Shown here in pieces: positions 1-64,000 of a DNA stretch of 64,000 nt; within the stretch, counting starts at the first letter, position 1, and the number at the start of each line of letters is the position of its first letter. Location: the NCBI GenBank assembly GCA_023662725.1, contig JAMPIL010000001.1:651796-715795 (forward strand), given 5' to 3'. The notes under the pieces were generated by a model. That model worked only from the letters and a program-made list of their open reading frames with translations, did not search any database and had not been told where the DNA came from. Source of the DNA: Ruminococcus flavefaciens. GTDB lineage: Bacteria > Bacillota > Clostridia > Oscillospirales > Ruminococcaceae. The position numbers and the translations under genes are program-made.

Positions 1-13
1 ATGAATAATTTTT

Positions 14-56
14 AGGGGAGCAGATCTTATAAAAAGGTCTGCTCCCCTATTTTTTT
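14..56 (+). terminator. Intrinsic terminator of a gene left of the window
   Basis: An 11-bp perfect stem (14-24 with 38-48, AGGGGAGCAGA / TCTGCTCCCCT) is followed by a T-rich tract at 50-56. The T-tract is on the plus strand, so it ends a plus-strand transcript entering from the left. It may also serve the convergent dockerin gene. Confidence 0.8.
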
Positions 57-133
57 GATTTTGTATAAAAATCAATTAACCAAAAAATAATATAATTTAA
101 ACATTGGAATTCATAGTGTACTTCATTAAAATA

Positions 134-781
134 CTATCTTAATAATCCACGTAAATATCTAAGTAGTTGTGTAGCATCTTTAAAAGTTATTTCTCCATCA
201 CCATCCATATCAGCTTGTAATAATCCTGTTACAGTTGGTTCATAAGTTCCAGCGATAGCTTTGTTTAAAAGTTCAAAATCTTCCATATTAACTACACCAT
301 CAACATTAACATCTCCCATATCTAAAACACCAATATAAATATTACTTTTCGCAAGTTCATTTCCTCTATCGTTTTTTAAAGAAGTAATATTAATGTCTTT
401 AACATCCGGATAAATCTCCTGTGATGAAACAAAATCCACAAATCCCATATATCCAGACAAGTTGGTAGGGCTTGAATTAATATAGTTAACATATACTATA
501 TTTTGTGTATCAGTTATTTCAATATCATTCACCTTAAATTCCCCACCAATATCTCCGACATTATTTACTGTACATATTGTTATATTTGGATTATACGAAA
601 CATTAGCGTTAAATTTAGCTATATATGTGTTTGCATGTGCATAGAAACAATATCTTTTAGCATAAAATGCATCTTCTGATACGTCTGTACTTTCGGCTGA
701 TACGGAAATCATATTCCCTACAGAAGCAACAGACATTATTGCTGTTAATAAAACCGATGTTAATCTTTTTAAACCCTTCAT
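134..781 (-). CDS. Small secreted dockerin protein
   Basis: This is a 215-residue secreted protein with a Sec signal peptide (about residues 1-29, ending SVSA). A central region of about 110 residues rich in predicted beta-strand follows. The C-terminus (about 154-214) is a type-I dockerin with two Asp-rich calcium loops (GDVNVDGVVNMEDF and ADMDGDGEITFKDA), each followed by a helix. The dockerin should dock it to a cohesin on a scaffoldin or the cell surface. The middle module has no recognised catalytic motif; its pattern (YNPNITICTV, then GGEFKV) is faintly cohesin-like, which is only a suggestion. An SD (AAAGGAG) precedes the ATG by 7 bases. Codon use is AT-rich, unlike the later cellulosomal genes. 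If the sigK element extends leftward, this gene is cargo inside it. Confidence 0.8.
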   Translation of the reverse strand: MKGLKRLTSVLLTAIMSVASVGNMISVSAESTDVSEDAFYAKRYCFYAHANTYIAKFNANVSYNPNITICTVNNVGDIGGEFKVNDIEITDTQNIVYVNYINSSPTNLSGYMGFVDFVSSQEIYPDVKDINITSLKNDRGNELAKSNIYIGVLDMGDVNVDGVVNMEDFELLNKAIAGTYEPTVTGLLQADMDGDGEITFKDATQLLRYLRGLLR

Positions 782-847
782 ATTTTAAACTCCTTTACTT
801 CTTTGACGATTACCGATTTTCAGTTATCGACTTAAATTCACAATATA

Positions 848-876
848 ATTATATATCTATTTATATTATTTTTCAA
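848..876 (-). promoter_or_regulatory. Sigma-A-type promoter of the small dockerin gene
   Basis: On the minus strand TTGAAA (871-876) and TATAAT (848-853) are separated by 17 bp, about 70 bp upstream of the start codon. An imperfect inverted repeat (CGATTACCG / CAGTTATCG, about 807-829) lies in the resulting 5' leader. Confidence 0.6.
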
Positions 877-1146
877 TACATTCAGCCTAAATAATATATA
901 TTGGTCTAAACATTCTATTTTTTAACCAAATCACTAAAATAATATTTGTAAATTTTTACGAAAAATATAAATTTTTATTTACAAAATGTTTTTACTAAAA
1001 TAGCAAAAACACTGAATTAACACATTATAAAATATCTATTTAAATAAATAACAATAAAGAGATATTTGCAAAATTTGTATATAGTCATTCTTCCTAATCT
1101 CTTATTTTGGGGATAATAACGTTCCAATATTATGATTATATTTTAA

Positions 1147-1175
1147 TTGATTTTTTATAGAAATTGTTGTATAAT
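1147..1175 (+). promoter_or_regulatory. Sigma-A-type promoter of the serine recombinase
   Basis: TTGATT (1147-1152) and TATAAT (1170-1175) are spaced 17 bp apart, followed by the short inverted repeat at 1185-1203. An SD (AAGGAGG) precedes the ATG at 1222. A housekeeping promoter would allow expression outside the mother cell unless the inverted repeat is an operator; I saw no sigma-E consensus. Confidence 0.6.
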
Positions 1176-1221
1176 AAATTTATAATGATACTTTGTTTAT
1201 CATAATGCAAGGAGGCTATTT

Positions 1222-2943
1222 ATGAATGTCAATCGAAAATTTGCAATATACTCCCGAAAATCTAAATTCACAGGCAAGGGAGAAAGTATCGGAAATCAAA
1301 TTGAATTATGTAAGCAAAACATTCATTTGTCATATCCTGACATATCAGATGAAGATATTTTAATATTTGAAGATGAAGGATTTTCTGGCGGTAACACTAA
1401 ACGCCCACAATTTCAGGAAATGATAAAACTATGTCGCCAAAAGCAAATCAAATGTATAGTGTGTTATCGATTAGATCGTATAAGTAGAAATGTTAGTGAT
1501 TACTCTGCTCTAATTGAAGAACTGAATCATTTAGATGTTTCGTTTATTTCCATCAACGAAAAATTTGATACATCAACTTCAATGGGCAGAGCTATGATGT
1601 ATATCGCATCCGTATTTGCACAACTTGAACGTGAAACCATCGCCGAGCGCATTCGTGACAATATGCTTGAGCTTGCCAAAGACGGAAGATGGCTTGGCGG
1701 TAATCCACCCACAGGCTATAAAAGTATTGAAACAGTGGGAAGTGTTACAGTAGATGGCAGAAAACGAAAAGCTCATATGTTGGAAATCGTACAAGAAGAA
1801 GCTGAAATGGTAAAATTAATTTATCAAAAATTCTTAGAGGTTCGTTCATTAACCAAAACAGAAACCTATTTGATTCAAAATGACTATCTTTCTAAAAATA
1901 AGAAATCATTATCACGATTTTCAATTAAGGCTATTCTTTCTAATCCTGTGTATCTTATTGCAGACGAACAAGCATGGAATTACTTTGAAATGAAAGAAGT
2001 GGATGTTTTTTCGGATAAATCTGAGTTTGATGGTACGCACGCTATTATGGCATACAATAAGACGAGTCAAAAAATAGGAAGAACAAACGAAACAAGAGAT
2101 ATCAAAGACTGGATTGTTTCGGTGGGCAAACACAAAGGTATTATTAATAGTCACGATTGGATTGAGGCTCAAAAATTGTTAGAGCAGAACAAGTCAAAAT
2201 CCTATCGTAAGCCTAAGAGTAATGTTGCATTACTTTCAGGATTACTTTTCTGTGGTAAATGTGGAAGTTTTATGCGACCTAAATTGTCTCAGCGAAGGAA
2301 TAACGATGGTGATTTAATTTATGATTACCTTTGCGAATTAAAAGAAAAAAGTAAAAGTCATAAATGTGATATGAAACGTCCGAACGGAAACGAACTTGAC
2401 AGAATAGTTTGCGAGGAAATAAAAAAGATTTCTGAAGATGAGTCAGTTTTCATGGAAACACTAAAAAAAGAACAAAAAACGTTTATCACTAATAATATTT
2501 CTTATCAAGAAAAAATAAAATCATTAATGAAATCAAAATCTGATAACGAATCAAAAATAAAAAGCCTTGTACAATCACTTACACAATCTGTTGGCACTTC
2601 TGCTCATGAATATATTTTACAGGAAATAAACAGTCTTGACGAGAAAATAAAATCACTACAAGAACAAATTCAGGAATATGAAGATTTAAGCAAGATAGAA
2701 ACTAATTCTGATAATGAATTTGAAAGTCTCGTAGAAATGTTATTGTCATTTGCTAAATCTTTTGATAGTATGTCAATAGATCAGAAACGATCTGCAATTC
2801 GTATGTTTATTCACAAAATTATTTGGGATGGTGAAAACATTCATATTTACTTCTTCGGAGCATCAGATAAAGATGAAATTGACTTTTCAGATCTCGATGA
2901 TTCAAGAGCCACAGCGATAGGATTGAAAATGAAATTCTCATGA
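1222..2943 (+). CDS. Large serine recombinase (SpoIVCA-like)
   Basis: This 573-residue large serine recombinase cuts and rejoins DNA at att sites through a serine-DNA intermediate. The N-terminal resolvase domain (about 7-155) shows YSRKS with the likely nucleophile Ser14, plus the RLDRISRN and FAQLERETIAERI motifs. A recombinase domain follows (about 165-290). A zinc-ribbon around 345-395 carries paired cysteines (CGKCG and later Cys residues), and the C-terminal 150 residues are rich in coiled coil. Its last codons run into sigK: its TGA overlaps the ATG of the next frame, and the final residues (GLKMKFS) come from DNA that also encodes IENEILM of sigma-K in another frame. Position and family make it the candidate excisionase of the sigK intervening element, by analogy with SpoIVCA. 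I have not shown activity. Confidence 0.9.
   Translation: MNVNRKFAIYSRKSKFTGKGESIGNQIELCKQNIHLSYPDISDEDILIFEDEGFSGGNTKRPQFQEMIKLCRQKQIKCIVCYRLDRISRNVSDYSALIEELNHLDVSFISINEKFDTSTSMGRAMMYIASVFAQLERETIAERIRDNMLELAKDGRWLGGNPPTGYKSIETVGSVTVDGRKRKAHMLEIVQEEAEMVKLIYQKFLEVRSLTKTETYLIQNDYLSKNKKSLSRFSIKAILSNPVYLIADEQAWNYFEMKEVDVFSDKSEFDGTHAIMAYNKTSQKIGRTNETRDIKDWIVSVGKHKGIINSHDWIEAQKLLEQNKSKSYRKPKSNVALLSGLLFCGKCGSFMRPKLSQRRNNDGDLIYDYLCELKEKSKSHKCDMKRPNGNELDRIVCEEIKKISEDESVFMETLKKEQKTFITNNISYQEKIKSLMKSKSDNESKIKSLVQSLTQSVGTSAHEYILQEINSLDEKIKSLQEQIQEYEDLSKIETNSDNEFESLVEMLLSFAKSFDSMSIDQKRSAIRMFIHKIIWDGENIHIYFFGASDKDEIDFSDLDDSRATAIGLKMKFS
2922..2942 (+). other. Probable attachment-site core inside sigK (AATGA)
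   Basis: In the sigma-K frame these bases read IENEILM, and in the recombinase frame they read the last residues plus the stop. AATGA at 2928-2932 equals the short direct repeat reported for the B. subtilis skin junctions. The exact crossover cannot be fixed without the other end of the element. Confidence 0.6.
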
Positions 2944-3293
2944 ATTTTCGTGCTGCCAAAAAAACTGCCGGAGATGTTTACATAAATGAACCTGTCGAAA
3001 CTGATAAAGACGGGAACGCTCTAACGCTTATGGATCTCATAGACGATGGAGTTGATATACATGAACAGGTAGATATGCTGATTCGTTCAAGACAGCTTTA
3101 CCGATTCCTCAGTCAGTGTCTGAACGAGCGTGAACTGGACATAATCGTATACCGATACGGTCTATACGGAAAACAACCTCATACTCAAAGTGAAACAGCA
3201 AAAAGGCTCGGAATATCACGTTCTTATATTTCCAGAATTGAGAAAAAAGCTATTGAAAAATTAAGAAAAATGTACGATTCAACACCATTTTAA
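2940..3293 (+). CDS. sigK: C-terminal half of sporulation sigma factor sigma-K (gene split by element)
   Basis: The frame encodes region 3/4 of a sporulation sigma factor. KKTAGDV and EPVETDKDGN match the sigma-K linker (KKTKKDV, DPIGTDKEGN in B. subtilis), and the end has the region-4 helix-turn-helix (TQSETAKRLGISRSYISRIEKKAIEKL). Region 2, needed for core binding and -10 recognition, is missing, and no SD precedes the ATG at 2940. The frame continues upstream without a stop through IENEILM (from 2922), which overlaps the recombinase gene. I infer that this is the 3' exon-like part of sigK, rejoined to a 5' part left of the window by excision of the element in the mother cell. A standalone 117-residue protein is the less likely alternative. 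Confidence 0.8.
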   Translation: MNFRAAKKTAGDVYINEPVETDKDGNALTLMDLIDDGVDIHEQVDMLIRSRQLYRFLSQCLNERELDIIVYRYGLYGKQPHTQSETAKRLGISRSYISRIEKKAIEKLRKMYDSTPF

Positions 3294-3311
3294 AAAAATC
3301 GTATTTACCTC

Positions 3312-3340
3312 TTGACAAAAGTCCGTATAAGTACTATAAT
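3312..3340 (+). promoter_or_regulatory. Strong sigma-A promoter of the marR-MATE operon
   Basis: TTGACA (3312-3317) and TATAAT (3335-3340) are consensus hexamers with a 17-bp spacer. An SD (AGGAGGT, 3362-3368) lies 7 bases before the marR ATG. Confidence 0.85.
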
Positions 3341-3355
3341 AGTCTTTACACGGAC
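3321..3355. promoter_or_regulatory. Inverted-repeat operator candidate over the -10 box
   Basis: GTCCGTATAA (3321-3330) and TTACACGGAC (3346-3355) form an inverted repeat matching at 9 of 10 positions. It brackets the -10 box and start site, the classic place for MarR-type autorepression. Binding by the adjacent MarR protein is an inference from position. Confidence 0.55.
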
Positions 3356-3375
3356 AAATTCAGGAGGTATTTTTT

Positions 3376-3810
3376 ATGGAACATTGGAATGGATATATTA
3401 AAGAAATCAACTCTGTAATCGAGCGTACGGACTATCTTTATGAAAAATGGGCAAAGCAACACGGAATAAATAGCTATGTTATGCAAGTTATGTACATAAT
3501 TTACGCCACAGGAATCAACAAACAGAAAGATATCGTTGGAAAATATGGTATGCCAAAGCAAACGGTAAATACGGTCATTACTGATCTTCAGAAAAAAGGC
3601 TATATTCGCTTGACACCTGATGAAAATGATAAACGCAGTAAAATCATCATACTTACCGATGAAGGTCGAAGGTATGCAGAAAATATTGTCAATCCATTGT
3701 TAAACTGTGAAAAAGAAGTTCTTGCAGAAATGGGTGAAGAACGTGTTGAAATGCTAATTAGTACAATGAATCAATATGCTGAACTGCTTGAACAGAAAAT
3801 GAGAAAATAA
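3376..3810 (+). CDS. MarR-family transcriptional regulator
   Basis: This is a 144-residue MarR-type winged-helix dimer protein. The recognition-helix region is KYGMPKQTVNTVITDLQKKGYI (about 56-77), followed by the wing TPDENDKRSKIIILTDEGR (about 79-97), with helical dimerisation segments at both ends. MarR proteins repress adjacent efflux genes until a small ligand binds. Here the gene precedes a MATE pump by 28 bp on the same strand behind one promoter that carries an inverted repeat, so it probably represses its own operon. The ligand cannot be read from the sequence. Confidence 0.9.
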   Translation: MEHWNGYIKEINSVIERTDYLYEKWAKQHGINSYVMQVMYIIYATGINKQKDIVGKYGMPKQTVNTVITDLQKKGYIRLTPDENDKRSKIIILTDEGRRYAENIVNPLLNCEKEVLAEMGEERVEMLISTMNQYAELLEQKMRK

Positions 3811-3838
3811 GATCAAAAAAATTTAAGGAGAAATAAAA

Positions 3839-5170
3839 ATGAATATACAGCTTTCAGAACATTTTACATATAAAAAATTATTACAATTTACATTTCCAGC
3901 CATAATTATGATGATTTTTACGTCCATATATGGTGTTGTGGACGGATTTTTCGTTTCAAATTATGTGGGAAAAACGTCGTTTACAGCAGTAAATTTCATT
4001 ATGCCGTTTCTTATGATACTCGGCGCTGTCGGATTTATGTTCGGAACAGGCGGAAGTGCGCTTATTGCCAAAACTCTTGGTGAAGGCAAGCACGAAAAGG
4101 CTAAGCGACTTTTTTCACTGTTTATCTACACAACAGCAGTCTGCGGAGTTATTATAGCGATTCTTGGAATAATTCTTATCAAACCAATCGCATCGTTTCT
4201 TGGAGCAGAAGGAAAAATGCTTGATAACTGCGTCACCTATGGCAGGATAATTCTTGCTGCTCTTCCATTTTTCATGCTTCAATATGAATTCCAAAGTTTT
4301 TTTGCAACGGCTGAAAAACCACAGATCGGTCTTGGTGTAACAATAGCTGCCGGATGCACAAATATGATATTGGACGCATTATTCGTTGCAGTATTCAAAT
4401 GGGAGCTTGTCGGCGCTGCTGCCGCTACGGCAATAAGTCAGCTCGTTGGAGGCCTTATCCCTCTGATTTACTTTTCCAGAAAAAATTCCAATATACTCCG
4501 TCTTGTCAAAACCCAATTCGACGGAAAATCACTACTCCGAGCCTGCACTAACGGTTCATCCGAACTGATGACCAATATCTCAATGTCCATAGTAAATATG
4601 CTTTACAATGTTCAATTAATGAAATATGCGGGAGAAGACGGCGTTGCGGCATATGGAGTTCTGATGTACGTCAACATGATTTTTCTTGCCGCATTCATCG
4701 GATACTCCGTTGGAATAGCTCCTATAAGCGGATATCATTACGGCGCAGGCAATCATGCGGAATTAAAAAATCTTCTGAAAAAAAGCTTTATCATAATCGG
4801 GATTTTTTCCGTTTGTATGATTGCTCTTTCAGAACTGCTTGCTTATCCGCTTGCAAAAATTTTTGTTGGTTATGATAAAGAACTTCTGAATTTAACGCTC
4901 GGCGGATTCCGAATATTTTCTTTTGTATTTCTTTTTGCAGGAATTTCAATTTTCGGTTCTTCTTTCTTTACATCGCTTAATAACGGACTTGTTTCCGCAT
5001 TGATATCATTCCTGCGTACATTGGTATTTCAGATCTCTGCAGTTCTGATAATTCCGATTTTTCTTGGCATCAACGGCATATGGCTTTCTATCGTCGCTGC
5101 TGAAATCATGTCCGTTATAATAACCCTGATATTTATTTTCAAACTTAAAGAGAAATATCATTATATATAA
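3839..5170 (+). CDS. MATE-family multidrug/cation antiporter
   Basis: This 443-residue polytopic membrane protein has about twelve hydrophobic segments in two MatE halves (about 10-215 and 230-435). The first half shows the family-typical GTGGSALIAKTLGEG stretch after TM2, and the second a GYSVGIAPISGYHYGAG counterpart. MATE pumps expel cationic drugs or dyes in exchange for Na+ or H+. It is co-transcribed with the MarR regulator 28 bp upstream and has its own SD (AAGGAG). Length is normal and no damage is visible. The substrate is not predictable. Confidence 0.9.
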   Translation: MNIQLSEHFTYKKLLQFTFPAIIMMIFTSIYGVVDGFFVSNYVGKTSFTAVNFIMPFLMILGAVGFMFGTGGSALIAKTLGEGKHEKAKRLFSLFIYTTAVCGVIIAILGIILIKPIASFLGAEGKMLDNCVTYGRIILAALPFFMLQYEFQSFFATAEKPQIGLGVTIAAGCTNMILDALFVAVFKWELVGAAAATAISQLVGGLIPLIYFSRKNSNILRLVKTQFDGKSLLRACTNGSSELMTNISMSIVNMLYNVQLMKYAGEDGVAAYGVLMYVNMIFLAAFIGYSVGIAPISGYHYGAGNHAELKNLLKKSFIIIGIFSVCMIALSELLAYPLAKIFVGYDKELLNLTLGGFRIFSFVFLFAGISIFGSSFFTSLNNGLVSALISFLRTLVFQISAVLIIPIFLGINGIWLSIVAAEIMSVIITLIFIFKLKEKYHYI

Positions 5171-5177
5171 ATTTTCC

Positions 5178-5208
5178 AGAGCGTGTTCATTCTATGTGAA
5201 CACGCTCT
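5178..5208 (+). terminator. Hairpin ending the marR-MATE operon
   Basis: A perfect 12-bp stem (AGAGCGTGTTCA 5178-5189 with 5197-5208) has a 7-base loop. The following T-run is weak (TATCAT), so termination efficiency is uncertain. The arm sequence recurs around 7960-8048. Confidence 0.6.
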
Positions 5209-5259
5209 TATCATAAAAAATATACAGTTCATTTGAGATTTGATTGTTCAATTTGCATG

Positions 5260-5288
5260 GTGACAACATGAAAAAAATGTGGTATAAT
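5260..5288 (+). promoter_or_regulatory. Promoter of the dnaD-dnaC cluster
   Basis: GTGACA (5260-5265) and TATAAT (5283-5288) have a 17-bp spacer. The SD AGGAGG (5310-5315) and a TTG start at 5324 follow. Confidence 0.7.
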
Positions 5289-5323
5289 GTTTCTTACAGT
5301 ATTTTTTTCAGGAGGAATATCTT

Positions 5324-6319
5324 TTGGATTTCACAGCTAACAGCGGCATATGGGGTACAATGTTTGGTGTGCCTTGTGTTGTTGCCGATAATTTTTTAAA
5401 ACTTGCAACAGGAGATCAGCTTAAAGTTCTCCTTTACATTCTTCGCTGTTCAGGAAGAATTTGCAGCGGAGAAGAAATCGCTCTTAATACAGGCATTTCT
5501 ATACAGACGGCAGAGGACGCAGTTCTTTTCTGGCAGCAGGTAAACGTTCTTTCAGCAGGAGTTCATACGGCTGTTCAGACCGATATACAGCCTGTTCAGC
5601 CACCAAAGTTTCTTGAAGCTCCAAAACAGGTTCAGGAAACGGTCGAGCTTGAAGAAGAAAAAATAAAAATTGCTCCAAGACAGAAACAGAATCTTACTCC
5701 GTCAGAAATTTCGGAAATGCTCGGAGAATCTGCTGATATTGCTGATCTCTTTAAGATCTCAGAAGCTGCTCTCGGTACTATCAACCACACCATGCAGAAC
5801 TCTCTTATCTGGATGTATAATTACCTTGGTTTGAAAAAGGAAGTTATCATTACCCTTATCTATTACTGCATTCAGATAGATAAGACGAATTCCGGATATA
5901 TTGAGAAAATTGCCTGTAACTGGGCTGAAAACGACATTAATAGTCTGAACGCTGCACAGGATGAGGTTCAGCGTTTATCCCAGCACAACGACTTCGCAGG
6001 AAAAATCGTTAAAATATTTGAAATGATACGCCGTCCCACTCCTAAGCAGAACGAATTTATTGAACAGTGGAAAAATGCCGGATACAGTATTGAACTTATC
6101 GAATATGCATACCAGAAAACTATCGAGCAGATCAATAAGCTCTCTTTCGATTACATAAATAAAATTCTTTTAACGTGGCAGAAAAACGGCTATACTACGG
6201 TAAAAAACGTGCGTGACGCTGAAAATAGCTACAAAAAAACAAAAAAGATTTCGGCAAGATCAGGCGAATCCGCTTCTTCTGATGTAGATAAATATAAGGT
6301 TGTTATTAATAAATTCTGA
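5324..6319 (+). CDS. DnaD-domain replication-initiation/primosome protein
   Basis: This is a 331-residue protein of the DnaD/DnaB (Firmicute) type. The N-terminal region (about 1-70) is a winged-helix-like domain (LATGDQLKVLLYILRCSGRI). A charged linker follows (about 90-125), and a DnaD DnaB-like C-terminal domain occupies about 215-300, with the family YxxxI pattern visible around YIEKIACNW and YINKILLTW. In Firmicutes these proteins remodel origin DNA and help load the replicative helicase. A DnaC/DnaI-like ATPase 0.6 kb downstream supports that role. The start is TTG, chosen by the SD AGGAGG eight bases upstream; no ATG lies nearby in frame. Confidence 0.85.
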   Translation: MDFTANSGIWGTMFGVPCVVADNFLKLATGDQLKVLLYILRCSGRICSGEEIALNTGISIQTAEDAVLFWQQVNVLSAGVHTAVQTDIQPVQPPKFLEAPKQVQETVELEEEKIKIAPRQKQNLTPSEISEMLGESADIADLFKISEAALGTINHTMQNSLIWMYNYLGLKKEVIITLIYYCIQIDKTNSGYIEKIACNWAENDINSLNAAQDEVQRLSQHNDFAGKIVKIFEMIRRPTPKQNEFIEQWKNAGYSIELIEYAYQKTIEQINKLSFDYINKILLTWQKNGYTTVKNVRDAENSYKKTKKISARSGESASSDVDKYKVVINKF

Positions 6320-6371
6320 TTTATATAAATGAAACATATCATGTGAAATATTAATGAGAGGTCATATTGTA

Positions 6372-6830
6372 ATGGAAAATGATAAAAAAGCCATGATACA
6401 AACTGTAATAATATCTTTACTCATATGCTTGACACGCCTTTTGGTTATCCCCTACGAGATCAACTTTATATTTCAGAATATATTTCGAGGCAAAGAAAAA
6501 GCATATATTTTTCTAATATGGATTCCGATATCGGCTTTGTATTATTTCGTTGTAATGAGAGAAAGAAAAAGTGACAAATTTTACGATTCAAATAAAAAAC
6601 GCATTAAATGCAGTATGCTTATACTGTTCTTTGGAATGCTGATCTATGTATCTGTTGTATCTGTTTTTATACAGCTTTCTTCAGATGTTCATCATTTGGA
6701 GCTCGACATTTTTTTATACATTATGTTCCAGATCCAGCCGTTGCTAATACACTTGAACGGCTGTTTATTCCGGAAAATTTTTATAAAAGCTCCGAAAATT
6801 ATATGTGATAAACTCAAAAATAAGAAATAG
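6372..6830 (+). CDS. Small integral membrane protein, unknown function
   Basis: This protein of about 152 residues has four hydrophobic segments (roughly 8-28, 42-60, 78-100 and 108-130 from the chosen start) separated by short basic loops. The C-terminus is Lys-rich. I see no recognised domain or catalytic motif. An ATG at 6354 is in frame, but GAGAGG (6356-6361) is correctly spaced only for the ATG at 6372. It sits between the DnaD-like and DnaC-like genes on the same strand without a visible terminator, so it is probably co-transcribed. Base composition is more AT-rich than either neighbour, which suggests an insertion into the primosome pair or a fast-evolving gene. Confidence 0.6.
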   Translation: MENDKKAMIQTVIISLLICLTRLLVIPYEINFIFQNIFRGKEKAYIFLIWIPISALYYFVVMRERKSDKFYDSNKKRIKCSMLILFFGMLIYVSVVSVFIQLSSDVHHLELDIFLYIMFQIQPLLIHLNGCLFRKIFIKAPKIICDKLKNKK

Positions 6831-6950
6831 ATTTTTATTAATTACGAAGATTTTAAAATATGAGAAAATATATAAAATTGAATGCAATACCAATCATATA
6901 GGTAACAGAAAATTCTGATTTAAATCAATATTATAAGGAGATATAAAGCT

Positions 6951-7919
6951 ATGGACAGTTCTGTTTTCGATAAAGCTCAGTCTATCATGACCAACCGCCG
7001 CATGAAAGCCGTCAGTGAAAATGATCAGCGAATTACTGAAATAAATAAAAAAATTCCTCAGATAAAGGAAGTCAACGACGCTCTATTCAACACAGGAAAG
7101 GAACTTATACAAATTATTTCCGAAAAAAACGGTTCTGATAATATAAACAGCAAAATTGAACAGCTAAGACAGTATAATCTCGGAGCACAGGCAATGTCGA
7201 GAAAGCTTCTTGAAGAGCACGGATATCCCTCAGATTATCTCGATATACACTATACTTGTCCCAAATGCAGCGATACCGGATATTATAACAATCGTTTCTG
7301 CGACTGCTTTAAAAAGCTCTGCGGAAAACTTTCGGCGGACGAACTTAATAAAAGCGCACACCTGAAATTATCCAGTTTTTCGTCGTTTTCCCTAAGCTAT
7401 TATAAAGGTGACGACTACTTCACAATGCAGAAAATTCTCGAATTTACACATCAGTATGCCGAAACTTTTACTCCGGAATCAGGCAGCATTTTCATGTTCG
7501 GTGAAACAGGTCTTGGAAAAACTCACCTCTCGCTCGCAATTGCAAATCGTGTCCTTGAAAAAGGATACAGCGTAATTTATGACTCCGCCGTTAACATCCT
7601 CCGGAATATCGAACACGAGCATTTCAGCCGTGAGCATTCTTCGGAAATGATCGACCTTGTTATGAGCACCGACCTTCTAATTCTTGACGATCTTGGTACG
7701 GAATATGAAACTTCATTCTATAATGCAACCATTTACAACATCATTAATTCGCGTCTTAATAGCGGAAAACCTACTATAATAAGCACAAACCTCAATTTTG
7801 ACGGAATCAGCCGCCGTTATGAAAGCCGAGTTGTTTCCCGTATTATATCAGTTTACTCCTGTCTGGAATTCAAAGGCGACGACGTCCGACTTCAGATGAG
7901 AACAGATAAACTTTCATAA
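6951..7919 (+). CDS. DnaC/DnaI-like helicase-loader ATPase
   Basis: This is a 322-residue AAA+ ATPase of the DnaC/DnaI family, which loads the replicative helicase onto origin DNA. The N-terminal helical part (1-95) is followed by a zinc-binding knuckle (CPKCSDTGYYNNRFCDC, about 103-119) like that of DnaI. The ATPase core shows Walker A GETGLGKTH (about 185), Walker B LLILDDLGTE (about 243) and a sensor/arginine region near STNLNFDGISRRYESRV. An SD (AAGGAG) lies 9 bases before the ATG. It is the last gene of the cluster and is followed by a clear terminator. Together with the DnaD-like gene it makes up the helicase-loading module. Confidence 0.9.
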   Translation: MDSSVFDKAQSIMTNRRMKAVSENDQRITEINKKIPQIKEVNDALFNTGKELIQIISEKNGSDNINSKIEQLRQYNLGAQAMSRKLLEEHGYPSDYLDIHYTCPKCSDTGYYNNRFCDCFKKLCGKLSADELNKSAHLKLSSFSSFSLSYYKGDDYFTMQKILEFTHQYAETFTPESGSIFMFGETGLGKTHLSLAIANRVLEKGYSVIYDSAVNILRNIEHEHFSREHSSEMIDLVMSTDLLILDDLGTEYETSFYNATIYNIINSRLNSGKPTIISTNLNFDGISRRYESRVVSRIISVYSCLEFKGDDVRLQMRTDKLS

Positions 7920-7926
7920 AAATAAG

Positions 7927-7959
7927 AACCTGTCTGCATAAATTGCCGACAGGTTTTTT
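7927..7959 (+). terminator. Terminator after the dnaC-like gene
   Basis: AACCTGTC (7927-7934) pairs with GACAGGTT (7948-7955) and is followed by a T-run (7956-7959). Confidence 0.8.
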
Positions 7960-8048
7960 AGAGTGTGTTCAAATAAGATGACTGTGCGGATTTGACGACA
8001 AATTTCTCTCAAAATACGTGCGTTTCTTTTTTATGTGAACAAGCTCTA
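7960..8048. repeat. Inverted-repeat element with 5178-type ends
   Basis: The ends GAGTGTGTTCA (7961-7971) and ATGTGAACAAGCTCT (about 8033-8047) resemble the two arms of the hairpin at 5178-5208, but here they flank about 60 bp of unrelated sequence. On the minus strand the structure follows the glnA-ANTAR operon and could act in its termination. Whether it is a small repeat family is unknown. Confidence 0.4.
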
Positions 8049-8051
8049 AAT

Positions 8052-8618
8052 TCAGCTTCCATATGATGCGAGAATTTTCAGAGCAACCTCTTTTCGTGTC
8101 TGCCGATTATTCATCGCTTGCTTTTCAATGTATTTATGTGCCTGCGGTTCAGTAAATTTCAGATTCTGCATCAATGTACATTTCGCTCGATTTATCAGTC
8201 TCATTTCATCAATTCTTGAAAGAATATCAGAACTTTCTTTATGCTGTTCCACTGGCTTTAAACTCTCAATCGCCTTGACGCATTCAATAAAAATCTCACG
8301 ATTAAGCGGTTTCAATATAACATAAATATTTTTATCCGAAACGGTTTCGCTTATATATTCGGCAAAATCGTTTCCACATATTAGAATTATTCCGGCAGAG
8401 GTAGATTCCGCTATCATAGCTGCAAGTTCTGAACCAAATTCATCGGGTAACGGAGTATTTATCACGACAATATCAGCTTCCGGTTTGCTTGTAATAAATC
8501 TTCTTGCCTCGCTCCCGCTTGAAATTACTGCGATTTTCCCATATCCCCCGGTTCTCAGATAATTTTCAGCCGTTTCTGCAATATCAGCAGACGAGGAAAC
8601 TATCAACGCTCTGTTCAT
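8052..8618 (-). CDS. ANTAR-domain antiterminator with degenerate receiver (NitR/AmiR-NasT type)
   Basis: This 188-residue protein has a CheY-like fold (1-120) and a C-terminal ANTAR RNA-binding domain (about 128-185; INRAKCTLMQNLKFTEPQAH and ALKILASYG). ANTAR proteins bind paired RNA hairpins to block termination, often in nitrogen genes. The receiver looks unable to be phosphorylated. The N-terminal acidic pair is replaced by SSS (VSSSAD), and the usual phospho-acceptor Asp position reads Asn in VVINTPLP; the conserved Lys (LKPL) remains. It follows glnA by 14 bp in the same operon. The clostridial glnA-nitR pair has the same order, so a role in controlling glutamine synthetase expression is likely. 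I found no twin-hairpin target in the short glnA leader. Confidence 0.85.
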   Translation of the reverse strand: MNRALIVSSSADIAETAENYLRTGGYGKIAVISSGSEARRFITSKPEADIVVINTPLPDEFGSELAAMIAESTSAGIILICGNDFAEYISETVSDKNIYVILKPLNREIFIECVKAIESLKPVEQHKESSDILSRIDEMRLINRAKCTLMQNLKFTEPQAHKYIEKQAMNNRQTRKEVALKILASYGS

Positions 8619-8632
8619 TCAAGAAACACCCT

Positions 8633-9928
8633 CTACATTAATTTGAAATAAGTTTTATCCTCAAATTCGTCCTTGCTTCGTGCAAGATCATACTGCTGAA
8701 TCTGCATATCAAGCTGATCCAAAACGTTCATGCGAATCTCCGGCGAAATAGTTCTGCTTATAAAATCGCTGTGCTTTGCTATTTCTACAGCTTCTTTCAG
8801 CGACATAGGAAGCGGCTGAAGCTCTTCCGAAGCAGATTCATTTTTCATCGTTCTGTCAAGCAGTGAGCAGTCATCCTGACGTATCCCCTCGATTCCTGCT
8901 GCAAGAATAAGTTTGAAGGTTATATAAGGATTGCATGAAGCGTCTGCCGAACGTATTTCGATTTTTGGCGAAACCCCAACAGCTTTCGGAATTCTAATAA
9001 GCTGTGAACGATTCTCGAAAGACCAATCGACATATTTTGGAGCATATCCGATTCCAAAACGTTTATACGAATTTGTTGTAGCGTTAAGAAATACTGTTAT
9101 TTCACGGATATGCTTGAGAACTCCTGTTATAAAGCATTTGCCCTCGTGTGAAATTTCGCTTGAATCTGAAGAGAAAATGTCCTCTCCTCCCTTTTTGACA
9201 CTAAGCGAGATACTCAGCGCACTTCCGTGTTCGTCCGTAAGAGGCTTTGGCATGAACGATGCAAAAAGTCCGCTCTGAGCAGCGACTGATTTAACGACAG
9301 TCTTATAGTGAACCATATTATCCGCCGCTGTTACCGGTTCACTTTCATGAAATTCGATTTCATTCTGCGCAGGACCATGCTTGTGACATGAACTTTTAGG
9401 ATTCATTCCCATTTCCTCAAGCGAGAGACAAATTTCTCTTCTCGCATTTTCACATTTATCAAGAGGAGCAACATCCATATAACCACCGTTATCATGCGGT
9501 ATTTTAGTTGGTTCACCGTGTTCGTCAAGTTCAAAAAGATAAAATTCGCATTTCGTACCCATTTCACAGGAATAGCCATCAAGCCGAAGCGTGTTGATAT
9601 AATTGATAAGCTCAGTACGCATATCTCCAACATAATCGCTTCCGTCGATATTTTTAAGACTGCAAAAAAAGCGGACTACTCTTCCGGACTTAGGTCTCCA
9701 CGGTAAAACTGAAAGAGTCGAAATATCAGGTACAAGCAGAAGATCAGAGCACCCCTCATAAATGCAGGATGCATCAAAAGGGATTCCATATTCAAATGCA
9801 CGAGGCAGCTCATTGGGCATTATTGCAAGATTTTTAAGATTTCCGAACATATCGCAGAAAGTAAGCCTTATAAATTTAACATCGTTTTCCTCAACAAAGT
9901 TCAGTATCTCTTTTGGAAGAAAGCTCAT
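8633..9928 (-). CDS. glnA: Glutamine synthetase family protein (type I-like)
   Basis: This 431-residue type-I glutamine synthetase would make glutamine from glutamate, ammonia and ATP. The beta-grasp domain is at about 15-100 and the catalytic domain from about 105. Recognisable blocks are EFYLFE and GGYMDVAPLD, HKHGPAQNEIEFH (metal/ammonia site) and NSYKRFGIGYAP with NRSQLIRIP (ATP/glutamate). The usual His in the GxGxHxxxS loop is replaced: the segment reads HGSALSISLSVKKGG. It lacks the C-terminal Tyr adenylylation region. The ANTAR gene downstream supports a nitrogen role. Because of the loop change, a gamma-glutamyl-polyamine or other GS-like activity cannot be excluded. The SD GGAGG is 9 bases upstream. 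Confidence 0.82.
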   Translation of the reverse strand: MSFLPKEILNFVEENDVKFIRLTFCDMFGNLKNLAIMPNELPRAFEYGIPFDASCIYEGCSDLLLVPDISTLSVLPWRPKSGRVVRFFCSLKNIDGSDYVGDMRTELINYINTLRLDGYSCEMGTKCEFYLFELDEHGEPTKIPHDNGGYMDVAPLDKCENARREICLSLEEMGMNPKSSCHKHGPAQNEIEFHESEPVTAADNMVHYKTVVKSVAAQSGLFASFMPKPLTDEHGSALSISLSVKKGGEDIFSSDSSEISHEGKCFITGVLKHIREITVFLNATTNSYKRFGIGYAPKYVDWSFENRSQLIRIPKAVGVSPKIEIRSADASCNPYITFKLILAAGIEGIRQDDCSLLDRTMKNESASEELQPLPMSLKEAVEIAKHSDFISRTISPEIRMNVLDQLDMQIQQYDLARSKDEFEDKTYFKLM

Positions 9929-9968
9929 TTCAAAACCTCCATAAAAACTTTTCAGGAATATCCTTTAT

Positions 9969-9997
9969 ATTATACTATATTTTTTTCATAAAGTAAA
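9969..9997 (-). promoter_or_regulatory. Promoter of the glnA-ANTAR operon
   Basis: On the minus strand TTTACT (9992-9997) and TATAAT (9969-9974) are 17 bp apart. The predicted leader is only about 35 nt, leaving little room for an antiterminator structure before glnA. Confidence 0.6.
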
Positions 9998-10017
9998 TAG
10001 GTTTTCCATAAAAAACG

Positions 10018-10039
10018 GACAGGCATATAAGCCTGTCCG
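10018..10039 (-). terminator. Terminator after the efp operon
   Basis: GGACAGGC and GCCTGTCC (about 10017-10039) form an 8-bp stem with a short loop, followed on the minus strand by a T-rich run (complement of the A-run 10011-10016). Confidence 0.75.
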
Positions 10040-10053
10040 CCTTGCAGCCGATG

Positions 10054-10554
10054 TTATTCTTCGTCAGCGCCTTCTGTATCGACATTTTCAAAATCTTCAA
10101 TTGTAAGATCATCATAATCGAATTCAAGAAGCTCATTGCAGTTAGGACAATTGATAGAACCTTCTTCAATCATACCCTCATCAAGGAGAATAGTGTCTCC
10201 GCAAGTAGGACAAGTTATTTCGTAAAGCTCATCATCGTCATCATCGAAGTCGAATTCGTCATCAAATTCTTCCTCATCATCGCAATCCTGTTCATCGCAG
10301 TTTTCACAGTCGCCCGTACAGATGCAATCCTCATCCTCATAGATATCGTCCTCAACAGCGCCGAGATCCTCATCAAGGATATCGCAAAGCTCTGTAAGCT
10401 CATCAACCTGAGACTGAAGATCCTCTACATAGAGTACAAGCTCCGATAAAACGTCAGACATCTGAAGCAGAGCCTTACCCTCTTTTGTAGAATTGTCAAT
10501 TTCAAGACCGTCAAGCAGTCCCTGTAAATAAGACATTTTTTCAGTAAGCTTCAT
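10054..10554 (-). CDS. Acidic zinc-ribbon protein (CD1247-type), unknown function
   Basis: This very acidic 166-residue protein is typical of Clostridia. An N-terminal helical segment (about 1-60, coiled-coil-like heptads around LSELVLYVEDLQSQVDELTEL) is followed by a Cys/Asp-rich linker with CxxxC pairs and a run of Asp residues. The C-terminal zinc ribbon has CPTCGDT and CPNCNE knuckles (about 119-145). Its biochemical role is unknown to me. It lies 48 bp after efp in what looks like a two-gene operon and ends at a terminator. The start at 10554 is preferred over the ATG two codons upstream because the SD (GAGGA) would touch the latter. Confidence 0.75.
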   Translation of the reverse strand: MKLTEKMSYLQGLLDGLEIDNSTKEGKALLQMSDVLSELVLYVEDLQSQVDELTELCDILDEDLGAVEDDIYEDEDCICTGDCENCDEQDCDDEEEFDDEFDFDDDDDELYEITCPTCGDTILLDEGMIEEGSINCPNCNELLEFDYDDLTIEDFENVDTEGADEE

Positions 10555-10602
10555 AAACATTTCCTCCTCGCAAATAATTTTTTCAAAACAAGAAGCTTCG
10601 GA

Positions 10603-11160
10603 TTATGCTCTTGACATATATTCGCCGGTTCTTGTATCGATCTGAATTTTCTCGCCTTCATTAATGAAGAGCGGAACTTTAACCTCTGCACCTGTTTCAA
10701 CAGTTGCAGGCTTTGTAGCGTTAGTAGCAGTATCACCCTTGAAACCTGGATCAGTCTGAGTAACAACAAGTTCTACAAAGTTTGGCGGCTCTACGCCGAA
10801 AACAGTACCCTTATAAGAAAGGATCTTACAAATCATTTCTTCCTTTACAAATCTGAAACTGTCGCCGAGAACGGATTCGCTTATCGGAACCTGCTCGTAA
10901 GTTTCCATATCCATAAAATAGTAAAGCTCGCCGTCGTTATAGCTATACTGCATATCTTTTCTTTCAACGAAAGCAGTTGGGAACTTAGCTGTTGGATTGA
11001 AAGAAGTTTCAACAACTGAACCTGTAATAACGTTCTTATACTTAGTTCTTACAAAAGCTGCGCCTTTACCCGGCTTAACGTGCTGGAATTCAACGACCTG
11101 TACAACCTGACCATCAAGTTCAAAAGTAACGCCGTTTCTGAAATCTCCTGCTGAAATCAT
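10603..11160 (-). CDS. efp: Translation elongation factor P
   Basis: This is 185-residue EF-P, which binds between the P and E sites of stalled ribosomes and promotes peptide-bond formation at polyproline stretches. The three domains are in order: KOW-like N-terminal domain (1-65; [18 protein letters not shown]), central OB domain (66-128) and C-terminal OB domain (129-185; [20 protein letters not shown]). The modifiable loop reads KPGKGAAFV, giving Lys32 at the tip as in most bacterial EF-Ps. An SD (GGAGG) lies seven bases upstream. It is transcribed with the acidic zinc-ribbon gene downstream. Confidence 0.97.
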
Positions 11161-11256
11161 TAGAAATACCTCCGTAATTTACAATTAATGCTCCCCAGAA
11201 CAGATCTTTAAGTTCACTGCATATTTTGCAGCTTGGCAGAGCTATAGAATATAATT

Positions 11257-11285
11257 ATTTTACCACATTTTAAGTTTTTTTGCAA
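11257..11285 (-). promoter_or_regulatory. Promoter of efp
   Basis: On the minus strand TTGCAA (11280-11285) and TAAAAT (11257-11262) have a 17-bp spacer, about 95 bp before the efp start. Confidence 0.6.
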
Positions 11286-11302
11286 TACCTAAAGCGATAT
11301 AA

Positions 11303-12367
11303 TTATAAAGATAATAATTTTTTTGCACATTTTGTCAGATTTTCACACCCATTTTCGGTTAAAATGACAAAATCTTCAATACGAACACCAAATTTTCCTT
11401 CAATATATATACCCGGTTCAACTGTTATCACCGAACCTTTTTCAAGTGGAAGCTTATAATTAGGCGAAGCATTTGGTTTCTCATGTATTTCAAGTCCTAC
11501 GCCGTGACCGAGAGAGTGTCCGAAGCACTCACCGTATCCTGCCTTTTCGATAATATCACGTGATATCATATCCAGTTCTCTCCCGGTTATTCCTGAACGA
11601 GCAGCTTCCAATCCTGCAAGCTGGGCTTCAAGGACGATATCGTAAACTTTTCTCATCTCATCGGATGGTTCGCCAACGCATACTGTCCTCGTCATATCGC
11701 TGTGATAACCGTTCCAGACCGCACCGAAATCAAGGAGAACAAACTCTCCGTTTTCTACAATTTTATCAGACGGAACTCCATGAGGCATCGATGTATTTAC
11801 TCCGGAAAGAGCAATCGTATCAAACGAGAGATCTTCTGCACCGTACTGAAACATAAGCCTGTTCAATTCAAGAGCAATTTCACGCTCTGTAACGCCTGCA
11901 CGAATGAATCTCATAAGCTCATCAAAAGCTTTTTCAGCTATTTCCTGAGCTTTTTTGATACAGTAAATTTCTTCTTCATCCTTGATCATTCGCATCGAAT
12001 TAATGGCATTGCTGAGAGCGTCCGAATCGTCAAATGTAATGTCACGGAAAAAGTGCTTATATCCGCTAAGCTCTTTAACGGTCATGTTTTCCGATTCAAT
12101 AGCGACCGTTTTTGCTCCATGCTTATTAAAAAGCTCCATAAGCTGGGGAAAAATACGTTTCATTTCAATAACCTCAGCTTCCTTAACAACAGCTCTTGCC
12201 TTTTCAATATAGCGAAAATCTATGAGCAGATATGACTTTTCCGGAAAAGCGGCAATAACTCCTGCCGAGGATTTCATGCCCGTAAAATATCTTCTGTTAA
12301 TATCGGAAGTTATAAGTGCACAGTCGGCATTTTTAAAAACATCGAATAATCTGCCAATTCTATTCAA
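11303..12367 (-). CDS. M24-family Xaa-Pro aminopeptidase/dipeptidase
   Basis: This 354-residue metallopeptidase removes the residue before proline (aminopeptidase P or prolidase type). The creatinase-like N-terminal domain (about 1-125) is followed by the pita-bread catalytic domain. The binuclear metal ligands are visible: LLDFGAVWNGYHSDMTRT (two Asp), GHSLGHGVGLEIHE (His), ITVEPGIYIEG (Glu) and VRIEDFV (Glu). The start is a TTG at 12367, with GAGGAGG seven bases upstream and 13 bp after the aroQ stop. An upstream in-frame start at 12424 would overlap aroQ and add a non-homologous hydrophobic stretch. Linkage to efp is common in Firmicutes, as proline-rich translation and turnover genes. Confidence 0.9.
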   Translation of the reverse strand: MNRIGRLFDVFKNADCALITSDINRRYFTGMKSSAGVIAAFPEKSYLLIDFRYIEKARAVVKEAEVIEMKRIFPQLMELFNKHGAKTVAIESENMTVKELSGYKHFFRDITFDDSDALSNAINSMRMIKDEEEIYCIKKAQEIAEKAFDELMRFIRAGVTEREIALELNRLMFQYGAEDLSFDTIALSGVNTSMPHGVPSDKIVENGEFVLLDFGAVWNGYHSDMTRTVCVGEPSDEMRKVYDIVLEAQLAGLEAARSGITGRELDMISRDIIEKAGYGECFGHSLGHGVGLEIHEKPNASPNYKLPLEKGSVITVEPGIYIEGKFGVRIEDFVILTENGCENLTKCAKKLLSL

Positions 12368-12380
12368 AGCTCTCGCCTCC

Positions 12381-12812
12381 TCACATTTCAGAAAGAGCCT
12401 GAACAGCAAGATAATAACTTGCAAAGCCGAACCCGCTTATGCTTCCCTTACATACCGGAGCTATCACCGACTTTGAACGAAACTCATCTCTTGCAAAAAC
12501 GTTGCTTATATGAACCTCTATACAAGGAATTTTTATAGCGGCAATAGCGTCTCTGATAGCGTAACTGTAATGTGTGTAAGCGCCTGCATTGATGATAACT
12601 CCGTCAAAATTAGTTCTTGCTGCATGAAGCTTATCAATTATAGCACCCTCATGATTCGACTGAAAAATTTCACATTGAAGTCCTTGTTCTTTTGCTCTGT
12701 CAATTATATTGCTGTTGAGAAGTTCTATACTGGAATTGCCGTATATTCCCGGCTCACGTTCTCCGACGAGATTAAGATTTGGTCCGTGTATTACAAGTAT
12801 TTTTTTAATCAT
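12381..12812 (-). CDS. aroQ: Type II 3-dehydroquinate dehydratase
   Basis: This is a 143-residue flavodoxin-like type II dehydroquinase, the third step of the shikimate pathway (3-dehydroquinate to 3-dehydroshikimate); the active form is a dodecamer. Key motifs are GPNLNLVGEREPGIYG (active-site Arg and Tyr on the flexible loop), FQSNHEGAIID, INAGAYTHYSYAIRDAI and EVHISNVFARDEFR with the catalytic His. Length is normal. It lies between the M24 peptidase and the YqeG phosphatase, 14 bp from the latter, in an apparent operon. Confidence 0.95.
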   Translation of the reverse strand: MIKKILVIHGPNLNLVGEREPGIYGNSSIELLNSNIIDRAKEQGLQCEIFQSNHEGAIIDKLHAARTNFDGVIINAGAYTHYSYAIRDAIAAIKIPCIEVHISNVFARDEFRSKSVIAPVCKGSISGFGFASYYLAVQALSEM

Positions 12813-12826
12813 AATAAATTAACTCC

Positions 12827-13309
12827 TTAGAAATTCTTTGGAAGAAACGGTTTTTCCATTTTTCGTTTAAATTTAAAAAAAATTGTTTTTTCATGCTCTA
12901 TCGGCTGAACATAAAGCATTTTTATGCCATAAAGATTTGCTCCGAGAACGTCTGTATAGATCTGATCTCCGACGGCGGCAAGCTGATCTTTCGGAAGATT
13001 CATTTTTTGGCTTGCTTCTCTGAAACCTTTGGTAAGGGGTTTTCTACCCTCACTGACAAAATCAAGTCCCAGCATATCTGCAAACGGCTTAACACGAGGC
13101 GGATGATTATTTGAAACTATCATAAGTCTGATATTGTTTTTCTTCATACATTCAAGCCATTCAAGAATTCCATCTGCCGGAACGGGATTATCATGAGTTG
13201 TCAGAGTATTGTCCAAATCAAGAATAAGACCATTTATACCAAACTCTTTCAGCTTTTGCGGCGTAATATCCGAAGCTTTTCTGAAAGCAGCGGTTATTTT
13301 GAATAACAT
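12827..13309 (-). CDS. YqeG-family HAD-IIIA phosphatase
   Basis: This 160-residue HAD-superfamily phosphatase has motif I in LILDLDNTLTTHDNP (two Asp, about 31-45), motif II in MIVSNNHPPR and motifs III/IV in GRKPLTKGF and VGDQIYTDVLGAN. That arrangement fits the YqeG group (HAD-IIIA). In B. subtilis yqeG lies in a cluster with yqeH, aroE, yhbY, nadD, yqeK and rsfS. Several of those partners occur 5-8 kb away on the same strand here. The substrate is uncertain; plant and cyanobacterial relatives act on phosphatidylglycerophosphate. The minus strand has a TATAAT (13324-13329) upstream but no good -35. Confidence 0.85.
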   Translation of the reverse strand: MLFKITAAFRKASDITPQKLKEFGINGLILDLDNTLTTHDNPVPADGILEWLECMKKNNIRLMIVSNNHPPRVKPFADMLGLDFVSEGRKPLTKGFREASQKMNLPKDQLAAVGDQIYTDVLGANLYGIKMLYVQPIEHEKTIFFKFKRKMEKPFLPKNF

Positions 13310-13518
13310 AAGCTCCTCCGTATATTATACCGCAGACGAATTGCAAAAGCTGTCGCAAACGGTAGACTTAAAACTCATACTTCATCAAAATCTATTCCAT
13401 GTAAGTACAAGTTTTTAAGGCAGCGCCAAACAAAGATTACACAACAAATTTACAATCAGATTGCATAAAAATCATGTAAATCCATCAGTCATACTTTGTA
13501 AAAGTGTTGTCTTAAATG

Positions 13519-13545
13519 AAAAAGCGAACCCCAAGGCTCGCTTTT
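13519..13545 (-). terminator. Terminator of rpsU
   Basis: On the minus strand AAAAGCGAGCC pairs with GGTTCGCTTTT around a short loop and runs into T residues. It lies 26 bp beyond the rpsU stop codon. Confidence 0.8.
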
Positions 13546-13570
13546 ACCAACATAAATTGTTATTGTAAGA

Positions 13571-13744
13571 TTAATACTTACGCTTACGAGCTGCCTCAGA
13601 CTTCTTCTTACGCTTTACCGAAGGCTTTTCGTAGTGCTCTCTCTTACGAACCTCAGCAATGACGCCATCCTTTGCACATGATCTCTTAAATCTCTTAAGA
13701 GCTGTGTCCAAAGATTCGTTTTTGCCAACACGAACTTCTGCCAC
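13571..13744 (-). CDS. rpsU: 30S ribosomal protein S21
   Basis: This 57-residue protein, rich in Lys and Arg, begins (V)[18 protein letters not shown] and ends EAARKRKY, the signature of S21. It binds the 30S platform near the anti-SD and aids initiation. The start is GTG at 13744, with an AGGGAGG SD nine bases upstream; no ATG is available. It is a single-gene unit with its own promoter (13878-13906) and terminator (13519-13545). Confidence 0.95.
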
Positions 13745-13877
13745 TTATCTTTCCCTCCCTTATTCAGAGGTTGCCCGAAGTGTAACTTCAAAGCATCTAT
13801 ACTAATCGCTCATAAGAGCGCCAGTCAGCATATACCTCGAAAAAACAGCAGATATACATTACAAATAATATAATAAT

Positions 13878-13906
13878 AGTTTACCACATTTTTTTAATGT
13901 TGTCAA
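13878..13906 (-). promoter_or_regulatory. Promoter of rpsU
   Basis: On the minus strand TTGACA (13901-13906) and TAAACT (13878-13883) have a 17-bp spacer. The leader is about 130 nt and contains a GCTCTTATGAGCG hairpin around 13808-13820. Confidence 0.7.
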
Positions 13907-13934
13907 GTGTTTTTTTTCAGAGTTTTTATTTTCG

Positions 13935-16340
13935 TTATTTTGCAACAATATTAACAAGCTTATTTGGTACATATATCTGTTTAACTATATTTTTTCCGGA
14001 TATTCCTTCTGCAACCTTTTCGTCCGCCATAGCTGCTGCGATAACAGAATCTTTATCAGCGTCAACAGCAATATTAAGTTTAGCCTTGAGCTTTCCGTTT
14101 ATCTGAACAACGATCTCGATAGTTTCGTCCTTGCAGAGAGCCTCGTCATAAGTAACCCAGCTCTGCTCGTTAAGGATCTCTCCGAAAATGTTATTGAACA
14201 TTTCTTCCGTCACATGAGGAGCAAAAGGATTGAGCATGATGCAAAGCGTTCTCATCTCTGCTTTATTGATCGAACCAACGGAGTAAATATCGTTGATAAG
14301 AGTCATCATAGCAGCAATAGCTGTATTGAACTTCATGGCCTCGATATCTTCCGTAACCTTCTTCACGGCTTTATGGAAATTAGAACAAAGTGCATCGCTG
14401 TAGCCGTCACCGTCCACGAGAATATCCTGAAGTCCCCATACTCTGTCAAGGAATCTCTTACAACCCTTGATGCTTGACTCGCTCCATGGGGCAGCCTTTT
14501 CGTAGTCGCCCATAAAGAGAACGTAAAGTCGGAGAACGTCTGCGCCGTATTCCTCAACAACATCGTTAGGATCGATAACGTTTCCTCTTGATTTAGACAT
14601 TTTTTCTCCATCCGGACCAAGAATAAGTCCCTGAGCTGTTCTTTTTGCGTAAGGCTCAGCCGTCGGAACAAGTCCCATATCATACAGGAACTTATGCCAG
14701 AAACGTGAATAGATCATATGGCGTGTAACGTGTTCCATACCGCCGTTATACCAGTCAACGGGCATCCAGTATTTAAGAGCCTCTTCGGAAGCAAACTCAT
14801 TATCATTTTTTGGATCGCAGTAACGCAGGAAATACCATGATGAACCTGCCCACTGAGGCATTGTATCTGTCTCACGTTTTGCGTCTTTGCCGCATTTCGG
14901 ACACTTGCAGTTTACAAAGCTGTCGATTTTTGCAAGCGGACTTTCACCGTCTGTTCCGGGTTCAAAATTTTCAACAGCCGGCAATTTCAGCGGAAGTTCT
15001 TCATATGGAACAGCAACCATTCCGCAGTCGGAACAGTGTACGACAGGAATAGGCTCACCCCAGTATCTCTGACGGTTGAATGCCCAGTCCTTCATTTTAT
15101 ACTGAACTCCCTTTTCACCGCAGCCAAGCTTTTCAAGAATTTCAAGAGCCTTTGCAATTGCGTCCTTTTTGTTGCTGATGCCGTTCAGCTCGCCGGAATT
15201 AACAAGTTCGCCCTCTCCTGTATAAGCCTCTTGAGAGATATCTCCGCCCTTGATTACTTCGATAATGTCGATGCCGAATTTTTTAGCGAAATCGTAATCT
15301 CTTGTATCATGAGCCGGAACAGCCATAATTGCTCCCGTACCGTAACCCATCATTACATAGTCTGAAATATAAATCGGGATCTCTTTTCCTGTGATAGGAT
15401 TTATCGCTGTAAGTCCGTCAATTTTCACGCCGGTTTTATCCTTAACGAGCTGAGTTCTTTCAAATTCGCTCTTCTTTGCACACTCGGTCTTATAATCATC
15501 GAGATCCTGAATGTTAGCGATACTGTCTCTGTATTTCTGAATAATAGGATGCTCCGGAGCGATAACCATAAATGTTACTCCGTATAATGTATCGGGACGA
15601 GTTGTATAAATTTTAAGTGTTTCATCATGTTCCTTTATTTTGAAGTTTACAAATGCGCCTGTGGATTTACCTATCCAGTTCTGCTGCTGAAGCTTTACAT
15701 TCGGAAGATAATCCACTTCTTCCAGTCCCTGAAGAAGCTTGTCGGCATATTCTGTGATACGCAGATACCATACTTCTTTTGTTTTCTGAACAATATCGCT
15801 GTGACAAATATCGCACTTTCCGCCCTGTGAATCCTCGTTGGAGAGAACGACCTTACAGCTCGGACAGTAGTTTACAGAGGTTTTATCACGGAAAACAAGT
15901 CCGTTTTCAAACATTTTAAGGAATATCCACTGAGTCCATTTGTAATAGCTCTCTTCGGTCGTATCGATAACTCTTGACCAATCGAAAGAAAATCCGACCG
16001 TTTTAAGCTGATTTGTAAACTTTTCTATATTTCTGTCTGTAACAATTCTCGGATGTATATTATCCTTTATCGCCGTATTTTCCGTTGGGAGACCATATGC
16101 ATCAAATCCTATCGGGAAAAGCACATTGTAGCCCTCAAGTCTTCTTTTTCTTGATACAACTTCAAGTCCGGAATATGCCTTAATATGTCCAACGTGCATA
16201 CCGTGACCGGAAGGATACGGAAATTCTACAAGAGAATAGAATTTCGGCTTTGAATAATCGTTGGAAGCCTCGAAAGTTTTATGTTCATCCCAGTATTTCT
16301 GCCATTTCTGTTCAATAGCTTTATGCTCATATCTGCTCAT
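13935..16340 (-). CDS. leuS: Leucyl-tRNA synthetase
   Basis: This 801-residue class Ia synthetase charges tRNA-Leu. The HIGH-type motif appears as PYPSGHGMHVGH (about 41-52). A zinc module has paired CxxC knuckles (CPSCK, CDICH). The editing domain (about 220-420) contains the TTRPDTLYG and GYGTGAIMAVPAHD motifs. The KMSKS loop is KMSKSRGNV (about 575), and an anticodon-binding domain and a small C-terminal domain follow. Length matches bacterial LeuRS. The start at 16340 is chosen over 16349 because AAAGGA is nine bases upstream of the former and abuts the latter. It is the last gene of the cluster that begins with nadD-yqeK. Confidence 0.97.
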   Translation of the reverse strand: MSRYEHKAIEQKWQKYWDEHKTFEASNDYSKPKFYSLVEFPYPSGHGMHVGHIKAYSGLEVVSRKRRLEGYNVLFPIGFDAYGLPTENTAIKDNIHPRIVTDRNIEKFTNQLKTVGFSFDWSRVIDTTEESYYKWTQWIFLKMFENGLVFRDKTSVNYCPSCKVVLSNEDSQGGKCDICHSDIVQKTKEVWYLRITEYADKLLQGLEEVDYLPNVKLQQQNWIGKSTGAFVNFKIKEHDETLKIYTTRPDTLYGVTFMVIAPEHPIIQKYRDSIANIQDLDDYKTECAKKSEFERTQLVKDKTGVKIDGLTAINPITGKEIPIYISDYVMMGYGTGAIMAVPAHDTRDYDFAKKFGIDIIEVIKGGDISQEAYTGEGELVNSGELNGISNKKDAIAKALEILEKLGCGEKGVQYKMKDWAFNRQRYWGEPIPVVHCSDCGMVAVPYEELPLKLPAVENFEPGTDGESPLAKIDSFVNCKCPKCGKDAKRETDTMPQWAGSSWYFLRYCDPKNDNEFASEEALKYWMPVDWYNGGMEHVTRHMIYSRFWHKFLYDMGLVPTAEPYAKRTAQGLILGPDGEKMSKSRGNVIDPNDVVEEYGADVLRLYVLFMGDYEKAAPWSESSIKGCKRFLDRVWGLQDILVDGDGYSDALCSNFHKAVKKVTEDIEAMKFNTAIAAMMTLINDIYSVGSINKAEMRTLCIMLNPFAPHVTEEMFNNIFGEILNEQSWVTYDEALCKDETIEIVVQINGKLKAKLNIAVDADKDSVIAAAMADEKVAEGISGKNIVKQIYVPNKLVNIVAK

Positions 16341-16359
16341 TTTTATCATTCCTTTGTTT

Positions 16360-16716
16360 TTATTTACCTATTTCATCGAATCCTTTAGAGAACTGCGCCT
16401 TTACGTCAGGGCTTATACAGAGAACCGCAGCAGCTCCGATATCAACTATTCCCTCGATAAGATAAATCCAATTGCTGCCTATATTCGAGATATTGTCCGG
16501 AAGATGAATAAGTGCGATCAGTGCAAGAATAGCCGCAACCACATAATTTCCGTACTTAATTCCAGTTATCGCAAGAATAATGGCAGCTGCACCGATAAGC
16601 AGAGTAAGAACATCAAGTCCTCCTCCCAGAATCATATTGAGAAAGAGCTTAGCCACCTGATAAATTCCAACTGCAATACCTATCGTCATTCCCTTTTGAT
16701 TATTTATATTCATCAT
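16360..16716 (-). CDS. Small hydrophobic membrane protein
   Basis: This 118-residue protein has about four hydrophobic segments (12-32, 36-54, 57-76 and 83-101) and little else. No enzymatic motif is visible and I do not recognise the family. The gene overlaps the rsfS stop by four bases (ATGA), so translation is coupled to rsfS, and leuS follows 19 bp on. A second ATG at 16713 is equally well placed for the AAGGAG SD. A role tied to its neighbours is not evident. Confidence 0.7.
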   Translation of the reverse strand: MMNINNQKGMTIGIAVGIYQVAKLFLNMILGGGLDVLTLLIGAAAIILAITGIKYGNYVVAAILALIALIHLPDNISNIGSNWIYLIEGIVDIGAAAVLCISPDVKAQFSKGFDEIGK

Positions 16717-17078
16717 TCATTCTCCTTAATTAAAAGCTCGCTGATATCTATCTGTTCACCGTCTGCCCACAGACCTTCAAGCTTATAAAAGTTTCGTGTT
16801 TCCTTATAGAAAACATGAATAATAATATCCGCATAATCAAGAACTATCCAAGTGTTTCCGGTATCGGATTCTCTGCGCTGAGGCTCGATTCCCTGCTGTG
16901 AGAGCTGAAATTCAACTTCGTCTGCAAGAGTTCTTGCGTGAGTATTGCTCGTTCCGTTTACAATAACGAAATAGTCGGCAAGGATTGTTAAATCAGAAAT
17001 TTTGATAGCCTGAATATCCTCACCTCGCTTACTGTCGAGAGTTTTTATAATAAGCTCAAGTTTTTCCTGCTGCGTCAT
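16713..17078 (-). CDS. rsfS: Ribosomal silencing factor RsfS
   Basis: This 121-residue RsfS (Iojap/DUF143) binds ribosomal protein L14 and blocks joining of 30S and 50S subunits in starvation. The core motifs are present: DYFVIVNGTSNTHARTLADEV (about 32-52), RRESDTGNTWIVLDYADIIIHVF (about 78-100) and YKLEGLWAD near the end. It occurs after nadD/yqeK in many Firmicutes, here separated by an LCP gene. The stop overlaps the start of the next gene. Confidence 0.95.
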   Translation of the reverse strand: MTQQEKLELIIKTLDSKRGEDIQAIKISDLTILADYFVIVNGTSNTHARTLADEVEFQLSQQGIEPQRRESDTGNTWIVLDYADIIIHVFYKETRNFYKLEGLWADGEQIDISELLIKENE

Positions 17079-17089
17079 AATTTATCCTC

Positions 17090-18652
17090 CTATCCTCTTG
17101 CCGGAGCTTTTCCGTTCAGAAGCTCGTCAAGAGTTTCAGTTTTATTGTCATAATTATCATAGTTGTGATTCACAAAATATTCAACGATCGCCACATCGTC
17201 CCACGATAAAGGAGTCTGATACGGACGATAATATTCATTAAGAAGATCGATTGTCTCCTGCTTGTGAATTGAGTAAATCGAGTATTGATTGCCGTCAACG
17301 CCTATATACGGAGCGTTATTTGAAGTTCCTTCACCCGGAACCATATCTACCTGAACGCTGTCCATGGAAAGCGTTCCGCAGAAATCCGAAAGCTTGCTCA
17401 TATCCTCAACGCTCATATCCGTTGCAATAAGCTGACGGTCGTATATATCCTTTATATAACCGTAAAGCTTCATTTTTCCGTCATTTTTCGATATATCAAG
17501 AAGTTTCTGCATTGCCGCAGCCATAAAACGGCGCTGATTCTGCATACGTCCTATGTCGCCTTCAAGCCAACCCGCACGATAGCGGACGAACCAGACCGAC
17601 TGCTGTCCGTTAAGGACAATATCACCCGCATCAATAGTCTGTCCGACATCAAAATTGATCGGAGCGTCAAGCGTCATCGGAATTCCGCCGATGAGATCAA
17701 TAATTTGCTCTATATCGCTGCATTTAGTGGTAATATAGGCATCGATCGGGATACCGAAATTCTGCTGAACAGCGTCAACGACACGCTGTACGGGAACCGA
17801 TTCAGACGGATCACCCATTGAATAAATGCTATTAAACTTAGTAGAAGCTGAAGTGGTGAAATCAGGAACAGCCGTATCACGAGGAATCTGAAGTATTCTA
17901 AGCTTTCCTGCGCCAAGATCGAACTGACATATCCACATAACATCAGTGTTGAAGTTATCCGGTTCAAATCCAAGGAAAAGCACCGTATATTGTCCTTCAA
18001 CAAGCTGCGGAAGATCAAGTCCGTCATCGTAATCATCCGGAACAACGTTGCGATCAATATTAGGAACGACCTTTGTTTTATCAAGTTCACCCTCGATCTC
18101 AACAAGCGGCTGCCAGCGTTTGAAATAAGTTACAATAGAAACTCTTTCCTGCTGTCCGTTCTTTTTATACCATAAAATAGGCAGATTCAGCACCATAATG
18201 AAAATCAGGGCAAGACTTGCTATAACAGAAACTGTTTTTACCACTCCGTCTTTCCATGAATATTTTTTATTTCTTTCCGAAACACTTACGCTGTTATTGC
18301 CATAATAATTATCAAACGATCCGTCGTTCGGACGCTTGCTTCGATAATCATTCTCAGCGGTATTGGATTCATATATTCTCTGATCAGAAACATCCGATAC
18401 AGCTTCGTATCTGCCATGATGCTCTTTAGGCGTTTCCGCTTCATATCTTCCTTGATAAGGCTGTGAAGATTCAGCTTCATGCAGTCCTTTGTAAGGAGTT
18501 GGAGCCGTAGCTTCATATTTTCCGTGATATTCATTCTGAATTCCTGTTGTTTCATTTCCGGAATCTACTCGTTTAAGCGTTCTCAATGGCTTTGGTCTTG
18601 ATTGTTCCGACTCTCTGCCGACGCTTCCCTCAAAATTATCTTTTTCGTTCAT
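17090..18652 (-). CDS. LytR-CpsA-Psr (LCP) cell-wall ligase with repetitive cytoplasmic tail
   Basis: This is a 520-residue LCP protein. These enzymes transfer undecaprenyl-linked polymers onto peptidoglycan at the outer membrane face. The cytoplasmic tail (1-135) is long and contains five 12-residue tandem repeats (42-101; consensus YxGRYEAexxxp). One transmembrane segment follows (about 138-158). The extracellular LCP core (about 220-430) contains LFLGFE, IPRDT, FNSIYSMG and DLIGGIPMTL motifs. The basic/Arg-rich catalytic cleft includes WFVRYRAGWLEGDIGRMQNQRRF. The start overlaps the nadD-yqeK stop (ATGA). In many Firmicutes an LCP gene sits between yqeK and rsfS, so the location is normal; the repeats are not a standard LCP feature. 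Confidence 0.9.
   Translation of the reverse strand: MNEKDNFEGSVGRESEQSRPKPLRTLKRVDSGNETTGIQNEYHGKYEATAPTPYKGLHEAESSQPYQGRYEAETPKEHHGRYEAVSDVSDQRIYESNTAENDYRSKRPNDGSFDNYYGNNSVSVSERNKKYSWKDGVVKTVSVIASLALIFIMVLNLPILWYKKNGQQERVSIVTYFKRWQPLVEIEGELDKTKVVPNIDRNVVPDDYDDGLDLPQLVEGQYTVLFLGFEPDNFNTDVMWICQFDLGAGKLRILQIPRDTAVPDFTTSASTKFNSIYSMGDPSESVPVQRVVDAVQQNFGIPIDAYITTKCSDIEQIIDLIGGIPMTLDAPINFDVGQTIDAGDIVLNGQQSVWFVRYRAGWLEGDIGRMQNQRRFMAAAMQKLLDISKNDGKMKLYGYIKDIYDRQLIATDMSVEDMSKLSDFCGTLSMDSVQVDMVPGEGTSNNAPYIGVDGNQYSIYSIHKQETIDLLNEYYRPYQTPLSWDDVAIVEYFVNHNYDNYDNKTETLDELLNGKAPARG
18350..18529 (-). repeat. Five 36-bp coding repeats in the LCP gene
   Basis: These bases encode five consecutive 12-residue units (residues 42-101): YHGKYEATAPTP, YKGLHEAESSQP, YQGRYEAETPKE, HHGRYEAVSDVS, DQRIYESNTAEN. 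Similarity decays toward the membrane side. The DNA has diverged, so this is an old duplication, not a fresh microsatellite. Confidence 0.8.
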
Positions 18653-19869
18653 TTGAGTCCTCTTTTCATATTGCTGCTATTTTTTTCTTCTCGTTGTAAT
18701 CTCGTATAAAAATTATACCCCTCGGCAGTACATATAGGCACCAATCCGCCCTTTTTTACAACAGATTTTACTGAAAAAGCAAATGCCTCAAGCATAGCGC
18801 CGTTAAGAGTTGAATACGAAAGCTTACGCATCTTATCAACATCTTTATAATCCCTGTCTGCTGAAATAAGATCCCCAAGATAAACAATTTCTTCAAGACG
18901 TGACATTCCCGCACGTCCTACCGTATGAAATCGAACGGAATTAAGAATATCTATATCCTCTATTCCAAACTTAGTTTTGATGAAATAAGCTCCGGCAACA
19001 GCATGCCACAGCGAACGTGTTTCAAGTTCTTCCCTGCAAACTGCAAAACCGCTTTTTTCAACAAGAGCTTTCTGCTCGGTATCGGGAAGTTCTTTGCAGA
19101 TATCGTGAAGAAGTCCGGCAAAATAAGCCTTATCGGGATCTTCTCCGTATTTCTGAGCAAGCTTTCTGCATTCCGCCGCAACATTCAACGAATGGTTATA
19201 ACGTTTTGCAGAAAGATGTTCTTTCAGATATTTCTTTTTTTCTTCGGGATCGTAAAGCAATTTTGTTTCACCTCTGACAGAATATAATCCCCTTAATGTT
19301 ATATATTGTACTACATTTTCGTCAAGATAGCAAGCATAATTCTTATTTTTTTCAATTTTTTTTCTGATTTCAGTAGAAGAAATCTCGATTGGAGCAGCTT
19401 CACTTATAAGAATATTGCCGAATTTTCCAAGTTCTGCGGCTTTTTTCCTGAGTTTTCCAATATCTCCTTCATTTCTCGAAACAACACAGATAGATGCAAA
19501 TTTCATAATATCCTCAAAACGATACCATTTTTCAAATGAAAGCAGCATATCGCTTCCGATAAGCAGAAAAAGTTCATCATCCGGAAAAGTTCTTCGGAAA
19601 TACTCAACAGTATAAACAGAATAGCTGACTCTGTCGGAATTCAGCTCATAATCGCAGACTTCCAGTTTTTCCTCATCCCTACAAACGATCCGAAGCATTT
19701 CAAGCCGGTCATTTTCCGAAACGTATTCATCGCTGGAGCGATGCGGCGATATCTTTGACGGAACAAAATAAACTCTGTCAAGATCAAAATCAGCCGCAGC
19801 AGTTCGTGCAAGATGAATATGTCCATTATGAACGGGATTAAAGCTTCCGCCGTAAATTCCTATTCTCAT
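18649..19869 (-). CDS. nadD: Fused NadD-YqeK: nicotinate-mononucleotide adenylyltransferase plus HD hydrolase
   Basis: This 406-residue protein joins two genes that are usually separate. Residues 1-200 are NadD, which adenylates nicotinate mononucleotide in NAD synthesis: GGSFNPVHNGH near the N-terminus and the SSTEIRKKI motif near 167. Residues about 208-400 are YqeK, an HD-domain hydrolase of diadenosine tetraphosphate: RYNHSLNVA, GLLHDICKELPD and WHAVAGAYF. The reading frame is continuous, with a short linker around ITLRGLYSVRGETKLL. In Bacillus nadD and yqeK are adjacent, so the fusion is plausible as a natural product of stop-codon loss. The stop overlaps the LCP start. A second NAD gene, nadE, lies at 49457. 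Confidence 0.92.
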   Translation of the reverse strand: MRIGIYGGSFNPVHNGHIHLARTAAADFDLDRVYFVPSKISPHRSSDEYVSENDRLEMLRIVCRDEEKLEVCDYELNSDRVSYSVYTVEYFRRTFPDDELFLLIGSDMLLSFEKWYRFEDIMKFASICVVSRNEGDIGKLRKKAAELGKFGNILISEAAPIEISSTEIRKKIEKNKNYACYLDENVVQYITLRGLYSVRGETKLLYDPEEKKKYLKEHLSAKRYNHSLNVAAECRKLAQKYGEDPDKAYFAGLLHDICKELPDTEQKALVEKSGFAVCREELETRSLWHAVAGAYFIKTKFGIEDIDILNSVRFHTVGRAGMSRLEEIVYLGDLISADRDYKDVDKMRKLSYSTLNGAMLEAFAFSVKSVVKKGGLVPICTAEGYNFYTRLQREEKNSSNMKRGLK

Positions 19870-19890
19870 ATTGCGCCTCCACTGAACAAA

Positions 19891-20592
19891 TCATTTTTTC
19901 CAAGGTCTTATTTTATCTGTCCAGCCTTTATTTCTCCAGTATTCGCTGTCAGCAGGATTCATCCCGCCTTTACGATTCACAAAATGAAAAACAGTAAAGA
20001 AAAATCTTCCCTTAATACTTACCCGTGGTTTTATGCCGGAGGACTTTATCTTAGCGGCAATACGTTCTGCTTTTCTTTCAATTTTCGCTTTCACAGGCGG
20101 TTTGACCTCACTCCATGATACTGCCATTACAGCAGCGCCAAGCGAATAGATCTTTGGGATTCCCCAGAATGAAAGACTGTCTTTCATATCATTATTAGTG
20201 GACTTCGTTCCTGCGCCTGCCGCAGTAGAAACAACTACAGCCTGCTTTGAGAACATTTTCTCTTCCGGACGGTGAACAAGCCATCTCCATCCATAATGAT
20301 CAAGCCATGCTTTCATCGAACCTGTACAATGATAAACATAAACCGGTGATGTAAGAATAATAACATCGGCATCGTCCACAGCATCTGTTATCGGTTTAAG
20401 TTTTTCATAATGCGGACACCTTTTTTCATCAGTTTCAAAACATTTTGTACATCCGCAGCAAAAATCAGAGAAATCTCTTGGCAGAAAAAATTCTTTTATA
20501 TTGTTTTCTTCAGCCAGCTTATCTGCGATCATTCTTCCCGCATGATAAGTCGATCCCCTATGATTCTGACCGTTGACAATAACAACCTTCAT
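19891..20592 (-). CDS. NADPH-dependent FMN reductase / flavodoxin-like protein
   Basis: This 233-residue protein has the flavodoxin-like NAD(P)H:FMN oxidoreductase fold. The N-terminal FMN phosphate-binding strand-loop is VIVNGQNHRGSTYHA (about 4-18). A Cys cluster (CCGCTKC with a later Cys) resembles that of iron-sulfur flavoproteins, though the spacing is not the classic one. SPVYVYHCTGSMKAWLDH binds flavin, and STAAGAG is a further loop. The C-terminal 60 residues are basic and carry no known domain. It lies between yhbY and nadD-yqeK with short gaps, so it is probably in the operon. The physiological substrate is unknown. Confidence 0.82.
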   Translation of the reverse strand: MKVVIVNGQNHRGSTYHAGRMIADKLAEENNIKEFFLPRDFSDFCCGCTKCFETDEKRCPHYEKLKPITDAVDDADVIILTSPVYVYHCTGSMKAWLDHYGWRWLVHRPEEKMFSKQAVVVSTAAGAGTKSTNNDMKDSLSFWGIPKIYSLGAAVMAVSWSEVKPPVKAKIERKAERIAAKIKSSGIKPRVSIKGRFFFTVFHFVNRKGGMNPADSEYWRNKGWTDKIRPWKK

Positions 20593-20604
20593 TGAACTGC
20601 CCTC

Positions 20605-20898
20605 TTAAAGCTTTATATCAATAACCGGTTCTTTTGGATTTCTCTTGAACAGTACGAATTTTGAACCTATAACCTGAACTACATCTGCTCCTGTTGCTTC
20701 CGCAATTTCATTGGCTGCTTCTCTTGCGGTATATCCGGAATTATCAAGAACTCTCAGTTTGATAAGTTCACGTTTGCGGAGAGCCTCTCCGATATCTCTG
20801 CACATAATTTCGGTAACTCCGCCCTTTCCTATCTGGAAAATAGTTTCATATGTAGAAGCGATTCCTCTGAGGTATGCTCTCTGTTTGCTTGTCAGCAT
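20605..20898 (-). CDS. yhbY: YhbY-family CRM-domain RNA-binding protein
   Basis: This 97-residue single CRM-domain protein is associated with pre-50S ribosomes. MLTSKQRAYLRGIA opens the domain, and the conserved GKGGVTE loop (about 25) and KLRVLDN are present. The start at 20898 follows the rdgB stop by one base and has GGTGA seven bases upstream; an in-frame start at 20910 would overlap rdgB. In B. subtilis yhbY is next to nadD, which fits this neighbourhood. Confidence 0.92.
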   Translation of the reverse strand: MLTSKQRAYLRGIASTYETIFQIGKGGVTEIMCRDIGEALRKRELIKLRVLDNSGYTAREAANEIAEATGADVVQVIGSKFVLFKRNPKEPVIDIKL

Positions 20899-20899
20899 T

Positions 20900-21481
20900 T
20901 TAATCACCATATCTTTCTTTCAAAAATTTATAAAGCTCTCTTAAAGCGGCTCCTCTGTGGCTTATAGCATTTTTCTCATCCGGCTTCATCTCCGCAAGAG
21001 TTTTATCTCCGTATACAAATATCGGATCATAACCGAATCCGTTTTCACCATACTGCTCAAATCCGATTTTTCCGCCGCAGCTTCCGCTTACAACTGAAAT
21101 TCCCTCGTAATCCATGAAAACTATCCAGCATTCAAAGCGAGCCGTTCTTTTCTCTTCGGGAACATTTTTCATCTCTTCCAGAAGCTTTTCGCATTCTTCT
21201 CCTTTCGGAGCATAGCGGGCGGAATGAACTCCCGGTCTGCCATCAAGGGCGTCCACGCAGAGTCCGCTGTCGTCCGCAATAACGGGAAGTCCGACTATAT
21301 CGTAAATCGCCTGAGCTTTTATAACGGCGTTTTCCTCGAAGGTATCGCCGCATTCATCAGCTTCAATATCCGTTCCGACTTCGTTTTGGGACAGAACTTC
21401 TATTCCGAGCGGAGCAAGAATTTCTCTTGCTTCCCTCAGTTTATTTGCATTATTTGTCGCCATTACAAGCTTTTCAATCAT
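20900..21481 (-). CDS. rdgB: RdgB/HAM1 XTP/dITP diphosphatase
   Basis: This 193-residue house-cleaning nucleotide hydrolase converts XTP, ITP and dITP to monophosphates. Motifs are ATNNANKLREAREIL (substrate and phosphate binding, N-terminal), DTFEENAVIKA, PVIADDSGLCVDALDGRPGVHSAR (catalytic metal site), FGYDPIF and SHRGAALR. The ATG at 21481 lies inside the end of ftsY, overlapping its stop by eight bases, with AGGA correctly spaced upstream. Translation is therefore likely coupled to ftsY. An ATG at 21463 (MATNNANK) is a shorter alternative. Confidence 0.93.
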   Translation of the reverse strand: MIEKLVMATNNANKLREAREILAPLGIEVLSQNEVGTDIEADECGDTFEENAVIKAQAIYDIVGLPVIADDSGLCVDALDGRPGVHSARYAPKGEECEKLLEEMKNVPEEKRTARFECWIVFMDYEGISVVSGSCGGKIGFEQYGENGFGYDPIFVYGDKTLAEMKPDEKNAISHRGAALRELYKFLKERYGD

Positions 21482-22883
21482 CTTCTTCATCCTTTCTGCC
21501 GAAAATTCGGCTGAAGAATCCACGCTTTTTCTTCTTTTCCGGTTCAGCTTCCTCCTCAGGAGCTTCTTCAGATTCAGTTACATCGAATTCGTCGGATTCA
21601 TTTGTTTCCTCGGTTTCTTCAGCTTCAGAATCGCCGTTTTCATCCTCGATTTCAAAAATTTCCTCCGAATCTTCGTCAACTATCTCGACGTTATCCTTAC
21701 CGCCGAAGTATTCGTATACAGCCTTTTCTGCTTCATCAAGATCTGCTTCTTCGTCCACTTCGTCTTCTGCATCAATTTCCTCAAAAACTTCATCTTCGGT
21801 ATTAGTTTCTTCTGATTCTTCAATTTCAGCCTCTTCGATTGCAGATACAGATTCATTCTCAATCTCATTTTCATCATCAAAGAAGATTTCCTCCGTAACC
21901 GCTTCTTCCTCAGCCTCTTCATCGGATTCGGAAAGCTCAGTTTCTTCCTCGGTTTCTTCATCATCCTCAAAATCAGCGTCACTGAATAATGCCTGAACAA
22001 AACTGCGGCTGTCAAACGGTTGCAGATCGTCGATTTTCTCGCCCACTCCGATAAGCTTAACCGGGATTCCGAGTTCATTTTTAATTGAAATAACTATTCC
22101 GCCCTTAGCTGTTCCGTCAAGCTTTGTAAGGACAATGCCCGTTATCGGAGCTGTTTCGCTGAAAAGCTTTGCCTGATTAACGGCATTTTGTCCCGTTGTA
22201 GCGTCAAGTACGAGCAGAACCTCTCTTGAACAGTCTCCGGCTTTATTGTCGATAATTCTGTTTATCTTCGCAAGTTCATCCATGAGATTCTTCTTGTTGT
22301 GCAGACGTCCGGCAGTGTCGATGATAACAACATCGCAGTTTCTTGCCTTTGCCGCTTCCAGAGCGTCGTAAACTACTGCTCCGGGATCAGAACCCTCAGC
22401 GTGTTTTACGATATCAACCCCGGCTCTTTCAGTCCAGACCTCAAGCTGATCTATCGCTGCCGCACGGAAAGTATCTGCCGCAGCAACAAGAACCTTTTTC
22501 TTCTCTTTTTTAAATTGATAACATAGCTTACCGATGGTCGTTGTTTTTCCTGCTCCATTCACTCCGATAACCATGATAACCGCCGGCGACCGAGTAAGAT
22601 CGAGCCCCGTATCATCGCCCATCATATCGCCGATAACTTCCTGAATAAGATCCATTATCTCATTCGGATCGGTAATTCCTCTTTCCTTTATCATCTTGCG
22701 GAGACGATTGCATATCTCCTCTGATGTTTCAACTCCGATATCGCTCATTATCATGGCTTCTTCAAGCTCTTCAAAAAGCTCTTCATCGATTTTGGTGAAA
22801 GAATTGAATATTTTTTTCAATCTTCCGAGAAAATTATCCTTGGTTTTCTTCAAACCTGCCGCAATTTTTGCAATAATTCCCAT
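21474..22883 (-). CDS. ftsY: Signal-recognition-particle receptor FtsY with C-terminal acidic extension
   Basis: This 469-residue SRP receptor GTPase docks ribosome-SRP complexes at the membrane. Residues 1-300 form a complete NG unit: an amphipathic start ([17 protein letters not shown]), N domain, P-loop GVNGAGKTT (about 107), DTFRAAA, DTAGR, TKLDG and the closing [20 protein letters not shown]. The remaining 170 residues are almost all Glu, Asp and Ser, then end in [21 protein letters not shown] (only the key part: [13 protein letters not shown]). In E. coli the acidic A domain precedes NG, and many Firmicute FtsYs lack it. Here it follows, and the last 20 residues mimic a membrane-binding basic/aromatic helix. 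The gene is followed directly by rdgB and preceded by smc, an order known in Firmicutes. Confidence 0.95.
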
Positions 22884-22950
22884 AAAATACTTCCAATCTG
22901 CCGTTAAACGGCTTTATACTCTATAATCTGTTCCAACAGACGATATGCGC

Positions 22951-25900
22951 TTATTCTTCTGCATCCTCCTGAAAATCAACCTGTTCCATTTTCAGAAGCT
23001 TGGAAATTCCGTCCTCCTGCATAGTTACGCCGTAAAGGACGTTAGCTTCTTCCATTGCGCTTCTTCTGTGAGTAACAAGGACAAACTGCGTTGTATCCGT
23101 GAATTTTTTCAGATACTGCGCATATTTTCGTACATTAACCTCATCAAGAGCCGCATCTATTTCATCAAGGATACAAAACGGTGCAGGTCTCAATCTAAGA
23201 ATAGAAAAATAAATTGCAATGGCTACAAAAGACTGCTCCCCTCCGGAAAGGGAAATAAGATTCTTTATAACCTTTCCCGGCGGCGCAACGCTTATTTCGA
23301 TTCCTGATTCAAGTACATTTTCAGGATCGGTGAGAATAAGTTCAGCATTGCCACCTCCGAAAAGTTCGACAAAGATCTCCTTGAAATTAGAATTTATAAC
23401 AGCAAAGCTTTCTGAGAATATCCTGCACATTTCTTCGGTAAGTCCGCTTATGATCTTTTCAAGCTCTGCCTTGGATTTTCTTACATCTTCTATCTGATCC
23501 GACATGAATTTGTATCTTTCAGAAACTTCTTTGTATTCCTCGATAGCCTCAACGTTTACGTTTCCGAGACTTCGTATCTTATTCTTGATCTCGGCAAGTT
23601 CTTTCTGAGCAATTACCATGTCGTCGATTTTATCAGCAATTTGAATCGCTTCCGAACGAGTAAGCTCATAAACTTCAAGAAGCTGTCTTATGATAGAATC
23701 GTTATCATGGCACAAAGCCTCACGGCGTTCCTCCAGTCTCGTTACGGCAGCCGAGATTTTTTCTTTCGTTTCGTTAAACTGTTTAAGACCTTTTGTGAGC
23801 TCATTTACAAGTCTGCTTTGCTCAGTGTGCATAGTCTGATAACGCTGAATCTGTTCAAGATAACCGGATGTGTTATCCTTAAAACCGGAAAGCCGTTCAT
23901 TAAGACTTTCGATCTCAGATTTTTTCTGCAAAATGACGTCATTCTGCTGAGATATCTCATTTTTCAGCTGATCCACACTCCGCCCGGAGGCTTCGATATT
24001 TTCATCAAAACGCTGCAAATCAAGTTCATGAGCCTGAATATCCTTTGAAAGCTCTATCCGTTTTATTTTAAGCTGTGAAAGCTTTTCGGCAAGCTCTGCT
24101 CTTTCAAGACGAAGCTTTTCACGTATTCCCTGTCCATGAGCAAGTTTTTCCTCGGCAATGCGTATCTGCCCGTCAATATCAGAAAGCGCTTTTTCAGTTT
24201 CAGCAATACTTTTTTGAGCCGACTTTATTTTCTGCTCGGCATCGGCTGCAAGCTTTCCCGAATTTTCAGACTGAACATTCATCTGCTCGATCAGAGATTT
24301 AAGGCTCGATGTTTCTGCGTTTATTCTAACCAAATCGGCTTCGAGCTGTGAAAGCTCTTCCTTTGCCGCTTCAGAATCATAACGGCGTTTCTCTGATTCT
24401 GCACGAAGTTTTTCAGCTTTTTCTCTTAATGCATCACGCTTCTGAGTAAGAACTTCAATTTCATAATCAAGAGTATCTATTTCATTTTTTCTGGTGATAA
24501 TTCCTCCGGAACGCTGAGCTGAACCTCCTGTGAACGAACCTCCGGCATTTATCACCTGTCCGTCGAGTGTGACTATTTTAAATTTATAGCCGTATTTTTT
24601 AGCAATTACCGTTGCAGAATCAATATCCTCCGCAACAACGATACGTCCAAGCAGGGAAGATATTACTCCGCTGAATTTAGCGTCATAGGAAACGATACGG
24701 CTTGCGCTGCTGATATAACCGTCGCAGTTTTCAAGCCCCTGCTCATAAAGCTCACGTCCTTTAACGGAAGTAAGCGGCAGGAAGGTCGCACGTCCGCCTT
24801 TCTGTTCTTTGAGATAGCGAATACAGCGCTTTGCGATATCTTCATTTTCAACAATAATATTCTGCATCGCTCCGCCGAGAGCCGTTTCAACGGCGACTGC
24901 GTATTCCGGTTTTACGCCGATATTCTGAGCAACAGTTCCGAAAATCCCGCCGATCCTACCTTGTCTGGAGGCTTTAAGTATCTGCTTTACGCTTCCTGCA
25001 AAACCGTCCATATTATTTTCAAGATCGGTTAAAATTTTTCTTCTCTGCTGTTTATCTTTAAGCTCGTAAAGACTTCTTTCAAACTCATTTTTCGCCTCTT
25101 CAAACGCATCTCTGCGTGATTTGCAAAGTTTTTCAAGTCCTGTAAGTCTGTTTTTTATTTCATTTGTCTTATCAAGTTTTTTTGCGGATTCTTTCTCGTT
25201 TTCAGCGAGAATACTGCGGTATTCTTCAATTTTTTTACCGAAATCGCTGTTGTTTTCAAGAATCTCTGCAAGCCGCTTTTCTTCGTCCTTGATTGATGAA
25301 CGTGAAGACTCTATAGCAAAACGATATTCGCTCTGTTTTATGTAAAGACTGTTTATTTCACTTCCTGCATTTTCAACGCTTTCTCCGAGACGTGAGCTTT
25401 CTTCCTCTGCATTTTCAAAGCTTTCGGTAACACTGAAAATTTCCTTTTCAAGCTCTTCTCTCTTTTTTTCAATTTCCGCAATTTTCTTCGCTGTTTCAGC
25501 CTTTTTTGAAATAAGAGCATTTTTGTTTTTTCCGGATTCCTCAATATTTCTTTGCGCCGAGCTTATGGCTTCTTCGCAGTGCTTTATATCGTTTTCGAGA
25601 ACGGCGATACCTGATTTCATTTCAGAAGCTTCCTGCTCCTCCTCAAGCATTTTTCTTCTCAGCTCATCGGATTTTACAGTGCTTTCCTGCATTTTACGAT
25701 AACCGCCGCTGATTTTTTCCTCTTCATGCCGAATGTCGTTCTCAATATTTTCATATTCGTTTCTGCTGACAAGAATCTTCTCCTCTAGCTCTTCGGTTTT
25801 CGCTCTAAGATCGTCAAGCCGGCTCACCCAGACTGATATTTCAAGCTTTTTCTGCTGCTCGGCAAGCTTTATGAATTTCTCGGCTTTCTGCGACTGAATT

Positions 25901-26517
25901 TTAAGCGGTTCAACACGTCCCTCAAGCTCTGAAAGAATGTCGTTAAGGCGCAGAAGGTTTTCCTGAGCAGATGTCAGCTTTCGTTCCGCTTCAAGCTTCT
26001 TATAGCGGAATTTTGAAATTCCGGCGGCTTCTTCAAAAATATCTCGCCGCTCGTTGCTTTTTGCACCGACAATTTCAGCTATCCTACCCTGTCCGATAAT
26101 AGAATATCCGTCACGTCCAAGACCGGTATCCATAAAAAGTTCGTTTATATCCTTCAATCGGCATTGTCTGCCGTTTATCAGATATTCGCTTTCACCGCTG
26201 CGATAGAGCTTTCTTGTAACGGCAACCTCATTGTCCATATCGGAAAGAGTTTTATCGGAATTGTCAATATTCAACGTAACAGAAGCAAATCCCATCGGCC
26301 TTCTCGCAACAGTACCGGAAAAAATAACGTCCTCCATTTTATTTCCTCTGAGCGTTTTGGTAGACTGCTCTCCAAGAACCCAGCGAACCGAATCGCCGAT
26401 ATTACTTTTTCCGCTGCCGTTCGGTCCGACAACTGCCGTAAGACCTTTATCAAAGGTCAGGCTTATTTTATCCGGAAAAGACTTAAAGCCCTGTATTTCA
26501 AGTGATTTAAGGTACAA
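22951..26517 (-). CDS. smc: Chromosome segregation ATPase SMC
   Basis: This 1188-residue SMC condensin subunit compacts and segregates chromosomes with ScpA and ScpB. The N-terminal head has Walker A GPNGSGKSNI (about 32-41) and the Q-loop in VLGEQSTKTLRG. Two long antiparallel coiled coils (about 170-500 and 670-1020) flank a hinge (about 505-665) with conserved glycines (GGSFTGG). The C-terminal head has signature LSGGEQSFVAIAI and Walker B PFCILDEIDAALDE. Length is canonical. It starts one base after the stop of the radical SAM gene in the same operon, continuing the rnc-smc-ftsY order typical of Firmicutes. Confidence 0.97.
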   Translation of the reverse strand: MYLKSLEIQGFKSFPDKISLTFDKGLTAVVGPNGSGKSNIGDSVRWVLGEQSTKTLRGNKMEDVIFSGTVARRPMGFASVTLNIDNSDKTLSDMDNEVAVTRKLYRSGESEYLINGRQCRLKDINELFMDTGLGRDGYSIIGQGRIAEIVGAKSNERRDIFEEAAGISKFRYKKLEAERKLTSAQENLLRLNDILSELEGRVEPLKIQSQKAEKFIKLAEQQKKLEISVWVSRLDDLRAKTEELEEKILVSRNEYENIENDIRHEEEKISGGYRKMQESTVKSDELRRKMLEEEQEASEMKSGIAVLENDIKHCEEAISSAQRNIEESGKNKNALISKKAETAKKIAEIEKKREELEKEIFSVTESFENAEEESSRLGESVENAGSEINSLYIKQSEYRFAIESSRSSIKDEEKRLAEILENNSDFGKKIEEYRSILAENEKESAKKLDKTNEIKNRLTGLEKLCKSRRDAFEEAKNEFERSLYELKDKQQRRKILTDLENNMDGFAGSVKQILKASRQGRIGGIFGTVAQNIGVKPEYAVAVETALGGAMQNIIVENEDIAKRCIRYLKEQKGGRATFLPLTSVKGRELYEQGLENCDGYISSASRIVSYDAKFSGVISSLLGRIVVAEDIDSATVIAKKYGYKFKIVTLDGQVINAGGSFTGGSAQRSGGIITRKNEIDTLDYEIEVLTQKRDALREKAEKLRAESEKRRYDSEAAKEELSQLEADLVRINAETSSLKSLIEQMNVQSENSGKLAADAEQKIKSAQKSIAETEKALSDIDGQIRIAEEKLAHGQGIREKLRLERAELAEKLSQLKIKRIELSKDIQAHELDLQRFDENIEASGRSVDQLKNEISQQNDVILQKKSEIESLNERLSGFKDNTSGYLEQIQRYQTMHTEQSRLVNELTKGLKQFNETKEKISAAVTRLEERREALCHDNDSIIRQLLEVYELTRSEAIQIADKIDDMVIAQKELAEIKNKIRSLGNVNVEAIEEYKEVSERYKFMSDQIEDVRKSKAELEKIISGLTEEMCRIFSESFAVINSNFKEIFVELFGGGNAELILTDPENVLESGIEISVAPPGKVIKNLISLSGGEQSFVAIAIYFSILRLRPAPFCILDEIDAALDEVNVRKYAQYLKKFTDTTQFVLVTHRRSAMEEANVLYGVTMQEDGISKLLKMEQVDFQEDAEE

Positions 26518-26518
26518 A

Positions 26519-27517
26519 TCATTTCACCTCCCCGACCTCGTAAACTGGAATATTACTATCACCAATAAATTTTATTTCTGTATGCCATTTTCTGAAATAT
26601 TCAATATTCGACCTTTTATGCCCGACTGCCTTGCTTATGCACGAAGGATTCACGGCAATTCTGTACATATTGTTTTCAGGTTTATTATATGCAATAAATT
26701 CTTCTGTCCTCCACCTGTAAATAAGGCTTTCACAGATTTCACGGAATGCAGGATGATAAAACCCGCCGACCATGTCACGTTCAACAAATTCACTTGCATG
26801 AAGTCCGCACTTGATCACTTTTATTCCCTTATATTCAAAACGCATAAGGGCAACGGAACATATATCAAACACTGTCTCAGATTCAAACGGCTTATATTCT
26901 CCTGATTTAAGCAATTCAGCAAGCTTAGTGCCTTTAAGTATAACAACCGGATAAATTCTCACCGTATCAGGACATATTTCAATAATTTTATCAATAGTTT
27001 CAAATTCATTTTCTTCAATGCTTTTATACAGACCCACCATCATCTGCAAACCAAGTTCAAATCCGTATTCACGGATAAGTTTGCTCGCATTGACCACATC
27101 CTGAGCTGTATGACCTCTGTCGTTTGCGGCAAGAACCTTATCGCTCATAGACTGCGCTCCAAGCTCTATTGAGGTAACTCCGTATTTTTTAAGAAGTTCC
27201 AGAATCTGTCGGTCTATGCAGTCCGGACGAGTTGAAATACGTATTCCATTGAACTTTCCTTCGCCTATAAAATCCTGAACCGCTTCAAGGAGTTCAAGCA
27301 TATATACCCTCGGAATCGCCGTAAAGCTTCCGCCGAAAAAGGCTATTTCCGTATCAGCAGGAGAACTTATCTCGCCAAAAGCTTTTTCACATATATCATG
27401 AACCTCTTCTGCCGTCGGAGCATTCTGCGCTCCGCTTATAGTGTGCTGATTGCAGAAGCTGCACATATTCGGACATCCTATATGCGGAACGAAAATAGAT
27501 ATATTACTGTGCTTCAT
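26519..27517 (-). CDS. Radical SAM protein (Elp3-like core)
   Basis: This 332-residue radical SAM enzyme has the cluster motif CPNMCSFC (about 13-20) binding a [4Fe-4S] and S-adenosylmethionine, followed by FFGGSFTAIPR, RISTRPDCID and VTSIELGAQSMSD. These blocks match the Elp3/oxygen-independent-coproporphyrinogen-oxidase-like group (COG1243). There is no C-terminal acetyltransferase domain as in true Elp3. The ATG at 27517 overlaps the end of rnc by 14 bases; the frame extends upstream, but homology begins here. Clostridia often carry this gene between rnc and smc. The substrate, possibly a tRNA base, is not established. Confidence 0.85.
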   Translation of the reverse strand: MKHSNISIFVPHIGCPNMCSFCNQHTISGAQNAPTAEEVHDICEKAFGEISSPADTEIAFFGGSFTAIPRVYMLELLEAVQDFIGEGKFNGIRISTRPDCIDRQILELLKKYGVTSIELGAQSMSDKVLAANDRGHTAQDVVNASKLIREYGFELGLQMMVGLYKSIEENEFETIDKIIEICPDTVRIYPVVILKGTKLAELLKSGEYKPFESETVFDICSVALMRFEYKGIKVIKCGLHASEFVERDMVGGFYHPAFREICESLIYRWRTEEFIAYNKPENNMYRIAVNPSCISKAVGHKRSNIEYFRKWHTEIKFIGDSNIPVYEVGEVK

Positions 27518-28193
27518 ATCCCATAAGCTCCAGAGCTTCTTTTGCGGCAAGCTGTTCAGCTTCCTTTTTGCTTCTTCCGCTGCCCTTTCCTATTACCTGT
27601 GAATTAAGACGGACTTCAACTACGAAACGCTTGTTATGATCCGGACCTTCCTCTCCAATGAGAACATATTCAACCTTTTCCTCGGGATTTTTCTGAACTA
27701 TCTCCTGCAAAACGGTTTTAAAATCACTGAATGCAGGCTTTACGAAATGATGTATATCCTCCGGCATGAAATGAAGAATATGCTTTGCCGCTGCTTCCAT
27801 TCCGCCATCGAGATAAATTGCTGCAATTACAGCTTCAAAAGCGTCCGCAAGAATAGACGGTCTTTCTCTTCCTCCGGTATTTTCCTCCCCTTTTCCAAGA
27901 TGAAGATAATCTCCGAGATTTATCTGCTTTGCAAAAATATGAAGCGATTTTTCGCAGACAAGCGACGCTCTCATTTTTGTAAGCTCGCCCTCAGCCACGT
28001 TAAGATTTTTGTATAAAAAATCCGATACGACTATCGATAAAACACTGTCGCCGAGAAATTCAAGCCTTTCGTTGCTTCCTCCGGGCTGTTTTCTTTCATT
28101 AGCATATGAAGAATGCGAAAGCGCCTGTTCGATTAGATTCTTATTCTTGAATTTATAACCTATTTTTTCCTCTAATGTGCCGATTTTACTCAT
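27504..28193 (-). CDS. rnc: Ribonuclease III
   Basis: This 229-residue RNase III cleaves double-stranded rRNA precursors and regulatory RNAs. The catalytic domain (1-150) has the signature ERLEFLGDSVLSIVVSDFL with the metal-binding Glu and Asp residues, and a second metal site in ADAFEAVIAAIYLDGG. The dsRNA-binding domain (about 158-228) ends GKGSGRSKKEAEQLAAKEALELMG. The start at 28193 has AGGA nine bases upstream and lies just past the plsX stop. Order plsX-rnc-smc-ftsY matches B. subtilis, apart from the missing fabD, fabG and acpP. Confidence 0.96.
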   Translation of the reverse strand: MSKIGTLEEKIGYKFKNKNLIEQALSHSSYANERKQPGGSNERLEFLGDSVLSIVVSDFLYKNLNVAEGELTKMRASLVCEKSLHIFAKQINLGDYLHLGKGEENTGGRERPSILADAFEAVIAAIYLDGGMEAAAKHILHFMPEDIHHFVKPAFSDFKTVLQEIVQKNPEEKVEYVLIGEEGPDHNKRFVVEVRLNSQVIGKGSGRSKKEAEQLAAKEALELMGYEAQ

Positions 28194-28198
28194 TATCG

Positions 28199-29200
28199 TC
28201 ATTCCTTTCCGGCAGCGGCAATATTTGATACATAGTTTTCTATCTCGCTGGTAACATTGCTTTCAACACATTTTTTCGCCTGCCTTACAGCGTTGAAGAA
28301 TGCCGTAGAGTCCGAGCTTCCATGCGCCTTGATGACCGGCTTTTTTACTCCGAGAAGAGCTGAACCGCCTACCTCTTTATAATCCATCTGTTTACGCAGA
28401 GCCTTGATTTTTCCAAGCGAGAAAACTGCTCCTATTTTGCCAATCCCAGAGAATATCCATTTCATTTTTTTACCAAAGAAAGAACCCATTCCCTCGTAAA
28501 GCTTCAAAGCGATATTGCCGGTAAATCCGTCGGTCACAACAACCTGAACCTCTCCCTTTGGAATATCCCTTGCTTCAATATTTCCAACAAAGTTAAGTCC
28601 GGATTCTTTAAGAAGCTTATATGACTCTATCTCAAGTTCACGCCCCTTTGTATCCTCTGCGCCGATATTTAGAAGAGCTACCTTTGGTTTCATTATTCCC
28701 ATAACCTTTTCCATATATGCGCTGCCCATAACGGCAAACTGAACCAGCATTTCCGGACGGCATTCTGTGTTCGCCCCTGCATCAGTAAGAATGAAGTTAC
28801 CCTTATCTGCCGGCATTACCGGTGACGGAGCTATACGTTTAATGCCTTTGATACGCTTGACGATAAAGGTTGCTCCCATAACGAGCGCACCTGTGCTTCC
28901 TGCCGAAACAAAAGCGTCGCCTCTTCCCTCTGCAAGCAGACTAAGACCGAGAGCCATTGAAGTATTCTTACCGGAACGTGTTATTTCCTTTGGTTCTTCA
29001 TGTATATCAAAAACATCATCTGTATGCTCGATTTCAATACCGCTGAGACTTATTCCGTTATCAGCGGCGCACTTTTTAATTTTTTCGCTGTTTCCCGTAA
29101 GTATTATATTAACTCCGAGCTCTGAAACAGCTCTTGCGCATCCTTTTAAAACCTCGAGGGGAGCGTTATCTCCCCCGAAAGCGTCAACTATCACCTTCAT
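28199..29200 (-). CDS. plsX: Phosphate acyltransferase PlsX
   Basis: This 333-residue PlsX makes acyl-phosphate from acyl-ACP as the first step of phospholipid synthesis, working with PlsY at the membrane. Conserved blocks are VDAFGGDNAPLEVLKGC at the start, SAGSTGALVMGATFIVKR, TDAGANTECRPEMLVQFA, VVTDGFTGNIALKLYEG and VIKAHGSSDSTAFFNAVRQA. Length is normal. The stop lies against the rnc start. No acpP was seen next to it. Confidence 0.96.
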   Translation of the reverse strand: MKVIVDAFGGDNAPLEVLKGCARAVSELGVNIILTGNSEKIKKCAADNGISLSGIEIEHTDDVFDIHEEPKEITRSGKNTSMALGLSLLAEGRGDAFVSAGSTGALVMGATFIVKRIKGIKRIAPSPVMPADKGNFILTDAGANTECRPEMLVQFAVMGSAYMEKVMGIMKPKVALLNIGAEDTKGRELEIESYKLLKESGLNFVGNIEARDIPKGEVQVVVTDGFTGNIALKLYEGMGSFFGKKMKWIFSGIGKIGAVFSLGKIKALRKQMDYKEVGGSALLGVKKPVIKAHGSSDSTAFFNAVRQAKKCVESNVTSEIENYVSNIAAAGKE

Positions 29201-29217
29201 AAGTGATCATCTCCATT

Positions 29218-30552
29218 TCATGTTTCAGAATCTGATTCTGCATTCTCGCTGCAAAGACATTTTCTGAGCGATTCTATTGCTCGGTTTGCATAAACCCCGT
29301 ATTTTTCCTTTTTATCCCGGATCCTTACTCCGATATCGGGCAGAATACCCATATTTGCTCCCATAGGCTGAAACTTTCCGCTGTTGAATGGATCGCATAT
29401 ATATGCCGAAAGCGCTCCTGTCATAGTATCAAGAGGCAGTTTTAAAGGCTCTAATCCCTTTATTTTTCTGGAAACAGCGATTCCGGCGATGATACCGCTT
29501 GCCGCAGATTCCATGTAGCCTTCAACTCCGGTTATTTGTCCGGCGAAGAAAATATCGGGATGCTCTCTCATAGAAAAATCTGCGTTGAGCAGCTTCGGAC
29601 TGTTGATAAAAGTATTTCTGTGCATAACTCCATAACGCATAAATTCAGCGTTTTCAAGTCCGGGAATTTTAGAAAAAACCCGCTTCTGTTCACCGAATTT
29701 CAGATTTGTCTGGAATCCGACAAGATTGAAAAGAGTTCCCTCACGATTTTCACGTCTGAGCTGAACAACTGCGTAAGGACGTTTTCCGGTTCGGCTGTCG
29801 GTGATTCCAACAGGCTTCATCGGTCCGAAACGCATTGTGTCCACACCTCTTGAAGCAAGCTCTTCGATAGGCATACACCCCTCGTAAACGCTGAAAGGAT
29901 GCGTTTCAAAATCCTTAAGCTGAACACGCTCTGCCGAGATAAGAGCTTCATAAAAAGCAAGATATTCCTCTTTGTTCATGGGACAGTTTATGTAATCCGC
30001 ATCACCTCTGTCATATCGTGATGCGAAGAAAACCTTTTCCTTATCAAGGCTCTCAAAAGTTACTATAGGTGCGGCAGCATCATAAAAACTCAGCGCTTCT
30101 CCGCACAATTCGGTTATAGCGTCCGCCATTGCTCCGGAAGTAAGCGGACCTGTTGCTATAACCGTTATTCCCTCAGGAATAGCATTAACCTCGCCGCCAA
30201 TAACTTCGATCCGACTATTATTTTTTATCTTATTTGTAATACTATCGGAAAACTTCTCCCGATCAACGGCAAGCGCTCCTCCGGCTTCGACTGAATTTTC
30301 CTTTGCGCACGGAACAGTCAATGAACCGAGAATTTCCATCTCATGTTTAAGAAGTCCAGCTGCCGATTCAAGTCTTGCCGCTTTAAGCGAATTCGAGCAT
30401 ACAAGCTCGGCGAATCCGCTGTATTTATGGGCGGGGGAGTATTTTTCAGGCTTCATTTCATAAAGTTTTACATTTATTCCTTCTTGTGCGATCTTCCATG
30501 CAGCCTCGCATCCGGCAAGACCTGCACCGATAACATTAACCGTCACGTTCAT
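29218..30552 (-). CDS. trmFO: Folate/FAD-dependent tRNA (uracil-54) methyltransferase TrmFO
   Basis: This 444-residue flavoprotein forms 5-methyluridine at position 54 of tRNA, using methylene-tetrahydrofolate and FADH2. The FAD-binding GAGLAGCEAAWKIA lies at about residues 9-22. The Cys of ELVCSNSLK and the Cys around GCMPIEELA correspond to the catalytic pair. FFAGQITGVEGYMESAASG closes the FAD site. The gene overlaps the topA stop by four bases (ATGA), the standard topA-trmFO pairing of Firmicutes. Confidence 0.96.
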   Translation of the reverse strand: MNVTVNVIGAGLAGCEAAWKIAQEGINVKLYEMKPEKYSPAHKYSGFAELVCSNSLKAARLESAAGLLKHEMEILGSLTVPCAKENSVEAGGALAVDREKFSDSITNKIKNNSRIEVIGGEVNAIPEGITVIATGPLTSGAMADAITELCGEALSFYDAAAPIVTFESLDKEKVFFASRYDRGDADYINCPMNKEEYLAFYEALISAERVQLKDFETHPFSVYEGCMPIEELASRGVDTMRFGPMKPVGITDSRTGKRPYAVVQLRRENREGTLFNLVGFQTNLKFGEQKRVFSKIPGLENAEFMRYGVMHRNTFINSPKLLNADFSMREHPDIFFAGQITGVEGYMESAASGIIAGIAVSRKIKGLEPLKLPLDTMTGALSAYICDPFNSGKFQPMGANMGILPDIGVRIRDKKEKYGVYANRAIESLRKCLCSENAESDSET

Positions 30553-32630
30553 TTTTTCAGCTCTCTTTCATATCCGCATCCCTCGTTCTCACAAACGAGT
30601 CTGCCTGATTTTCCACCTTTTATAAATAATGATTTTCCGCAATTCGGACAAAGGTCTTTCGTTGGAACATTCCATGTCATGAAGCTGCAATCGGGGAATC
30701 CTTCGCATCCATAGAAACTTCTGCCCTTTTTCGATTTTTTCAGCAGCATTTTCTTTCCGCAGCGAGGACAGTTTCCGTCTGATTCCGTAACGATCTTCTT
30801 TGTATTCTTACATTCGGGAAATCCCGGACAGGCAAGAAACTTTCCGTATTTGCTGTACTTAATAACCATATTCTTGCCGCAAAGCTCGCATACGATATCA
30901 GTTTCTTCATCCGGAACTTTGACTCTTTTTCCCTCCATAGCGTCTTCAGCTTTTTTCAGAGTTTCAGAAAAATCGTCATAAAATTCATGAAGAGTGCTTA
31001 CCCAGTCTTTATTTCCATGCTCGACCTCATCGAGACTGTTTTCCATTCCGGCAGTGAATTTAGCATCAACTATATTATTGAAATGCTCTTTCATAAGATC
31101 CGTAATGACCTCGCCAAGATTAGTCGGTTTAAGAGCTTTTCCTTCATGCTCGACATAGCGGCGTGAGGTTATCGTTGTAATGGTCGGAGCATAAGTACTC
31201 GGTCTTCCGATACCGTTTTCCTCAAGAGCCTTTATAAGAGAAGCTTCGGTATATCTCGGAGGCGGCTGTGTGAAATGCTGATTTCCGGCAATGGATTTCA
31301 GTTTAAGAATATCGTTTACTTTCAATTCGGGAAGCATCTTCTTGTTGCTTTCCTCCGTATCTGAGGATTCAACGTAAAGAGTCATAAATCCGTCGAACTT
31401 AACGGAATATCCGGAAGCACGGAATATACATCCGTTTGCTGAAATATCTGCCGAAACTGTATCAAGAAGAGCATTTGCCATCTGGCTTGCGATAAAACGC
31501 TCCCAAATAAGCTTATACAGCTTAAACTGATCAACGGAAAGGCTTGATTTTACTCTTTCCGGAGTAAGCTCCGGAGTTGACGGTCTTATTGCTTCATGAG
31601 CGTCCTGAGCGTTGTTTTTTGATTTAAACGTCCTTGGTTCCGGAGGAAGATAGTCCTTGCCGTAGACAGTTCCGATATATTCCGCAGCAGCAGCTTTTGC
31701 TTCATCGGATATTCTAAGGCTGTCCGTTCTCATATAAGTTATAAGTCCGACAGCGCCTACGCCCTCAACGTCAACACCTTCATAAAGTTCCTGAGCAGCT
31801 TTCATCGTTCGTTTTGCAGTAAATCCAAGCTTACGTGAAGCTTCCTGCTGAAGCGTTGATGTGATAAATGGAGGCGCAGGCTGTTTTTTTGTGACTCTTT
31901 TTTTAACCGAAGCAACAGTATATTCGGCATTTTCCAGTCTTTTTAGAATACCGTCGGCTTCTGTCTGGTTCGGAATTTCAAGTTTTTTTCCGTCAACCGA
32001 TACAAGAGCCGCATCGAACACTTTTCTTGAAGAAGGAGCTGTGAATTTAGCGTCTATAGACCAATATTCCTTTGGAACAAATTTACGTATCTCGTTTTCT
32101 CTGTCAACAACAAGGCGAACCGCTACCGACTGAACTCTGCCGGCGGAAAGACCTCTTTTAACTTTTTTCCAGAGAAACGGACTAAGCTCGTAGCCAACAA
32201 GTCTGTCGAGAATACGTCTCGCCTGCTGAGCGTTTACAAGATCAACATCGATTTTATGAGGATTGCTCATACCGCTTTTAACTCCGGTTTTAGTTATCTC
32301 ATTAAAAGCAACTCGGTTGTTTTCATCCATATCAAGTTTAAGAATCTGCGCAATATGCCATGATATAGCCTCACCCTCACGATCCGGGTCGGTTGCAAGA
32401 TAAACCTTATCGCATTTTTTTGCACGTTTCTTCATTTCTTTTATAACATCCTCTTTACCTTTCATATCGGTATACTGAGGTTTGAAATCGTTATCCTTAT
32501 CAACACCCATTTTCGACTTTGGTAAATCACGGATATGTCCCATCGAAGCCATAACTTCATAGCCTGAGCCAAGATATTTCTGTATTGTTTTCGCCTTTGC
32601 AGGAGATTCAACTATTACTAAATTTGACAT
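30549..32630 (-). CDS. topA: DNA topoisomerase I
   Basis: This 693-residue type IA topoisomerase relaxes negative supercoils. The N-terminal TOPRIM domain has VESPAKAKTIQKYLG and DPDREGEAISWH. The catalytic Tyr is in GLITYMRTDSLRIS (about 295). The C-terminus carries three zinc ribbons with CxxC pairs (from about 575: CELCGKN, CPRCGKK, CPNCGKS). Length and domains are typical. It is followed by trmFO with a 4-bp overlap and preceded by dprA at 13 bp, as in the B. subtilis dprA-topA-trmFO order. Confidence 0.97.
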   Translation of the reverse strand: MSNLVIVESPAKAKTIQKYLGSGYEVMASMGHIRDLPKSKMGVDKDNDFKPQYTDMKGKEDVIKEMKKRAKKCDKVYLATDPDREGEAISWHIAQILKLDMDENNRVAFNEITKTGVKSGMSNPHKIDVDLVNAQQARRILDRLVGYELSPFLWKKVKRGLSAGRVQSVAVRLVVDRENEIRKFVPKEYWSIDAKFTAPSSRKVFDAALVSVDGKKLEIPNQTEADGILKRLENAEYTVASVKKRVTKKQPAPPFITSTLQQEASRKLGFTAKRTMKAAQELYEGVDVEGVGAVGLITYMRTDSLRISDEAKAAAAEYIGTVYGKDYLPPEPRTFKSKNNAQDAHEAIRPSTPELTPERVKSSLSVDQFKLYKLIWERFIASQMANALLDTVSADISANGCIFRASGYSVKFDGFMTLYVESSDTEESNKKMLPELKVNDILKLKSIAGNQHFTQPPPRYTEASLIKALEENGIGRPSTYAPTITTITSRRYVEHEGKALKPTNLGEVITDLMKEHFNNIVDAKFTAGMENSLDEVEHGNKDWVSTLHEFYDDFSETLKKAEDAMEGKRVKVPDEETDIVCELCGKNMVIKYSKYGKFLACPGFPECKNTKKIVTESDGNCPRCGKKMLLKKSKKGRSFYGCEGFPDCSFMTWNVPTKDLCPNCGKSLFIKGGKSGRLVCENEGCGYERELKK

Positions 32631-32643
32631 TTATCTTTTCTCC

Positions 32644-33921
32644 TTATCCACATATTTCAAACATTTTCCCCGGAAGAGAACGGATTGCTCCGAGAATTTC
32701 AAGCTCCGTCAGTTCAGTCATAAGATCAGCCGTATCAAGCTCGAGTTTCTGAGCGATAAAGTCTGCATGAAGCGCTTCTTCCGAGAAAAGACCATAAATC
32801 TTTTTCTGAATATCGGTCATTTCTTCTGTTATATTATTATCTGCAATTTTCTTTATTTCTTTCGTTTTTTCTTGTTCAGAGGTATTATTCTCATTCTTTT
32901 CAGATTTCTTTCTCGCCGCTGAACGCTTCCTTACCGATTTTATCATATCTAAAGAAGACATCGTATTTTCGGTTTTTATGATGCTTTTGCGGCCAAAACT
33001 GCTTACTCCGGAAATCTCATCGGAACGAATCTCCATATCGAGCGCTCCTCCGATTCTGAATATATCTATTACATCGGAAACACTGTAAAGAGGTGTTGCA
33101 CCATCTCTGAGCAATTCAATATTTCCTGAAAAAGCTTTACTGAAAATATCAGCCGGCGGCAGACAGAAAACCTCTCTTCCCTGTTCCGCAGCAAGATCGG
33201 CAGTTATCAGAGAACCGCTTCCTACAGCAGCTTCAAATATCATTGTCGCCATTCCGAGAGCTGCAAGAATTCTGTTCCTTTTAGGAAAATTCTGTGCATG
33301 GGGAGGAGTTCCCGGAGGATACTCCGAAATAAAAACTCCTCCATTTTCAAGAATAACATCCCTGAACATAAAATTATTTTTGGGATAATCAACGTCAATC
33401 CCGCATCCCATTACGCAAGCTGTGGGTCTTTGAGCATCAGCTGCTGCGATATGCGACGTTATATCCGTTCCGATTGCAAATCCGCTTACGATAACAAATC
33501 CGTCTCTTGCAAGTTCGCCGCAAATGCGATACGCTGAATCAAGACCGTAATTGGTGGGATTTCTTGTGCCGACAGCAGTTATTGTCCTCGTTCCGTTAAG
33601 ACAGGAAATGTTACCCCTGTAATATAACACAGCGGGCGGATTAAATATATGCCGAAGCTGTTTTGGATATTCTTCGCTGCTGTAACCTATAATCTCGATC
33701 CCCATTTTTCTGCACTGCTCAATATATTCGGAAGCTTTTTCAATGCTTACTCCGGTAATATTGCGTATCTCCTTATCCCGCAGGTTAAGAGTGCTTATAT
33801 CTGAATTCAGCGCAGTATAAGTTTCAAAAGCCGTTTTATAAAGGCTTATCGCATCCCAGATGCGGCTGCTTCCCGTTCCGAAAATCATTGAAAGCCACAG
33901 CCAATATTTTGTTTCATCCAT
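32644..33921 (-). CDS. dprA: DNA-processing protein DprA
   Basis: This 425-residue DprA binds incoming single-stranded DNA and loads RecA. The N-terminal SAM-like region (1-90) is followed by the Rossmann DNA-processing domain (about 100-285): GTRNPTNYGL, GFAIGTDITSHIAA, GCGIDVDYPKNN, SEYPPGTPPHAQNFPKRNRILAALG (partly shown) and GSGSLITADLAAEQGREVF. A Lys/Glu-rich linker (about 310-360) leads to a DML1/winged-helix end (SEEALHADFIAQKL). The start at 33921 has AAAGGAGG seven bases upstream. Widespread even in species not shown to be naturally competent. Confidence 0.95.
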   Translation of the reverse strand: MDETKYWLWLSMIFGTGSSRIWDAISLYKTAFETYTALNSDISTLNLRDKEIRNITGVSIEKASEYIEQCRKMGIEIIGYSSEEYPKQLRHIFNPPAVLYYRGNISCLNGTRTITAVGTRNPTNYGLDSAYRICGELARDGFVIVSGFAIGTDITSHIAAADAQRPTACVMGCGIDVDYPKNNFMFRDVILENGGVFISEYPPGTPPHAQNFPKRNRILAALGMATMIFEAAVGSGSLITADLAAEQGREVFCLPPADIFSKAFSGNIELLRDGATPLYSVSDVIDIFRIGGALDMEIRSDEISGVSSFGRKSIIKTENTMSSLDMIKSVRKRSAARKKSEKNENNTSEQEKTKEIKKIADNNITEEMTDIQKKIYGLFSEEALHADFIAQKLELDTADLMTELTELEILGAIRSLPGKMFEICG

Positions 33922-33957
33922 TGTAAAGCCTCCTTTTCTGAACATTTTAAATTGAGG

Positions 33958-34740
33958 TCATTTTTTCAGTTCCCACATAAGAATTCCTGCTGCCATAGCT
34001 GCATTAAGAGAATTAATACTTCCATGCATGGGAATAATTATGCGTCTGTCACAGCGTTCTGCGATATCTTTGGGAAGACCATTTCCTTCATTTCCAATAA
34101 AGATTGCCTGAAGCCCTTCAAACGTACATTTCGTAACATCAAACGCATCCTTATCGATAACGGCAGCGGAAGTTGTTACCTTATTCTCAGAAAGCATAGA
34201 AAAAAGTTTCTCAGTGTCATTTTCGATAAGTATATTAGTTCTGAAAACCGATCCCATTGTTGAACGAATAACTTTCGGACTATAAAGATCACAACTTCCC
34301 GAAAGAATAATTCCGTCTATTCCGAGAGCGTCAGCAGTACGGATGATCATACCGGCATTTCCAGGATCCTGTAAGCCGAAAAGCACGATATAGCGCCCAT
34401 TGCTGCAAAAAGTCATCTTCTTTTTTTCTGGAATTCGGCATATCGCAAAAACGCCCTGAGTTGTACCGGTTGAAGCGATTTTGTTTCCAAGTTCATTTGA
34501 AATAACAATTACTTTTGTATTTCTCAAATCAGCCTGAAACAATTCGCAGCCGAATTTTTCATTTGCCTGTTTTGTTATGATAATATGAGTAATATCGCCG
34601 TTTTCTTTAAGGGCATCCTCAACGATTCTTGCTCCTTCCAACACAAATAAGCCGTATTCGAGCCTTTCTTTTTTTGATGAAGAAAGCTTCTGATACAGCT
34701 TGATAACGGGATTGTCCTTTGATGTAATTATATTTTCCAA
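33958..34740 (-). CDS. TrmH/SpoU-family RNA 2'-O-ribose methyltransferase
   Basis: This is a protein of about 260 residues with an N-terminal L30e-like substrate-binding domain (ENIITSKDNPVIKLYQKLSS to about 95) and a SPOUT methyltransferase domain. The SPOUT part shows the knot motifs: LFGLQDPGNAGMIIRTADALG, AIFIGNEGNGLP and IPMHGSINSLNAAMAAGI. It methylates ribose in rRNA or tRNA; the site is not predictable. The start is set at a TTG (34740), with AAGAGGAG nine bases upstream; a GTG two codons earlier is too close to the SD. It is transcribed after the rplT terminator and has a hairpin leader (34772-34794). Confidence 0.9.
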   Translation of the reverse strand: MENIITSKDNPVIKLYQKLSSSKKERLEYGLFVLEGARIVEDALKENGDITHIIITKQANEKFGCELFQADLRNTKVIVISNELGNKIASTGTTQGVFAICRIPEKKKMTFCSNGRYIVLFGLQDPGNAGMIIRTADALGIDGIILSGSCDLYSPKVIRSTMGSVFRTNILIENDTEKLFSMLSENKVTTSAAVIDKDAFDVTKCTFEGLQAIFIGNEGNGLPKDIAERCDRRIIIPMHGSINSLNAAMAAGILMWELKK

Positions 34741-34771
34741 TAGCACGAACTCCTCTTGATAATATGCATGA

Positions 34772-34794
34772 AAGCTTCTCTTATTCAATGAGAA
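34772..34794 (-). promoter_or_regulatory. Leader hairpin before the RNA methyltransferase
   Basis: GCTTCTC and GAGAAGC (34772-34794) form a 7-bp stem with a 9-base loop, about 32 bp before the TTG start. The role is unknown. Confidence 0.4.
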
Positions 34795-34813
34795 GCCTCA
34801 TCCATAATTTAAT

Positions 34814-34847
34814 AAAACACGCTCTTTTATATAAAGGAGCGTGTTTT
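34814..34847 (-). terminator. Terminator of infC-rpmI-rplT
   Basis: AAAACACGCTC (34814-34824) pairs with GAGCGTGTTTT (34837-34847). On the minus strand the stem ends in a short T-run. The arm core resembles the 5178 hairpin (GAGCGTGTT). Confidence 0.75.
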
Positions 34848-34854
34848 GGTTCGA

Positions 34855-35208
34855 TTAAAGAGCAGCCTTTGCCTTATCAGCAATTGCTGTAAAGCCGGCA
34901 GCATCGTTAATAGCGATCTCTGAGAGCATTTTTCTGTTAAGAGTAATGCCAGCCTTCTTGCATCCGTTCATGAATGTTGAATAATTCATGCCGTTGAGCT
35001 TAGCAGCAGCAGAAATTCTTGTGATCCAGAGCTGTCTGAACTGTCTCTTCTTCTGCTTTCTGCCGATGTATGCATAATTTCCTGACTTCATTACGGCCTG
35101 TTTAGCCATCTTGAAGTGCTTGCTCTTTGCGCCGAAATAGCCCTTAGCAAGCTTTAAAGTTTTATTTCTTCTCTTACGAGTCATCATTGCACCTTTAATA
35201 CGTGCCAT
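34855..35208 (-). CDS. rplT: 50S ribosomal protein L20
   Basis: This 117-residue L20 is an early-assembly 50S protein that binds 23S rRNA. The basic N-terminus ([19 protein letters not shown]) and [23 protein letters not shown] (partial) are diagnostic. L20 also represses its own operon in Firmicutes by binding the infC leader. It is the last gene of infC-rpmI-rplT, followed by a terminator. Confidence 0.98.
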
Positions 35209-35286
35209 AGTCTTATACCTCCAAAATTAAAATTACGAAAAACCGGTCAGTGTTCCTGCCGAACAGGCATCAAAGCTTCGCCTGAA

Positions 35287-35490
35287 TTACATATAAGGAA
35301 CGAGCTTCTTGATTGTAGGAGCGTTTGTAACGTCTGCCACGCCTGCGTTACGAGCGATTCTCTTACGCTTAGTATCTTTCTGAGTCAGTCTGTGTCTCTT
35401 ATTTGTGTGCTGATACTTAACCTTACCGGATCCTGTAATCTTAAAACGCTTCTTAGCGCCTGAGTGAGTTTTCACCTTAACCTTTGCCAT
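35287..35490 (-). CDS. rpmI: 50S ribosomal protein L35
   Basis: This 67-residue L35 is highly basic, with the family pattern [29 protein letters not shown] and KKLVPYM at the end. It lies between infC (13 bp upstream) and rplT (78 bp downstream) in the conserved order. Confidence 0.98.
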
Positions 35491-35503
35491 TATATAATCC
35501 TCC

Positions 35504-36022
35504 TTACTTAGCAGCCTTCGGGGAAACGAACATTACGATGCTGCGTCCCTCCATTTTAGCTGGCTTTTCCACAGTGCCGACCGCCGAAACTGCTTCTTTG
35601 AAACGCTCAAGCAGCTCTTCGCCAAGCTGTGGGTGCGCAATAGCTCTTTTACGGAATCTTACTGAAACCTTCAGCTTATCGCCGCCCTGTAAAAATTTAA
35701 CCGCCTGATTTACCTTTGTTTCGTAATCATGAGTATCAATAGTGGAAAACATTCTTATTTCCTTGATTGAAACTATCTTCTGATTTTTTCTTGCCTCTTT
35801 TTCACGTTTAGCTTGCTCAAAGCAATACTTACCGTAATCCATTATACGGCACACAGGCGGTGTTGCCTGCGGAGCGATTTTAACGAGATCAAGATCCTTA
35901 TCAAAGGCGATCTGCTGTGCCTCTCTGGCAGATAAAATACCGAGCTTCTTTCCGTCATCGTCGATTACGAGAATTTCCTTATCTCTTATCTCTTCGTTGA
36001 TCTGCAGTTCCTGTTTGCTAAT
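35504..36022 (-). CDS. infC: Translation initiation factor IF-3 (ATT start)
   Basis: This 172-residue IF-3 prevents premature subunit joining and checks the start codon. The N-domain is [20 protein letters not shown] onward, and the C-domain has [19 protein letters not shown], then [17 protein letters not shown]. Homology begins at the codon ATT (36020-36022), with GGAGGTG seven bases upstream. Upstream in-frame starts lie inside the leader, and a TTG two codons earlier touches the SD. An AUU start is the known self-regulating feature of infC: IF-3 itself discriminates against it. Followed by rpmI and rplT. Confidence 0.95.
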
Positions 36023-36058
36023 AGTCAAGCACCTCCAACTATAAATAAAGTCTGAAAC

Positions 36059-36088
36059 AAAAATGAGTGCAGAAAATATCCGCACTCA
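36059..36088 (-). promoter_or_regulatory. Attenuator hairpin in the infC leader (L20-leader type)
   Basis: On the minus strand GAGTGCGGA and TCTGCACTC form a stem, followed by ATTTTTG (T-run complement of 36059-36063). It stands about 120 nt after the promoter and about 35 nt before the infC SD, the place and form of the L20-controlled terminator of Firmicutes. The antiterminator partner was not worked out. Confidence 0.6.
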
Positions 36089-36207
36089 CACAATACGTAC
36101 AAAATCACAGCAACCACAATAATGAGCTGCATGAAGTCGCCTACATATTGACCGTTTAAGCATTGCCTTACGGTGAGAACGCATAGTTCTGCTTTGTTTA
36201 CTAACTT

Positions 36208-36236
36208 AGTATACACCCTACGAATAAATTTGTCAA
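36208..36236 (-). promoter_or_regulatory. Promoter of infC-rpmI-rplT
   Basis: On the minus strand TTGACA (36231-36236) and TATACT (36208-36213) have a 17-bp spacer. It gives a leader of about 180 nt before the ATT start. Confidence 0.8.
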
Positions 36237-36271
36237 GCAAATTTGATTTTTTTGGCATTTTATACAAATAC

Positions 36272-36886
36272 TCAATCAAAAACGCCCTTTATCTTATCCC
36301 ATAAAGCAAACCGCACTCTATATTTTTTCGGATGATACATTATATCAAGTTCTTCCTCATCAAAAAACTCATCCTCCGAGCTTTTATTGTCCTCAACTTC
36401 GCTTGCTGCCGGGATGCAAAGCGGCGGATACATAACGCACCACCAATTATGTCCCTCTGCATCACCGATTTCTATACGTAATGCTCTGTAGTTACCGGCG
36501 GGCATGGTTATATCTCCGTAAACTCTGTCGTCAAAGTGCATATCGGTAATCTCGGCTCTTACAGTATTACAGCATCCCTGCGAACGGAGCGTTTTTTCTG
36601 CGATCTCCACTATTTTCGGAAGCTTTTCCTCTGCTGCTTTTTCTGCTTCTTCAAGAGAATCGGTATTCCCGAAAATTTCGTCTGAATTTTCAAGAAGAGC
36701 GTCTCTCACGCAGAGTTTCAGTCTCTGATCTTCTTCAGTATCCGAATTTGCAAGAATATGAAGTCGGAGAACGCTCCCACGAAGTTCATCAAGCTTTCTT
36801 CCGTCTCTGATGACCTTAAAGGAATTGGTAACTGCAATCGCCAGCAACATTCCGCCTGCCATAATAAGTGTAATATATTTTTTCAT
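36272..36886 (-). CDS. spoIIR: Stage II sporulation protein R
   Basis: This 204-residue protein is made in the forespore and secreted to trigger SpoIIGA cleavage of pro-sigma-E in the mother cell. The signal/anchor segment (about 4-22) is followed by the family core: RLHILANSDTEEDQRLKLCVRDALL (in part, from about 42), then MPAGNYRALRIEIGDAEGHNWWCVMYPPLC (in part) around 125-155. The C-terminal DEEELDI and basic end are also usual. The ATG at 36886 fits GAGGTG; a GTG three codons earlier is in frame. With the split sigK it is the second sporulation gene here. The visible promoter is sigma-A-like; no sigma-F box was recognised. Confidence 0.93.
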   Translation of the reverse strand: MKKYITLIMAGGMLLAIAVTNSFKVIRDGRKLDELRGSVLRLHILANSDTEEDQRLKLCVRDALLENSDEIFGNTDSLEEAEKAAEEKLPKIVEIAEKTLRSQGCCNTVRAEITDMHFDDRVYGDITMPAGNYRALRIEIGDAEGHNWWCVMYPPLCIPAASEVEDNKSSEDEFFDEEELDIMYHPKKYRVRFALWDKIKGVFD

Positions 36887-36951
36887 TTTCCTCACCTCGA
36901 TAATGAGGATTGGATAATTGTGGAAAAATATTCAGTTTTTCCAATAAATTT

Positions 36952-36980
36952 ATTATACTGCATTTCGTCAAAAAACGCAA
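36952..36980 (-). promoter_or_regulatory. Possible promoter of spoIIR
   Basis: On the minus strand TTGCGT (36975-36980) and TATAAT (36952-36957) are 17 bp apart. A forespore sigma-F promoter is expected for this gene, so this assignment is tentative. Confidence 0.45.
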
Positions 36981-37159
36981 GAAAATTCTTACTTAAAATC
37001 ATTTTTTTCGCTATACAATTATGACATAATTTCAATATTATACTATAAATATAACGAAACATAGGATTTTCCACCGCAAACAGCCGAAAAACTCCTCTTA
37101 ACATGAGCACGATAAAAAGCTATTATATTATATATGTATTCAGCAAGGAGAAATTTTAT

Positions 37160-38053
37160 ATGAAATCAAAAATAATCTTTATCTTTTCAATAGCATTGAT
37201 TTTCTGCTGTTGTCCAATCAAAACGTTCGCCGAAGAAAAACAGGATTTTTGCTACACTATTATAAACGGAGAAGCTTCGATTATCGGCTTTGAGGGTGAA
37301 CCTGAATATATAGTTGTTCCTGCCGAAATAGAGGGAGTTCCTGTTACAGAAATAAGAGACAACGCTTTTTATGAATGCCGCACTCTTAAAGAGATCATAC
37401 TTCCCGATTCAATAAAAAAAATAGGACACCACTGCTTCTATGAATGTTCAGCACTTGAAGGAATTGAACTTCCTGCATATGTTTCAGAAATAGGAATGGG
37501 GTGTTTTTCAGAATGTTCGTCACTGTCATATGTTATTATTCCGGATTCGATTGAAGTTTTGCCGGATTCTTGTTTCCGCAACTGCAATTCGCTTGCCGAT
37601 ATTATTATCCCTCAGAATATAACTGAAATCGAGAAATTCTGCTTTTCCGGATGTACTTCTCTTTCAGACGTTTCTCTCAGCGGAAGAATAACCAGAATCG
37701 GCGATTACGCTTTTTTTATGTGCGATTCCCTGAAAAACTTATATATTCCGGAATCAGTGCAAACTTTTGGAACAGAAGCTATCGGATTCACTGTCAACGA
37801 TACAGAGCATTCGATCGTTCGGAATTTTTCCGTTTCAGGATGTAAAAATTCTCAGGCTGAAAAATATGCAAAGGAGAATTCTATCAGCTTTTCCGGACAG
37901 GCAGATGCTGTTCAGGCTTTTTCTCTCCAAAATCCTGACAATGCTCCCATAATGATTCCGAAAATATTTGCGGTCGCCGGCATTTTCTTTTTCATAATCG
38001 CCTGCTTCATTGCTCTCAGACAACATTTCAGAATCAGAAAACGTCATCGTTAG
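37160..38053 (+). CDS. BspA-type leucine-rich-repeat surface protein
   Basis: This 297-residue protein has a signal peptide (1-24, ending TFA) and about six LRR_5/BspA-type repeats of about 23 residues (about 55-215). The repeat pattern is ITEIxxxCFxxCxSLxxVxIPxSI. A poorly conserved segment follows, and a hydrophobic C-terminal helix (about 265-285) before RIRKRHR would anchor it to the membrane. Such proteins are common surface adhesins in gut Firmicutes, but the ligand is unknown. The start at 37160 has AAGGAG nine bases upstream; an ATG at 37103 would add a non-signal extension. Confidence 0.85.
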   Translation: MKSKIIFIFSIALIFCCCPIKTFAEEKQDFCYTIINGEASIIGFEGEPEYIVVPAEIEGVPVTEIRDNAFYECRTLKEIILPDSIKKIGHHCFYECSALEGIELPAYVSEIGMGCFSECSSLSYVIIPDSIEVLPDSCFRNCNSLADIIIPQNITEIEKFCFSGCTSLSDVSLSGRITRIGDYAFFMCDSLKNLYIPESVQTFGTEAIGFTVNDTEHSIVRNFSVSGCKNSQAEKYAKENSISFSGQADAVQAFSLQNPDNAPIMIPKIFAVAGIFFFIIACFIALRQHFRIRKRHR

Positions 38054-38081
38054 AAAAAATCTGCATTTTCCATAAAAACTA

Positions 38082-38110
38082 TTGATTTTTTAATAAAAAT
38101 GTGATAATAT
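38082..38110 (+). promoter_or_regulatory. Possible promoter of the GH26-GH9 cluster
   Basis: TTGATT (38082-38087) lies 17 bp before TAATAT (38105-38110) or 15 bp before GATAAT. This is weak evidence. Confidence 0.4.
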
Positions 38111-38157
38111 ATCTATATGAATTTCATAACAATATCATATATTTTAGGAGGGATAAC

Positions 38158-40017
38158 TTGAAAAAATCATTTATTAAAACATCCTTATGCACAGCTCTTG
38201 CGACAGCAATTATTTCTGCCGGAACTTCTTTTGCTCCGAAACTTCCGGAAAACGCATCGGCCGAGGATCTTGTACTTAAATATGAGTTTGAAGACGGAAC
38301 AACAAGCGGAGGAAAGATCCACAGCTCCGGCTGGAAAGGCAATACCAAAGAAGACGGTTCGGGCGTGGATTTTGATCTTACCAAATACTCAGGAAATGGA
38401 TTTTCCTATCTTGACCAGAAAGGCACTACTGTAAGCGTGGAAGTTGATGTTCCTGAAGCCGGTCTTTATGAGCTTACAATTTGTTACTGCGAACCATCCG
38501 ATCCAAACAAAAAAGTTCAGTATCTCAACATAAACGGCATAAATCAGGGCGAAGTAAGCTTTCCTCATAACCTTACATTCGAGGAAACTTCCGGAGGCAT
38601 AGTCAACCTGCAAAAGGGAAAAAATACTATTGAGCTGAAGGCATACTGGGGTTATACCTACTTTGATTATCTGACTATAAAACCGGCGGACGAAAAGCTC
38701 ACCAATCTTTCTCCTACGAGAACGCTTTCAAATCCTAATGCTTCCGATTCCGCTAAAAGACTTTACAATTATCTATGCGATCAGTATGGAAATCATATTA
38801 TTTCCGGACAGCAGGAATACTGCGGCGAACACAATTATAATCTCTGGTCCGATCCCAACAATTTCATCAAGGATAATGAAGCGGAGTTTGAATATATTCT
38901 CGAAAAAACAGGCAAACAGCCTGCTATAAGAGGTATAGATCTTCTGAATTACCGTTCCAATTCTCCGTGGACCGATCATGCTCCCGAACGTGCGATACAA
39001 TGGGTGAACGAATACAAAGGAATCGCCACACTTACATGGCATTGGAATGTTCCGTCAGAAGAAGGAGGAGAAACGGCTGCTTTCTATGTTGAATCAACCG
39101 GTAATTCCCCTTATACAACTTTCAGCGTAAAAAATGCACTCAAAGAAGGTACGTGGGAACATAAACAGATCCTCGCAGATATCGACGTTATTGCAAAAGA
39201 GCTTACAAAGCTTAAAGAAGCTGACGTTCCCGTTTTATGGCGCCCTCTCCACGAAGCCGAAGGCGCTTGGTTCTGGTGGGGAGCAGAAGGTCCGGAAGCC
39301 TGCAAGGAACTTTACAGACTCCTTTACGATAAGCTTACCAATGAATACGGTCTTGATAATCTAATATGGGTTTGGACAGGATATACCTACCCCACTTCCT
39401 CGGCATGGTATCCGGGCGACGATGTTGTAGATATAGTCGGCTACGATAAATATAACGCTGTTGACGGAATGCCGAATCTCAGTTCAATTTCATCTACATT
39501 CTACAGTCTTGTTCAGAGTACGGACGGTCAGAAAATGGTTGCAATGTCGGAAAACGACTCTATTCCGTCGCTTGAAAATCTCGTAAACGATAAAGCTGCA
39601 TGGCTCTATTTCTGTCCGTGGTATATGAACTATCTCACCAGCGAACAGAATAATCCGGTTGAAGAGCTTGTCAAAATCTATACAAGCGATTACTGCATAA
39701 CCCTTGATGAACTCCCTGATCTTAAAAGCTACCCGATAAGCGAAGAGAAGCCGCCGGTTTCTTCCGGAAATGAAGAAAATCTCTGGGGCGACGCAAACTG
39801 CGATGGTCAGGTAGATATGTCGGACGCCGTTCTTATAATGCAGTCGCTTTCAAATCCCGATAAATACGGTTTAAACGGAACGGACGACAGCGCCATCACT
39901 AAACAAGGACTTATTAATGCCGATGTTTTTAATCACGGTGACGGCGTAACAAATAATGATGCGCTTGAAATTCAGAAATACAAGCTTGACCTTATCACAG
40001 GTTTTGACATTAACTGA
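38158..40017 (+). CDS. Cellulosomal GH26 endo-beta-mannanase with CBM35 and dockerin
   Basis: This 619-residue secreted enzyme hydrolyses beta-1,4-mannan. In order it has: a signal peptide (1-35, ending NASA); a CBM35-like beta-sandwich (about 38-178; YEFEDG and YFDYLTI edges); a GH26 barrel (about 195-530) with acid/base Glu366 in WRPLHEAEGAWFWWG and nucleophile Glu465 in VAMSENDS; a short linker; and a type-I dockerin (about 545-619) with repeats GDANCDGQVDMSDAVLIMQ and NHGDGVTNNDALEIQK. The start is TTG at 38158, with GGAGGG five bases upstream. The dockerin matches the one on the next gene. GH9 follows 13 bp later, so the two are co-transcribed. Confidence 0.93.
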   Translation: MKKSFIKTSLCTALATAIISAGTSFAPKLPENASAEDLVLKYEFEDGTTSGGKIHSSGWKGNTKEDGSGVDFDLTKYSGNGFSYLDQKGTTVSVEVDVPEAGLYELTICYCEPSDPNKKVQYLNINGINQGEVSFPHNLTFEETSGGIVNLQKGKNTIELKAYWGYTYFDYLTIKPADEKLTNLSPTRTLSNPNASDSAKRLYNYLCDQYGNHIISGQQEYCGEHNYNLWSDPNNFIKDNEAEFEYILEKTGKQPAIRGIDLLNYRSNSPWTDHAPERAIQWVNEYKGIATLTWHWNVPSEEGGETAAFYVESTGNSPYTTFSVKNALKEGTWEHKQILADIDVIAKELTKLKEADVPVLWRPLHEAEGAWFWWGAEGPEACKELYRLLYDKLTNEYGLDNLIWVWTGYTYPTSSAWYPGDDVVDIVGYDKYNAVDGMPNLSSISSTFYSLVQSTDGQKMVAMSENDSIPSLENLVNDKAAWLYFCPWYMNYLTSEQNNPVEELVKIYTSDYCITLDELPDLKSYPISEEKPPVSSGNEENLWGDANCDGQVDMSDAVLIMQSLSNPDKYGLNGTDDSAITKQGLINADVFNHGDGVTNNDALEIQKYKLDLITGFDIN

Positions 40018-40030
40018 TTGGAGGATTTTT

Positions 40031-42505
40031 ATGAAACTTACAAAACGTCTGCTCGCTTCGGCTATGTGCGCAGCGACAGCTTTATGTTCGGCAACATCGG
40101 TATTCCCTGCTGTAAACGCAGCAGAAGAGCTTGCCGATTCTCTCGCAAACGATTCCGGACTCGATTACGATTTTGCCCGTGCTCTACAGTATTCTATCTA
40201 CTTCTATGACGCTAATATGTGCGGAACAGAGGTTGAGGAAAATAATCTTTATTCATGGAGAGGCAACTGTCATACTTACGATGCGCAGGTTCCGCTTAAA
40301 CCCATGGCTGACAGCAAAAGCCCCGGAACAAATCTTTCTCAGTCTTTCATTGACAAATATAGGGATATTCTCGATCCCGACGGCGACGGATGCGTCGACG
40401 TTGCAGGCGGTTTCCACGACGCCGGAGATCACGTTGAATTCGGTATGCCGGAAAATTACGCCGCTTCAACAGTCGGCTGGGGATATTATGAATTCCGTGA
40501 TTCATATGTAAAAACAGGTCAGCAGGATCATGTTGAAACTATCCTCCGCTATTTCAACGATTATCTGATGAAGTGTACTTTTCTTGATGACAGCGGAAAG
40601 GTAATCGCTCACTGCTATCAGGTAGGCGACGGAGATATCGACCACGCTTACTGGAACTCTCCTGAAGTCGACAGCATGGTTCGTCCAGCATTTTTCCTCA
40701 CTGCCGATAAGCCGCAAACCGATTACGTCGCTTCCGCAGCAGCTTCCCTCGCTATAAATTACCTCAATTTCAAGGACACAGATAAGGAATACGCTCAGAA
40801 ATCTCTTGATTACGCAGTTGCACTCTTTGATTTCGCTATCGAAAACCCAAAGGAACTAAGCGATAACGAAGATGGTCCTAAAGCCTACTACCGCTCAAGC
40901 AAATGGGAAGACGACTACTGCTGGGCTGCCGCATGGCTTTACAAAATAACCGGCGACCATAAATATCTTGAGGAAATTTATCCCAATTACGATTACTATG
41001 CTGCCCCCTGCTACGTTCACTGCTGGAACGACGTCTGGGGCGGAGCGCAGTGCATTCTCGGAGAAATTTCTATGGATAAACCTCTTAAAGAGGGCGAACA
41101 CGTCTACCCCGGATTTATTGACGAATTCAAAGAGGCAGCAGGAAAAAGCCCATACGAAGAAATGGACTGCTGGGATTCGATATCAAAGGCTGTTGAAACA
41201 TATATGTCAGGCGGAGTAGGCTCAATCACTCCAGCCGGATACTGGTGGCTTGATACATGGGGTTCTGCACGCTACAACACCGCAGCGCAGCTTGTCGCTC
41301 TTGTATACGATAAGTATAACAACAATGGCAAGCCCGGAAAATACAGTGAATGGGCAAAAAGTCAGATGGAATACATAATGGGAGACAATCCGCTGAATCG
41401 TTCATATATTGTCGGATATAATGAAAACTCCGTTAAATATCCGCACCACAGAGCTTGTTCTGGTCTTACAAAGTGTGAAGATCCGGATGAACACAGATAC
41501 GTTCTTTACGGAGCTCTTGCCGGAGGTCCTGATGCTGCGGATAAGCACAACGATACTACTGCCGACTGGATATACAACGAAGTTACGATCGACTATAATG
41601 CTGCTTTCGTAGGAGCTTGCGCCGGTCTTTATGAATTCTTCGGAACAGATGAAATGCAGCCGACTAAGGATTTTCCTCCGGCTCCAAAATACAGCGGTGG
41701 AAATGGCGGCGGAAACAATTACTGGGTAAACGCCTGCGGAATTGACGATCTTAACGCCGACGGCTGCGGAGTTACAAAGGTTTCATTAATGGTTATGACC
41801 GATTCAACTAAAATCAATGATGATATTTCCGTGCGTTACTACTTCAACAGCTCGGAAATCTCCGATGTGAACACAGTAACGGCAAGCAAATTATATGACC
41901 AGGCAGAAATGGAAGCAGGTGCAAAAAGCACGATCAGCGGTCCTTATAAGTACGATAAAACGCCTGACACTTACTATATAGAAATCAAATGGGACGGATA
42001 TAATATCGCTAATTCCGGCAAAAAATATCAGTTCACTGTCGGAATGTATTACGGAGATAAATGGAATCCGGCTAACGACTGGAGTTATGACGGTCTTAAA
42101 ATATTTACTGATGACGGAGCATTTTTCGGCACAGGAAACGAGGTTAAAACAGATAATATCTGCGTTTATTCCAACGGAATTCATATCGGCGGAACCGAGC
42201 CTGACGGAAGCACTCCTGTAAAGGAAGAAGATCCTACCAATCCGTCTGAGGGTGATGACGACATTCTTTACGGTGATGCAAACTGCGATGGAACTGTGGA
42301 TATGTCTGATGCAGTTCTTATCATGCAGTCGCTCTCTAATCCCGACAAATACGGAATTGACGGTACAGACAAATCTGCTCTCACATTAGCAGGAGCCAAA
42401 AATGGTGATTGCTATATGCCCGGTGACGGACTTACAAACAATGACGCTCTTGCTATTCAGAAATTTAAGCTTGATTTGATCCCCTCTCTCCCGGAAACTA
42501 TCTAA
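40031..42505 (+). CDS. Cellulosomal GH9 cellulase with CBM3-like module and dockerin
   Basis: This 824-residue secreted endoglucanase (family 9) cleaves cellulose by inversion. The signal peptide (1-30, ending VNA) is followed by the (alpha/alpha)6 catalytic domain (about 40-545). Catalytic residues are Asp130/Asp133 in GGFHDAGDHVEFG and Glu517 in NEVTIDYNAAFVG, with the family loop YVLYGALAGGPD. A beta-sandwich like CBM3c follows (about 555-710; YWVNACGIDDLNADGCG, IKWDGYNI), typical of processive GH9s. The C-terminal type-I dockerin (about 748-820) uses GDANCDGTVDMSDAVLIMQ. An SD (TTGGAGG) lies seven bases upstream. It ends at a strong terminator. Confidence 0.94.
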   Translation: MKLTKRLLASAMCAATALCSATSVFPAVNAAEELADSLANDSGLDYDFARALQYSIYFYDANMCGTEVEENNLYSWRGNCHTYDAQVPLKPMADSKSPGTNLSQSFIDKYRDILDPDGDGCVDVAGGFHDAGDHVEFGMPENYAASTVGWGYYEFRDSYVKTGQQDHVETILRYFNDYLMKCTFLDDSGKVIAHCYQVGDGDIDHAYWNSPEVDSMVRPAFFLTADKPQTDYVASAAASLAINYLNFKDTDKEYAQKSLDYAVALFDFAIENPKELSDNEDGPKAYYRSSKWEDDYCWAAAWLYKITGDHKYLEEIYPNYDYYAAPCYVHCWNDVWGGAQCILGEISMDKPLKEGEHVYPGFIDEFKEAAGKSPYEEMDCWDSISKAVETYMSGGVGSITPAGYWWLDTWGSARYNTAAQLVALVYDKYNNNGKPGKYSEWAKSQMEYIMGDNPLNRSYIVGYNENSVKYPHHRACSGLTKCEDPDEHRYVLYGALAGGPDAADKHNDTTADWIYNEVTIDYNAAFVGACAGLYEFFGTDEMQPTKDFPPAPKYSGGNGGGNNYWVNACGIDDLNADGCGVTKVSLMVMTDSTKINDDISVRYYFNSSEISDVNTVTASKLYDQAEMEAGAKSTISGPYKYDKTPDTYYIEIKWDGYNIANSGKKYQFTVGMYYGDKWNPANDWSYDGLKIFTDDGAFFGTGNEVKTDNICVYSNGIHIGGTEPDGSTPVKEEDPTNPSEGDDDILYGDANCDGTVDMSDAVLIMQSLSNPDKYGIDGTDKSALTLAGAKNGDCYMPGDGLTNNDALAIQKFKLDLIPSLPETI

Positions 42506-42514
42506 AATTTTTAC

Positions 42515-42541
42515 TGGGCAGCCGATATGGCTGCCCATTTT
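42515..42541 (+). terminator. Terminator of the GH26-GH9 operon
   Basis: A 9-bp perfect stem (TGGGCAGCC 42515-42523 with 42529-42537) and a TTTT run form a strong terminator. Confidence 0.85.
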
Positions 42542-42593
42542 CATTTTGTAAATGCTTTTTCACACAACTTTCATAAATCTCACAATTTACTTA

Positions 42594-42622
42594 TTGTTTT
42601 TCTTTTAAATATATGTTATAAT
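42594..42622 (+). promoter_or_regulatory. Extended -10 promoter of ftsH
   Basis: TTGTTT (42594-42599), a 17-bp spacer and TGTTATAAT (TATAAT 42617-42622 with TG one base upstream) make an extended -10 promoter. The leader to the ATG is about 160 nt. Confidence 0.7.
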
Positions 42623-42626
42623 CATT

Positions 42627-42774
42627 TTAGGTAAATCTTTAAAAGCCTGTTTGGTTAAACAAAAATCAGATAGTGCACCATTTTCTGAAATGGTTTACAC
42701 GGCAAATAACGTGCATGGCTGATTTTTGATCAGAAGAAGTTTTTAGGAATTACCTTAAGTAATACTTTAAGGAG
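42627..42774 (+). ncRNA. Structured ftsH leader RNA (candidate cis-regulatory element)
   Basis: The leader folds by eye into a closing helix (AGGTAA 42631-42636 with TTACCT about 42751-42758, extended by TCTT/AAAA pairing). Inside is a helix AAAAATCAG / CTGATTTTT with two hairpins (ACCATTT-TCTG-AAATGGT and CACG-8-CGTG). After it, CCTTAA pairs with TTAAGG, which would cover the ftsH SD (AAGGAG). The closing helix and its 3' flank are nearly identical to those of the thrH leader. No known riboswitch motif was recognised. Confidence 0.5.
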
Positions 42775-42786
42775 TTGATTTTCTTA

Positions 42787-44622
42787 ATGAAAGAAGAAAA
42801 CAAAAATAATAAAAAAAGTTATCTGATTTTTGCCGTAATTGCAATTATCCTGCTGCTCCTGTATAACGCTTTTATCATTCCGGCTGTCAAAAAAGCTCAA
42901 ATAAAGGACACTAATTACAGTTTCTTCCTGAAACAGGTAGATGCAGGAACGGTTTCGCAGGTTCAGATCAAAGAGGACACCATTCTGTTTCAGGTAACTG
43001 GTACAAACGGATCTAAACAGCTGTATTCGACAATTAAGATAGACGATCCCGACCTTGTTTCAAAGCTTTACGAAAAAGGTGATATTGATTTCACAGGAAG
43101 TATCGAGAGAACAAGTCCTGTTGCAAATTTTCTTATTTCATGGGTTCTTCCGATAGTTTTCATGATAGTTATTTGGAACATTCTTATGCGTGGAATGAGC
43201 AAGCGTATGGGCGGAATGGGAAATGCAATGTCCTTTGGAAAAAGCAATGCCAAAATCTATGTTAAAGCTCAGACCGGAAAAACTTTTGCCGATGTTGCCG
43301 GACAGGATGAAGCTAAAGAAGCCCTTGAAGAAATCGTGGATTTTCTGCATAATCCTGATAAATACTCCGATATAGGTGCAAATCTGCCTAAAGGCGCTCT
43401 TCTCGTAGGTCCTCCCGGAACAGGTAAAACTCTTCTTGCACAAGCTGTTGCAGGAGAGGCAAATGTTCCGTTTTTCTCGATTTCAGGATCTGAATTTGTA
43501 GAAATGTTTGTCGGAATGGGCGCTGCAAAAGTTCGTGATCTTTTCCAACAGGCTAATGAAAAAGCCCCGTGTATCGTCTTTATCGACGAAATCGACACTA
43601 TCGGCAAAAAACGTGATGGTCAGGTAGGCGGAAACGATGAACGTGAGCAGACTCTTAACCAGCTCCTTACCGAAATGGACGGATTTGACGGCAAAAAGGG
43701 AGTCGTTATTCTTGCAGCAACAAACCGTCCAGAATCGCTTGATCCGGCTCTTCTTCGTCCCGGAAGATTCGATAGAAGAATTCCTGCCGAGCTTCCCGAT
43801 ATGGGCGGAAGAGAAGCAATTCTTAAAGTTCATGCAAAGAAAATAAAAACCGAACCGGATATTGATTATAACGCTATCGCAAGAGCAACCGCAGGCGCTT
43901 CCGGCGCAGAGCTTGCCAATATCATAAATGAAGCTGCCCTCAGAGCAGTGCGAAATGGCAGACACCTTGTTAATCAATCTGATCTTGAAGAAAGCGTTGA
44001 AGTTGTCATTGCCGGATATCAGAGAAAAAATGCAGTTATTTCTCAGAAAGAAAAAGAAATTATAGCTTACCACGAGATCGGTCATGCTCTTGTTGCAGCA
44101 ATGCAAAAAGATTCTGCTCCGGTACATAAAATCACCATTATCCCCCGTACTTCCGGAGCTTTGGGTTATACGATGCAGATAGACGAAGGCGAGAAGTTCC
44201 TGCTGACTAAGGAAGAAGCTCTCGCAAGAATAGCTACTCTTACCGGAGGACGTTCCGCAGAAGAACTCATTTTCAATACTTGCACCAGCGGCGCTTCAAA
44301 CGATATAGAAAAGTCCACACAGCTTGCAAGAGCTATGGTAACACGCTATGGCATGAGTGGAAGTTTCGATATGATAGCTCTTGAAACCGTTAATAATCAG
44401 TATCTTGGCGGTGACACATCACTTGTATGTTCACCTGAAACCGCTGCTAAAATCGACGATGAAGTCAACAGCATCGTCCGGAGCGCTCATGCAAAGGCTG
44501 TTCAGATACTCTCTGATAACATCGATAAACTCCATGAACTTGCACATTTTCTCCTTGAAAAGGAAACGATCACCGGAGAGGAATTTATGGCGATTCTTAA
44601 CGAAACAGTCACAGCAAGTTAA
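42787..44622 (+). CDS. ftsH: ATP-dependent zinc metalloprotease FtsH
   Basis: This 611-residue membrane AAA+ protease degrades misfolded membrane proteins and short-lived regulators. TM1 (about 12-32) and TM2 (about 115-135) flank an extracellular domain. The AAA domain has GPPGTGKT (about 203), FIDEIDTIG and the pore residues FVGMGAAKV (MFVGMG), plus the second region of homology ([20 protein letters not shown]). The zinc site HEIGH (about 428) and a downstream Asp complete the protease. The ATG at 42787 is 12 bases past the SD; an in-frame TTG at 42775 abuts it. It is a single-gene unit with a long structured leader and a bidirectional terminator. Confidence 0.97.
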
Positions 44623-44642
44623 TATCCTAAATATTTTCAAAT

Positions 44643-44681
44643 AAAAACCTGCCGGCATAGAAATTTATGCCGACAGGTTTT
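44643..44681. terminator. Bidirectional terminator between ftsH and the convergent gene
   Basis: AAAACCTG-CCGGCAT and ATGCCGA-CAGGTTTT pair with a small internal mismatch. T-runs occur on both strands, so it serves ftsH (plus) and the gene ending at 44696 (minus). Confidence 0.8.
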
Positions 44682-44695
44682 AAAATATAATTTTT

Positions 44696-45754
44696 TTATT
44701 TTGTTTTATAATTTAAAGTATTAAATTCGTTCACATTTATGTTTTCATCAATAAAAACAGAATCAGCTTGAACATATCCCATTAACTCATCATTCGCATT
44801 AAAATTTTCATACTTTAATAATATACCCGTATTCAAATCAACATACATTTTAAATTGGTTACCTTCATAAGTTCCATTGATTAAAACGCATTCTCTTCCA
44901 AGAATATTTTCTCTTCCTGATATCTCCCATGAAGAAAAATCAACAAGATGCGACATGGCATATGATTGAGGAAACAAGCAGGAATTTCCTGATATTCCAA
45001 GATTTGTTATATCATTCCTGTTTACAGCTAGCGTTTCACCGTCATCCAATGAAATCACCCTGTCATTATCGCTGATGCAAAATTCTATCGGTATGCCTTT
45101 ACTTGACGAATCATATGTCAGATTATCCGAATCAACAACATATTCCATTCCGTCGGCAACAAAAACTTCCATAATTTTTTTGCCGTTTTGAGATTCACTT
45201 TCATAAGCAACCTGTTTATCAATATCTGTCTGAAAATTAATATACACAGGATAATCAATATTCATAGCATATGTCATAGAGCCTTCCGCAGTATTAAAAT
45301 AATCAACGCTATTCAGCATCATATGATAAATGTAACTTTTAGCTTCCAAAGAATCGAACGCTGAATTTTTTGCTGCAGTAACATATTTCTGTGTGTAAAT
45401 TAAAGGAGAACCGTCTATATTATAGTAAAGCTCAGTTCCTTCATCAATAATCTTATTCACCTCTTCCATACTATAAACCGGAAGAGTATTATTATGCAGT
45501 TCAAGGACATCATAATCATCATAAGATAAAGAAGAACGAACGATGCCCTCATTTTTTACTTCAACAATCGATTCTGTTTGATTTTCAATCGTTTCAGAAC
45601 CAGATGAAACTCCTGGAACTACACTAAACTGTGAATTATCAACCGCATCTACAATATTCTTTTTATTAATCCCGGCAATTATTGCATAAGCAGAAACTGA
45701 TGCGATTATTCCAAATGCAAGGATGCCTGTTAAAACAAAAGATTTAGCTTTCAT
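44696..45754 (-). CDS. Membrane-anchored protein with LolA-like C-terminal region, unknown function
   Basis: This protein of about 352 residues has one N-terminal transmembrane anchor or uncleaved signal (about 6-26). A Ser/Glu-rich linker follows, then about 270 extracellular residues. The end (SSWEISGRENILGRECVLI, FKMYVDLNTGILLKYENF) resembles the beta-rich LolA/RseB-like fold found in anti-sigma or lipoprotein-related proteins. That resemblance is by pattern only. No cysteine protease or hydrolase motif is seen. The start at 45754 has GGTGA six bases upstream. It follows a small secreted protein gene by 21 bp on the minus strand, behind a consensus promoter. The pair is unrelated in strand and composition to ftsH. 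Confidence 0.6.
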   Translation of the reverse strand: MKAKSFVLTGILAFGIIASVSAYAIIAGINKKNIVDAVDNSQFSVVPGVSSGSETIENQTESIVEVKNEGIVRSSLSYDDYDVLELHNNTLPVYSMEEVNKIIDEGTELYYNIDGSPLIYTQKYVTAAKNSAFDSLEAKSYIYHMMLNSVDYFNTAEGSMTYAMNIDYPVYINFQTDIDKQVAYESESQNGKKIMEVFVADGMEYVVDSDNLTYDSSSKGIPIEFCISDNDRVISLDDGETLAVNRNDITNLGISGNSCLFPQSYAMSHLVDFSSWEISGRENILGRECVLINGTYEGNQFKMYVDLNTGILLKYENFNANDELMGYVQADSVFIDENINVNEFNTLNYKTK

Positions 45755-45775
45755 ATTTTTCACCATACTTTCTAA

Positions 45776-46300
45776 TTATGAAAAGATTACCTGCACTCCA
45801 TCAGCCGCTGTAGTATAACCATATGATGAGCCCGCTTCTAACACCACACCGTAAAGAGCTACTGTTTTTTCGCCAACGGCAGTTAACGGAGTAAGCCTAA
45901 CCTTACCAACATAATTCCAGCCTCTCGCCGCTGTGTTTTGATTAAGAGTCCCAATAGCGTACTGATAACTTGCAACCGCTGAATATTTTGCCCGTGGGTC
46001 TGTAAACGATGAATCGTTAACATAAGCATAAAGAGAAACATCTATGCCGGTATATGATACTTTTATATCATTGTCTAAATTCCACGAATACTGCTTTGTA
46101 TATCCACTGCTTTGTGTTCTGGCATCGTTCCTATAGTATGCACTTGAGGTTATGTATGTATCAAAACCATTACGACCATTACTATAACCTTTGGAATCAT
46201 CGTTATCAATATAAAGAGCCTTTGAATTCAATGACATCATCGTACAAAGTAAAACATTTATTCCCATGCATGATGCTAAAACTTTATCAATTAACTTCAT
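45776..46300 (-). CDS. Small secreted protein, unknown function
   Basis: This 174-residue protein has a signal peptide (about 1-30, MKLIDKVLASCMGINVLLC...). The mature part is rich in Tyr, Ser, Asn and Gly (YITSSAYYRNDARTQSSGY) and has predicted beta strands. It has no cysteine in the mature part and no recognised domain. The start at 46300 has AGGGAA ten bases upstream; an in-frame ATG at 46342 would add a charged extension before the signal. It is the first gene of a two-gene unit with the anchored protein downstream. A secreted effector with a membrane partner is one reading of the pair, but nothing in the sequence proves it. Confidence 0.6.
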   Translation of the reverse strand: MKLIDKVLASCMGINVLLCTMMSLNSKALYIDNDDSKGYSNGRNGFDTYITSSAYYRNDARTQSSGYTKQYSWNLDNDIKVSYTGIDVSLYAYVNDSSFTDPRAKYSAVASYQYAIGTLNQNTAARGWNYVGKVRLTPLTAVGEKTVALYGVVLEAGSSYGYTTAADGVQVIFS

Positions 46301-46340
46301 TATTAAACATTTCCCTATTTTAATATATTCATTTGTCATC

Positions 46341-46379
46341 AATAATTATTACATCAACGTAATTTTTACGATAATTATT
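46341..46379 (-). promoter_or_regulatory. Leader hairpin of the secreted-protein pair
   Basis: AATAATTAT (46341-46349) pairs with ATAATTATT (46371-46379), enclosing a second inverted repeat CGTAA-TTT-TTACG (46358-46370). The stem lies in the 5' leader between promoter and start and may be an operator or RNA structure. Confidence 0.45.
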
Positions 46380-46387
46380 TTTCTTAT

Positions 46388-46416
46388 ATTATATAATGTC
46401 CTCATCAAATTGTCAA
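46388..46416 (-). promoter_or_regulatory. Consensus promoter of the secreted-protein pair
   Basis: On the minus strand TTGACA (46411-46416) and TATAAT (46388-46393) are perfect hexamers with a 17-bp spacer. Confidence 0.85.
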
Positions 46417-46472
46417 GTGCTTTTGTTCATATTGCGCAGATAATTTTAATTTACTAAATTATAAAAAAACAC

Positions 46473-46501
46473 TTGACTAATCGGAAATAATATGCAATAA
46501 T
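46473..46501 (+). promoter_or_regulatory. Promoter of the small multidrug-export-type gene
   Basis: TTGACT (46473-46478) and an extended -10 TGCAATAAT (AATAAT 46496-46501) have a 17-bp spacer. It is divergent from the promoter at 46388. Confidence 0.55.
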
Positions 46502-46535
46502 AATATGTACATACTTACGAAAGAGAGAATTTATT

Positions 46536-47012
46536 ATGTTTGTTAATTATCTACTCACATTTTTAATTTCAATGGTTCCGATCGTTGAACTAAGAGGCGG
46601 CGTTCCATTTGGAATCATCCGAGGAATTGAGTGGTATAAAGCTCTTCCACTTTGCATGATCGCAAATATGATACCTGTTCCGTTTATCTTCTTTTTCGCA
46701 AGAAAAATTCTCGAATGGGGCAGTAATAAACCAGTGATCGGAAAATTTTTCTCATGGTGTCTCGAAAAAGGTCATCACGGCGGTGAAAAGCTTAAAGAAA
46801 AAGCAGGAAAGGGAATGTTCTGGGCTTTGCTTCTCTTTGTTGGAATCCCGCTTCCCGGAACAGGTGCTTGGACAGGCACTCTTGCCGCAAGCCTTCTTGA
46901 TCTTGATTTCAAAAAGAGCGTTCTTGCTGTTGTTCTCGGAGTTCTGCTCGCCGGAATCATTATGACAGTTCTTTCACTGCTCGGAGTTACTGCTTTTACT
47001 GCGGTCTCCTGA
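46536..47012 (+). CDS. Small multi-drug export family membrane protein (COG2426)
   Basis: This 158-residue protein has about four to five membrane segments. The family blocks are SMVPIVELRGGVPFGI (about 12-27) and FVGIPLPGTGAWTGTLAASLL (in part, about 102-122), with Glu/Arg and Pro/Gly residues that resemble the re-entrant loops of DedA-like proteins. Despite the family name, transport has not been shown for most members. It stands alone with its own promoter and a strong terminator (47025-47053). The start has the SD GAGAG nine bases upstream. Confidence 0.85.
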   Translation: MFVNYLLTFLISMVPIVELRGGVPFGIIRGIEWYKALPLCMIANMIPVPFIFFFARKILEWGSNKPVIGKFFSWCLEKGHHGGEKLKEKAGKGMFWALLLFVGIPLPGTGAWTGTLAASLLDLDFKKSVLAVVLGVLLAGIIMTVLSLLGVTAFTAVS

Positions 47013-47024
47013 TTATTTCCAAAC

Positions 47025-47053
47025 AAAAAAGTCCGGTTTTTCCGGACTTTTTT
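47025..47053 (+). terminator. Terminator after the COG2426 gene
   Basis: AAAAGTCCGG (47027-47036) pairs with CCGGACTTTT (47042-47051), followed by T residues; A residues upstream make it potentially bidirectional. Confidence 0.85.
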
Positions 47054-47099
47054 ATTTAAGACATAAATTACGCTGACGAAATCATATTCTTTGAAACAC

Positions 47100-47128
47100 T
47101 TGACGGAAACAATAAAAAAATGTATAAT
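47100..47128 (+). promoter_or_regulatory. Promoter of the lipoprotein PBP gene
   Basis: TTGACG (47100-47105) and TATAAT (47123-47128) have a 17-bp spacer, 46 bp before the ATG. Confidence 0.75.
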
Positions 47129-47173
47129 AAAGTCATACCGATTTTCCGGAAATTTTATTAAGGACGAAATGTT

Positions 47174-48652
47174 ATGCTTTATAAAATCAAGAAAATAATT
47201 TCCTTCATGCTTGTATCATCACTTTTGACAGCGTCTGTTTCATGCTCATCAACAGTAGACAAAGCGCAGAATGCACCATTTAAAGAAAGCGGAACAGATA
47301 CTCATACTGAACCAAGCTCCCAAAATAAAGAAATTTCCTCTTCTGCTGCATCAACTGTTCCCGAAACAACTGCTACTGAATCACAAGAAAAATCTGCGGA
47401 CTTAAAAGGAAATATTTATGATATAAACGGTAAACTACTGGTCTCCGAAGCAGATGACGGAACTTCCAAAAGGATTTATTTCGATGACTATGCAATTCCA
47501 TTCGCTAATATCGTAACAGAAATGTCGGATGGATATGATAAGGCTTTCGACGATATTCTCACTTCCGTGAACCATGTAGGAAATGACAACATCGGTCAGT
47601 CTATTCAGCTTACGCTCGATGCAGATGTTCAGTCCGCTATTTATCAGTATATGGAGAACATGAATATTATAGGTTCTGTAGTTGTGATGCGTACTGACGG
47701 TTCAATTATGGCACAAATATCTTATCCATCCTATGATCCACGAACGATCGCAGATCAGTCTTACGATGAAGAACTTGCGTGGGGTAAATGCGGAAATAAA
47801 GCATTCCAGAATTACGAACCCGGTTCTTGCTTCAAAATCATGTCGGAGGTTATTGCCGACAAGCATCAGATCTACTCTCTTTACGACGAGGGAACATGGG
47901 AATTTGACGGAACGGAAATAGTCAATTGGGATCATGATACCAACTTTTCATATCCTATCGCCGAACGCACACTCAATTCCGCATTTATCAATTCAAGCAA
48001 TATTTTCTTTGCAAAAGCTTTTGATCAAATAGGTTCGGAACAAGTTCTTTCCGACCTTGAAACCATTTTTCATTTCACTACTGATATTGAATGTGATTTT
48101 GGCCCTATTCACAATAATATCGAAATATATTGCGATGATGATCTTAGAAGAACGGCATTCGGTCAATCCTATGTGCTTACGTGTCCGATTTATCTTGCCG
48201 CTCTTGGAAGAGAAGCTGCTTTCGGGGATATGGTCAAACCTTTTGTACTAAAAAATATCGTTGACACAAACAATTTCAGCAGTATCATTTCAACAGGAAG
48301 TCAGGGAAACGAAATTATCGCTTCAATCCCGGAAAATTTAAGACAAAACCTACTTGATGGCATGAATGGCGTTGCTTCCAATCTTGGAGTTTCCGTTCCG
48401 CAGGGATACACTCTTTATGCTAAAACAGGAACAGCGGAAACTTGGCTTGGCGATTTTCTCTACATTACAGGATGTGTTAAAAATTCAAATGATATCGGCA
48501 GTGCAACTTATGAAACCTATGAAAATTATGGCAATTCCGGCTCTTACATCATTGTTTTGCAGGTTCAGAATCCAGAGTATCATGGCTTTAAATTTGCAAG
48601 CGAATCTGCTCGTTTATATCAAGGAATTGTTGATATAGCTGTTGGAAATTAA
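47174..48652 (+). CDS. Lipoprotein penicillin-binding transpeptidase
   Basis: This 492-residue secreted D,D-transpeptidase-like protein has a lipobox ending SVSC (Cys24), so it is lipid-anchored and not held by the usual membrane helix. A Ser/Thr-rich linker (25-75) leads to a short region KGNIYDINGKLL, normally the start of the class B PBP pedestal, which is greatly shortened. The transpeptidase domain (about 145-490) has the active-site SxxK (Ser218-Cys-Phe-Lys221), SxN (Ser274-Ser-Asn276) and KTG (417-419) motifs. The closest general group is FtsI/PbpA/SpoVD class B PBPs. A cell-wall crosslinking or beta-lactam-binding role is likely. Monocistronic. Confidence 0.82.
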   Translation: MLYKIKKIISFMLVSSLLTASVSCSSTVDKAQNAPFKESGTDTHTEPSSQNKEISSSAASTVPETTATESQEKSADLKGNIYDINGKLLVSEADDGTSKRIYFDDYAIPFANIVTEMSDGYDKAFDDILTSVNHVGNDNIGQSIQLTLDADVQSAIYQYMENMNIIGSVVVMRTDGSIMAQISYPSYDPRTIADQSYDEELAWGKCGNKAFQNYEPGSCFKIMSEVIADKHQIYSLYDEGTWEFDGTEIVNWDHDTNFSYPIAERTLNSAFINSSNIFFAKAFDQIGSEQVLSDLETIFHFTTDIECDFGPIHNNIEIYCDDDLRRTAFGQSYVLTCPIYLAALGREAAFGDMVKPFVLKNIVDTNNFSSIISTGSQGNEIIASIPENLRQNLLDGMNGVASNLGVSVPQGYTLYAKTGTAETWLGDFLYITGCVKNSNDIGSATYETYENYGNSGSYIIVLQVQNPEYHGFKFASESARLYQGIVDIAVGN

Positions 48653-48665
48653 TTTTTGCCAAAGC

Positions 48666-48694
48666 TTTACAAAATCAAAATTTTGTAGTATAAT
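48666..48694 (+). promoter_or_regulatory. Promoter of thrH
   Basis: TTTACA (48666-48671) and TATAAT (48689-48694) have a 17-bp spacer. Transcription would begin inside or just before the leader hairpin at 48696. Confidence 0.75.
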
Positions 48695-48695
48695 T

Positions 48696-48750
48696 AAGGT
48701 AACCTCTAATCCCCCTGTTTTTCTCGAAAGGTGTTTTTAGAGGTTACCTT
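48696..48750 (+). ncRNA. thrH leader stem-loop (shares closing helix with the ftsH leader)
   Basis: AAGGTAACCTCTAA (48696-48709) and TTAGAGGTTACCTT (48737-48750) form a perfect 14-bp helix with a 27-base loop (CCCCCTG...CGAAAGGTG, where CC/GG pairing is possible). The right arm and flank, GTTTTTAG-NNN-TTACCTTAAG, equal those of the ftsH leader at 18 of 21 positions. It begins at the predicted transcript start. There is no T-run, so it is not a plain terminator. Confidence 0.6.
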
Positions 48751-48786
48751 AAGATAGTTTAAACTTATTTTACTGGAGGAATAATT

Positions 48787-49389
48787 ATGTATATCACTTG
48801 TCTTGACCTTGAAGGCGTACTCGTACCCGAAATCTGGATCGCTTTTGCTGAAGCAAGCGGAATTCCTGAACTGAAAAGAACTACTCGTGACGAGCCGGAT
48901 TACGATAAACTGATGAACTGGCGTCTGGGAATTCTTAAGCAACATGGTCTCGGACTCAAGGAAATTCAAGAAACAATCGCTAAAATTGATCCTATGCCCG
49001 GTGCAAAAGAGTTTCTGGATGAGCTGCGTTCAATTTGTCAGGTTATAATCATCAGCGATACTTTTACTCAGTTCGCTGCTCCTCTTATGAAGAAACTCGG
49101 ATGGCCAACTATTTTCTGCAATTCCCTTGAAGTCGCAGAAAATGGTGAAATAACAGGATTTAAAATGCGTTGCGAGCAGTCTAAACTTACAACGGTAAAG
49201 GCCCTTCAGTCGATCGGTTATGAAACTATTGCAAGCGGAGACAGCTTCAATGATCTCGGAATGATCAAAGCAAGCAAAGCAGGTTTTCTCTTTAAAAGTA
49301 CAGATTCTATCAAGGCCGATAATCCTGAACTTCCTGCCTTTGAAACATATGACGAACTTCTTGCTGCTATAAAAAATGCAATGAAATAA
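48787..49389 (+). CDS. thrH: ThrH: phosphoserine phosphatase / homoserine phosphotransferase
   Basis: This 200-residue HAD enzyme is of the ThrH type. ThrH of Pseudomonas hydrolyses phosphoserine to serine and can move the phosphate to homoserine. The start LDLEGVLVPEIWIAFAEASG is nearly diagnostic and carries HAD motif I (Asp-Leu-Glu variant). TTRDEPDYDKLM, VIIISDTF (motif II) and ASGDSFNDLGMIKAS (motif IV) follow. Length is normal. It is a single-gene unit: promoter 48666-48694, leader stem-loop, SD (TGGAGG) and a bidirectional terminator. The leader suggests post-transcriptional control, perhaps linked to serine/threonine supply. Confidence 0.92.
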   Translation: MYITCLDLEGVLVPEIWIAFAEASGIPELKRTTRDEPDYDKLMNWRLGILKQHGLGLKEIQETIAKIDPMPGAKEFLDELRSICQVIIISDTFTQFAAPLMKKLGWPTIFCNSLEVAENGEITGFKMRCEQSKLTTVKALQSIGYETIASGDSFNDLGMIKASKAGFLFKSTDSIKADNPELPAFETYDELLAAIKNAMK

Positions 49390-49403
49390 TTGATTAGCAT
49401 AAT

Positions 49404-49440
49404 AAAAAGACTGTTACACAAAAGTGCAACAGTCTTTTTT
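49404..49440. terminator. Bidirectional terminator between thrH and nadE
   Basis: AAAAAGACTGTT and AACAGTCTTTTTT form a stem with a small internal loop and T-runs on both strands. Confidence 0.85.
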
Positions 49441-49456
49441 ATAAAAATAAATACAA

Positions 49457-50227
49457 TTAGTCCAATTTTTGCTCATATTTTGGTATAAGCATTAACTTAT
49501 GAAGATTTGCAGCATGGAGCCGATCAATTTTTTCCTTTATAGCCGGATATTCACTAAGGTCATCAATTCCTCTGATATAATTATCAAGAAGTGCATAGGT
49601 AAATCCAAGGTTTTCCTCATCAGTTTTTCCGCAAAGACCGTCAGTTGGAACCTTGTGGACAATATCATATGGAAGTCCAAGTACATCGCCAATTGCAAGA
49701 ACCTCAGTTACCGTCAAATCTGAAAGCGGTGAGAAATCACCCGCTGCATCTCCATATTTGGTTGAATATCCAACCCAATCTTCGGAATAATTACAGGTAT
49801 TAACGACCCTGCCGCCGATACTTGCTGCCACAGCATACAAAGTTGTCATGCGAATTCTGGCGGGAGTATTGACAATAGCCTGATTTGAAGGTTCAATATG
49901 TATTTTCAGCTCGCTCATAAAAGTTTTTACTGTTTCACCAACATTAATTGTATAAGATTTAATACCAAGGAATTCGACTAAACGACGGCTATATTCAATA
50001 TCCGACTGCTCGCCCTGAGGCATAAGAATTCCGAGAACTCTGTCTTTTCCGAGAGCTTTAACACAAATTGCTGCTGCAACAGAACTGTCTTTACCCCCAG
50101 AAATTCCAATTACAGCCTTTGTATCGGGCGCAGCATTTTTTTCAAAGTATGCTCTCACCCATTCTACAACTTCGTTTGCTACGCGTTCTGAATTAAACTC
50201 ATATTTTTTAGCAATATTATTTTTCAT
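49457..50227 (-). CDS. nadE: NAD+ synthetase (ammonia-dependent)
   Basis: This 256-residue NadE amidates nicotinate adenine dinucleotide to NAD+. The ATP-pyrophosphatase P-loop is GISGGKDSSVAAAI (about 43-56), followed by GILMPQGEQSD, TTLYAVAASIGG, NYSEDWVGYSTKYGDAAGDFSPL (in part) and KVPTDGLCGKTDEENLGF. There is no N-terminal glutaminase domain, so ammonia is the likely donor. It follows a nicotinamidase-like gene by 24 bp. Together they would feed nicotinamide into NAD, with NadD-YqeK at 18649 supplying the adenylylation step. Confidence 0.95.
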   Translation of the reverse strand: MKNNIAKKYEFNSERVANEVVEWVRAYFEKNAAPDTKAVIGISGGKDSSVAAAICVKALGKDRVLGILMPQGEQSDIEYSRRLVEFLGIKSYTINVGETVKTFMSELKIHIEPSNQAIVNTPARIRMTTLYAVAASIGGRVVNTCNYSEDWVGYSTKYGDAAGDFSPLSDLTVTEVLAIGDVLGLPYDIVHKVPTDGLCGKTDEENLGFTYALLDNYIRGIDDLSEYPAIKEKIDRLHAANLHKLMLIPKYEQKLD

Positions 50228-50251
50228 AGATTTGCCCTCCGAAGCGATTCT

Positions 50252-50782
50252 TTATTTTTCAATAATAATTTGACATACTTTCATAGCATTTAATGCATTT
50301 TCATGGCTCTCAGGAGTAACTCCAGCGCAACAACTTGCTATTACTTTTATCGGAACTTCCGGGAAAGCCGCCTTTAATATTATTGCATTCGAAATAACAC
50401 AAATATCGGTGCATACTCCGATGATTTGTATTTCATCTACTGCTCCCATTTTTCCAATTACATCCGGCAAATCAATTGCTCCAAATGTCTCCTTATTTAT
50501 AATTAAATCGTTTTCTGAAAATGCAGATTTAATCTGATCGACTAAATTCCAACCATTAGTTCCTTTAATACAATGAGGAATCGGAAGATTTTTTCCTTCC
50601 TGAGTTGAAAGATAATTTTCAAAATGTGTATCAAGTGTTGCAATAATTCTTCCATTTTTTTCAGCTTCATGAAAATCGTTTATCTTCTTCACAACTTTAC
50701 TAACTACAGAAGCAGTGTCTGCATTACCTAAAACACCGGTTATGAAATCATTCTGCATATCAATAACAACAAGAATCTTCAT
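50252..50782 (-). CDS. Cysteine hydrolase, probable nicotinamidase
   Basis: This 176-residue isochorismatase-superfamily hydrolase has Asp10 in VVIDMQNDFITG, metal-binding residues in ATLDTHFENYL, Lys in INKETFGA and Cys in IIGVCTDICVISNAII, which together form the Asp-Lys-Cys site. The metal-ligand pattern DxH fits nicotinamidase (PncA). Its operon partner nadE supports conversion of nicotinamide to nicotinate, though other amidase substrates are possible. The promoter is perfect (50815-50843) and the SD is GGGGAA. Confidence 0.85.
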   Translation of the reverse strand: MKILVVIDMQNDFITGVLGNADTASVVSKVVKKINDFHEAEKNGRIIATLDTHFENYLSTQEGKNLPIPHCIKGTNGWNLVDQIKSAFSENDLIINKETFGAIDLPDVIGKMGAVDEIQIIGVCTDICVISNAIILKAAFPEVPIKVIASCCAGVTPESHENALNAMKVCQIIIEK

Positions 50783-50814
50783 AAAACTTCCCCTTTTAAA
50801 CAGATTATAATACT

Positions 50815-50843
50815 ATTATAGCAATATATTAATCCATTGTCAA
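50815..50843 (-). promoter_or_regulatory. Promoter of the nicotinamidase-nadE operon
   Basis: On the minus strand TTGACA (50838-50843) and TATAAT (50815-50820) have a 17-bp spacer. Confidence 0.85.
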
Positions 50844-50853
50844 CAATTTAATG

Positions 50854-50883
50854 CAAAAAAACAGCACACCGAAGTGTGCTGTT
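50854..50883 (-). terminator. Terminator of the sugar ABC operon
   Basis: A 10-bp perfect stem (AACAGCACAC 50860-50869 with 50874-50883) and a CGAA loop run on the minus strand into seven T residues. Confidence 0.9.
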
Positions 50884-50893
50884 AATTTTAAAA

Positions 50894-51790
50894 TTATTCC
50901 TTTACACCACCAAGTGCAACGCCGGCAATGATAAATCTTGAGAGACAAACATAAGCAATAACGATCGGAACAATACTGAGTGCGATACATGTATATACAA
51001 TACCGTAATCAGTAAACTTATCCGAAGCCTGAACTGCCTGAATCATCATAGGAAGTGTCTGCTTAGTCTTATCACCATTAAGAAGGATCATAGAAGGTGT
51101 ATAGAAGTTGTTCCAGCTTGCAACGAAAGCAAAAATTGCCTGAACAGCAATAGCTGGCTTCATCATAGGAATTGCAATTGTAAGGAAGGTTCTGAACTCA
51201 CCTGAACCGTCAATACGAGCAGCCTCAACTATATCAAGCGGGAACGATGACTTCATGTATGATCTCATAAAGAATACTACCGCAGGAGCAGCAACCGCTG
51301 GCAAAATGAGTGGCAAGTATGTATTATGAAGATGCATTTTGATCATGAAGTTTACGAAACCTGCAGATGTTACCTGTACAGGAATCATCATAATTAAAAG
51401 GATAAATGTATATGAAGCTTCTTTGAGCTTGAAATCATATACATGAATACCATATGATGTTAAAGCTGAGAAGAAAACCGTCAGGAATGTTGCAGAAACT
51501 GTAATAATAGCACTGTTTCTGTAACCAATGAGCGGTCTGAAAGCACTCTTAGCATATTCAAGAGTTCTCATGTTTTTAAAGTTTGTAGCAAGATAATCAC
51601 CAGGGATAAGTGAGAAACCGCCGGAAATATCGTTATTGCTACGTGTTGCATTAACTAAAAGAATATAAATAGGAAGTAAACAGATAATTGTTAAGATAAC
51701 AAACCAAATAAACAGAATTGTTGACTTAAGTCTAATCTTAAACATATAATTATCTTTTTTGTTTCCGTAAACGGATTTCATATCACTCAT
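50894..51790 (-). CDS. Carbohydrate ABC transporter permease (MalG/LacG type)
   Basis: This 298-residue inner-membrane permease has six transmembrane segments. The EAA loop reads EAARIDGSGEFRTFLTIAIPMMKPAI (in part, about 205-230), which docks the ATPase. The N-terminal cytoplasmic tail is about 25 residues. It overlaps the stop of the MalF-type gene by four bases. With the binding protein and MalF-type permease it forms a CUT1 sugar importer. No ATPase gene is nearby, so a shared MsmX-like ATPase elsewhere probably energises it. Confidence 0.93.
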   Translation of the reverse strand: MSDMKSVYGNKKDNYMFKIRLKSTILFIWFVILTIICLLPIYILLVNATRSNNDISGGFSLIPGDYLATNFKNMRTLEYAKSAFRPLIGYRNSAIITVSATFLTVFFSALTSYGIHVYDFKLKEASYTFILLIMMIPVQVTSAGFVNFMIKMHLHNTYLPLILPAVAAPAVVFFMRSYMKSSFPLDIVEAARIDGSGEFRTFLTIAIPMMKPAIAVQAIFAFVASWNNFYTPSMILLNGDKTKQTLPMMIQAVQASDKFTDYGIVYTCIALSIVPIVIAYVCLSRFIIAGVALGGVKE

Positions 51791-52932
51791 ATGCTAAGAC
51801 CTCCAAACTGTTTATTCTGAAGCTTTGCCTGTTTTGCAAGCTTTTTACGCTGCTTCTTCTTTGCAATAGCGTCAACGTCTCTATTCATATAGAACGTGAT
51901 TGATCCAAGAATAAGAGTTACGATAAAGAGAAGAACTGACGCAGCACCTGAATAACCGAAGCTGTATGAAACAGAACCAGGAGTATGGAATCTCTCATAA
52001 ATGTAAACAGCAACAGTTCTTACTTCAGCATTGATATCATTAACACCCTTATGGAAGAGATAAGGAATATCGAACATCTGGAGACCACCGATCATAGATG
52101 TTACAAGAGTATAAACCATGATAGGGCTAAGAAGCGGAAGTGTAATCTTTCTGAATACCTGTCCACTGCTTGCACCGTCGATGCTTGCAGCTTCAAAGAG
52201 CGACGGATTAATACCCATAATACCAGACATGAGCATAATCATTGTATTACCAAACCACATCCATGTCTGAATGAACATAACGACAATTCTTGGTTCCCAT
52301 TTACCTGAAACGAACTTAACAAAATCCGTTGAATTTGTTGATGTAATATCATCAACAATACCAACACTATGTAAAATCTGGTTTAACGCACCATATTTAG
52401 ATTCAGAACAAAGCGACAGGAACAATACCGCAACAGAAGCTGCAGTAATTATGTTTGGCATATACATAACGACCTTAAAGAATCCTTTTCCAGGAATTTT
52501 AAGCTTTGCGTCCGTAAACCAAACAGCCAATGAAAGTGAAAGAATAATCTGAGGAATAAAGTTTCCAAGCCAAAGAATAATGGTATTTCCGAAAGACTTA
52601 ACAAAAGTATCATGCTGAGCTTTCTGAGCAACCTTAGCCTGTTCAGCTTTTCTAACTTCCTTCTTCTCTTCAGCAGACATATTCTCTAATTTAGGCGAAG
52701 TGCCCTTAACAACATCCATATCTACATCTGTATCAAAAAGGATAGCTTTATAGTTGTCGAATCCAACAAATTCTTCAACAGTTGTATCGTTTCCCTTAAA
52801 GGAAAGAACGAAAGTATTAACTAAAGGCCATAATTGAAAAAAGAAATAAACAAGAAAAAACGGCAGAATAAAAATATAGCCATATTTAGCATAGCTGATA
52901 GATTTAATTCTTTTCTGGGCAGCTGATGCCAT
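51787..52932 (-). CDS. Carbohydrate ABC transporter permease (MalF/UgpA type)
   Basis: This 381-residue permease has six membrane segments and the EAA motif EAASIDGASSGQVFRKITLPLLSP (in part, about 245-270). Between TM1 and TM2 it has a longer-than-usual extracellular, Lys/Glu-rich insert (about 65-115, around SAEEKKEVRKAEQAKV). The ATG at 52932 has GAGGGTG six bases upstream; a GTG three codons earlier is in frame. It lies 118 bp after the binding-protein gene, with a hairpin in the gap, and is coupled to the MalG-type gene. Confidence 0.92.
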   Translation of the reverse strand: MASAAQKRIKSISYAKYGYIFILPFFLVYFFFQLWPLVNTFVLSFKGNDTTVEEFVGFDNYKAILFDTDVDMDVVKGTSPKLENMSAEEKKEVRKAEQAKVAQKAQHDTFVKSFGNTIILWLGNFIPQIILSLSLAVWFTDAKLKIPGKGFFKVVMYMPNIITAASVAVLFLSLCSESKYGALNQILHSVGIVDDITSTNSTDFVKFVSGKWEPRIVVMFIQTWMWFGNTMIMLMSGIMGINPSLFEAASIDGASSGQVFRKITLPLLSPIMVYTLVTSMIGGLQMFDIPYLFHKGVNDINAEVRTVAVYIYERFHTPGSVSYSFGYSGAASVLLFIVTLILGSITFYMNRDVDAIAKKKQRKKLAKQAKLQNKQFGGLSI

Positions 52933-52974
52933 AGCACACACCCTCTCGTAAAATTTGTTTTGAGATTATAAATA

Positions 52975-53006
52975 GCTGCCTATAGAACTTGCGTTCAATA
53001 GGCAAC
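52975..53006 (-). promoter_or_regulatory. Intercistronic stem-loop between binding protein and permeases
   Basis: TGCCTAT-GAAC (52977-52988) pairs with GTTC-ATAGGCA (52993-53004) around a 4-base loop with one mismatch. There is no strong T-run. Such hairpins commonly keep the binding-protein mRNA more abundant than the downstream permease mRNA. Confidence 0.6.
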
Positions 53007-53050
53007 TATCATAAATTCAATTAATTAGTGAAATTAAAATGCAATCAAAA

Positions 53051-54526
53051 TTATGCAAGCTCAGGAATAGCTTCGCCAACCTTAGCGTAAACTCTGTTAA
53101 CTGTATCATCCCATGACTTACCAGCACAGTATTCTTCTGTTACAGCGTTAAGGAATTCTTCCTTGATCTTAGCATCGTAAGGTGTGATAAGTCCCTTAAG
53201 GTTGATGCTCTTAGCGTTCTCGTTGAGAACTTCGAAGTAGTTCTGACCACCGAGGTTATCAGTTACCCACTGGTTAGGAACTTCCTTAGCATCAATGATT
53301 GCGTTCATAGCTGTCTGGTTGTTTACATACTCAGGCTTGCTAAGAGCGAATTCCTTCATAGCATCAGAATCAACTGTTGCGTTGAAGATGAATGACTGAG
53401 CTTCCTCAGCGTTATCTGTTGCAGGATTTACAACGATCCATGTGCCGCCCCAGAAGTACTTGTCAGGACCTTCGCAAACTGCCCACTTACCGTAGGAATC
53501 AGAAGAAGCCTGGCCAAAGAATGCCTGCTCACCGAAGCCCCATGTAGATACGAAGTAACCCATGCAAGCGCCGTCCTTACCAGCAGGAATCCAAGCGTCT
53601 GTCCACTGACCGTTGTGTGTTACACCACCGTTGTCCCAAAGTGTCTTTGCATAATCAGCAAATTCCTGGCAAGAAGGATCGATTTCGAGAAGTCCGTCAA
53701 CAACCCAAGGCTGTGTTCTGTTAGCAGCAAATACCTGCCACATACCGCCGAGAGAGTCAGCGAAAGCAACCTTACCGTCAGAAGCTGTAGCAACCTCTGT
53801 AGCAGCAGCTACGAAGTTATCCCAACCCTGGATCTTAGCCTGCATTTCCTCAGGTGTCTTAACGCCGAGGTACTGCTCTGCGAGGTCTGTTCTGTAAGCG
53901 AATCCGCCTGCTGCAGCCTGCCATGAAGCACCTACCATCTTACCAGCGTTAGCGCCAGCTGTAGCTCTACCAATTTCAGCTGTGTAAGCGTAAGCATCCT
54001 GGAAGTTAGCATCGGAGAAACCGAGAGCATCGAGAGGAGCTGTCTTAGTATCATCGTTGATATACTTGAGAGCCCAATCAGCTTCACAGAAGTATACGTC
54101 GAGGTCATCGCCAGCACTGAAGATAGCGTCATACTTTTCAGAAGCAGCACCGCCGCCACAGTCAAAGTTTGTGAAGTTTACCTTAGCAGCATCGTAGCCT
54201 GTGTTCTTTTCCCACTGCTCAAGAAGAGCCGGAACGTCATCTGGGTTCCAAGCAGCAACTGAGAATGTATCGCCGCCTGTCTTAAGTGTTACAGCGCCGA
54301 GCTCTGTAGAGTTGCCTTCTGTAGGAGTAGAAGGTGCATCTGTAGGCTCCTCGCCATCTGTAGGCTCTTCGCCATCTGTAGGAGCATCTGTAGCAGCATC
54401 TGTAGGAGCTGCTGTTGTTGCTGCTGGAGCGTCAGAAGATGAATCCTTGCTGCCGCATCCAACAAATGCTGTAGAAGCCATTGCAAGTGTAGCTACTAAA
54501 GCTAATGTTTTCTTAAGATTGTTCAT
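53051..54526 (-). CDS. Extracellular sugar-binding lipoprotein of a CUT1 ABC importer
   Basis: This 491-residue substrate-binding lipoprotein has a lipobox FVGC (Cys24) and a Thr/Pro/Asp-rich spacer (about 25-75) with the repeat ATDAPTDGEEPTDGEEPTD (19 residues). The SBP_bac_1-type two-lobe domain follows (about 80-490; TFSVAAWNPDDVPALLEQW, DVYFCEADW, GGTWIVVNPATDN). It captures an oligosaccharide or sugar; which one cannot be told. The start at 54526 has AGGAGGA seven bases upstream; an upstream in-frame frame opening at 54625 lacks a signal-type start. It is the first gene of the operon, and codon use is strongly biased, consistent with high expression. Confidence 0.93.
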   Translation of the reverse strand: MNNLKKTLALVATLAMASTAFVGCGSKDSSSDAPAATTAAPTDAATDAPTDGEEPTDGEEPTDAPSTPTEGNSTELGAVTLKTGGDTFSVAAWNPDDVPALLEQWEKNTGYDAAKVNFTNFDCGGGAASEKYDAIFSAGDDLDVYFCEADWALKYINDDTKTAPLDALGFSDANFQDAYAYTAEIGRATAGANAGKMVGASWQAAAGGFAYRTDLAEQYLGVKTPEEMQAKIQGWDNFVAAATEVATASDGKVAFADSLGGMWQVFAANRTQPWVVDGLLEIDPSCQEFADYAKTLWDNGGVTHNGQWTDAWIPAGKDGACMGYFVSTWGFGEQAFFGQASSDSYGKWAVCEGPDKYFWGGTWIVVNPATDNAEEAQSFIFNATVDSDAMKEFALSKPEYVNNQTAMNAIIDAKEVPNQWVTDNLGGQNYFEVLNENAKSINLKGLITPYDAKIKEEFLNAVTEEYCAGKSWDDTVNRVYAKVGEAIPELA

Positions 54527-55211
54527 TAGAATTTCCTCCTTAAATATGTATATTATACTCAAATCAAAGTATAATATGTTTGGATAAATTTTCCACGGTC
54601 CGCTTCCGAATTTTTTCCGGCTCAACGAATGTACTCGCCGCTGCCATATTTATCCTGTCGCATTCCGGGACGCTGCGTTTATATAACAGCTATTACGAAA
54701 GACGATTAGGTCAGCGTAATTATGAAGCAACTGCTTGTACGGGAGTTTCCCGTTTTGCGGAAACAAAGCATTCCTCAAAGTGAAAACGATCATAAGTTTT
54801 CTTCCTGAATCCGACTTTTCAGTCAGCCATGCTCCGGTCAGCTTGTATGCAGCACATCTGCTTTAATGCGGTTATAAATCAAAACACACGCACAGCAAAA
54901 TAGGCACAATTGCTCTTTGTAATATAAAATATACCGTATTTTTTGTTTAAAGTCAATGGTTTGTAGCGTTATTTAATATTTTTTGTGCATTGTATACACT
55001 TTCAACATTGTTTTTTTAGCACAAATCACATATTTAGAAACAATAAAACTAAAAGGTTACAAAACGGTAAAAGACTTTTTCACTCTTATTTCACAAATTC
55101 ATAACACTACTTTTATAGGTATTGCATAATGAATACAATTAATCAAATTTTTTCCATGTGTTTTTAGTATATTTGTCTAACTTTAAGCAAGTCTTTCTGA
55201 TAATTTAAAAA
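54527..55211. other. Long AT-rich control region upstream of the sugar ABC operon
   Basis: This is 685 bp without a convincing gene. On the minus strand TATAAT (54552-54557) is near the binding-protein gene, but its -35 partner is unclear. ACGGGA-GTT-TCCCGT (54739-54753) forms a short perfect hairpin. A GTATAC-centred palindrome lies near 54990. The part from about 54900 to 55211 is almost pure A/T and has no strong terminator for the protease gene that ends at 55212. Confidence 0.5.
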
Positions 55212-58200
55212 TCATTGCTTTACAGAAATCTTTTCCGTATAAAATCTCAATACAAGCGTGGCATCAACACCATCAACAACGCCATCTCCGTTATAATCAG
55301 CGTAATTGATAAATGATTCAGGAATGCAGCCGTCAAGTCCGGATATAAGAAGCGTATAATGCCTTAAAATTAATGTTGCATCGATACCGTCAACAACTTC
55401 ATCCCCATTCACATCGCCTATTTCATAAGCCTTTGTAAATAATGCCTTTGAAGCAAATGTATCAGCTGTTGCAGAATATCTTACAGCGAATTCACTTCCG
55501 TATCCGACCTTATTTGAACTGTCCCATAAAGAATTCAAGTAACGTTCAAGAGTTTCTATATCGGCGCATCCAATTCTTGAGAACATAATACCAGCAAATT
55601 GTTCCGTATCTGAATATCCCATGGATTCAGCTTTATCTGCAATTGCAATCAATTCACCGGGCAGGGCTATTTCATATTCATATCCGTTTAAAACCAGATT
55701 TCCGTCCTCTATCGTGTAATCAGTGAATTCAGCCGGAGCTTCGGGAGCTTCCCGTATGTGATATGTAACAGGCTCGCTTGCAAATTTTCCGTTTCCTGCT
55801 TTAGATTTTAAAGTTATCGTTTCGCCCGGAATTACTACAAAAACCTTATTCATTATCATTCCGGAATTTATCCATGTTCCGTCACGGAAACGTTTTTCAG
55901 CGGAAATGTAATCATTCTGTGAAGGTTCTTCCGTAGTTGCATATTCAAGCAGTTCGGCCGTTTCATTGGGAATAAATCCAAGCGTTTCATAATAGTAATC
56001 TATTTCCAGTTCAGGGATGCTTATTCTCTCCGGAACATGACATTCTATCTCTTCTCCGCCGACCACAGCAGTAAGAGTTTCACCTGCATAATTTCCGACG
56101 TATGATCCGTTTGATATTTCCGTTCCATCAGGAGCATAGAGTTTATCAGCTCCCGAAAAAATAACCTTTTCAGATTGAATATTAATTTCAATCGGACTCC
56201 TTACAATTGTAAGGTAAACGCTATTATTAAGAGCATTCGGCTTTTCAAGCTCGAATTTCATTACAGTTTCGCCGTAGCCGATTGATATTGCATCAGTAGC
56301 GCTATAGCTTTCAATGGGTTCTCCATTCATTGTAATATCAGCGTCCGTGAGCGGATAAAGTTTTAATGCCGATTCGGTACTTTCCAGTCTTATTTCGTAT
56401 TCGTTTCTGCTCTTTTTTTCCGCTTCCTTGAGTACCAGACTGCTATGCCTTATATTGGCATCGTAACACAGACTGAAAAACTGAGCTGAAGCCGGTTCAT
56501 AAGTTCTTTCGGTAAATGTTTTTTTATCGGAGGTTGCAGAGATCGTCATTTTTTCAGTTACGCCGATCGGCTCCGTATAAGAGGCGTATTCTCCCCCATT
56601 TATTGAAACAAAGATGTCCGAGCCGTCTTTTACAGATAATTCAACTCTCTCATCCAGCGGAACTTCTCCCGAAATATGTGAAAAATCAACAGTGTTCTTT
56701 TCACTTCCGAAAGCTTTGAGCGAAATGTTTCCCATAATTACACTTACATCGCAGGATTCAAATATATTACTGTAATACTGATATCTTTTTTCAGCGTCTT
56801 CCAGAAGATCTGTTTCATCAGATTCAATGCCGTCAAAAAGCTGTTCGTCAAGGGATTCAAGAAGAATATTTTTTTCCTCTTCCGAATAAGTATACGGAGC
56901 GTTCACCGTATCACTCCAATTTATACCGTCAGAACTGAAAAAACTTTGATTTATACCAGTATGTTCTTCAATTCCGGATTTAGTCGTATATCCGCCGAGA
57001 TCAATTATTTCACCGGTTTCATAATTTTCCGCATACAAACTCGTTTCAAGCGGAATTACATAAGGAGTATCTCCGCAGTACATTTTCACAACAACGCCAA
57101 AGCTTTCCCCAGCGTCAACCGGAATATCTTCAGAAAGCTCTATGGTCTGATATCCGGTCAGTTTACAGTTTCCTGACGTTACCGACGATGGAACACCCGA
57201 TGTCGGATCAGATAAATCAGTAAGATCTGTATAAATTACCACTTCATATTCGGTATCGGGATTATTGAAATATGTTGAAACAGCCTCGATCTGCTCGCCG
57301 TTTTCCGAACTGAAAATATTCGCCATATAAGATGGTGCAATAATATCAGACTCATCGTAAGCTGACATACTGTTGGTCGGAACAAAGGAATCGTGCTGAT
57401 GAATGTAGTTGTAATTGTTTTTATCACCAAAATCGTAAACCGCAAATTGGCATAAAGATCTGTCATAATATGAGATCCAGAAATATCCATCTTCGCCGTA
57501 ATTTGAACCCCAACTGTTTTTTACCAGCCATGCGCCGTTTCCCTCGGGAATATTTTTGAAATCAGACGCCGGAAAATTATCGTTCCAGCCAGCAATAGTT
57601 ACTGCATGATTTGCAAAACGTGGTTTACGAACGGTATAACTTGAACTTTTATTATAATCATAATTCAGAGTAGTATTGCTGTAGAACGAAACATCAACTC
57701 CATGACCTTCATAAACAAACTGTTTTATAAGTCCGTTAACCTCGTCAAAGTTGTTTCTTTCGTCATCGAAATCAAATAAATACGCATTTTCAAGGTGATA
57801 ATCGCTTTCGTATCTCATTTCTTCAGTCTTGATAGGATCGTCGAAAAATTGTACATTATCATACGGAAGTTTTTCCTCCTTTACAGGCCCTATCCACTGT
57901 GACCACAAATTAGCAACAACGCTTGTTGAACCGCCGTAATTCAGAATATCTCTTACCTTATCAAGACCTGTTTCAATCTGATCTGAACCATAATAAGAGT
58001 AAAATGCCGTATGCAGCTCTGAAAGATCAACAGACGGATCAGTTTTAAGCAGTCCGCTTTCTGCACTCGCCGCAGAAGAATGAGTCCAGCAGGTTCCATA
58101 AATGGACTGATCTTTTACAGAACTTATACCGGAAGTTCTTCTCAGATCATACGATTCCGGAAGACTTTCAGCGCTGAAGCAAAGCTCCGGTTCTTCTTTT

Positions 58201-58421
58201 AACGGAGCATAGCCTGCCACAGGAGTAAGCTCAAATCCGGACTTGCCTATAAGATGTGTAAACTCCGGAAATGCGTATGAAAAAACCGGAGCATTTTTCA
58301 GTTTCTCTGTTTCAGCAAAACTGGTTTTGAATCCTGCATTAATAGAAGCCAGAAAACAAAAAACTGCTGAAATTGCCGCCGCTGACATAACAGAAATAGT
58401 TTTGCTTATATACTTATTCAT
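55212..58421 (-). CDS. Secreted papain-family (C1) cysteine protease with dockerin
   Basis: This 1069-residue multidomain secreted protease has a signal peptide (1-36, ending SFA). A short pro-like segment leads to the C1 catalytic domain (about 88-325) with Cys111 in YGTCWTHSSAASAESG, His272 in NHAVTIAGW and Asn302 in KNSWGSNYGEDGYFWIS (in part). A beta-sandwich of the type often following bacterial C1 domains spans about 340-480. Long beta-rich repeats follow (about 560-900). The C-terminal type-I dockerin (about 1000-1066) has GDVNGDEVVDGIDATLILRHY and DYNGDGVVDGVDATLVLRFY (key part). That dockerin sequence differs from the GH26/GH9 dockerins. Cellulosomal cysteine proteases are known in R. 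flavefaciens. SD TAGGAGGG. Confidence 0.9.
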   Translation of the reverse strand: MNKYISKTISVMSAAAISAVFCFLASINAGFKTSFAETEKLKNAPVFSYAFPEFTHLIGKSGFELTPVAGYAPLKEEPELCFSAESLPESYDLRRTSGISSVKDQSIYGTCWTHSSAASAESGLLKTDPSVDLSELHTAFYSYYGSDQIETGLDKVRDILNYGGSTSVVANLWSQWIGPVKEEKLPYDNVQFFDDPIKTEEMRYESDYHLENAYLFDFDDERNNFDEVNGLIKQFVYEGHGVDVSFYSNTTLNYDYNKSSSYTVRKPRFANHAVTIAGWNDNFPASDFKNIPEGNGAWLVKNSWGSNYGEDGYFWISYYDRSLCQFAVYDFGDKNNYNYIHQHDSFVPTNSMSAYDESDIIAPSYMANIFSSENGEQIEAVSTYFNNPDTEYEVVIYTDLTDLSDPTSGVPSSVTSGNCKLTGYQTIELSEDIPVDAGESFGVVVKMYCGDTPYVIPLETSLYAENYETGEIIDLGGYTTKSGIEEHTGINQSFFSSDGINWSDTVNAPYTYSEEEKNILLESLDEQLFDGIESDETDLLEDAEKRYQYYSNIFESCDVSVIMGNISLKAFGSEKNTVDFSHISGEVPLDERVELSVKDGSDIFVSINGGEYASYTEPIGVTEKMTISATSDKKTFTERTYEPASAQFFSLCYDANIRHSSLVLKEAEKKSRNEYEIRLESTESALKLYPLTDADITMNGEPIESYSATDAISIGYGETVMKFELEKPNALNNSVYLTIVRSPIEINIQSEKVIFSGADKLYAPDGTEISNGSYVGNYAGETLTAVVGGEEIECHVPERISIPELEIDYYYETLGFIPNETAELLEYATTEEPSQNDYISAEKRFRDGTWINSGMIMNKVFVVIPGETITLKSKAGNGKFASEPVTYHIREAPEAPAEFTDYTIEDGNLVLNGYEYEIALPGELIAIADKAESMGYSDTEQFAGIMFSRIGCADIETLERYLNSLWDSSNKVGYGSEFAVRYSATADTFASKALFTKAYEIGDVNGDEVVDGIDATLILRHYTLLISGLDGCIPESFINYADYNGDGVVDGVDATLVLRFYTEKISVKQ

Positions 58422-58479
58422 AAAATCCCTCCTACAATATTTCTTGGTTAACTGCCTTTCAAATAATTATGCCAAACTT

Positions 58480-58508
58480 ATTTTATCATATTTTTATTAC
58501 TTTGTAAA
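58480..58508 (-). promoter_or_regulatory. Promoter of the dockerin protease
   Basis: On the minus strand TTTACA (58503-58508) and TAAAAT (58480-58485) have a 17-bp spacer. Confidence 0.65.
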
Positions 58509-58518
58509 TAATAATATA

Positions 58519-58564
58519 AAAACCTGTCCATACAGAAATTATTCTCTGTTCGGACAGGCTTTTA
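58519..58564 (-). terminator. Terminator of the PHP-YdcF-66aa operon
   Basis: AAACCTGTCC-ACAGA and TCTGT-GGACAGGCTTT form a long stem with one bulge. On the minus strand it ends in a T-run. Confidence 0.8.
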
Positions 58565-58587
58565 AGAAGTTGCTTTAAAATTTATTA

Positions 58588-58788
58588 TCATATAAATCTG
58601 ACTGTTTTATTTTTAATGTTTTCAGTGTGCTGACAAACACACTGGCTTCGGTCAATCCCTCTTTCAAGCAAATATGCTTCCGCTTGTTTTTCAGTAGAAA
58701 ATTGCTTTGCAAAACAAATATCATCAACAAAAATATTTCCGGAACTTAAATATTTATTCATTTCAACATGTATAATAATCCACTTCAT
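58588..58788 (-). CDS. Small protein of 66 residues, unknown function
   Basis: This short soluble protein begins MKWIIIHVEMNKYLSSG and contains a segment resembling a two-strand/one-helix fold (FSTEKQAEAYLLERG), with two Cys near the end (QCVCQH). I do not recognise a family. An AGGAGA SD is well placed for the ATG at 58788; longer in-frame openings overlap the YdcF-like gene. It is the last gene of the PHP-YdcF operon, 10 bp after the preceding stop, and ends before a terminator. Confidence 0.6.
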   Translation of the reverse strand: MKWIIIHVEMNKYLSSGNIFVDDICFAKQFSTEKQAEAYLLERGIDRSQCVCQHTENIKNKTVRFI

Positions 58789-58798
58789 AATATTTCTC

Positions 58799-59581
58799 CT
58801 AATCCGAAATTCCATAATAAGCGATACCAAACCATTCTCTGACCCAGTATGTCGGAATAAGCCACCATGATGTCGGGGCAGAAATATTCTTAGCGTCAAT
58901 ACCTATTTTTTTCGCAAGCATTTCCGCTCTGAGCTGATGATAACCGTCTGTAACAATGGTTATATCAGTGCAGAGTCCTTCACGTTCTATCAATTCTTTG
59001 GAAAATTTCAGATTTTCTTTTGTATCGGAAGATTTATCCTCCATATAGATCCTATCGGCAGAAATTCCCTTTGAAACAAGATAATTCTTCATACAAAGAG
59101 CCTCGCTTATAATTTCGTCGCTGCCTTTACCACCCGAAACGATCACAAACGTTTCATCATGTTCCGAAAGGAAGCTATATGCGGCATCAAGTCTTTTTTT
59201 AAGCATAAGACTCGGTCTGCCGTCCCTCACCTGACATCCAAGGACGATCAGTGTTGTATTTCCGTTTTCGGGATGATCGTTCATTGCCTTCAGCATAAAA
59301 ACGCTCACTGTTACCGCAAAAATCAAAAATATTCCGACAATAGAAGAAAATACGGAAATCAGTATTTTTCCAGCCGGCTTGCTCCACATCTGCTTCACCA
59401 ATTCGCTGAATGGTCTGAAAAATACAAAAACAGCGGTTAAAGCTGCGGAAACAAAAGCGCCCGCACAGTTTCCGATATTGATTATTCCGTGCGAAAACGG
59501 AATCAGGAACAAAATCGCAGCAATAAATGAAATGAGAGCCGGAATGACCTTTATTCCGGTAAATTCAAAAAAATTATTCAT
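58799..59581 (-). CDS. YdcF/SanA-type membrane protein (DUF218)
   Basis: This 260-residue protein has three to four N-terminal membrane segments (about 8-28, 34-54 and 75-97) and a C-terminal DUF218 domain (about 108-235). The domain shows IVLGCQVRDGRPSLMLKKRLD, VSGGKGSDEIISEA and IVTDGYHQLRAEMLAKKIG, typical of YdcF proteins (partial blocks). Members of the fold are linked to cell-envelope metabolism, but the reaction is not established. It begins six bp after the PHP gene and is followed by the 66-residue gene. Confidence 0.85.
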   Translation of the reverse strand: MNNFFEFTGIKVIPALISFIAAILFLIPFSHGIINIGNCAGAFVSAALTAVFVFFRPFSELVKQMWSKPAGKILISVFSSIVGIFLIFAVTVSVFMLKAMNDHPENGNTTLIVLGCQVRDGRPSLMLKKRLDAAYSFLSEHDETFVIVSGGKGSDEIISEALCMKNYLVSKGISADRIYMEDKSSDTKENLKFSKELIEREGLCTDITIVTDGYHQLRAEMLAKKIGIDAKNISAPTSWWLIPTYWVREWFGIAYYGISD

Positions 59582-59587
59582 TCTCTC

Positions 59588-60421
59588 CTACTTTTTTGAT
59601 GTAAATTTTAAAATTCTTTCAAGATTTTCTTTTGTTGTTGAGTCGCTTCCGAGATGAGTGGGTACGCAGTTATACAGTCCGTGGAAATCAGAACCTCCCG
59701 TTTCTATAAGCTCATATCTTGAAGCAATAGCAGAAAGCTCTCTGCGGCAGTTTTCGTCTGCGGAATAATGACCGGTCTCCACCCCGTCGATCTTTCCGTT
59801 TTTTGCAAGTTCTTCAAGAAGTTCAATACTGTCATACTGAGCCGGATGAGCCATAACGGCTACTCCCCTTGCAAGATGTATGAGATCAATAACGAAATTC
59901 ACATCCGGATATTCACGTTCAACATAACAAGAACCGGTCTGGGGATTAAAAAGCTCTCTGTCCAGATCGCCGTACATTTCAAGAGCATATCCGTAATCTA
60001 TCAAAGCACGCATTATGTGCTGTTTGAAAATACTTTTCGAGGCTGTTGTATGTTTCAGAATACTTTCTATAGTTATAGGATATTTCTCCATAACCTTATT
60101 TATCATTTCCTTTGAACAGGCTTTTCTTATCTCGCAGGATTTAAGACACAACCCCTCAAGTCTATCCGGTTTTTTCGGTTCATAACATAAAATATGAACC
60201 TTTCTGTTCCTCTTTTTATCCCACGCAGAAAGCTCAGTTCCGTGAAGGATTTTCACTCCTTCTCTCTCACCGAGAACATCTGAACGTGAAAACGAAGCCA
60301 TTGTATCATGATCAGTTATCGAAAGCCACTCGATTCCGGTACGTTTAGCCTGAGCAATTATATCTTCTATTCCGAGCGAACCATCGGAAAGTTTGGTATG
60401 ACAATGCAGATCGCAAATCAT
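59588..60421 (-). CDS. PHP-domain phosphoesterase
   Basis: This 277-residue metal-dependent phosphoesterase is of the PHP (TrpH/YciV-like) group. Metal ligands are visible in DLHCHTKLSDGS (His-x-His, residues 5-7), TDHDTMASF, HGTELSAW (Glu), the His in VMAHPAQYD, and TGGSDFHGLY at the end. Related proteins hydrolyse 3',5'-bisphosphonucleotides or short RNA 5' ends. It is the first gene of a three-gene operon behind the promoter at 60518-60546, with a leader of about 90 nt. Confidence 0.88.
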   Translation of the reverse strand: MICDLHCHTKLSDGSLGIEDIIAQAKRTGIEWLSITDHDTMASFSRSDVLGEREGVKILHGTELSAWDKKRNRKVHILCYEPKKPDRLEGLCLKSCEIRKACSKEMINKVMEKYPITIESILKHTTASKSIFKQHIMRALIDYGYALEMYGDLDRELFNPQTGSCYVEREYPDVNFVIDLIHLARGVAVMAHPAQYDSIELLEELAKNGKIDGVETGHYSADENCRRELSAIASRYELIETGGSDFHGLYNCVPTHLGSDSTTKENLERILKFTSKK

Positions 60422-60517
60422 ATAAATTCCCTCTTTCTCTGCAAATTATTGAAAATAATTACAGTGAAGTTATCGGAAGTTGTTTTCCTTTTACAGATAT
60501 ATACAAAATCCACAATA

Positions 60518-60546
60518 ATTATACCATATAGTTTCAAAGAATGCAA
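60518..60546 (-). promoter_or_regulatory. Promoter of the PHP-YdcF-66aa operon
   Basis: On the minus strand TTGCAT (60541-60546) and TATAAT (60518-60523) have a 17-bp spacer. Confidence 0.75.
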
Positions 60547-60591
60547 GTATTTCACGAACATTTCATATACTTACCACAAAAATTCAGCAAT

Positions 60592-61425
60592 TTATTTTTC
60601 TGCACAAAAAGCTGAATAAAGTTCACTTTTTTTGAATCCGCTTTCTTTGGCAACAGCTTTACAAGCGTCAACCGGACGTTCACCCATATCAACAAGCTTC
60701 TGAATCTGCATTATCGCCTGTTCAACAGTGAGTTTTTCGCCTTTTTCCTCGCCTGCGCCTGCAATAACAAGTACAAATTCGCCTTTCGGTTCATGAATGC
60801 TGTAGTATTCCGCCGCTTCCTCAAGGCTCATGCGAAGCACCTCTTCATGAATTTTCGTAAGTTCACGGCAGATAGAAATTTTTCTATCTCCGCCGAAAAA
60901 CGCCGTCAAATCGTCAAGCGTATTTCTCAACTTATGAGGAGCTTCGTAAAATACCATAACCGCTGTTTCACTTCTCAGCTTTTCAAGACGTTCAGTCCGT
61001 TCTTTTTTGGCAACGGGAAGGAATCCCTCGAATGTGAACCTTTTTGTGTTCAATCCTGAAACAGCCACTGCCGATACGACCGCACTCGGTCCGGGAACAA
61101 CTTTTACCTCGATGCCGTTTTCTGCGCACATCTTTACAAGAACTTCTCCCGGATCAGAAATACATGGCATCCCGGCATCCGTAACGATACCGCAGTTTTC
61201 CCCGACAAGCAAACGTTCAATAATACGCTGACCGTCCGCCTTAGAGCTATGTTCATGAAAGCTCACAAGCTGTTTTTTTATCTCATACCTGTTAAGAAGT
61301 TTAAGAGTAACTCTCGTATCTTCGGCGCATATGAAATCCACGCTTTTCAGCATTTTAAGCTGTCTAAGCGTTATATCCTCAAGATTGCCGATCGGAGTTC
61401 CGATAACATAAAAAATTCCGCTCAT
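60592..61425 (-). CDS. rsmI: 16S rRNA (cytidine-1402-2'-O)-methyltransferase RsmI
   Basis: This 277-residue RsmI methylates the ribose of C1402 in 16S rRNA. The tetrapyrrole-methylase fold shows GTPIGNLEDITLRQL near the start, CAEDTRVTLKLL, GIVTDAGMPCISDPG and VPGPSAVVSAVAVSGL. The C-terminal helix region ends SELYSAF. It overlaps the trmN6 stop by four bases and follows it in the operon from the HAD gene, the Firmicute arrangement for yabB-rsmI. Confidence 0.95.
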   Translation of the reverse strand: MSGIFYVIGTPIGNLEDITLRQLKMLKSVDFICAEDTRVTLKLLNRYEIKKQLVSFHEHSSKADGQRIIERLLVGENCGIVTDAGMPCISDPGEVLVKMCAENGIEVKVVPGPSAVVSAVAVSGLNTKRFTFEGFLPVAKKERTERLEKLRSETAVMVFYEAPHKLRNTLDDLTAFFGGDRKISICRELTKIHEEVLRMSLEEAAEYYSIHEPKGEFVLVIAGAGEEKGEKLTVEQAIMQIQKLVDMGERPVDACKAVAKESGFKKSELYSAFCAEK

Positions 61426-62144
61426 ACCTGCTCCTTTCCGATAGAATAAATTTTCTGAAGCTCTTCTGAAAAACCGTTTTCGCTGCGGATATAAAGCTGC
61501 TGTTCAACTTTCATAAACGGCTTTGAACCCTTTTTCCCCTCAATGAGAAAGAGCCATGGCGCTTCATCGGGATTCTTTGAAACAAACCTCAGACGCTTCG
61601 GTTCGATATTATGATTTTTCATGGCAAAAATAACGTCGCTAAGCCTTTCGGGACGATTACAAACGCAAAGCCGCCCACCGAATTTAAGAAGCTTCTCCGC
61701 TGCACCGCAGACATCGTCGATATTGCACATTATCTCGTGACGGGCGATCTTCTGTGCAGTTATCACACTCTCAAAACCTGCGTTTGCAGCTTTATAGGGC
61801 GGATTGCAGGTCACAAGATCAAGTCTGCCGAGCGGAGCGTCATCCCACAGGTCTTTAAGATCGGCGCATATCGGAATTATACCGGATGTATCGCTTTTCT
61901 CCATACCAAGCCGAAGTTGATTTATTGCCTCCTCCTGAATATCAACAGCATAGGTCACTTGAGGAGGAAGCTTTTTCTGCATTATAAGCGGAATTATACC
62001 GCATCCCGTTCCAAGATCGCAGACTTTATCTTTACTGCGGTATCCCGAAAAATCGGCAAGAAGGAAAGCGTCTGTTCCGAATCGGTGATCTGAACTTGCA
62101 CAGACATAAATTTTATCGGTAAGCTTTTCAAATTTATATTCCAT
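61422..62144 (-). CDS. tRNA1(Val) adenine-37-N6-methyltransferase family (TrmN6/YabB)
   Basis: This 240-residue class I SAM methyltransferase has the Rossmann motif CDLGTGCGIIPLIM (about 43-56) and the amino-methylating NPPY motif in LVTCNPPYKAAN (about 113-124). This combination and the N-terminal YVCASSDHRFGTDAFLLADF identify the TrmN6/YfiC/YabB group (partial block). It abuts the mnmA stop and overlaps rsmI. The exact base modified in this lineage is inferred from the family. Confidence 0.9.
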   Translation of the reverse strand: MEYKFEKLTDKIYVCASSDHRFGTDAFLLADFSGYRSKDKVCDLGTGCGIIPLIMQKKLPPQVTYAVDIQEEAINQLRLGMEKSDTSGIIPICADLKDLWDDAPLGRLDLVTCNPPYKAANAGFESVITAQKIARHEIMCNIDDVCGAAEKLLKFGGRLCVCNRPERLSDVIFAMKNHNIEPKRLRFVSKNPDEAPWLFLIEGKKGSKPFMKVEQQLYIRSENGFSEELQKIYSIGKEQV

Positions 62145-63220
62145 TACTTTATCGTTCCTCCGCCGACAACGCAGTCTCCATCATATAAAACTACTGCCTG
62201 ACCGCTTGTAACGGCTCGCTGAGGTTCATCAAACTCTACCATATACTCTCCGTTTCCGAGATACGAAACAACGGCAGACTGTTCGTGCTGACTATAGCGT
62301 GTTTTTGCGGTAACTCTCATCGGCTCTTTCAGATCTGATATCGAAATGAGATTGAAGTCATCGGCAATAAGAGTTTTCGTGTACAGATCCTTTTCATCTC
62401 CGAGTACGACCGTATTGGATTCAATGTCTTTTTTTACGACATAAGCAGGTTTTCCCAACGAAATCCCCAGTCCTTTACGCTGACCGACAGTATAGTTGAT
62501 TATACCCTTATGTTTACCGAGAATTTTTCCTGATGTATCGGTAAAATTTCCGGAAGCAATCTCTGCTCCGGTAAAACGCTTGATAAATCCGGCATAATCG
62601 CCGTCAGGAACAAAGCAAATATCCTGACTGTCCGGTTTTGACGAATTTACAAGACCAGCTTTCTCCGCAAGATTTCGCACCTGAGTTTTCTCCAGACCGC
62701 CAAGTGGAAAAAGAGTATGCTCAAGCTGTTTCTGAGTCAGTGAATAAAGCACATAAGTCTGATCCTTGCTCCTGTCTTTAGGGCGTTTCAGAAGCCAGCG
62801 TCCCGACTCCTCATCGTATTCATTAACCGCATAATGTCCGGTAGCGATATAGTCATATTCAAGTTCCAGCGCTCTGCGAAGCATTTTGTCAAATTTAACG
62901 TGTCTGTTGCATTCAATACACGGATTTGGAGTTTTTCCGCATAAATAGCTGTCCGCAAACTGTTTCATAACATATTCACGAAAATTATCCTTGAAATTAA
63001 AAACGATATGCTCGAATCCAAGGCGATACGCCACGCTCCGTGCGTCCATAACATCTGAAAGAGCGCAGCAGGTCTTACCTTCTTTCTGCGCCTCTGATAT
63101 ATCTTCATCCGAAAAGAGCTTTAAAGTTGCTCCCATAACTTCGTAACCCTGCTCCCTGAGAAGCATTGCGGCAACCGAGCTGTCCACTCCGCCGCTCATT
63201 CCAACCATAACTTTTTTCAT
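62144..63220 (-). CDS. mnmA: tRNA 2-thiouridylase MnmA
   Basis: This 358-residue enzyme transfers sulfur to U34 of tRNA-Lys, -Glu and -Gln. The PP-loop is GMSGGVDSSVAAMLL (about 8-22). One catalytic Cys lies in NPCIECNRHVKF (about 100) and the second in SQDICFVPDG (about 200). The C-terminal beta-barrel domains include GQRKGLGIS and AVTSGQAVVLYDGD. Length is typical. The stop and the start of the next gene share one base (62144), so translation is coupled. Confidence 0.96.
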   Translation of the reverse strand: MKKVMVGMSGGVDSSVAAMLLREQGYEVMGATLKLFSDEDISEAQKEGKTCCALSDVMDARSVAYRLGFEHIVFNFKDNFREYVMKQFADSYLCGKTPNPCIECNRHVKFDKMLRRALELEYDYIATGHYAVNEYDEESGRWLLKRPKDRSKDQTYVLYSLTQKQLEHTLFPLGGLEKTQVRNLAEKAGLVNSSKPDSQDICFVPDGDYAGFIKRFTGAEIASGNFTDTSGKILGKHKGIINYTVGQRKGLGISLGKPAYVVKKDIESNTVVLGDEKDLYTKTLIADDFNLISISDLKEPMRVTAKTRYSQHEQSAVVSYLGNGEYMVEFDEPQRAVTSGQAVVLYDGDCVVGGGTIK

Positions 63221-63234
63221 AATATAAGAATTCC

Positions 63235-63885
63235 TTATTTGAATAATATTTCAAGTTCTTTCAGCGATCCCACATAATAATCTGCTGTATCGGCAATGAG
63301 ACTCTGCTCATTCCAAGAGACTTCATCGTAAACGCCTGCTGTTATAAATCCCGATTGTGCCGCCGTTTCTATACAGTGGAGAGAATCCTCAACAACCAGA
63401 ACTTCCTTCGGTTCTAAACCAAGCATTTCTGCTCCGCCAAGGAAAATATCAGGAAATTTCTTCCCAAGAGGATATTCGACTTCTGTGAGCAAAAAACGCA
63501 TCTGTTCCCAGATTCCGCAGCGTTTCATAACAGCTTCCGCCAGTCCTTTATATGTAGCCGTAGCCACTCCGTACGGTACTTTCTTCTCATCAAGATAATC
63601 AAGAAATTCCGCAGCATACGGCTTCAATGGAATATTTTCTTCGTATTCCATACGAACCAGCTCTTCAATACGTTTTATAATATACTCATTTGTACATCCA
63701 AGTCTGAATTCATCTATAAAATATTGTGCTGATTCCTCAATGGTCATTTTCCTTACCCTGTCGGATATATCCGGCGGAATATTTTCCACTCCGTTTTCTC
63801 TAAGGAGCTTGCGGTCTATTTTAGTCCATATCTTCATCGAGTCTATAAGTGTTCCGTCAAGGTCAAAAATTACTCCTTTTATCAA
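63235..63885 (-). CDS. HAD-superfamily hydrolase, beta-phosphoglucomutase-like
   Basis: This 216-residue HAD-IA phosphatase has motif I GVIFDLDGTLIDSMKIW (residues 4-20), a four-helix cap (about 20-85), motif II ATYKGL region with ATATYKG, motif III Lys in PLGKKFPDIF and motif IV VVEDSLHCIETAAQSG. The fold fits beta-phosphoglucomutase or a related sugar-phosphate phosphatase; the substrate is unknown. The start is TTG at 63885, with GGAGGA nine bases upstream inside the end of the preceding gene. Confidence 0.85.
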   Translation of the reverse strand: MIKGVIFDLDGTLIDSMKIWTKIDRKLLRENGVENIPPDISDRVRKMTIEESAQYFIDEFRLGCTNEYIIKRIEELVRMEYEENIPLKPYAAEFLDYLDEKKVPYGVATATYKGLAEAVMKRCGIWEQMRFLLTEVEYPLGKKFPDIFLGGAEMLGLEPKEVLVVEDSLHCIETAAQSGFITAGVYDEVSWNEQSLIADTADYYVGSLKELEILFK

Positions 63886-63888
63886 AGC

Positions 63889-64000
63889 TTATTCCTCCAT
63901 GACGTAATCTTCATATGCGTAGCCGTTTTCGAAAAGCTGACTTTTCCGGCTGTAAACATTATTGTTCTCGATCTCCGGATCGGGATTAAAATGTCCCTCT
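63889..64000 (-). CDS. C-terminal end of an unidentified protein (partial)
   Basis: An open frame runs from the window edge to a TAA at 63889-63891 and encodes at least 36 residues, with NPDPEIENNNVYSRKSQ and a final YAYEDYVMEE. The 5' part lies outside. Its end provides the SD for the HAD gene, so they are co-transcribed. The fragment is too short to assign. Confidence 0.5.
   Translation of the reverse strand, partial: EGHFNPDPEIENNNVYSRKSQLFENGYAYEDYVMEE

Follow-up and report, generated by a model that had tools for sequence, protein, structure and literature searches.

At the left end of the window, the 64,000-nucleotide stretch analyzed here (C11:651796-715795 of the Ruminococcus flavefaciens genome, hereafter G000), a large serine recombinase gene is directly followed by a fragment of a sporulation sigma factor gene. 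The locus raises the question of what has split the sigma factor gene, and of what the insertion does to the recombinase gene beside it. A textbook example of programmed DNA rearrangement is provided by skin elements, which are commonly regarded as domesticated phage remnants. Elements intervening in sigK are already known. The new part is an apparent split in the reading frame of the recombinase, for which no report in a sigK element was found in the open-access literature.

The split sigK gene and its empty site

The recombinase ORF (1222-2943, plus strand) overlaps at its 3′ end with the sigK 3′ half (2922-3293, plus strand). The overlap contains the putative attR core ATTGAAAATG (2922-2931, plus strand) and AATGA at 2928-2932, a repeat also used by the crossover of the B. 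subtilis skin element. Traced backwards, the sigma frame stays open through IENEILM; its stop codon is at 3291-3293. Within it, a 117-aa ORF (2940-3293) was assigned Sigma70_r4 by Pfam, without region 2. Its top NCBIfam models were two SigK models (e.g. spore_sigmaK, profile positions 115-226 of 227), with scores that miss the cut-offs, since only half of the protein is there. These readings bear out the preliminary description, which had placed a serine recombinase directly 5′ of a sigK C-terminal half lacking region 2, and had read the sigma frame as open through IENEILM, with the AATGA inside it.

A SigK-family search of the same genome gave nine matches, among them an N-terminal half at C33:107995-108375 (plus strand, profile positions 3-129). 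The C-terminal half in the window covered profile positions 109-226. An intact sigK elsewhere had been named as evidence against a split gene, and none was present among the nine matches listed. The sole full-length SigK-family match in G000 (C11:777104-777763, minus strand) was considered as a hidden second sigK and rejected: it follows a SpoIIGA-like ORF, which we take to be SpoIIGA, and was therefore taken as SigE.

On contig C33, the sigK 5′ half (107998-108333, plus strand) is followed by ~3.2 kb before the contig ends on the right. This half reads ...ASRC-IEN and leaves sigK at the same core, with the codons I-E-N as the break point; the short repeat is present at both element ends. A plus-strand 5′ half ending in ...ARC(IENEILM) next to AATGA had been predicted to the left of the window; a plus-strand 5′ half beside AATG was found, but on contig C33. 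Joining both G000 halves by script at the AA of the core (2928-2929 in the window, the predicted crossover) gave a 227-aa SigK, and the in silico join restored SigK exactly in all six genus members joined. In the close relative G050, an uninterrupted sigK lies between the genes of the C33 side (an epimerase and others) and those of the window side (MarR, MATE and others). The neighboring proteins are 84-100% identical to those of G000, and the empty site is therefore seen directly. Both ends are found on one contig in G040, G123, G043 and G008, with the sigK halves 5.5-9.1 kb apart. With two sigK halves sharing a core and an empty site in G050, these sequence comparisons show that a C. difficile skin-type element intervening in sigK has its right end in the window, in agreement with the earlier proposal of a skin-type right junction.

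The window starts directly after a 100-N scaffold gap (C11:651696-651795), so its contiguity with the sequence to the left is unproven. The ends of the G000 element are on two scaffolds, with the middle unassembled, and no exact overlap with the window start was found for C33 or any other tested contig end. An element of 650 kb, or a chromosomal inversion, was rejected, since the 651 kb to the left are joined by the gap alone. The element measures at least ~6.2 kb if a single element includes both the C33 end and the window start. The right-hand part of the element extends from the scaffold gap to the predicted crossover (1-2929), as delimited by the empty site in G050. As cargo, it carries a 215-aa dockerin type I protein (134-781, minus strand; Pfam Dockerin_1, E 8.5e-12), and positions 126-1001 are 83% identical to a stretch in the dpaB element of G050 (see below). 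The chromosomal right flank, outside the element, encodes a MarR-family regulator (3376-3810, plus strand) and a MATE-family transporter (3839-5170, plus strand), both assigned by Pfam and found in the same positions beside the intact sigK of G050. A perfect sigma-70 consensus promoter (TTGACA, 17 nt, TATAAT; 3312-3340) lies 5′ of this pair.

The recombinase frame across the attachment site

The recombinase has the Pfam domains Resolvase, Recombinase and Zn_ribbon_recom, and its catalytic domain is that of a serine resolvase. The integrated state encodes a short form of 573 aa, whose structure model had a mean pLDDT of 74.2 and a pTM of 0.44. In a fold search, it aligned along the entire SPbeta integrase (E 3e-20, TM 0.42-0.44), and its final ~28 residues before the core were disordered in the model. 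Judged by the modelled fold, the truncated form is still a whole enzyme. The recombinase stop lies exactly at the core in 19 of 31 elements, using the TGA of sigK's own AATGA, and at most 5 codons from the core in 23 of 31; in G000 the distance is 4 codons.

A candidate sigma-A-type promoter (TTGATT, 17 nt, TATAAT; 1147-1175, plus strand) precedes the recombinase. By itself it is weak, with 16 promoter-like sites in the stretch and 13.6 expected. A similar motif (TTGNNN, 16-17 nt, (T,C)ATAAT) was read by eye upstream of the recombinase in 12 of 13 aligned regions, the exception being G102; G249 was left out of the alignment. No shared sigma-E site was found 5′ of the recombinase in a rough scan. 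Sigma-E control in the B. subtilis style was rejected on these two grounds. Given the sigma-A-like motif, the timing of excision probably comes from another factor.

At the other end of the element, directly 3′ of the sigK 5′ half, a conserved frame of ~200 codons is found in all six genus members joined. This HTH segment contains two HTH domains (Pfam HTH_3, two stretches) and resembles SinR/Cro-like domains (best E 9e-4 to 1e-2); its structure model was weak (mean pLDDT 70.5). When the element ends were joined in silico, the recombinase continued in frame and uninterrupted into the HTH segment in 31 of 33 elements from several families, which are kin and therefore not 33 independent tests. 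The joined frames were 764-924 codons long from stop to stop, counting codons upstream of the recombinase start. For this count, 32 elements were given to a script that joins at AA, and 30 were parsed: the HTH segment was in the recombinase frame in 29 and the junction was stop-free in 28. To these 28 were added L174 and L149, joined separately, and the inverted L139, whose crossover dinucleotide is TT in place of AA. L181, an HTH locus without sigK, is outside the count. The two exceptions are G238, with a TGA stop two codons upstream of the core, and L154, in which the frame ends 93 codons past the core and the HTH match is out of frame. In several HTH-less elements (e.g. L135, L142, L153, L162) the core placement is rough, and their numbers of codons after the core are approximate.

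By the in silico join, the attachment site is inside the recombinase reading frame in these 31 of 33 elements, and integration appears to interrupt not only sigK but also the recombinase frame. Relative to sigK, the HTH frame is shifted by 1 in G000, G123, G043 and G008, and by 2 in the others. The shift of the recombinase frame equals that of the HTH frame in 29 of 30 rows. Measured in this way, the register between recombinase and HTH segment is kept, although their placing relative to sigK changed. A recombinase-HTH fusion in every sporulation-gene element was considered and rejected: in the dpaB element of G050, the recombinase ends ahead of the core, leaving the two frames unjoined.

Distribution and variation of the elements

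A recombinase query against the genus (125 genomes) gave eight matches at E up to 1e-60. Six were flush with a split sigK (G000, G008, G040, G043, G102 and G123), and the other two were a 43% relative in a split dpaB (G050) and a match on a 5.2-kb contig (G055). In the class search, 24 of 391 genomes had a recombinase match at E up to 1e-150. Among the best 80 related loci, taken from genome contigs of other genomes, 74 had a sigK 3′ half just downstream of the recombinase, and the pairing is therefore more than chance. The remaining six comprised three loci with an inverted 5′ half (L130, L139, L178), one with a partial 3′ half (L122), one at a contig end (L134) and one with the 3′ half 1.4 kb away (L165). 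Reverse-orientation elements, with the recombinase by the 5′ half or the HTH segment by the 3′ half, were seen at L139, L341, L130 and L178. Overall, sigK elements whose recombinases belong to one clade are present across many Clostridia of the gut, and Holdemania has them too.

The HTH segment was detected in 22 of 396 genomes in the family search, and it lay directly behind the sigK 5′ half in 20 of 20 fetched family loci (G000 and G040 not counted). The order search gave 10 further HTH loci: eight behind a sigK 5′ half, one beside a 3′ half and inverted (L341), and one with no sigK within its flank (L343). Among the 50 genomes of recombinase loci, 24 had an HTH match at E up to 1e-5, which was strong in 17. 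Many relatives, including Lacrimispora elements, are without the HTH segment, which makes it dispensable for rebuilding sigK.

The elements also vary in size. Just ~1.64-1.65 kb separates the two parts of sigK in L329-L332, from four genomes of a single genus, and the one ORF in this space encodes a 449-455-aa recombinase that lacks the coiled-coil region. The missing residues (414-510 in window numbering) correspond to the helical hairpin 407-492 of the model. In other integrases, removal of the coiled coil relaxes directionality. An element of ~2.1 kb with a 547-aa recombinase was observed at L322.

Some sigK elements look recently transferred, also between families, when their DNA is compared. 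The recombinase DNA of Holdemania (Erysipelotrichaceae, L149) is 95% and 90% identical to that of Lachnospiraceae L150 and L164 (Tyzzerella), respectively, and a query of the sigK 3′ half with its flank gave no match in the same comparison. The G040 element encodes a replication protein of the REP_ORF2-G2P family (L062 10858-11757; Pfam E 9e-14), with ~50% identical relatives in the G123, G043 and G008 elements. No rolling-circle Rep protein was found in the known parts of the G000 element. A rolling-circle Rep protein, or a protein resembling one, in four relatives' elements fits with mobile circles.

Related recombinases were also met on records filed as plasmids. Over 1723 nt of DNA, a recombinase gene on the R. 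albus 7 megaplasmid pRUMAL01 (L374 12001-13716) and that of R. albus AR67 (L136) are 97.5% identical. The similarity to this sigK-element recombinase breaks off precisely at the attR core, and neither half of sigK lies in the vicinity. NZ_CP149756.1 (L375), a 24-kb circular record filed as a plasmid, carries a 40% identical recombinase beside an ethanolamine-utilisation cluster, and it may be an excised chromosomal segment.

Other sporulation-gene insertions were encountered in relatives. In G050, where sigK is intact, dpaB (spoVFB) is split instead, next to the 43% related recombinase, with the halves ~12.7 kb apart (G050:C47:62819-76073; L077, L100); in G000, dpaB is full length. In G083 (L078 8200-8730, L079 8165-9929), sigK is split ~30 codons further downstream, with the halves on two contigs and an unrelated recombinase (22% identity). 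The crossover site of this second-site element was sought and not found.

Proposed mechanism and comparison with known systems

We consider it highly probable that the element splits both sigK and its own recombinase, with the short form excising the element and the circle encoding a long recombinase-HTH form. In the integrated state, the chromosome would encode the short, complete recombinase. By analogy with C. difficile, this enzyme would excise the element in the mother cell upon a developmental signal. Two genes would be restored in this one step, since excision would leave a rejoined sigK in the chromosome and a longer recombinase gene on the released circle. The circle would then encode the long recombinase-HTH protein, which could serve the mobile phase, either by integration into a new sigK or by regulation on the circle.

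It is possible, and here we are tentative, that gene splitting itself sets the direction of recombination: the long form, made from the circle only, would integrate, and the short form, made in the integrated state only, would excise. Each state might then encode just the enzyme it needs, with the TGA of the target sigK often supplying the switch, an idea that we offer with reserve. Loss of the HTH segment, accompanied in one genus by loss of the coiled coil, might in the same way leave excision-only domesticated elements, down to ~1.6 kb, which is likewise a speculative step.

Alternatively, the HTH segment could be a separate recombination directionality factor (RDF): its transcription in the mother cell would be driven by the sigK promoter, and it would turn the short recombinase towards excision. 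The joining of the two frames on the circle would then be secondary, and a factor fused to the recombinase would block re-integration. We regard this as rather unlikely, even though several observations point to it. The HTH segment is directly behind the sigK 5′ half, a position from which its transcription would have the required timing and cell type. Behind the 5′ half of dpaB in the G050 element there is likewise an HTH ORF, unfused, and this position behind a sporulation promoter favours a role as directionality factor. The recombinase promoter looks vegetative, and timing must come from elsewhere, as with CD1234 of C. difficile (passages of PMC5025042). In addition, artificial integrase-RDF fusions favour attL x attR recombination, according to the available parts of PMC5737554.

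In the integrated state, however, the HTH frame has neither a conserved start codon nor a conserved SD. Its first ATG, GTG or TTG lies between −21 and +61 codons from the core, and a start with a 5-of-6 SD match was present only in G000 and L172 among 30 rows, with G000 offering a weak candidate start codon. The missing start favours the HTH segment as part of a long integrase made from the circle. Codons 15-60 of the segment are conserved, although in some elements, such as G129 (+48) and G040 (+61), the first possible start is beyond most of them. In six pairs with an overall dS <1, dN was 0.02-0.22 and dS 0.23-0.89 over these codons, and dN was lower than dS in 15 of 15 pairs with defined dS (20 pairs compared). 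On these estimates, codons 15-60, which precede any possible start in several elements, are under purifying selection. The first 15 codons, with dN > dS in several pairs, do not show this and look like attachment-site DNA, and selection at the protein level is therefore not established right at the junction. The HTH frame also differs relative to sigK among elements, which argues against one conserved frameshift, and elements without the HTH segment exist.

The join could also be a relic of an ancestral recombinase-HTH gene with an internal attachment site, its frame kept by descent and its long form unused. This explanation accords with the absence of the HTH segment from many relatives and its degeneration in L154. 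No record with a fused recombinase-HTH gene was found, and HTH queries matched no relative in viral contigs, plasmids or phages. Nevertheless, we judge it improbable, in view of the purifying selection on codons 15-60, the register kept across elements with two different shifts relative to sigK, and the recent transfer between families.

A dead insertion, in a strain with an inactivated sigK that does not finish sporulation, is very unlikely: across many lineages, the recombinase and both parts of sigK have open, conserved frames, and in the six genus members an exact SigK results from the join. That the G000 halves are an assembly artefact is hardly credible, despite their location on different scaffolds and the 100-N gap at the window start, since both junctions are within assembled sequence and have a common core, only their sigK sides match the uninterrupted gene of G050, and the same layout is contiguous in G040, G123, G043 and G008.

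If the split frame that we propose is used, the directionality of large serine recombinases could lie in the position of the attachment site and need no additional factor, and bacteria too would have a kind of gene splitting that has been described as exclusive to archaea. Elements with the full fusion, without the HTH segment or without the coiled coil make up a natural series in which the choice of direction by such recombinases could be tested, a choice that also matters for genome-editing tools.

Among known systems, the C. difficile skin element (sigK, CD1231, CD1234) likewise has a split sigK, and the available passages of PMC5025042 place its recombinase immediately upstream of the sigK 3′ half, behind a sigma-A-type promoter. 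The element described here shares the first two features and has a similar promoter motif. The preliminary description had set the recombinase beside the 3′ half against the B. subtilis arrangement; the location was right, but it is not odd for clostridia, as the C. difficile skin shows. In contrast to the C. difficile element as these passages describe it, the recombinase frame here crosses the attachment site into an HTH module, and no CD1234-like factor was identified. The same passages describe the B. subtilis skin as occupying another site in the opposite orientation to the C. difficile element, with a spoIVCA that needs sigma-E and SpoIIID (PMC5025042). It shares with the present element the interruption of sigK, a large serine recombinase and AATGA at the junction.

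In archaeal suicidal (SSV-type) integrases, the attachment site is within the integrase gene and integration splits the gene. In the consulted part of a 2021 review, self-splitting integrases are described as exclusively archaeal tyrosine enzymes, left inactive in two pieces (PMC8371274). Common to both systems is an attachment site inside the integrase reading frame. Here, however, the enzyme is a bacterial serine recombinase, and, as the structure model suggests, a whole catalytic form would be kept and an added C-terminal segment lost.

Other intervening elements are vfbin in spoVFB, gin in gerE, yin in yabG and SPbeta in spsM (PMC10747680, PMC5595907). They too are mobile DNA in a sporulation gene that a serine recombinase rejoins, but in other target genes, and the passages available from these two papers do not mention a split recombinase gene. 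Finally, artificial integrase-RDF fusions, as presented in the accessible parts of PMC5737554, also combine a large serine integrase and a second domain in one chain. Those fusions were designed, whereas here excision itself would make the join.
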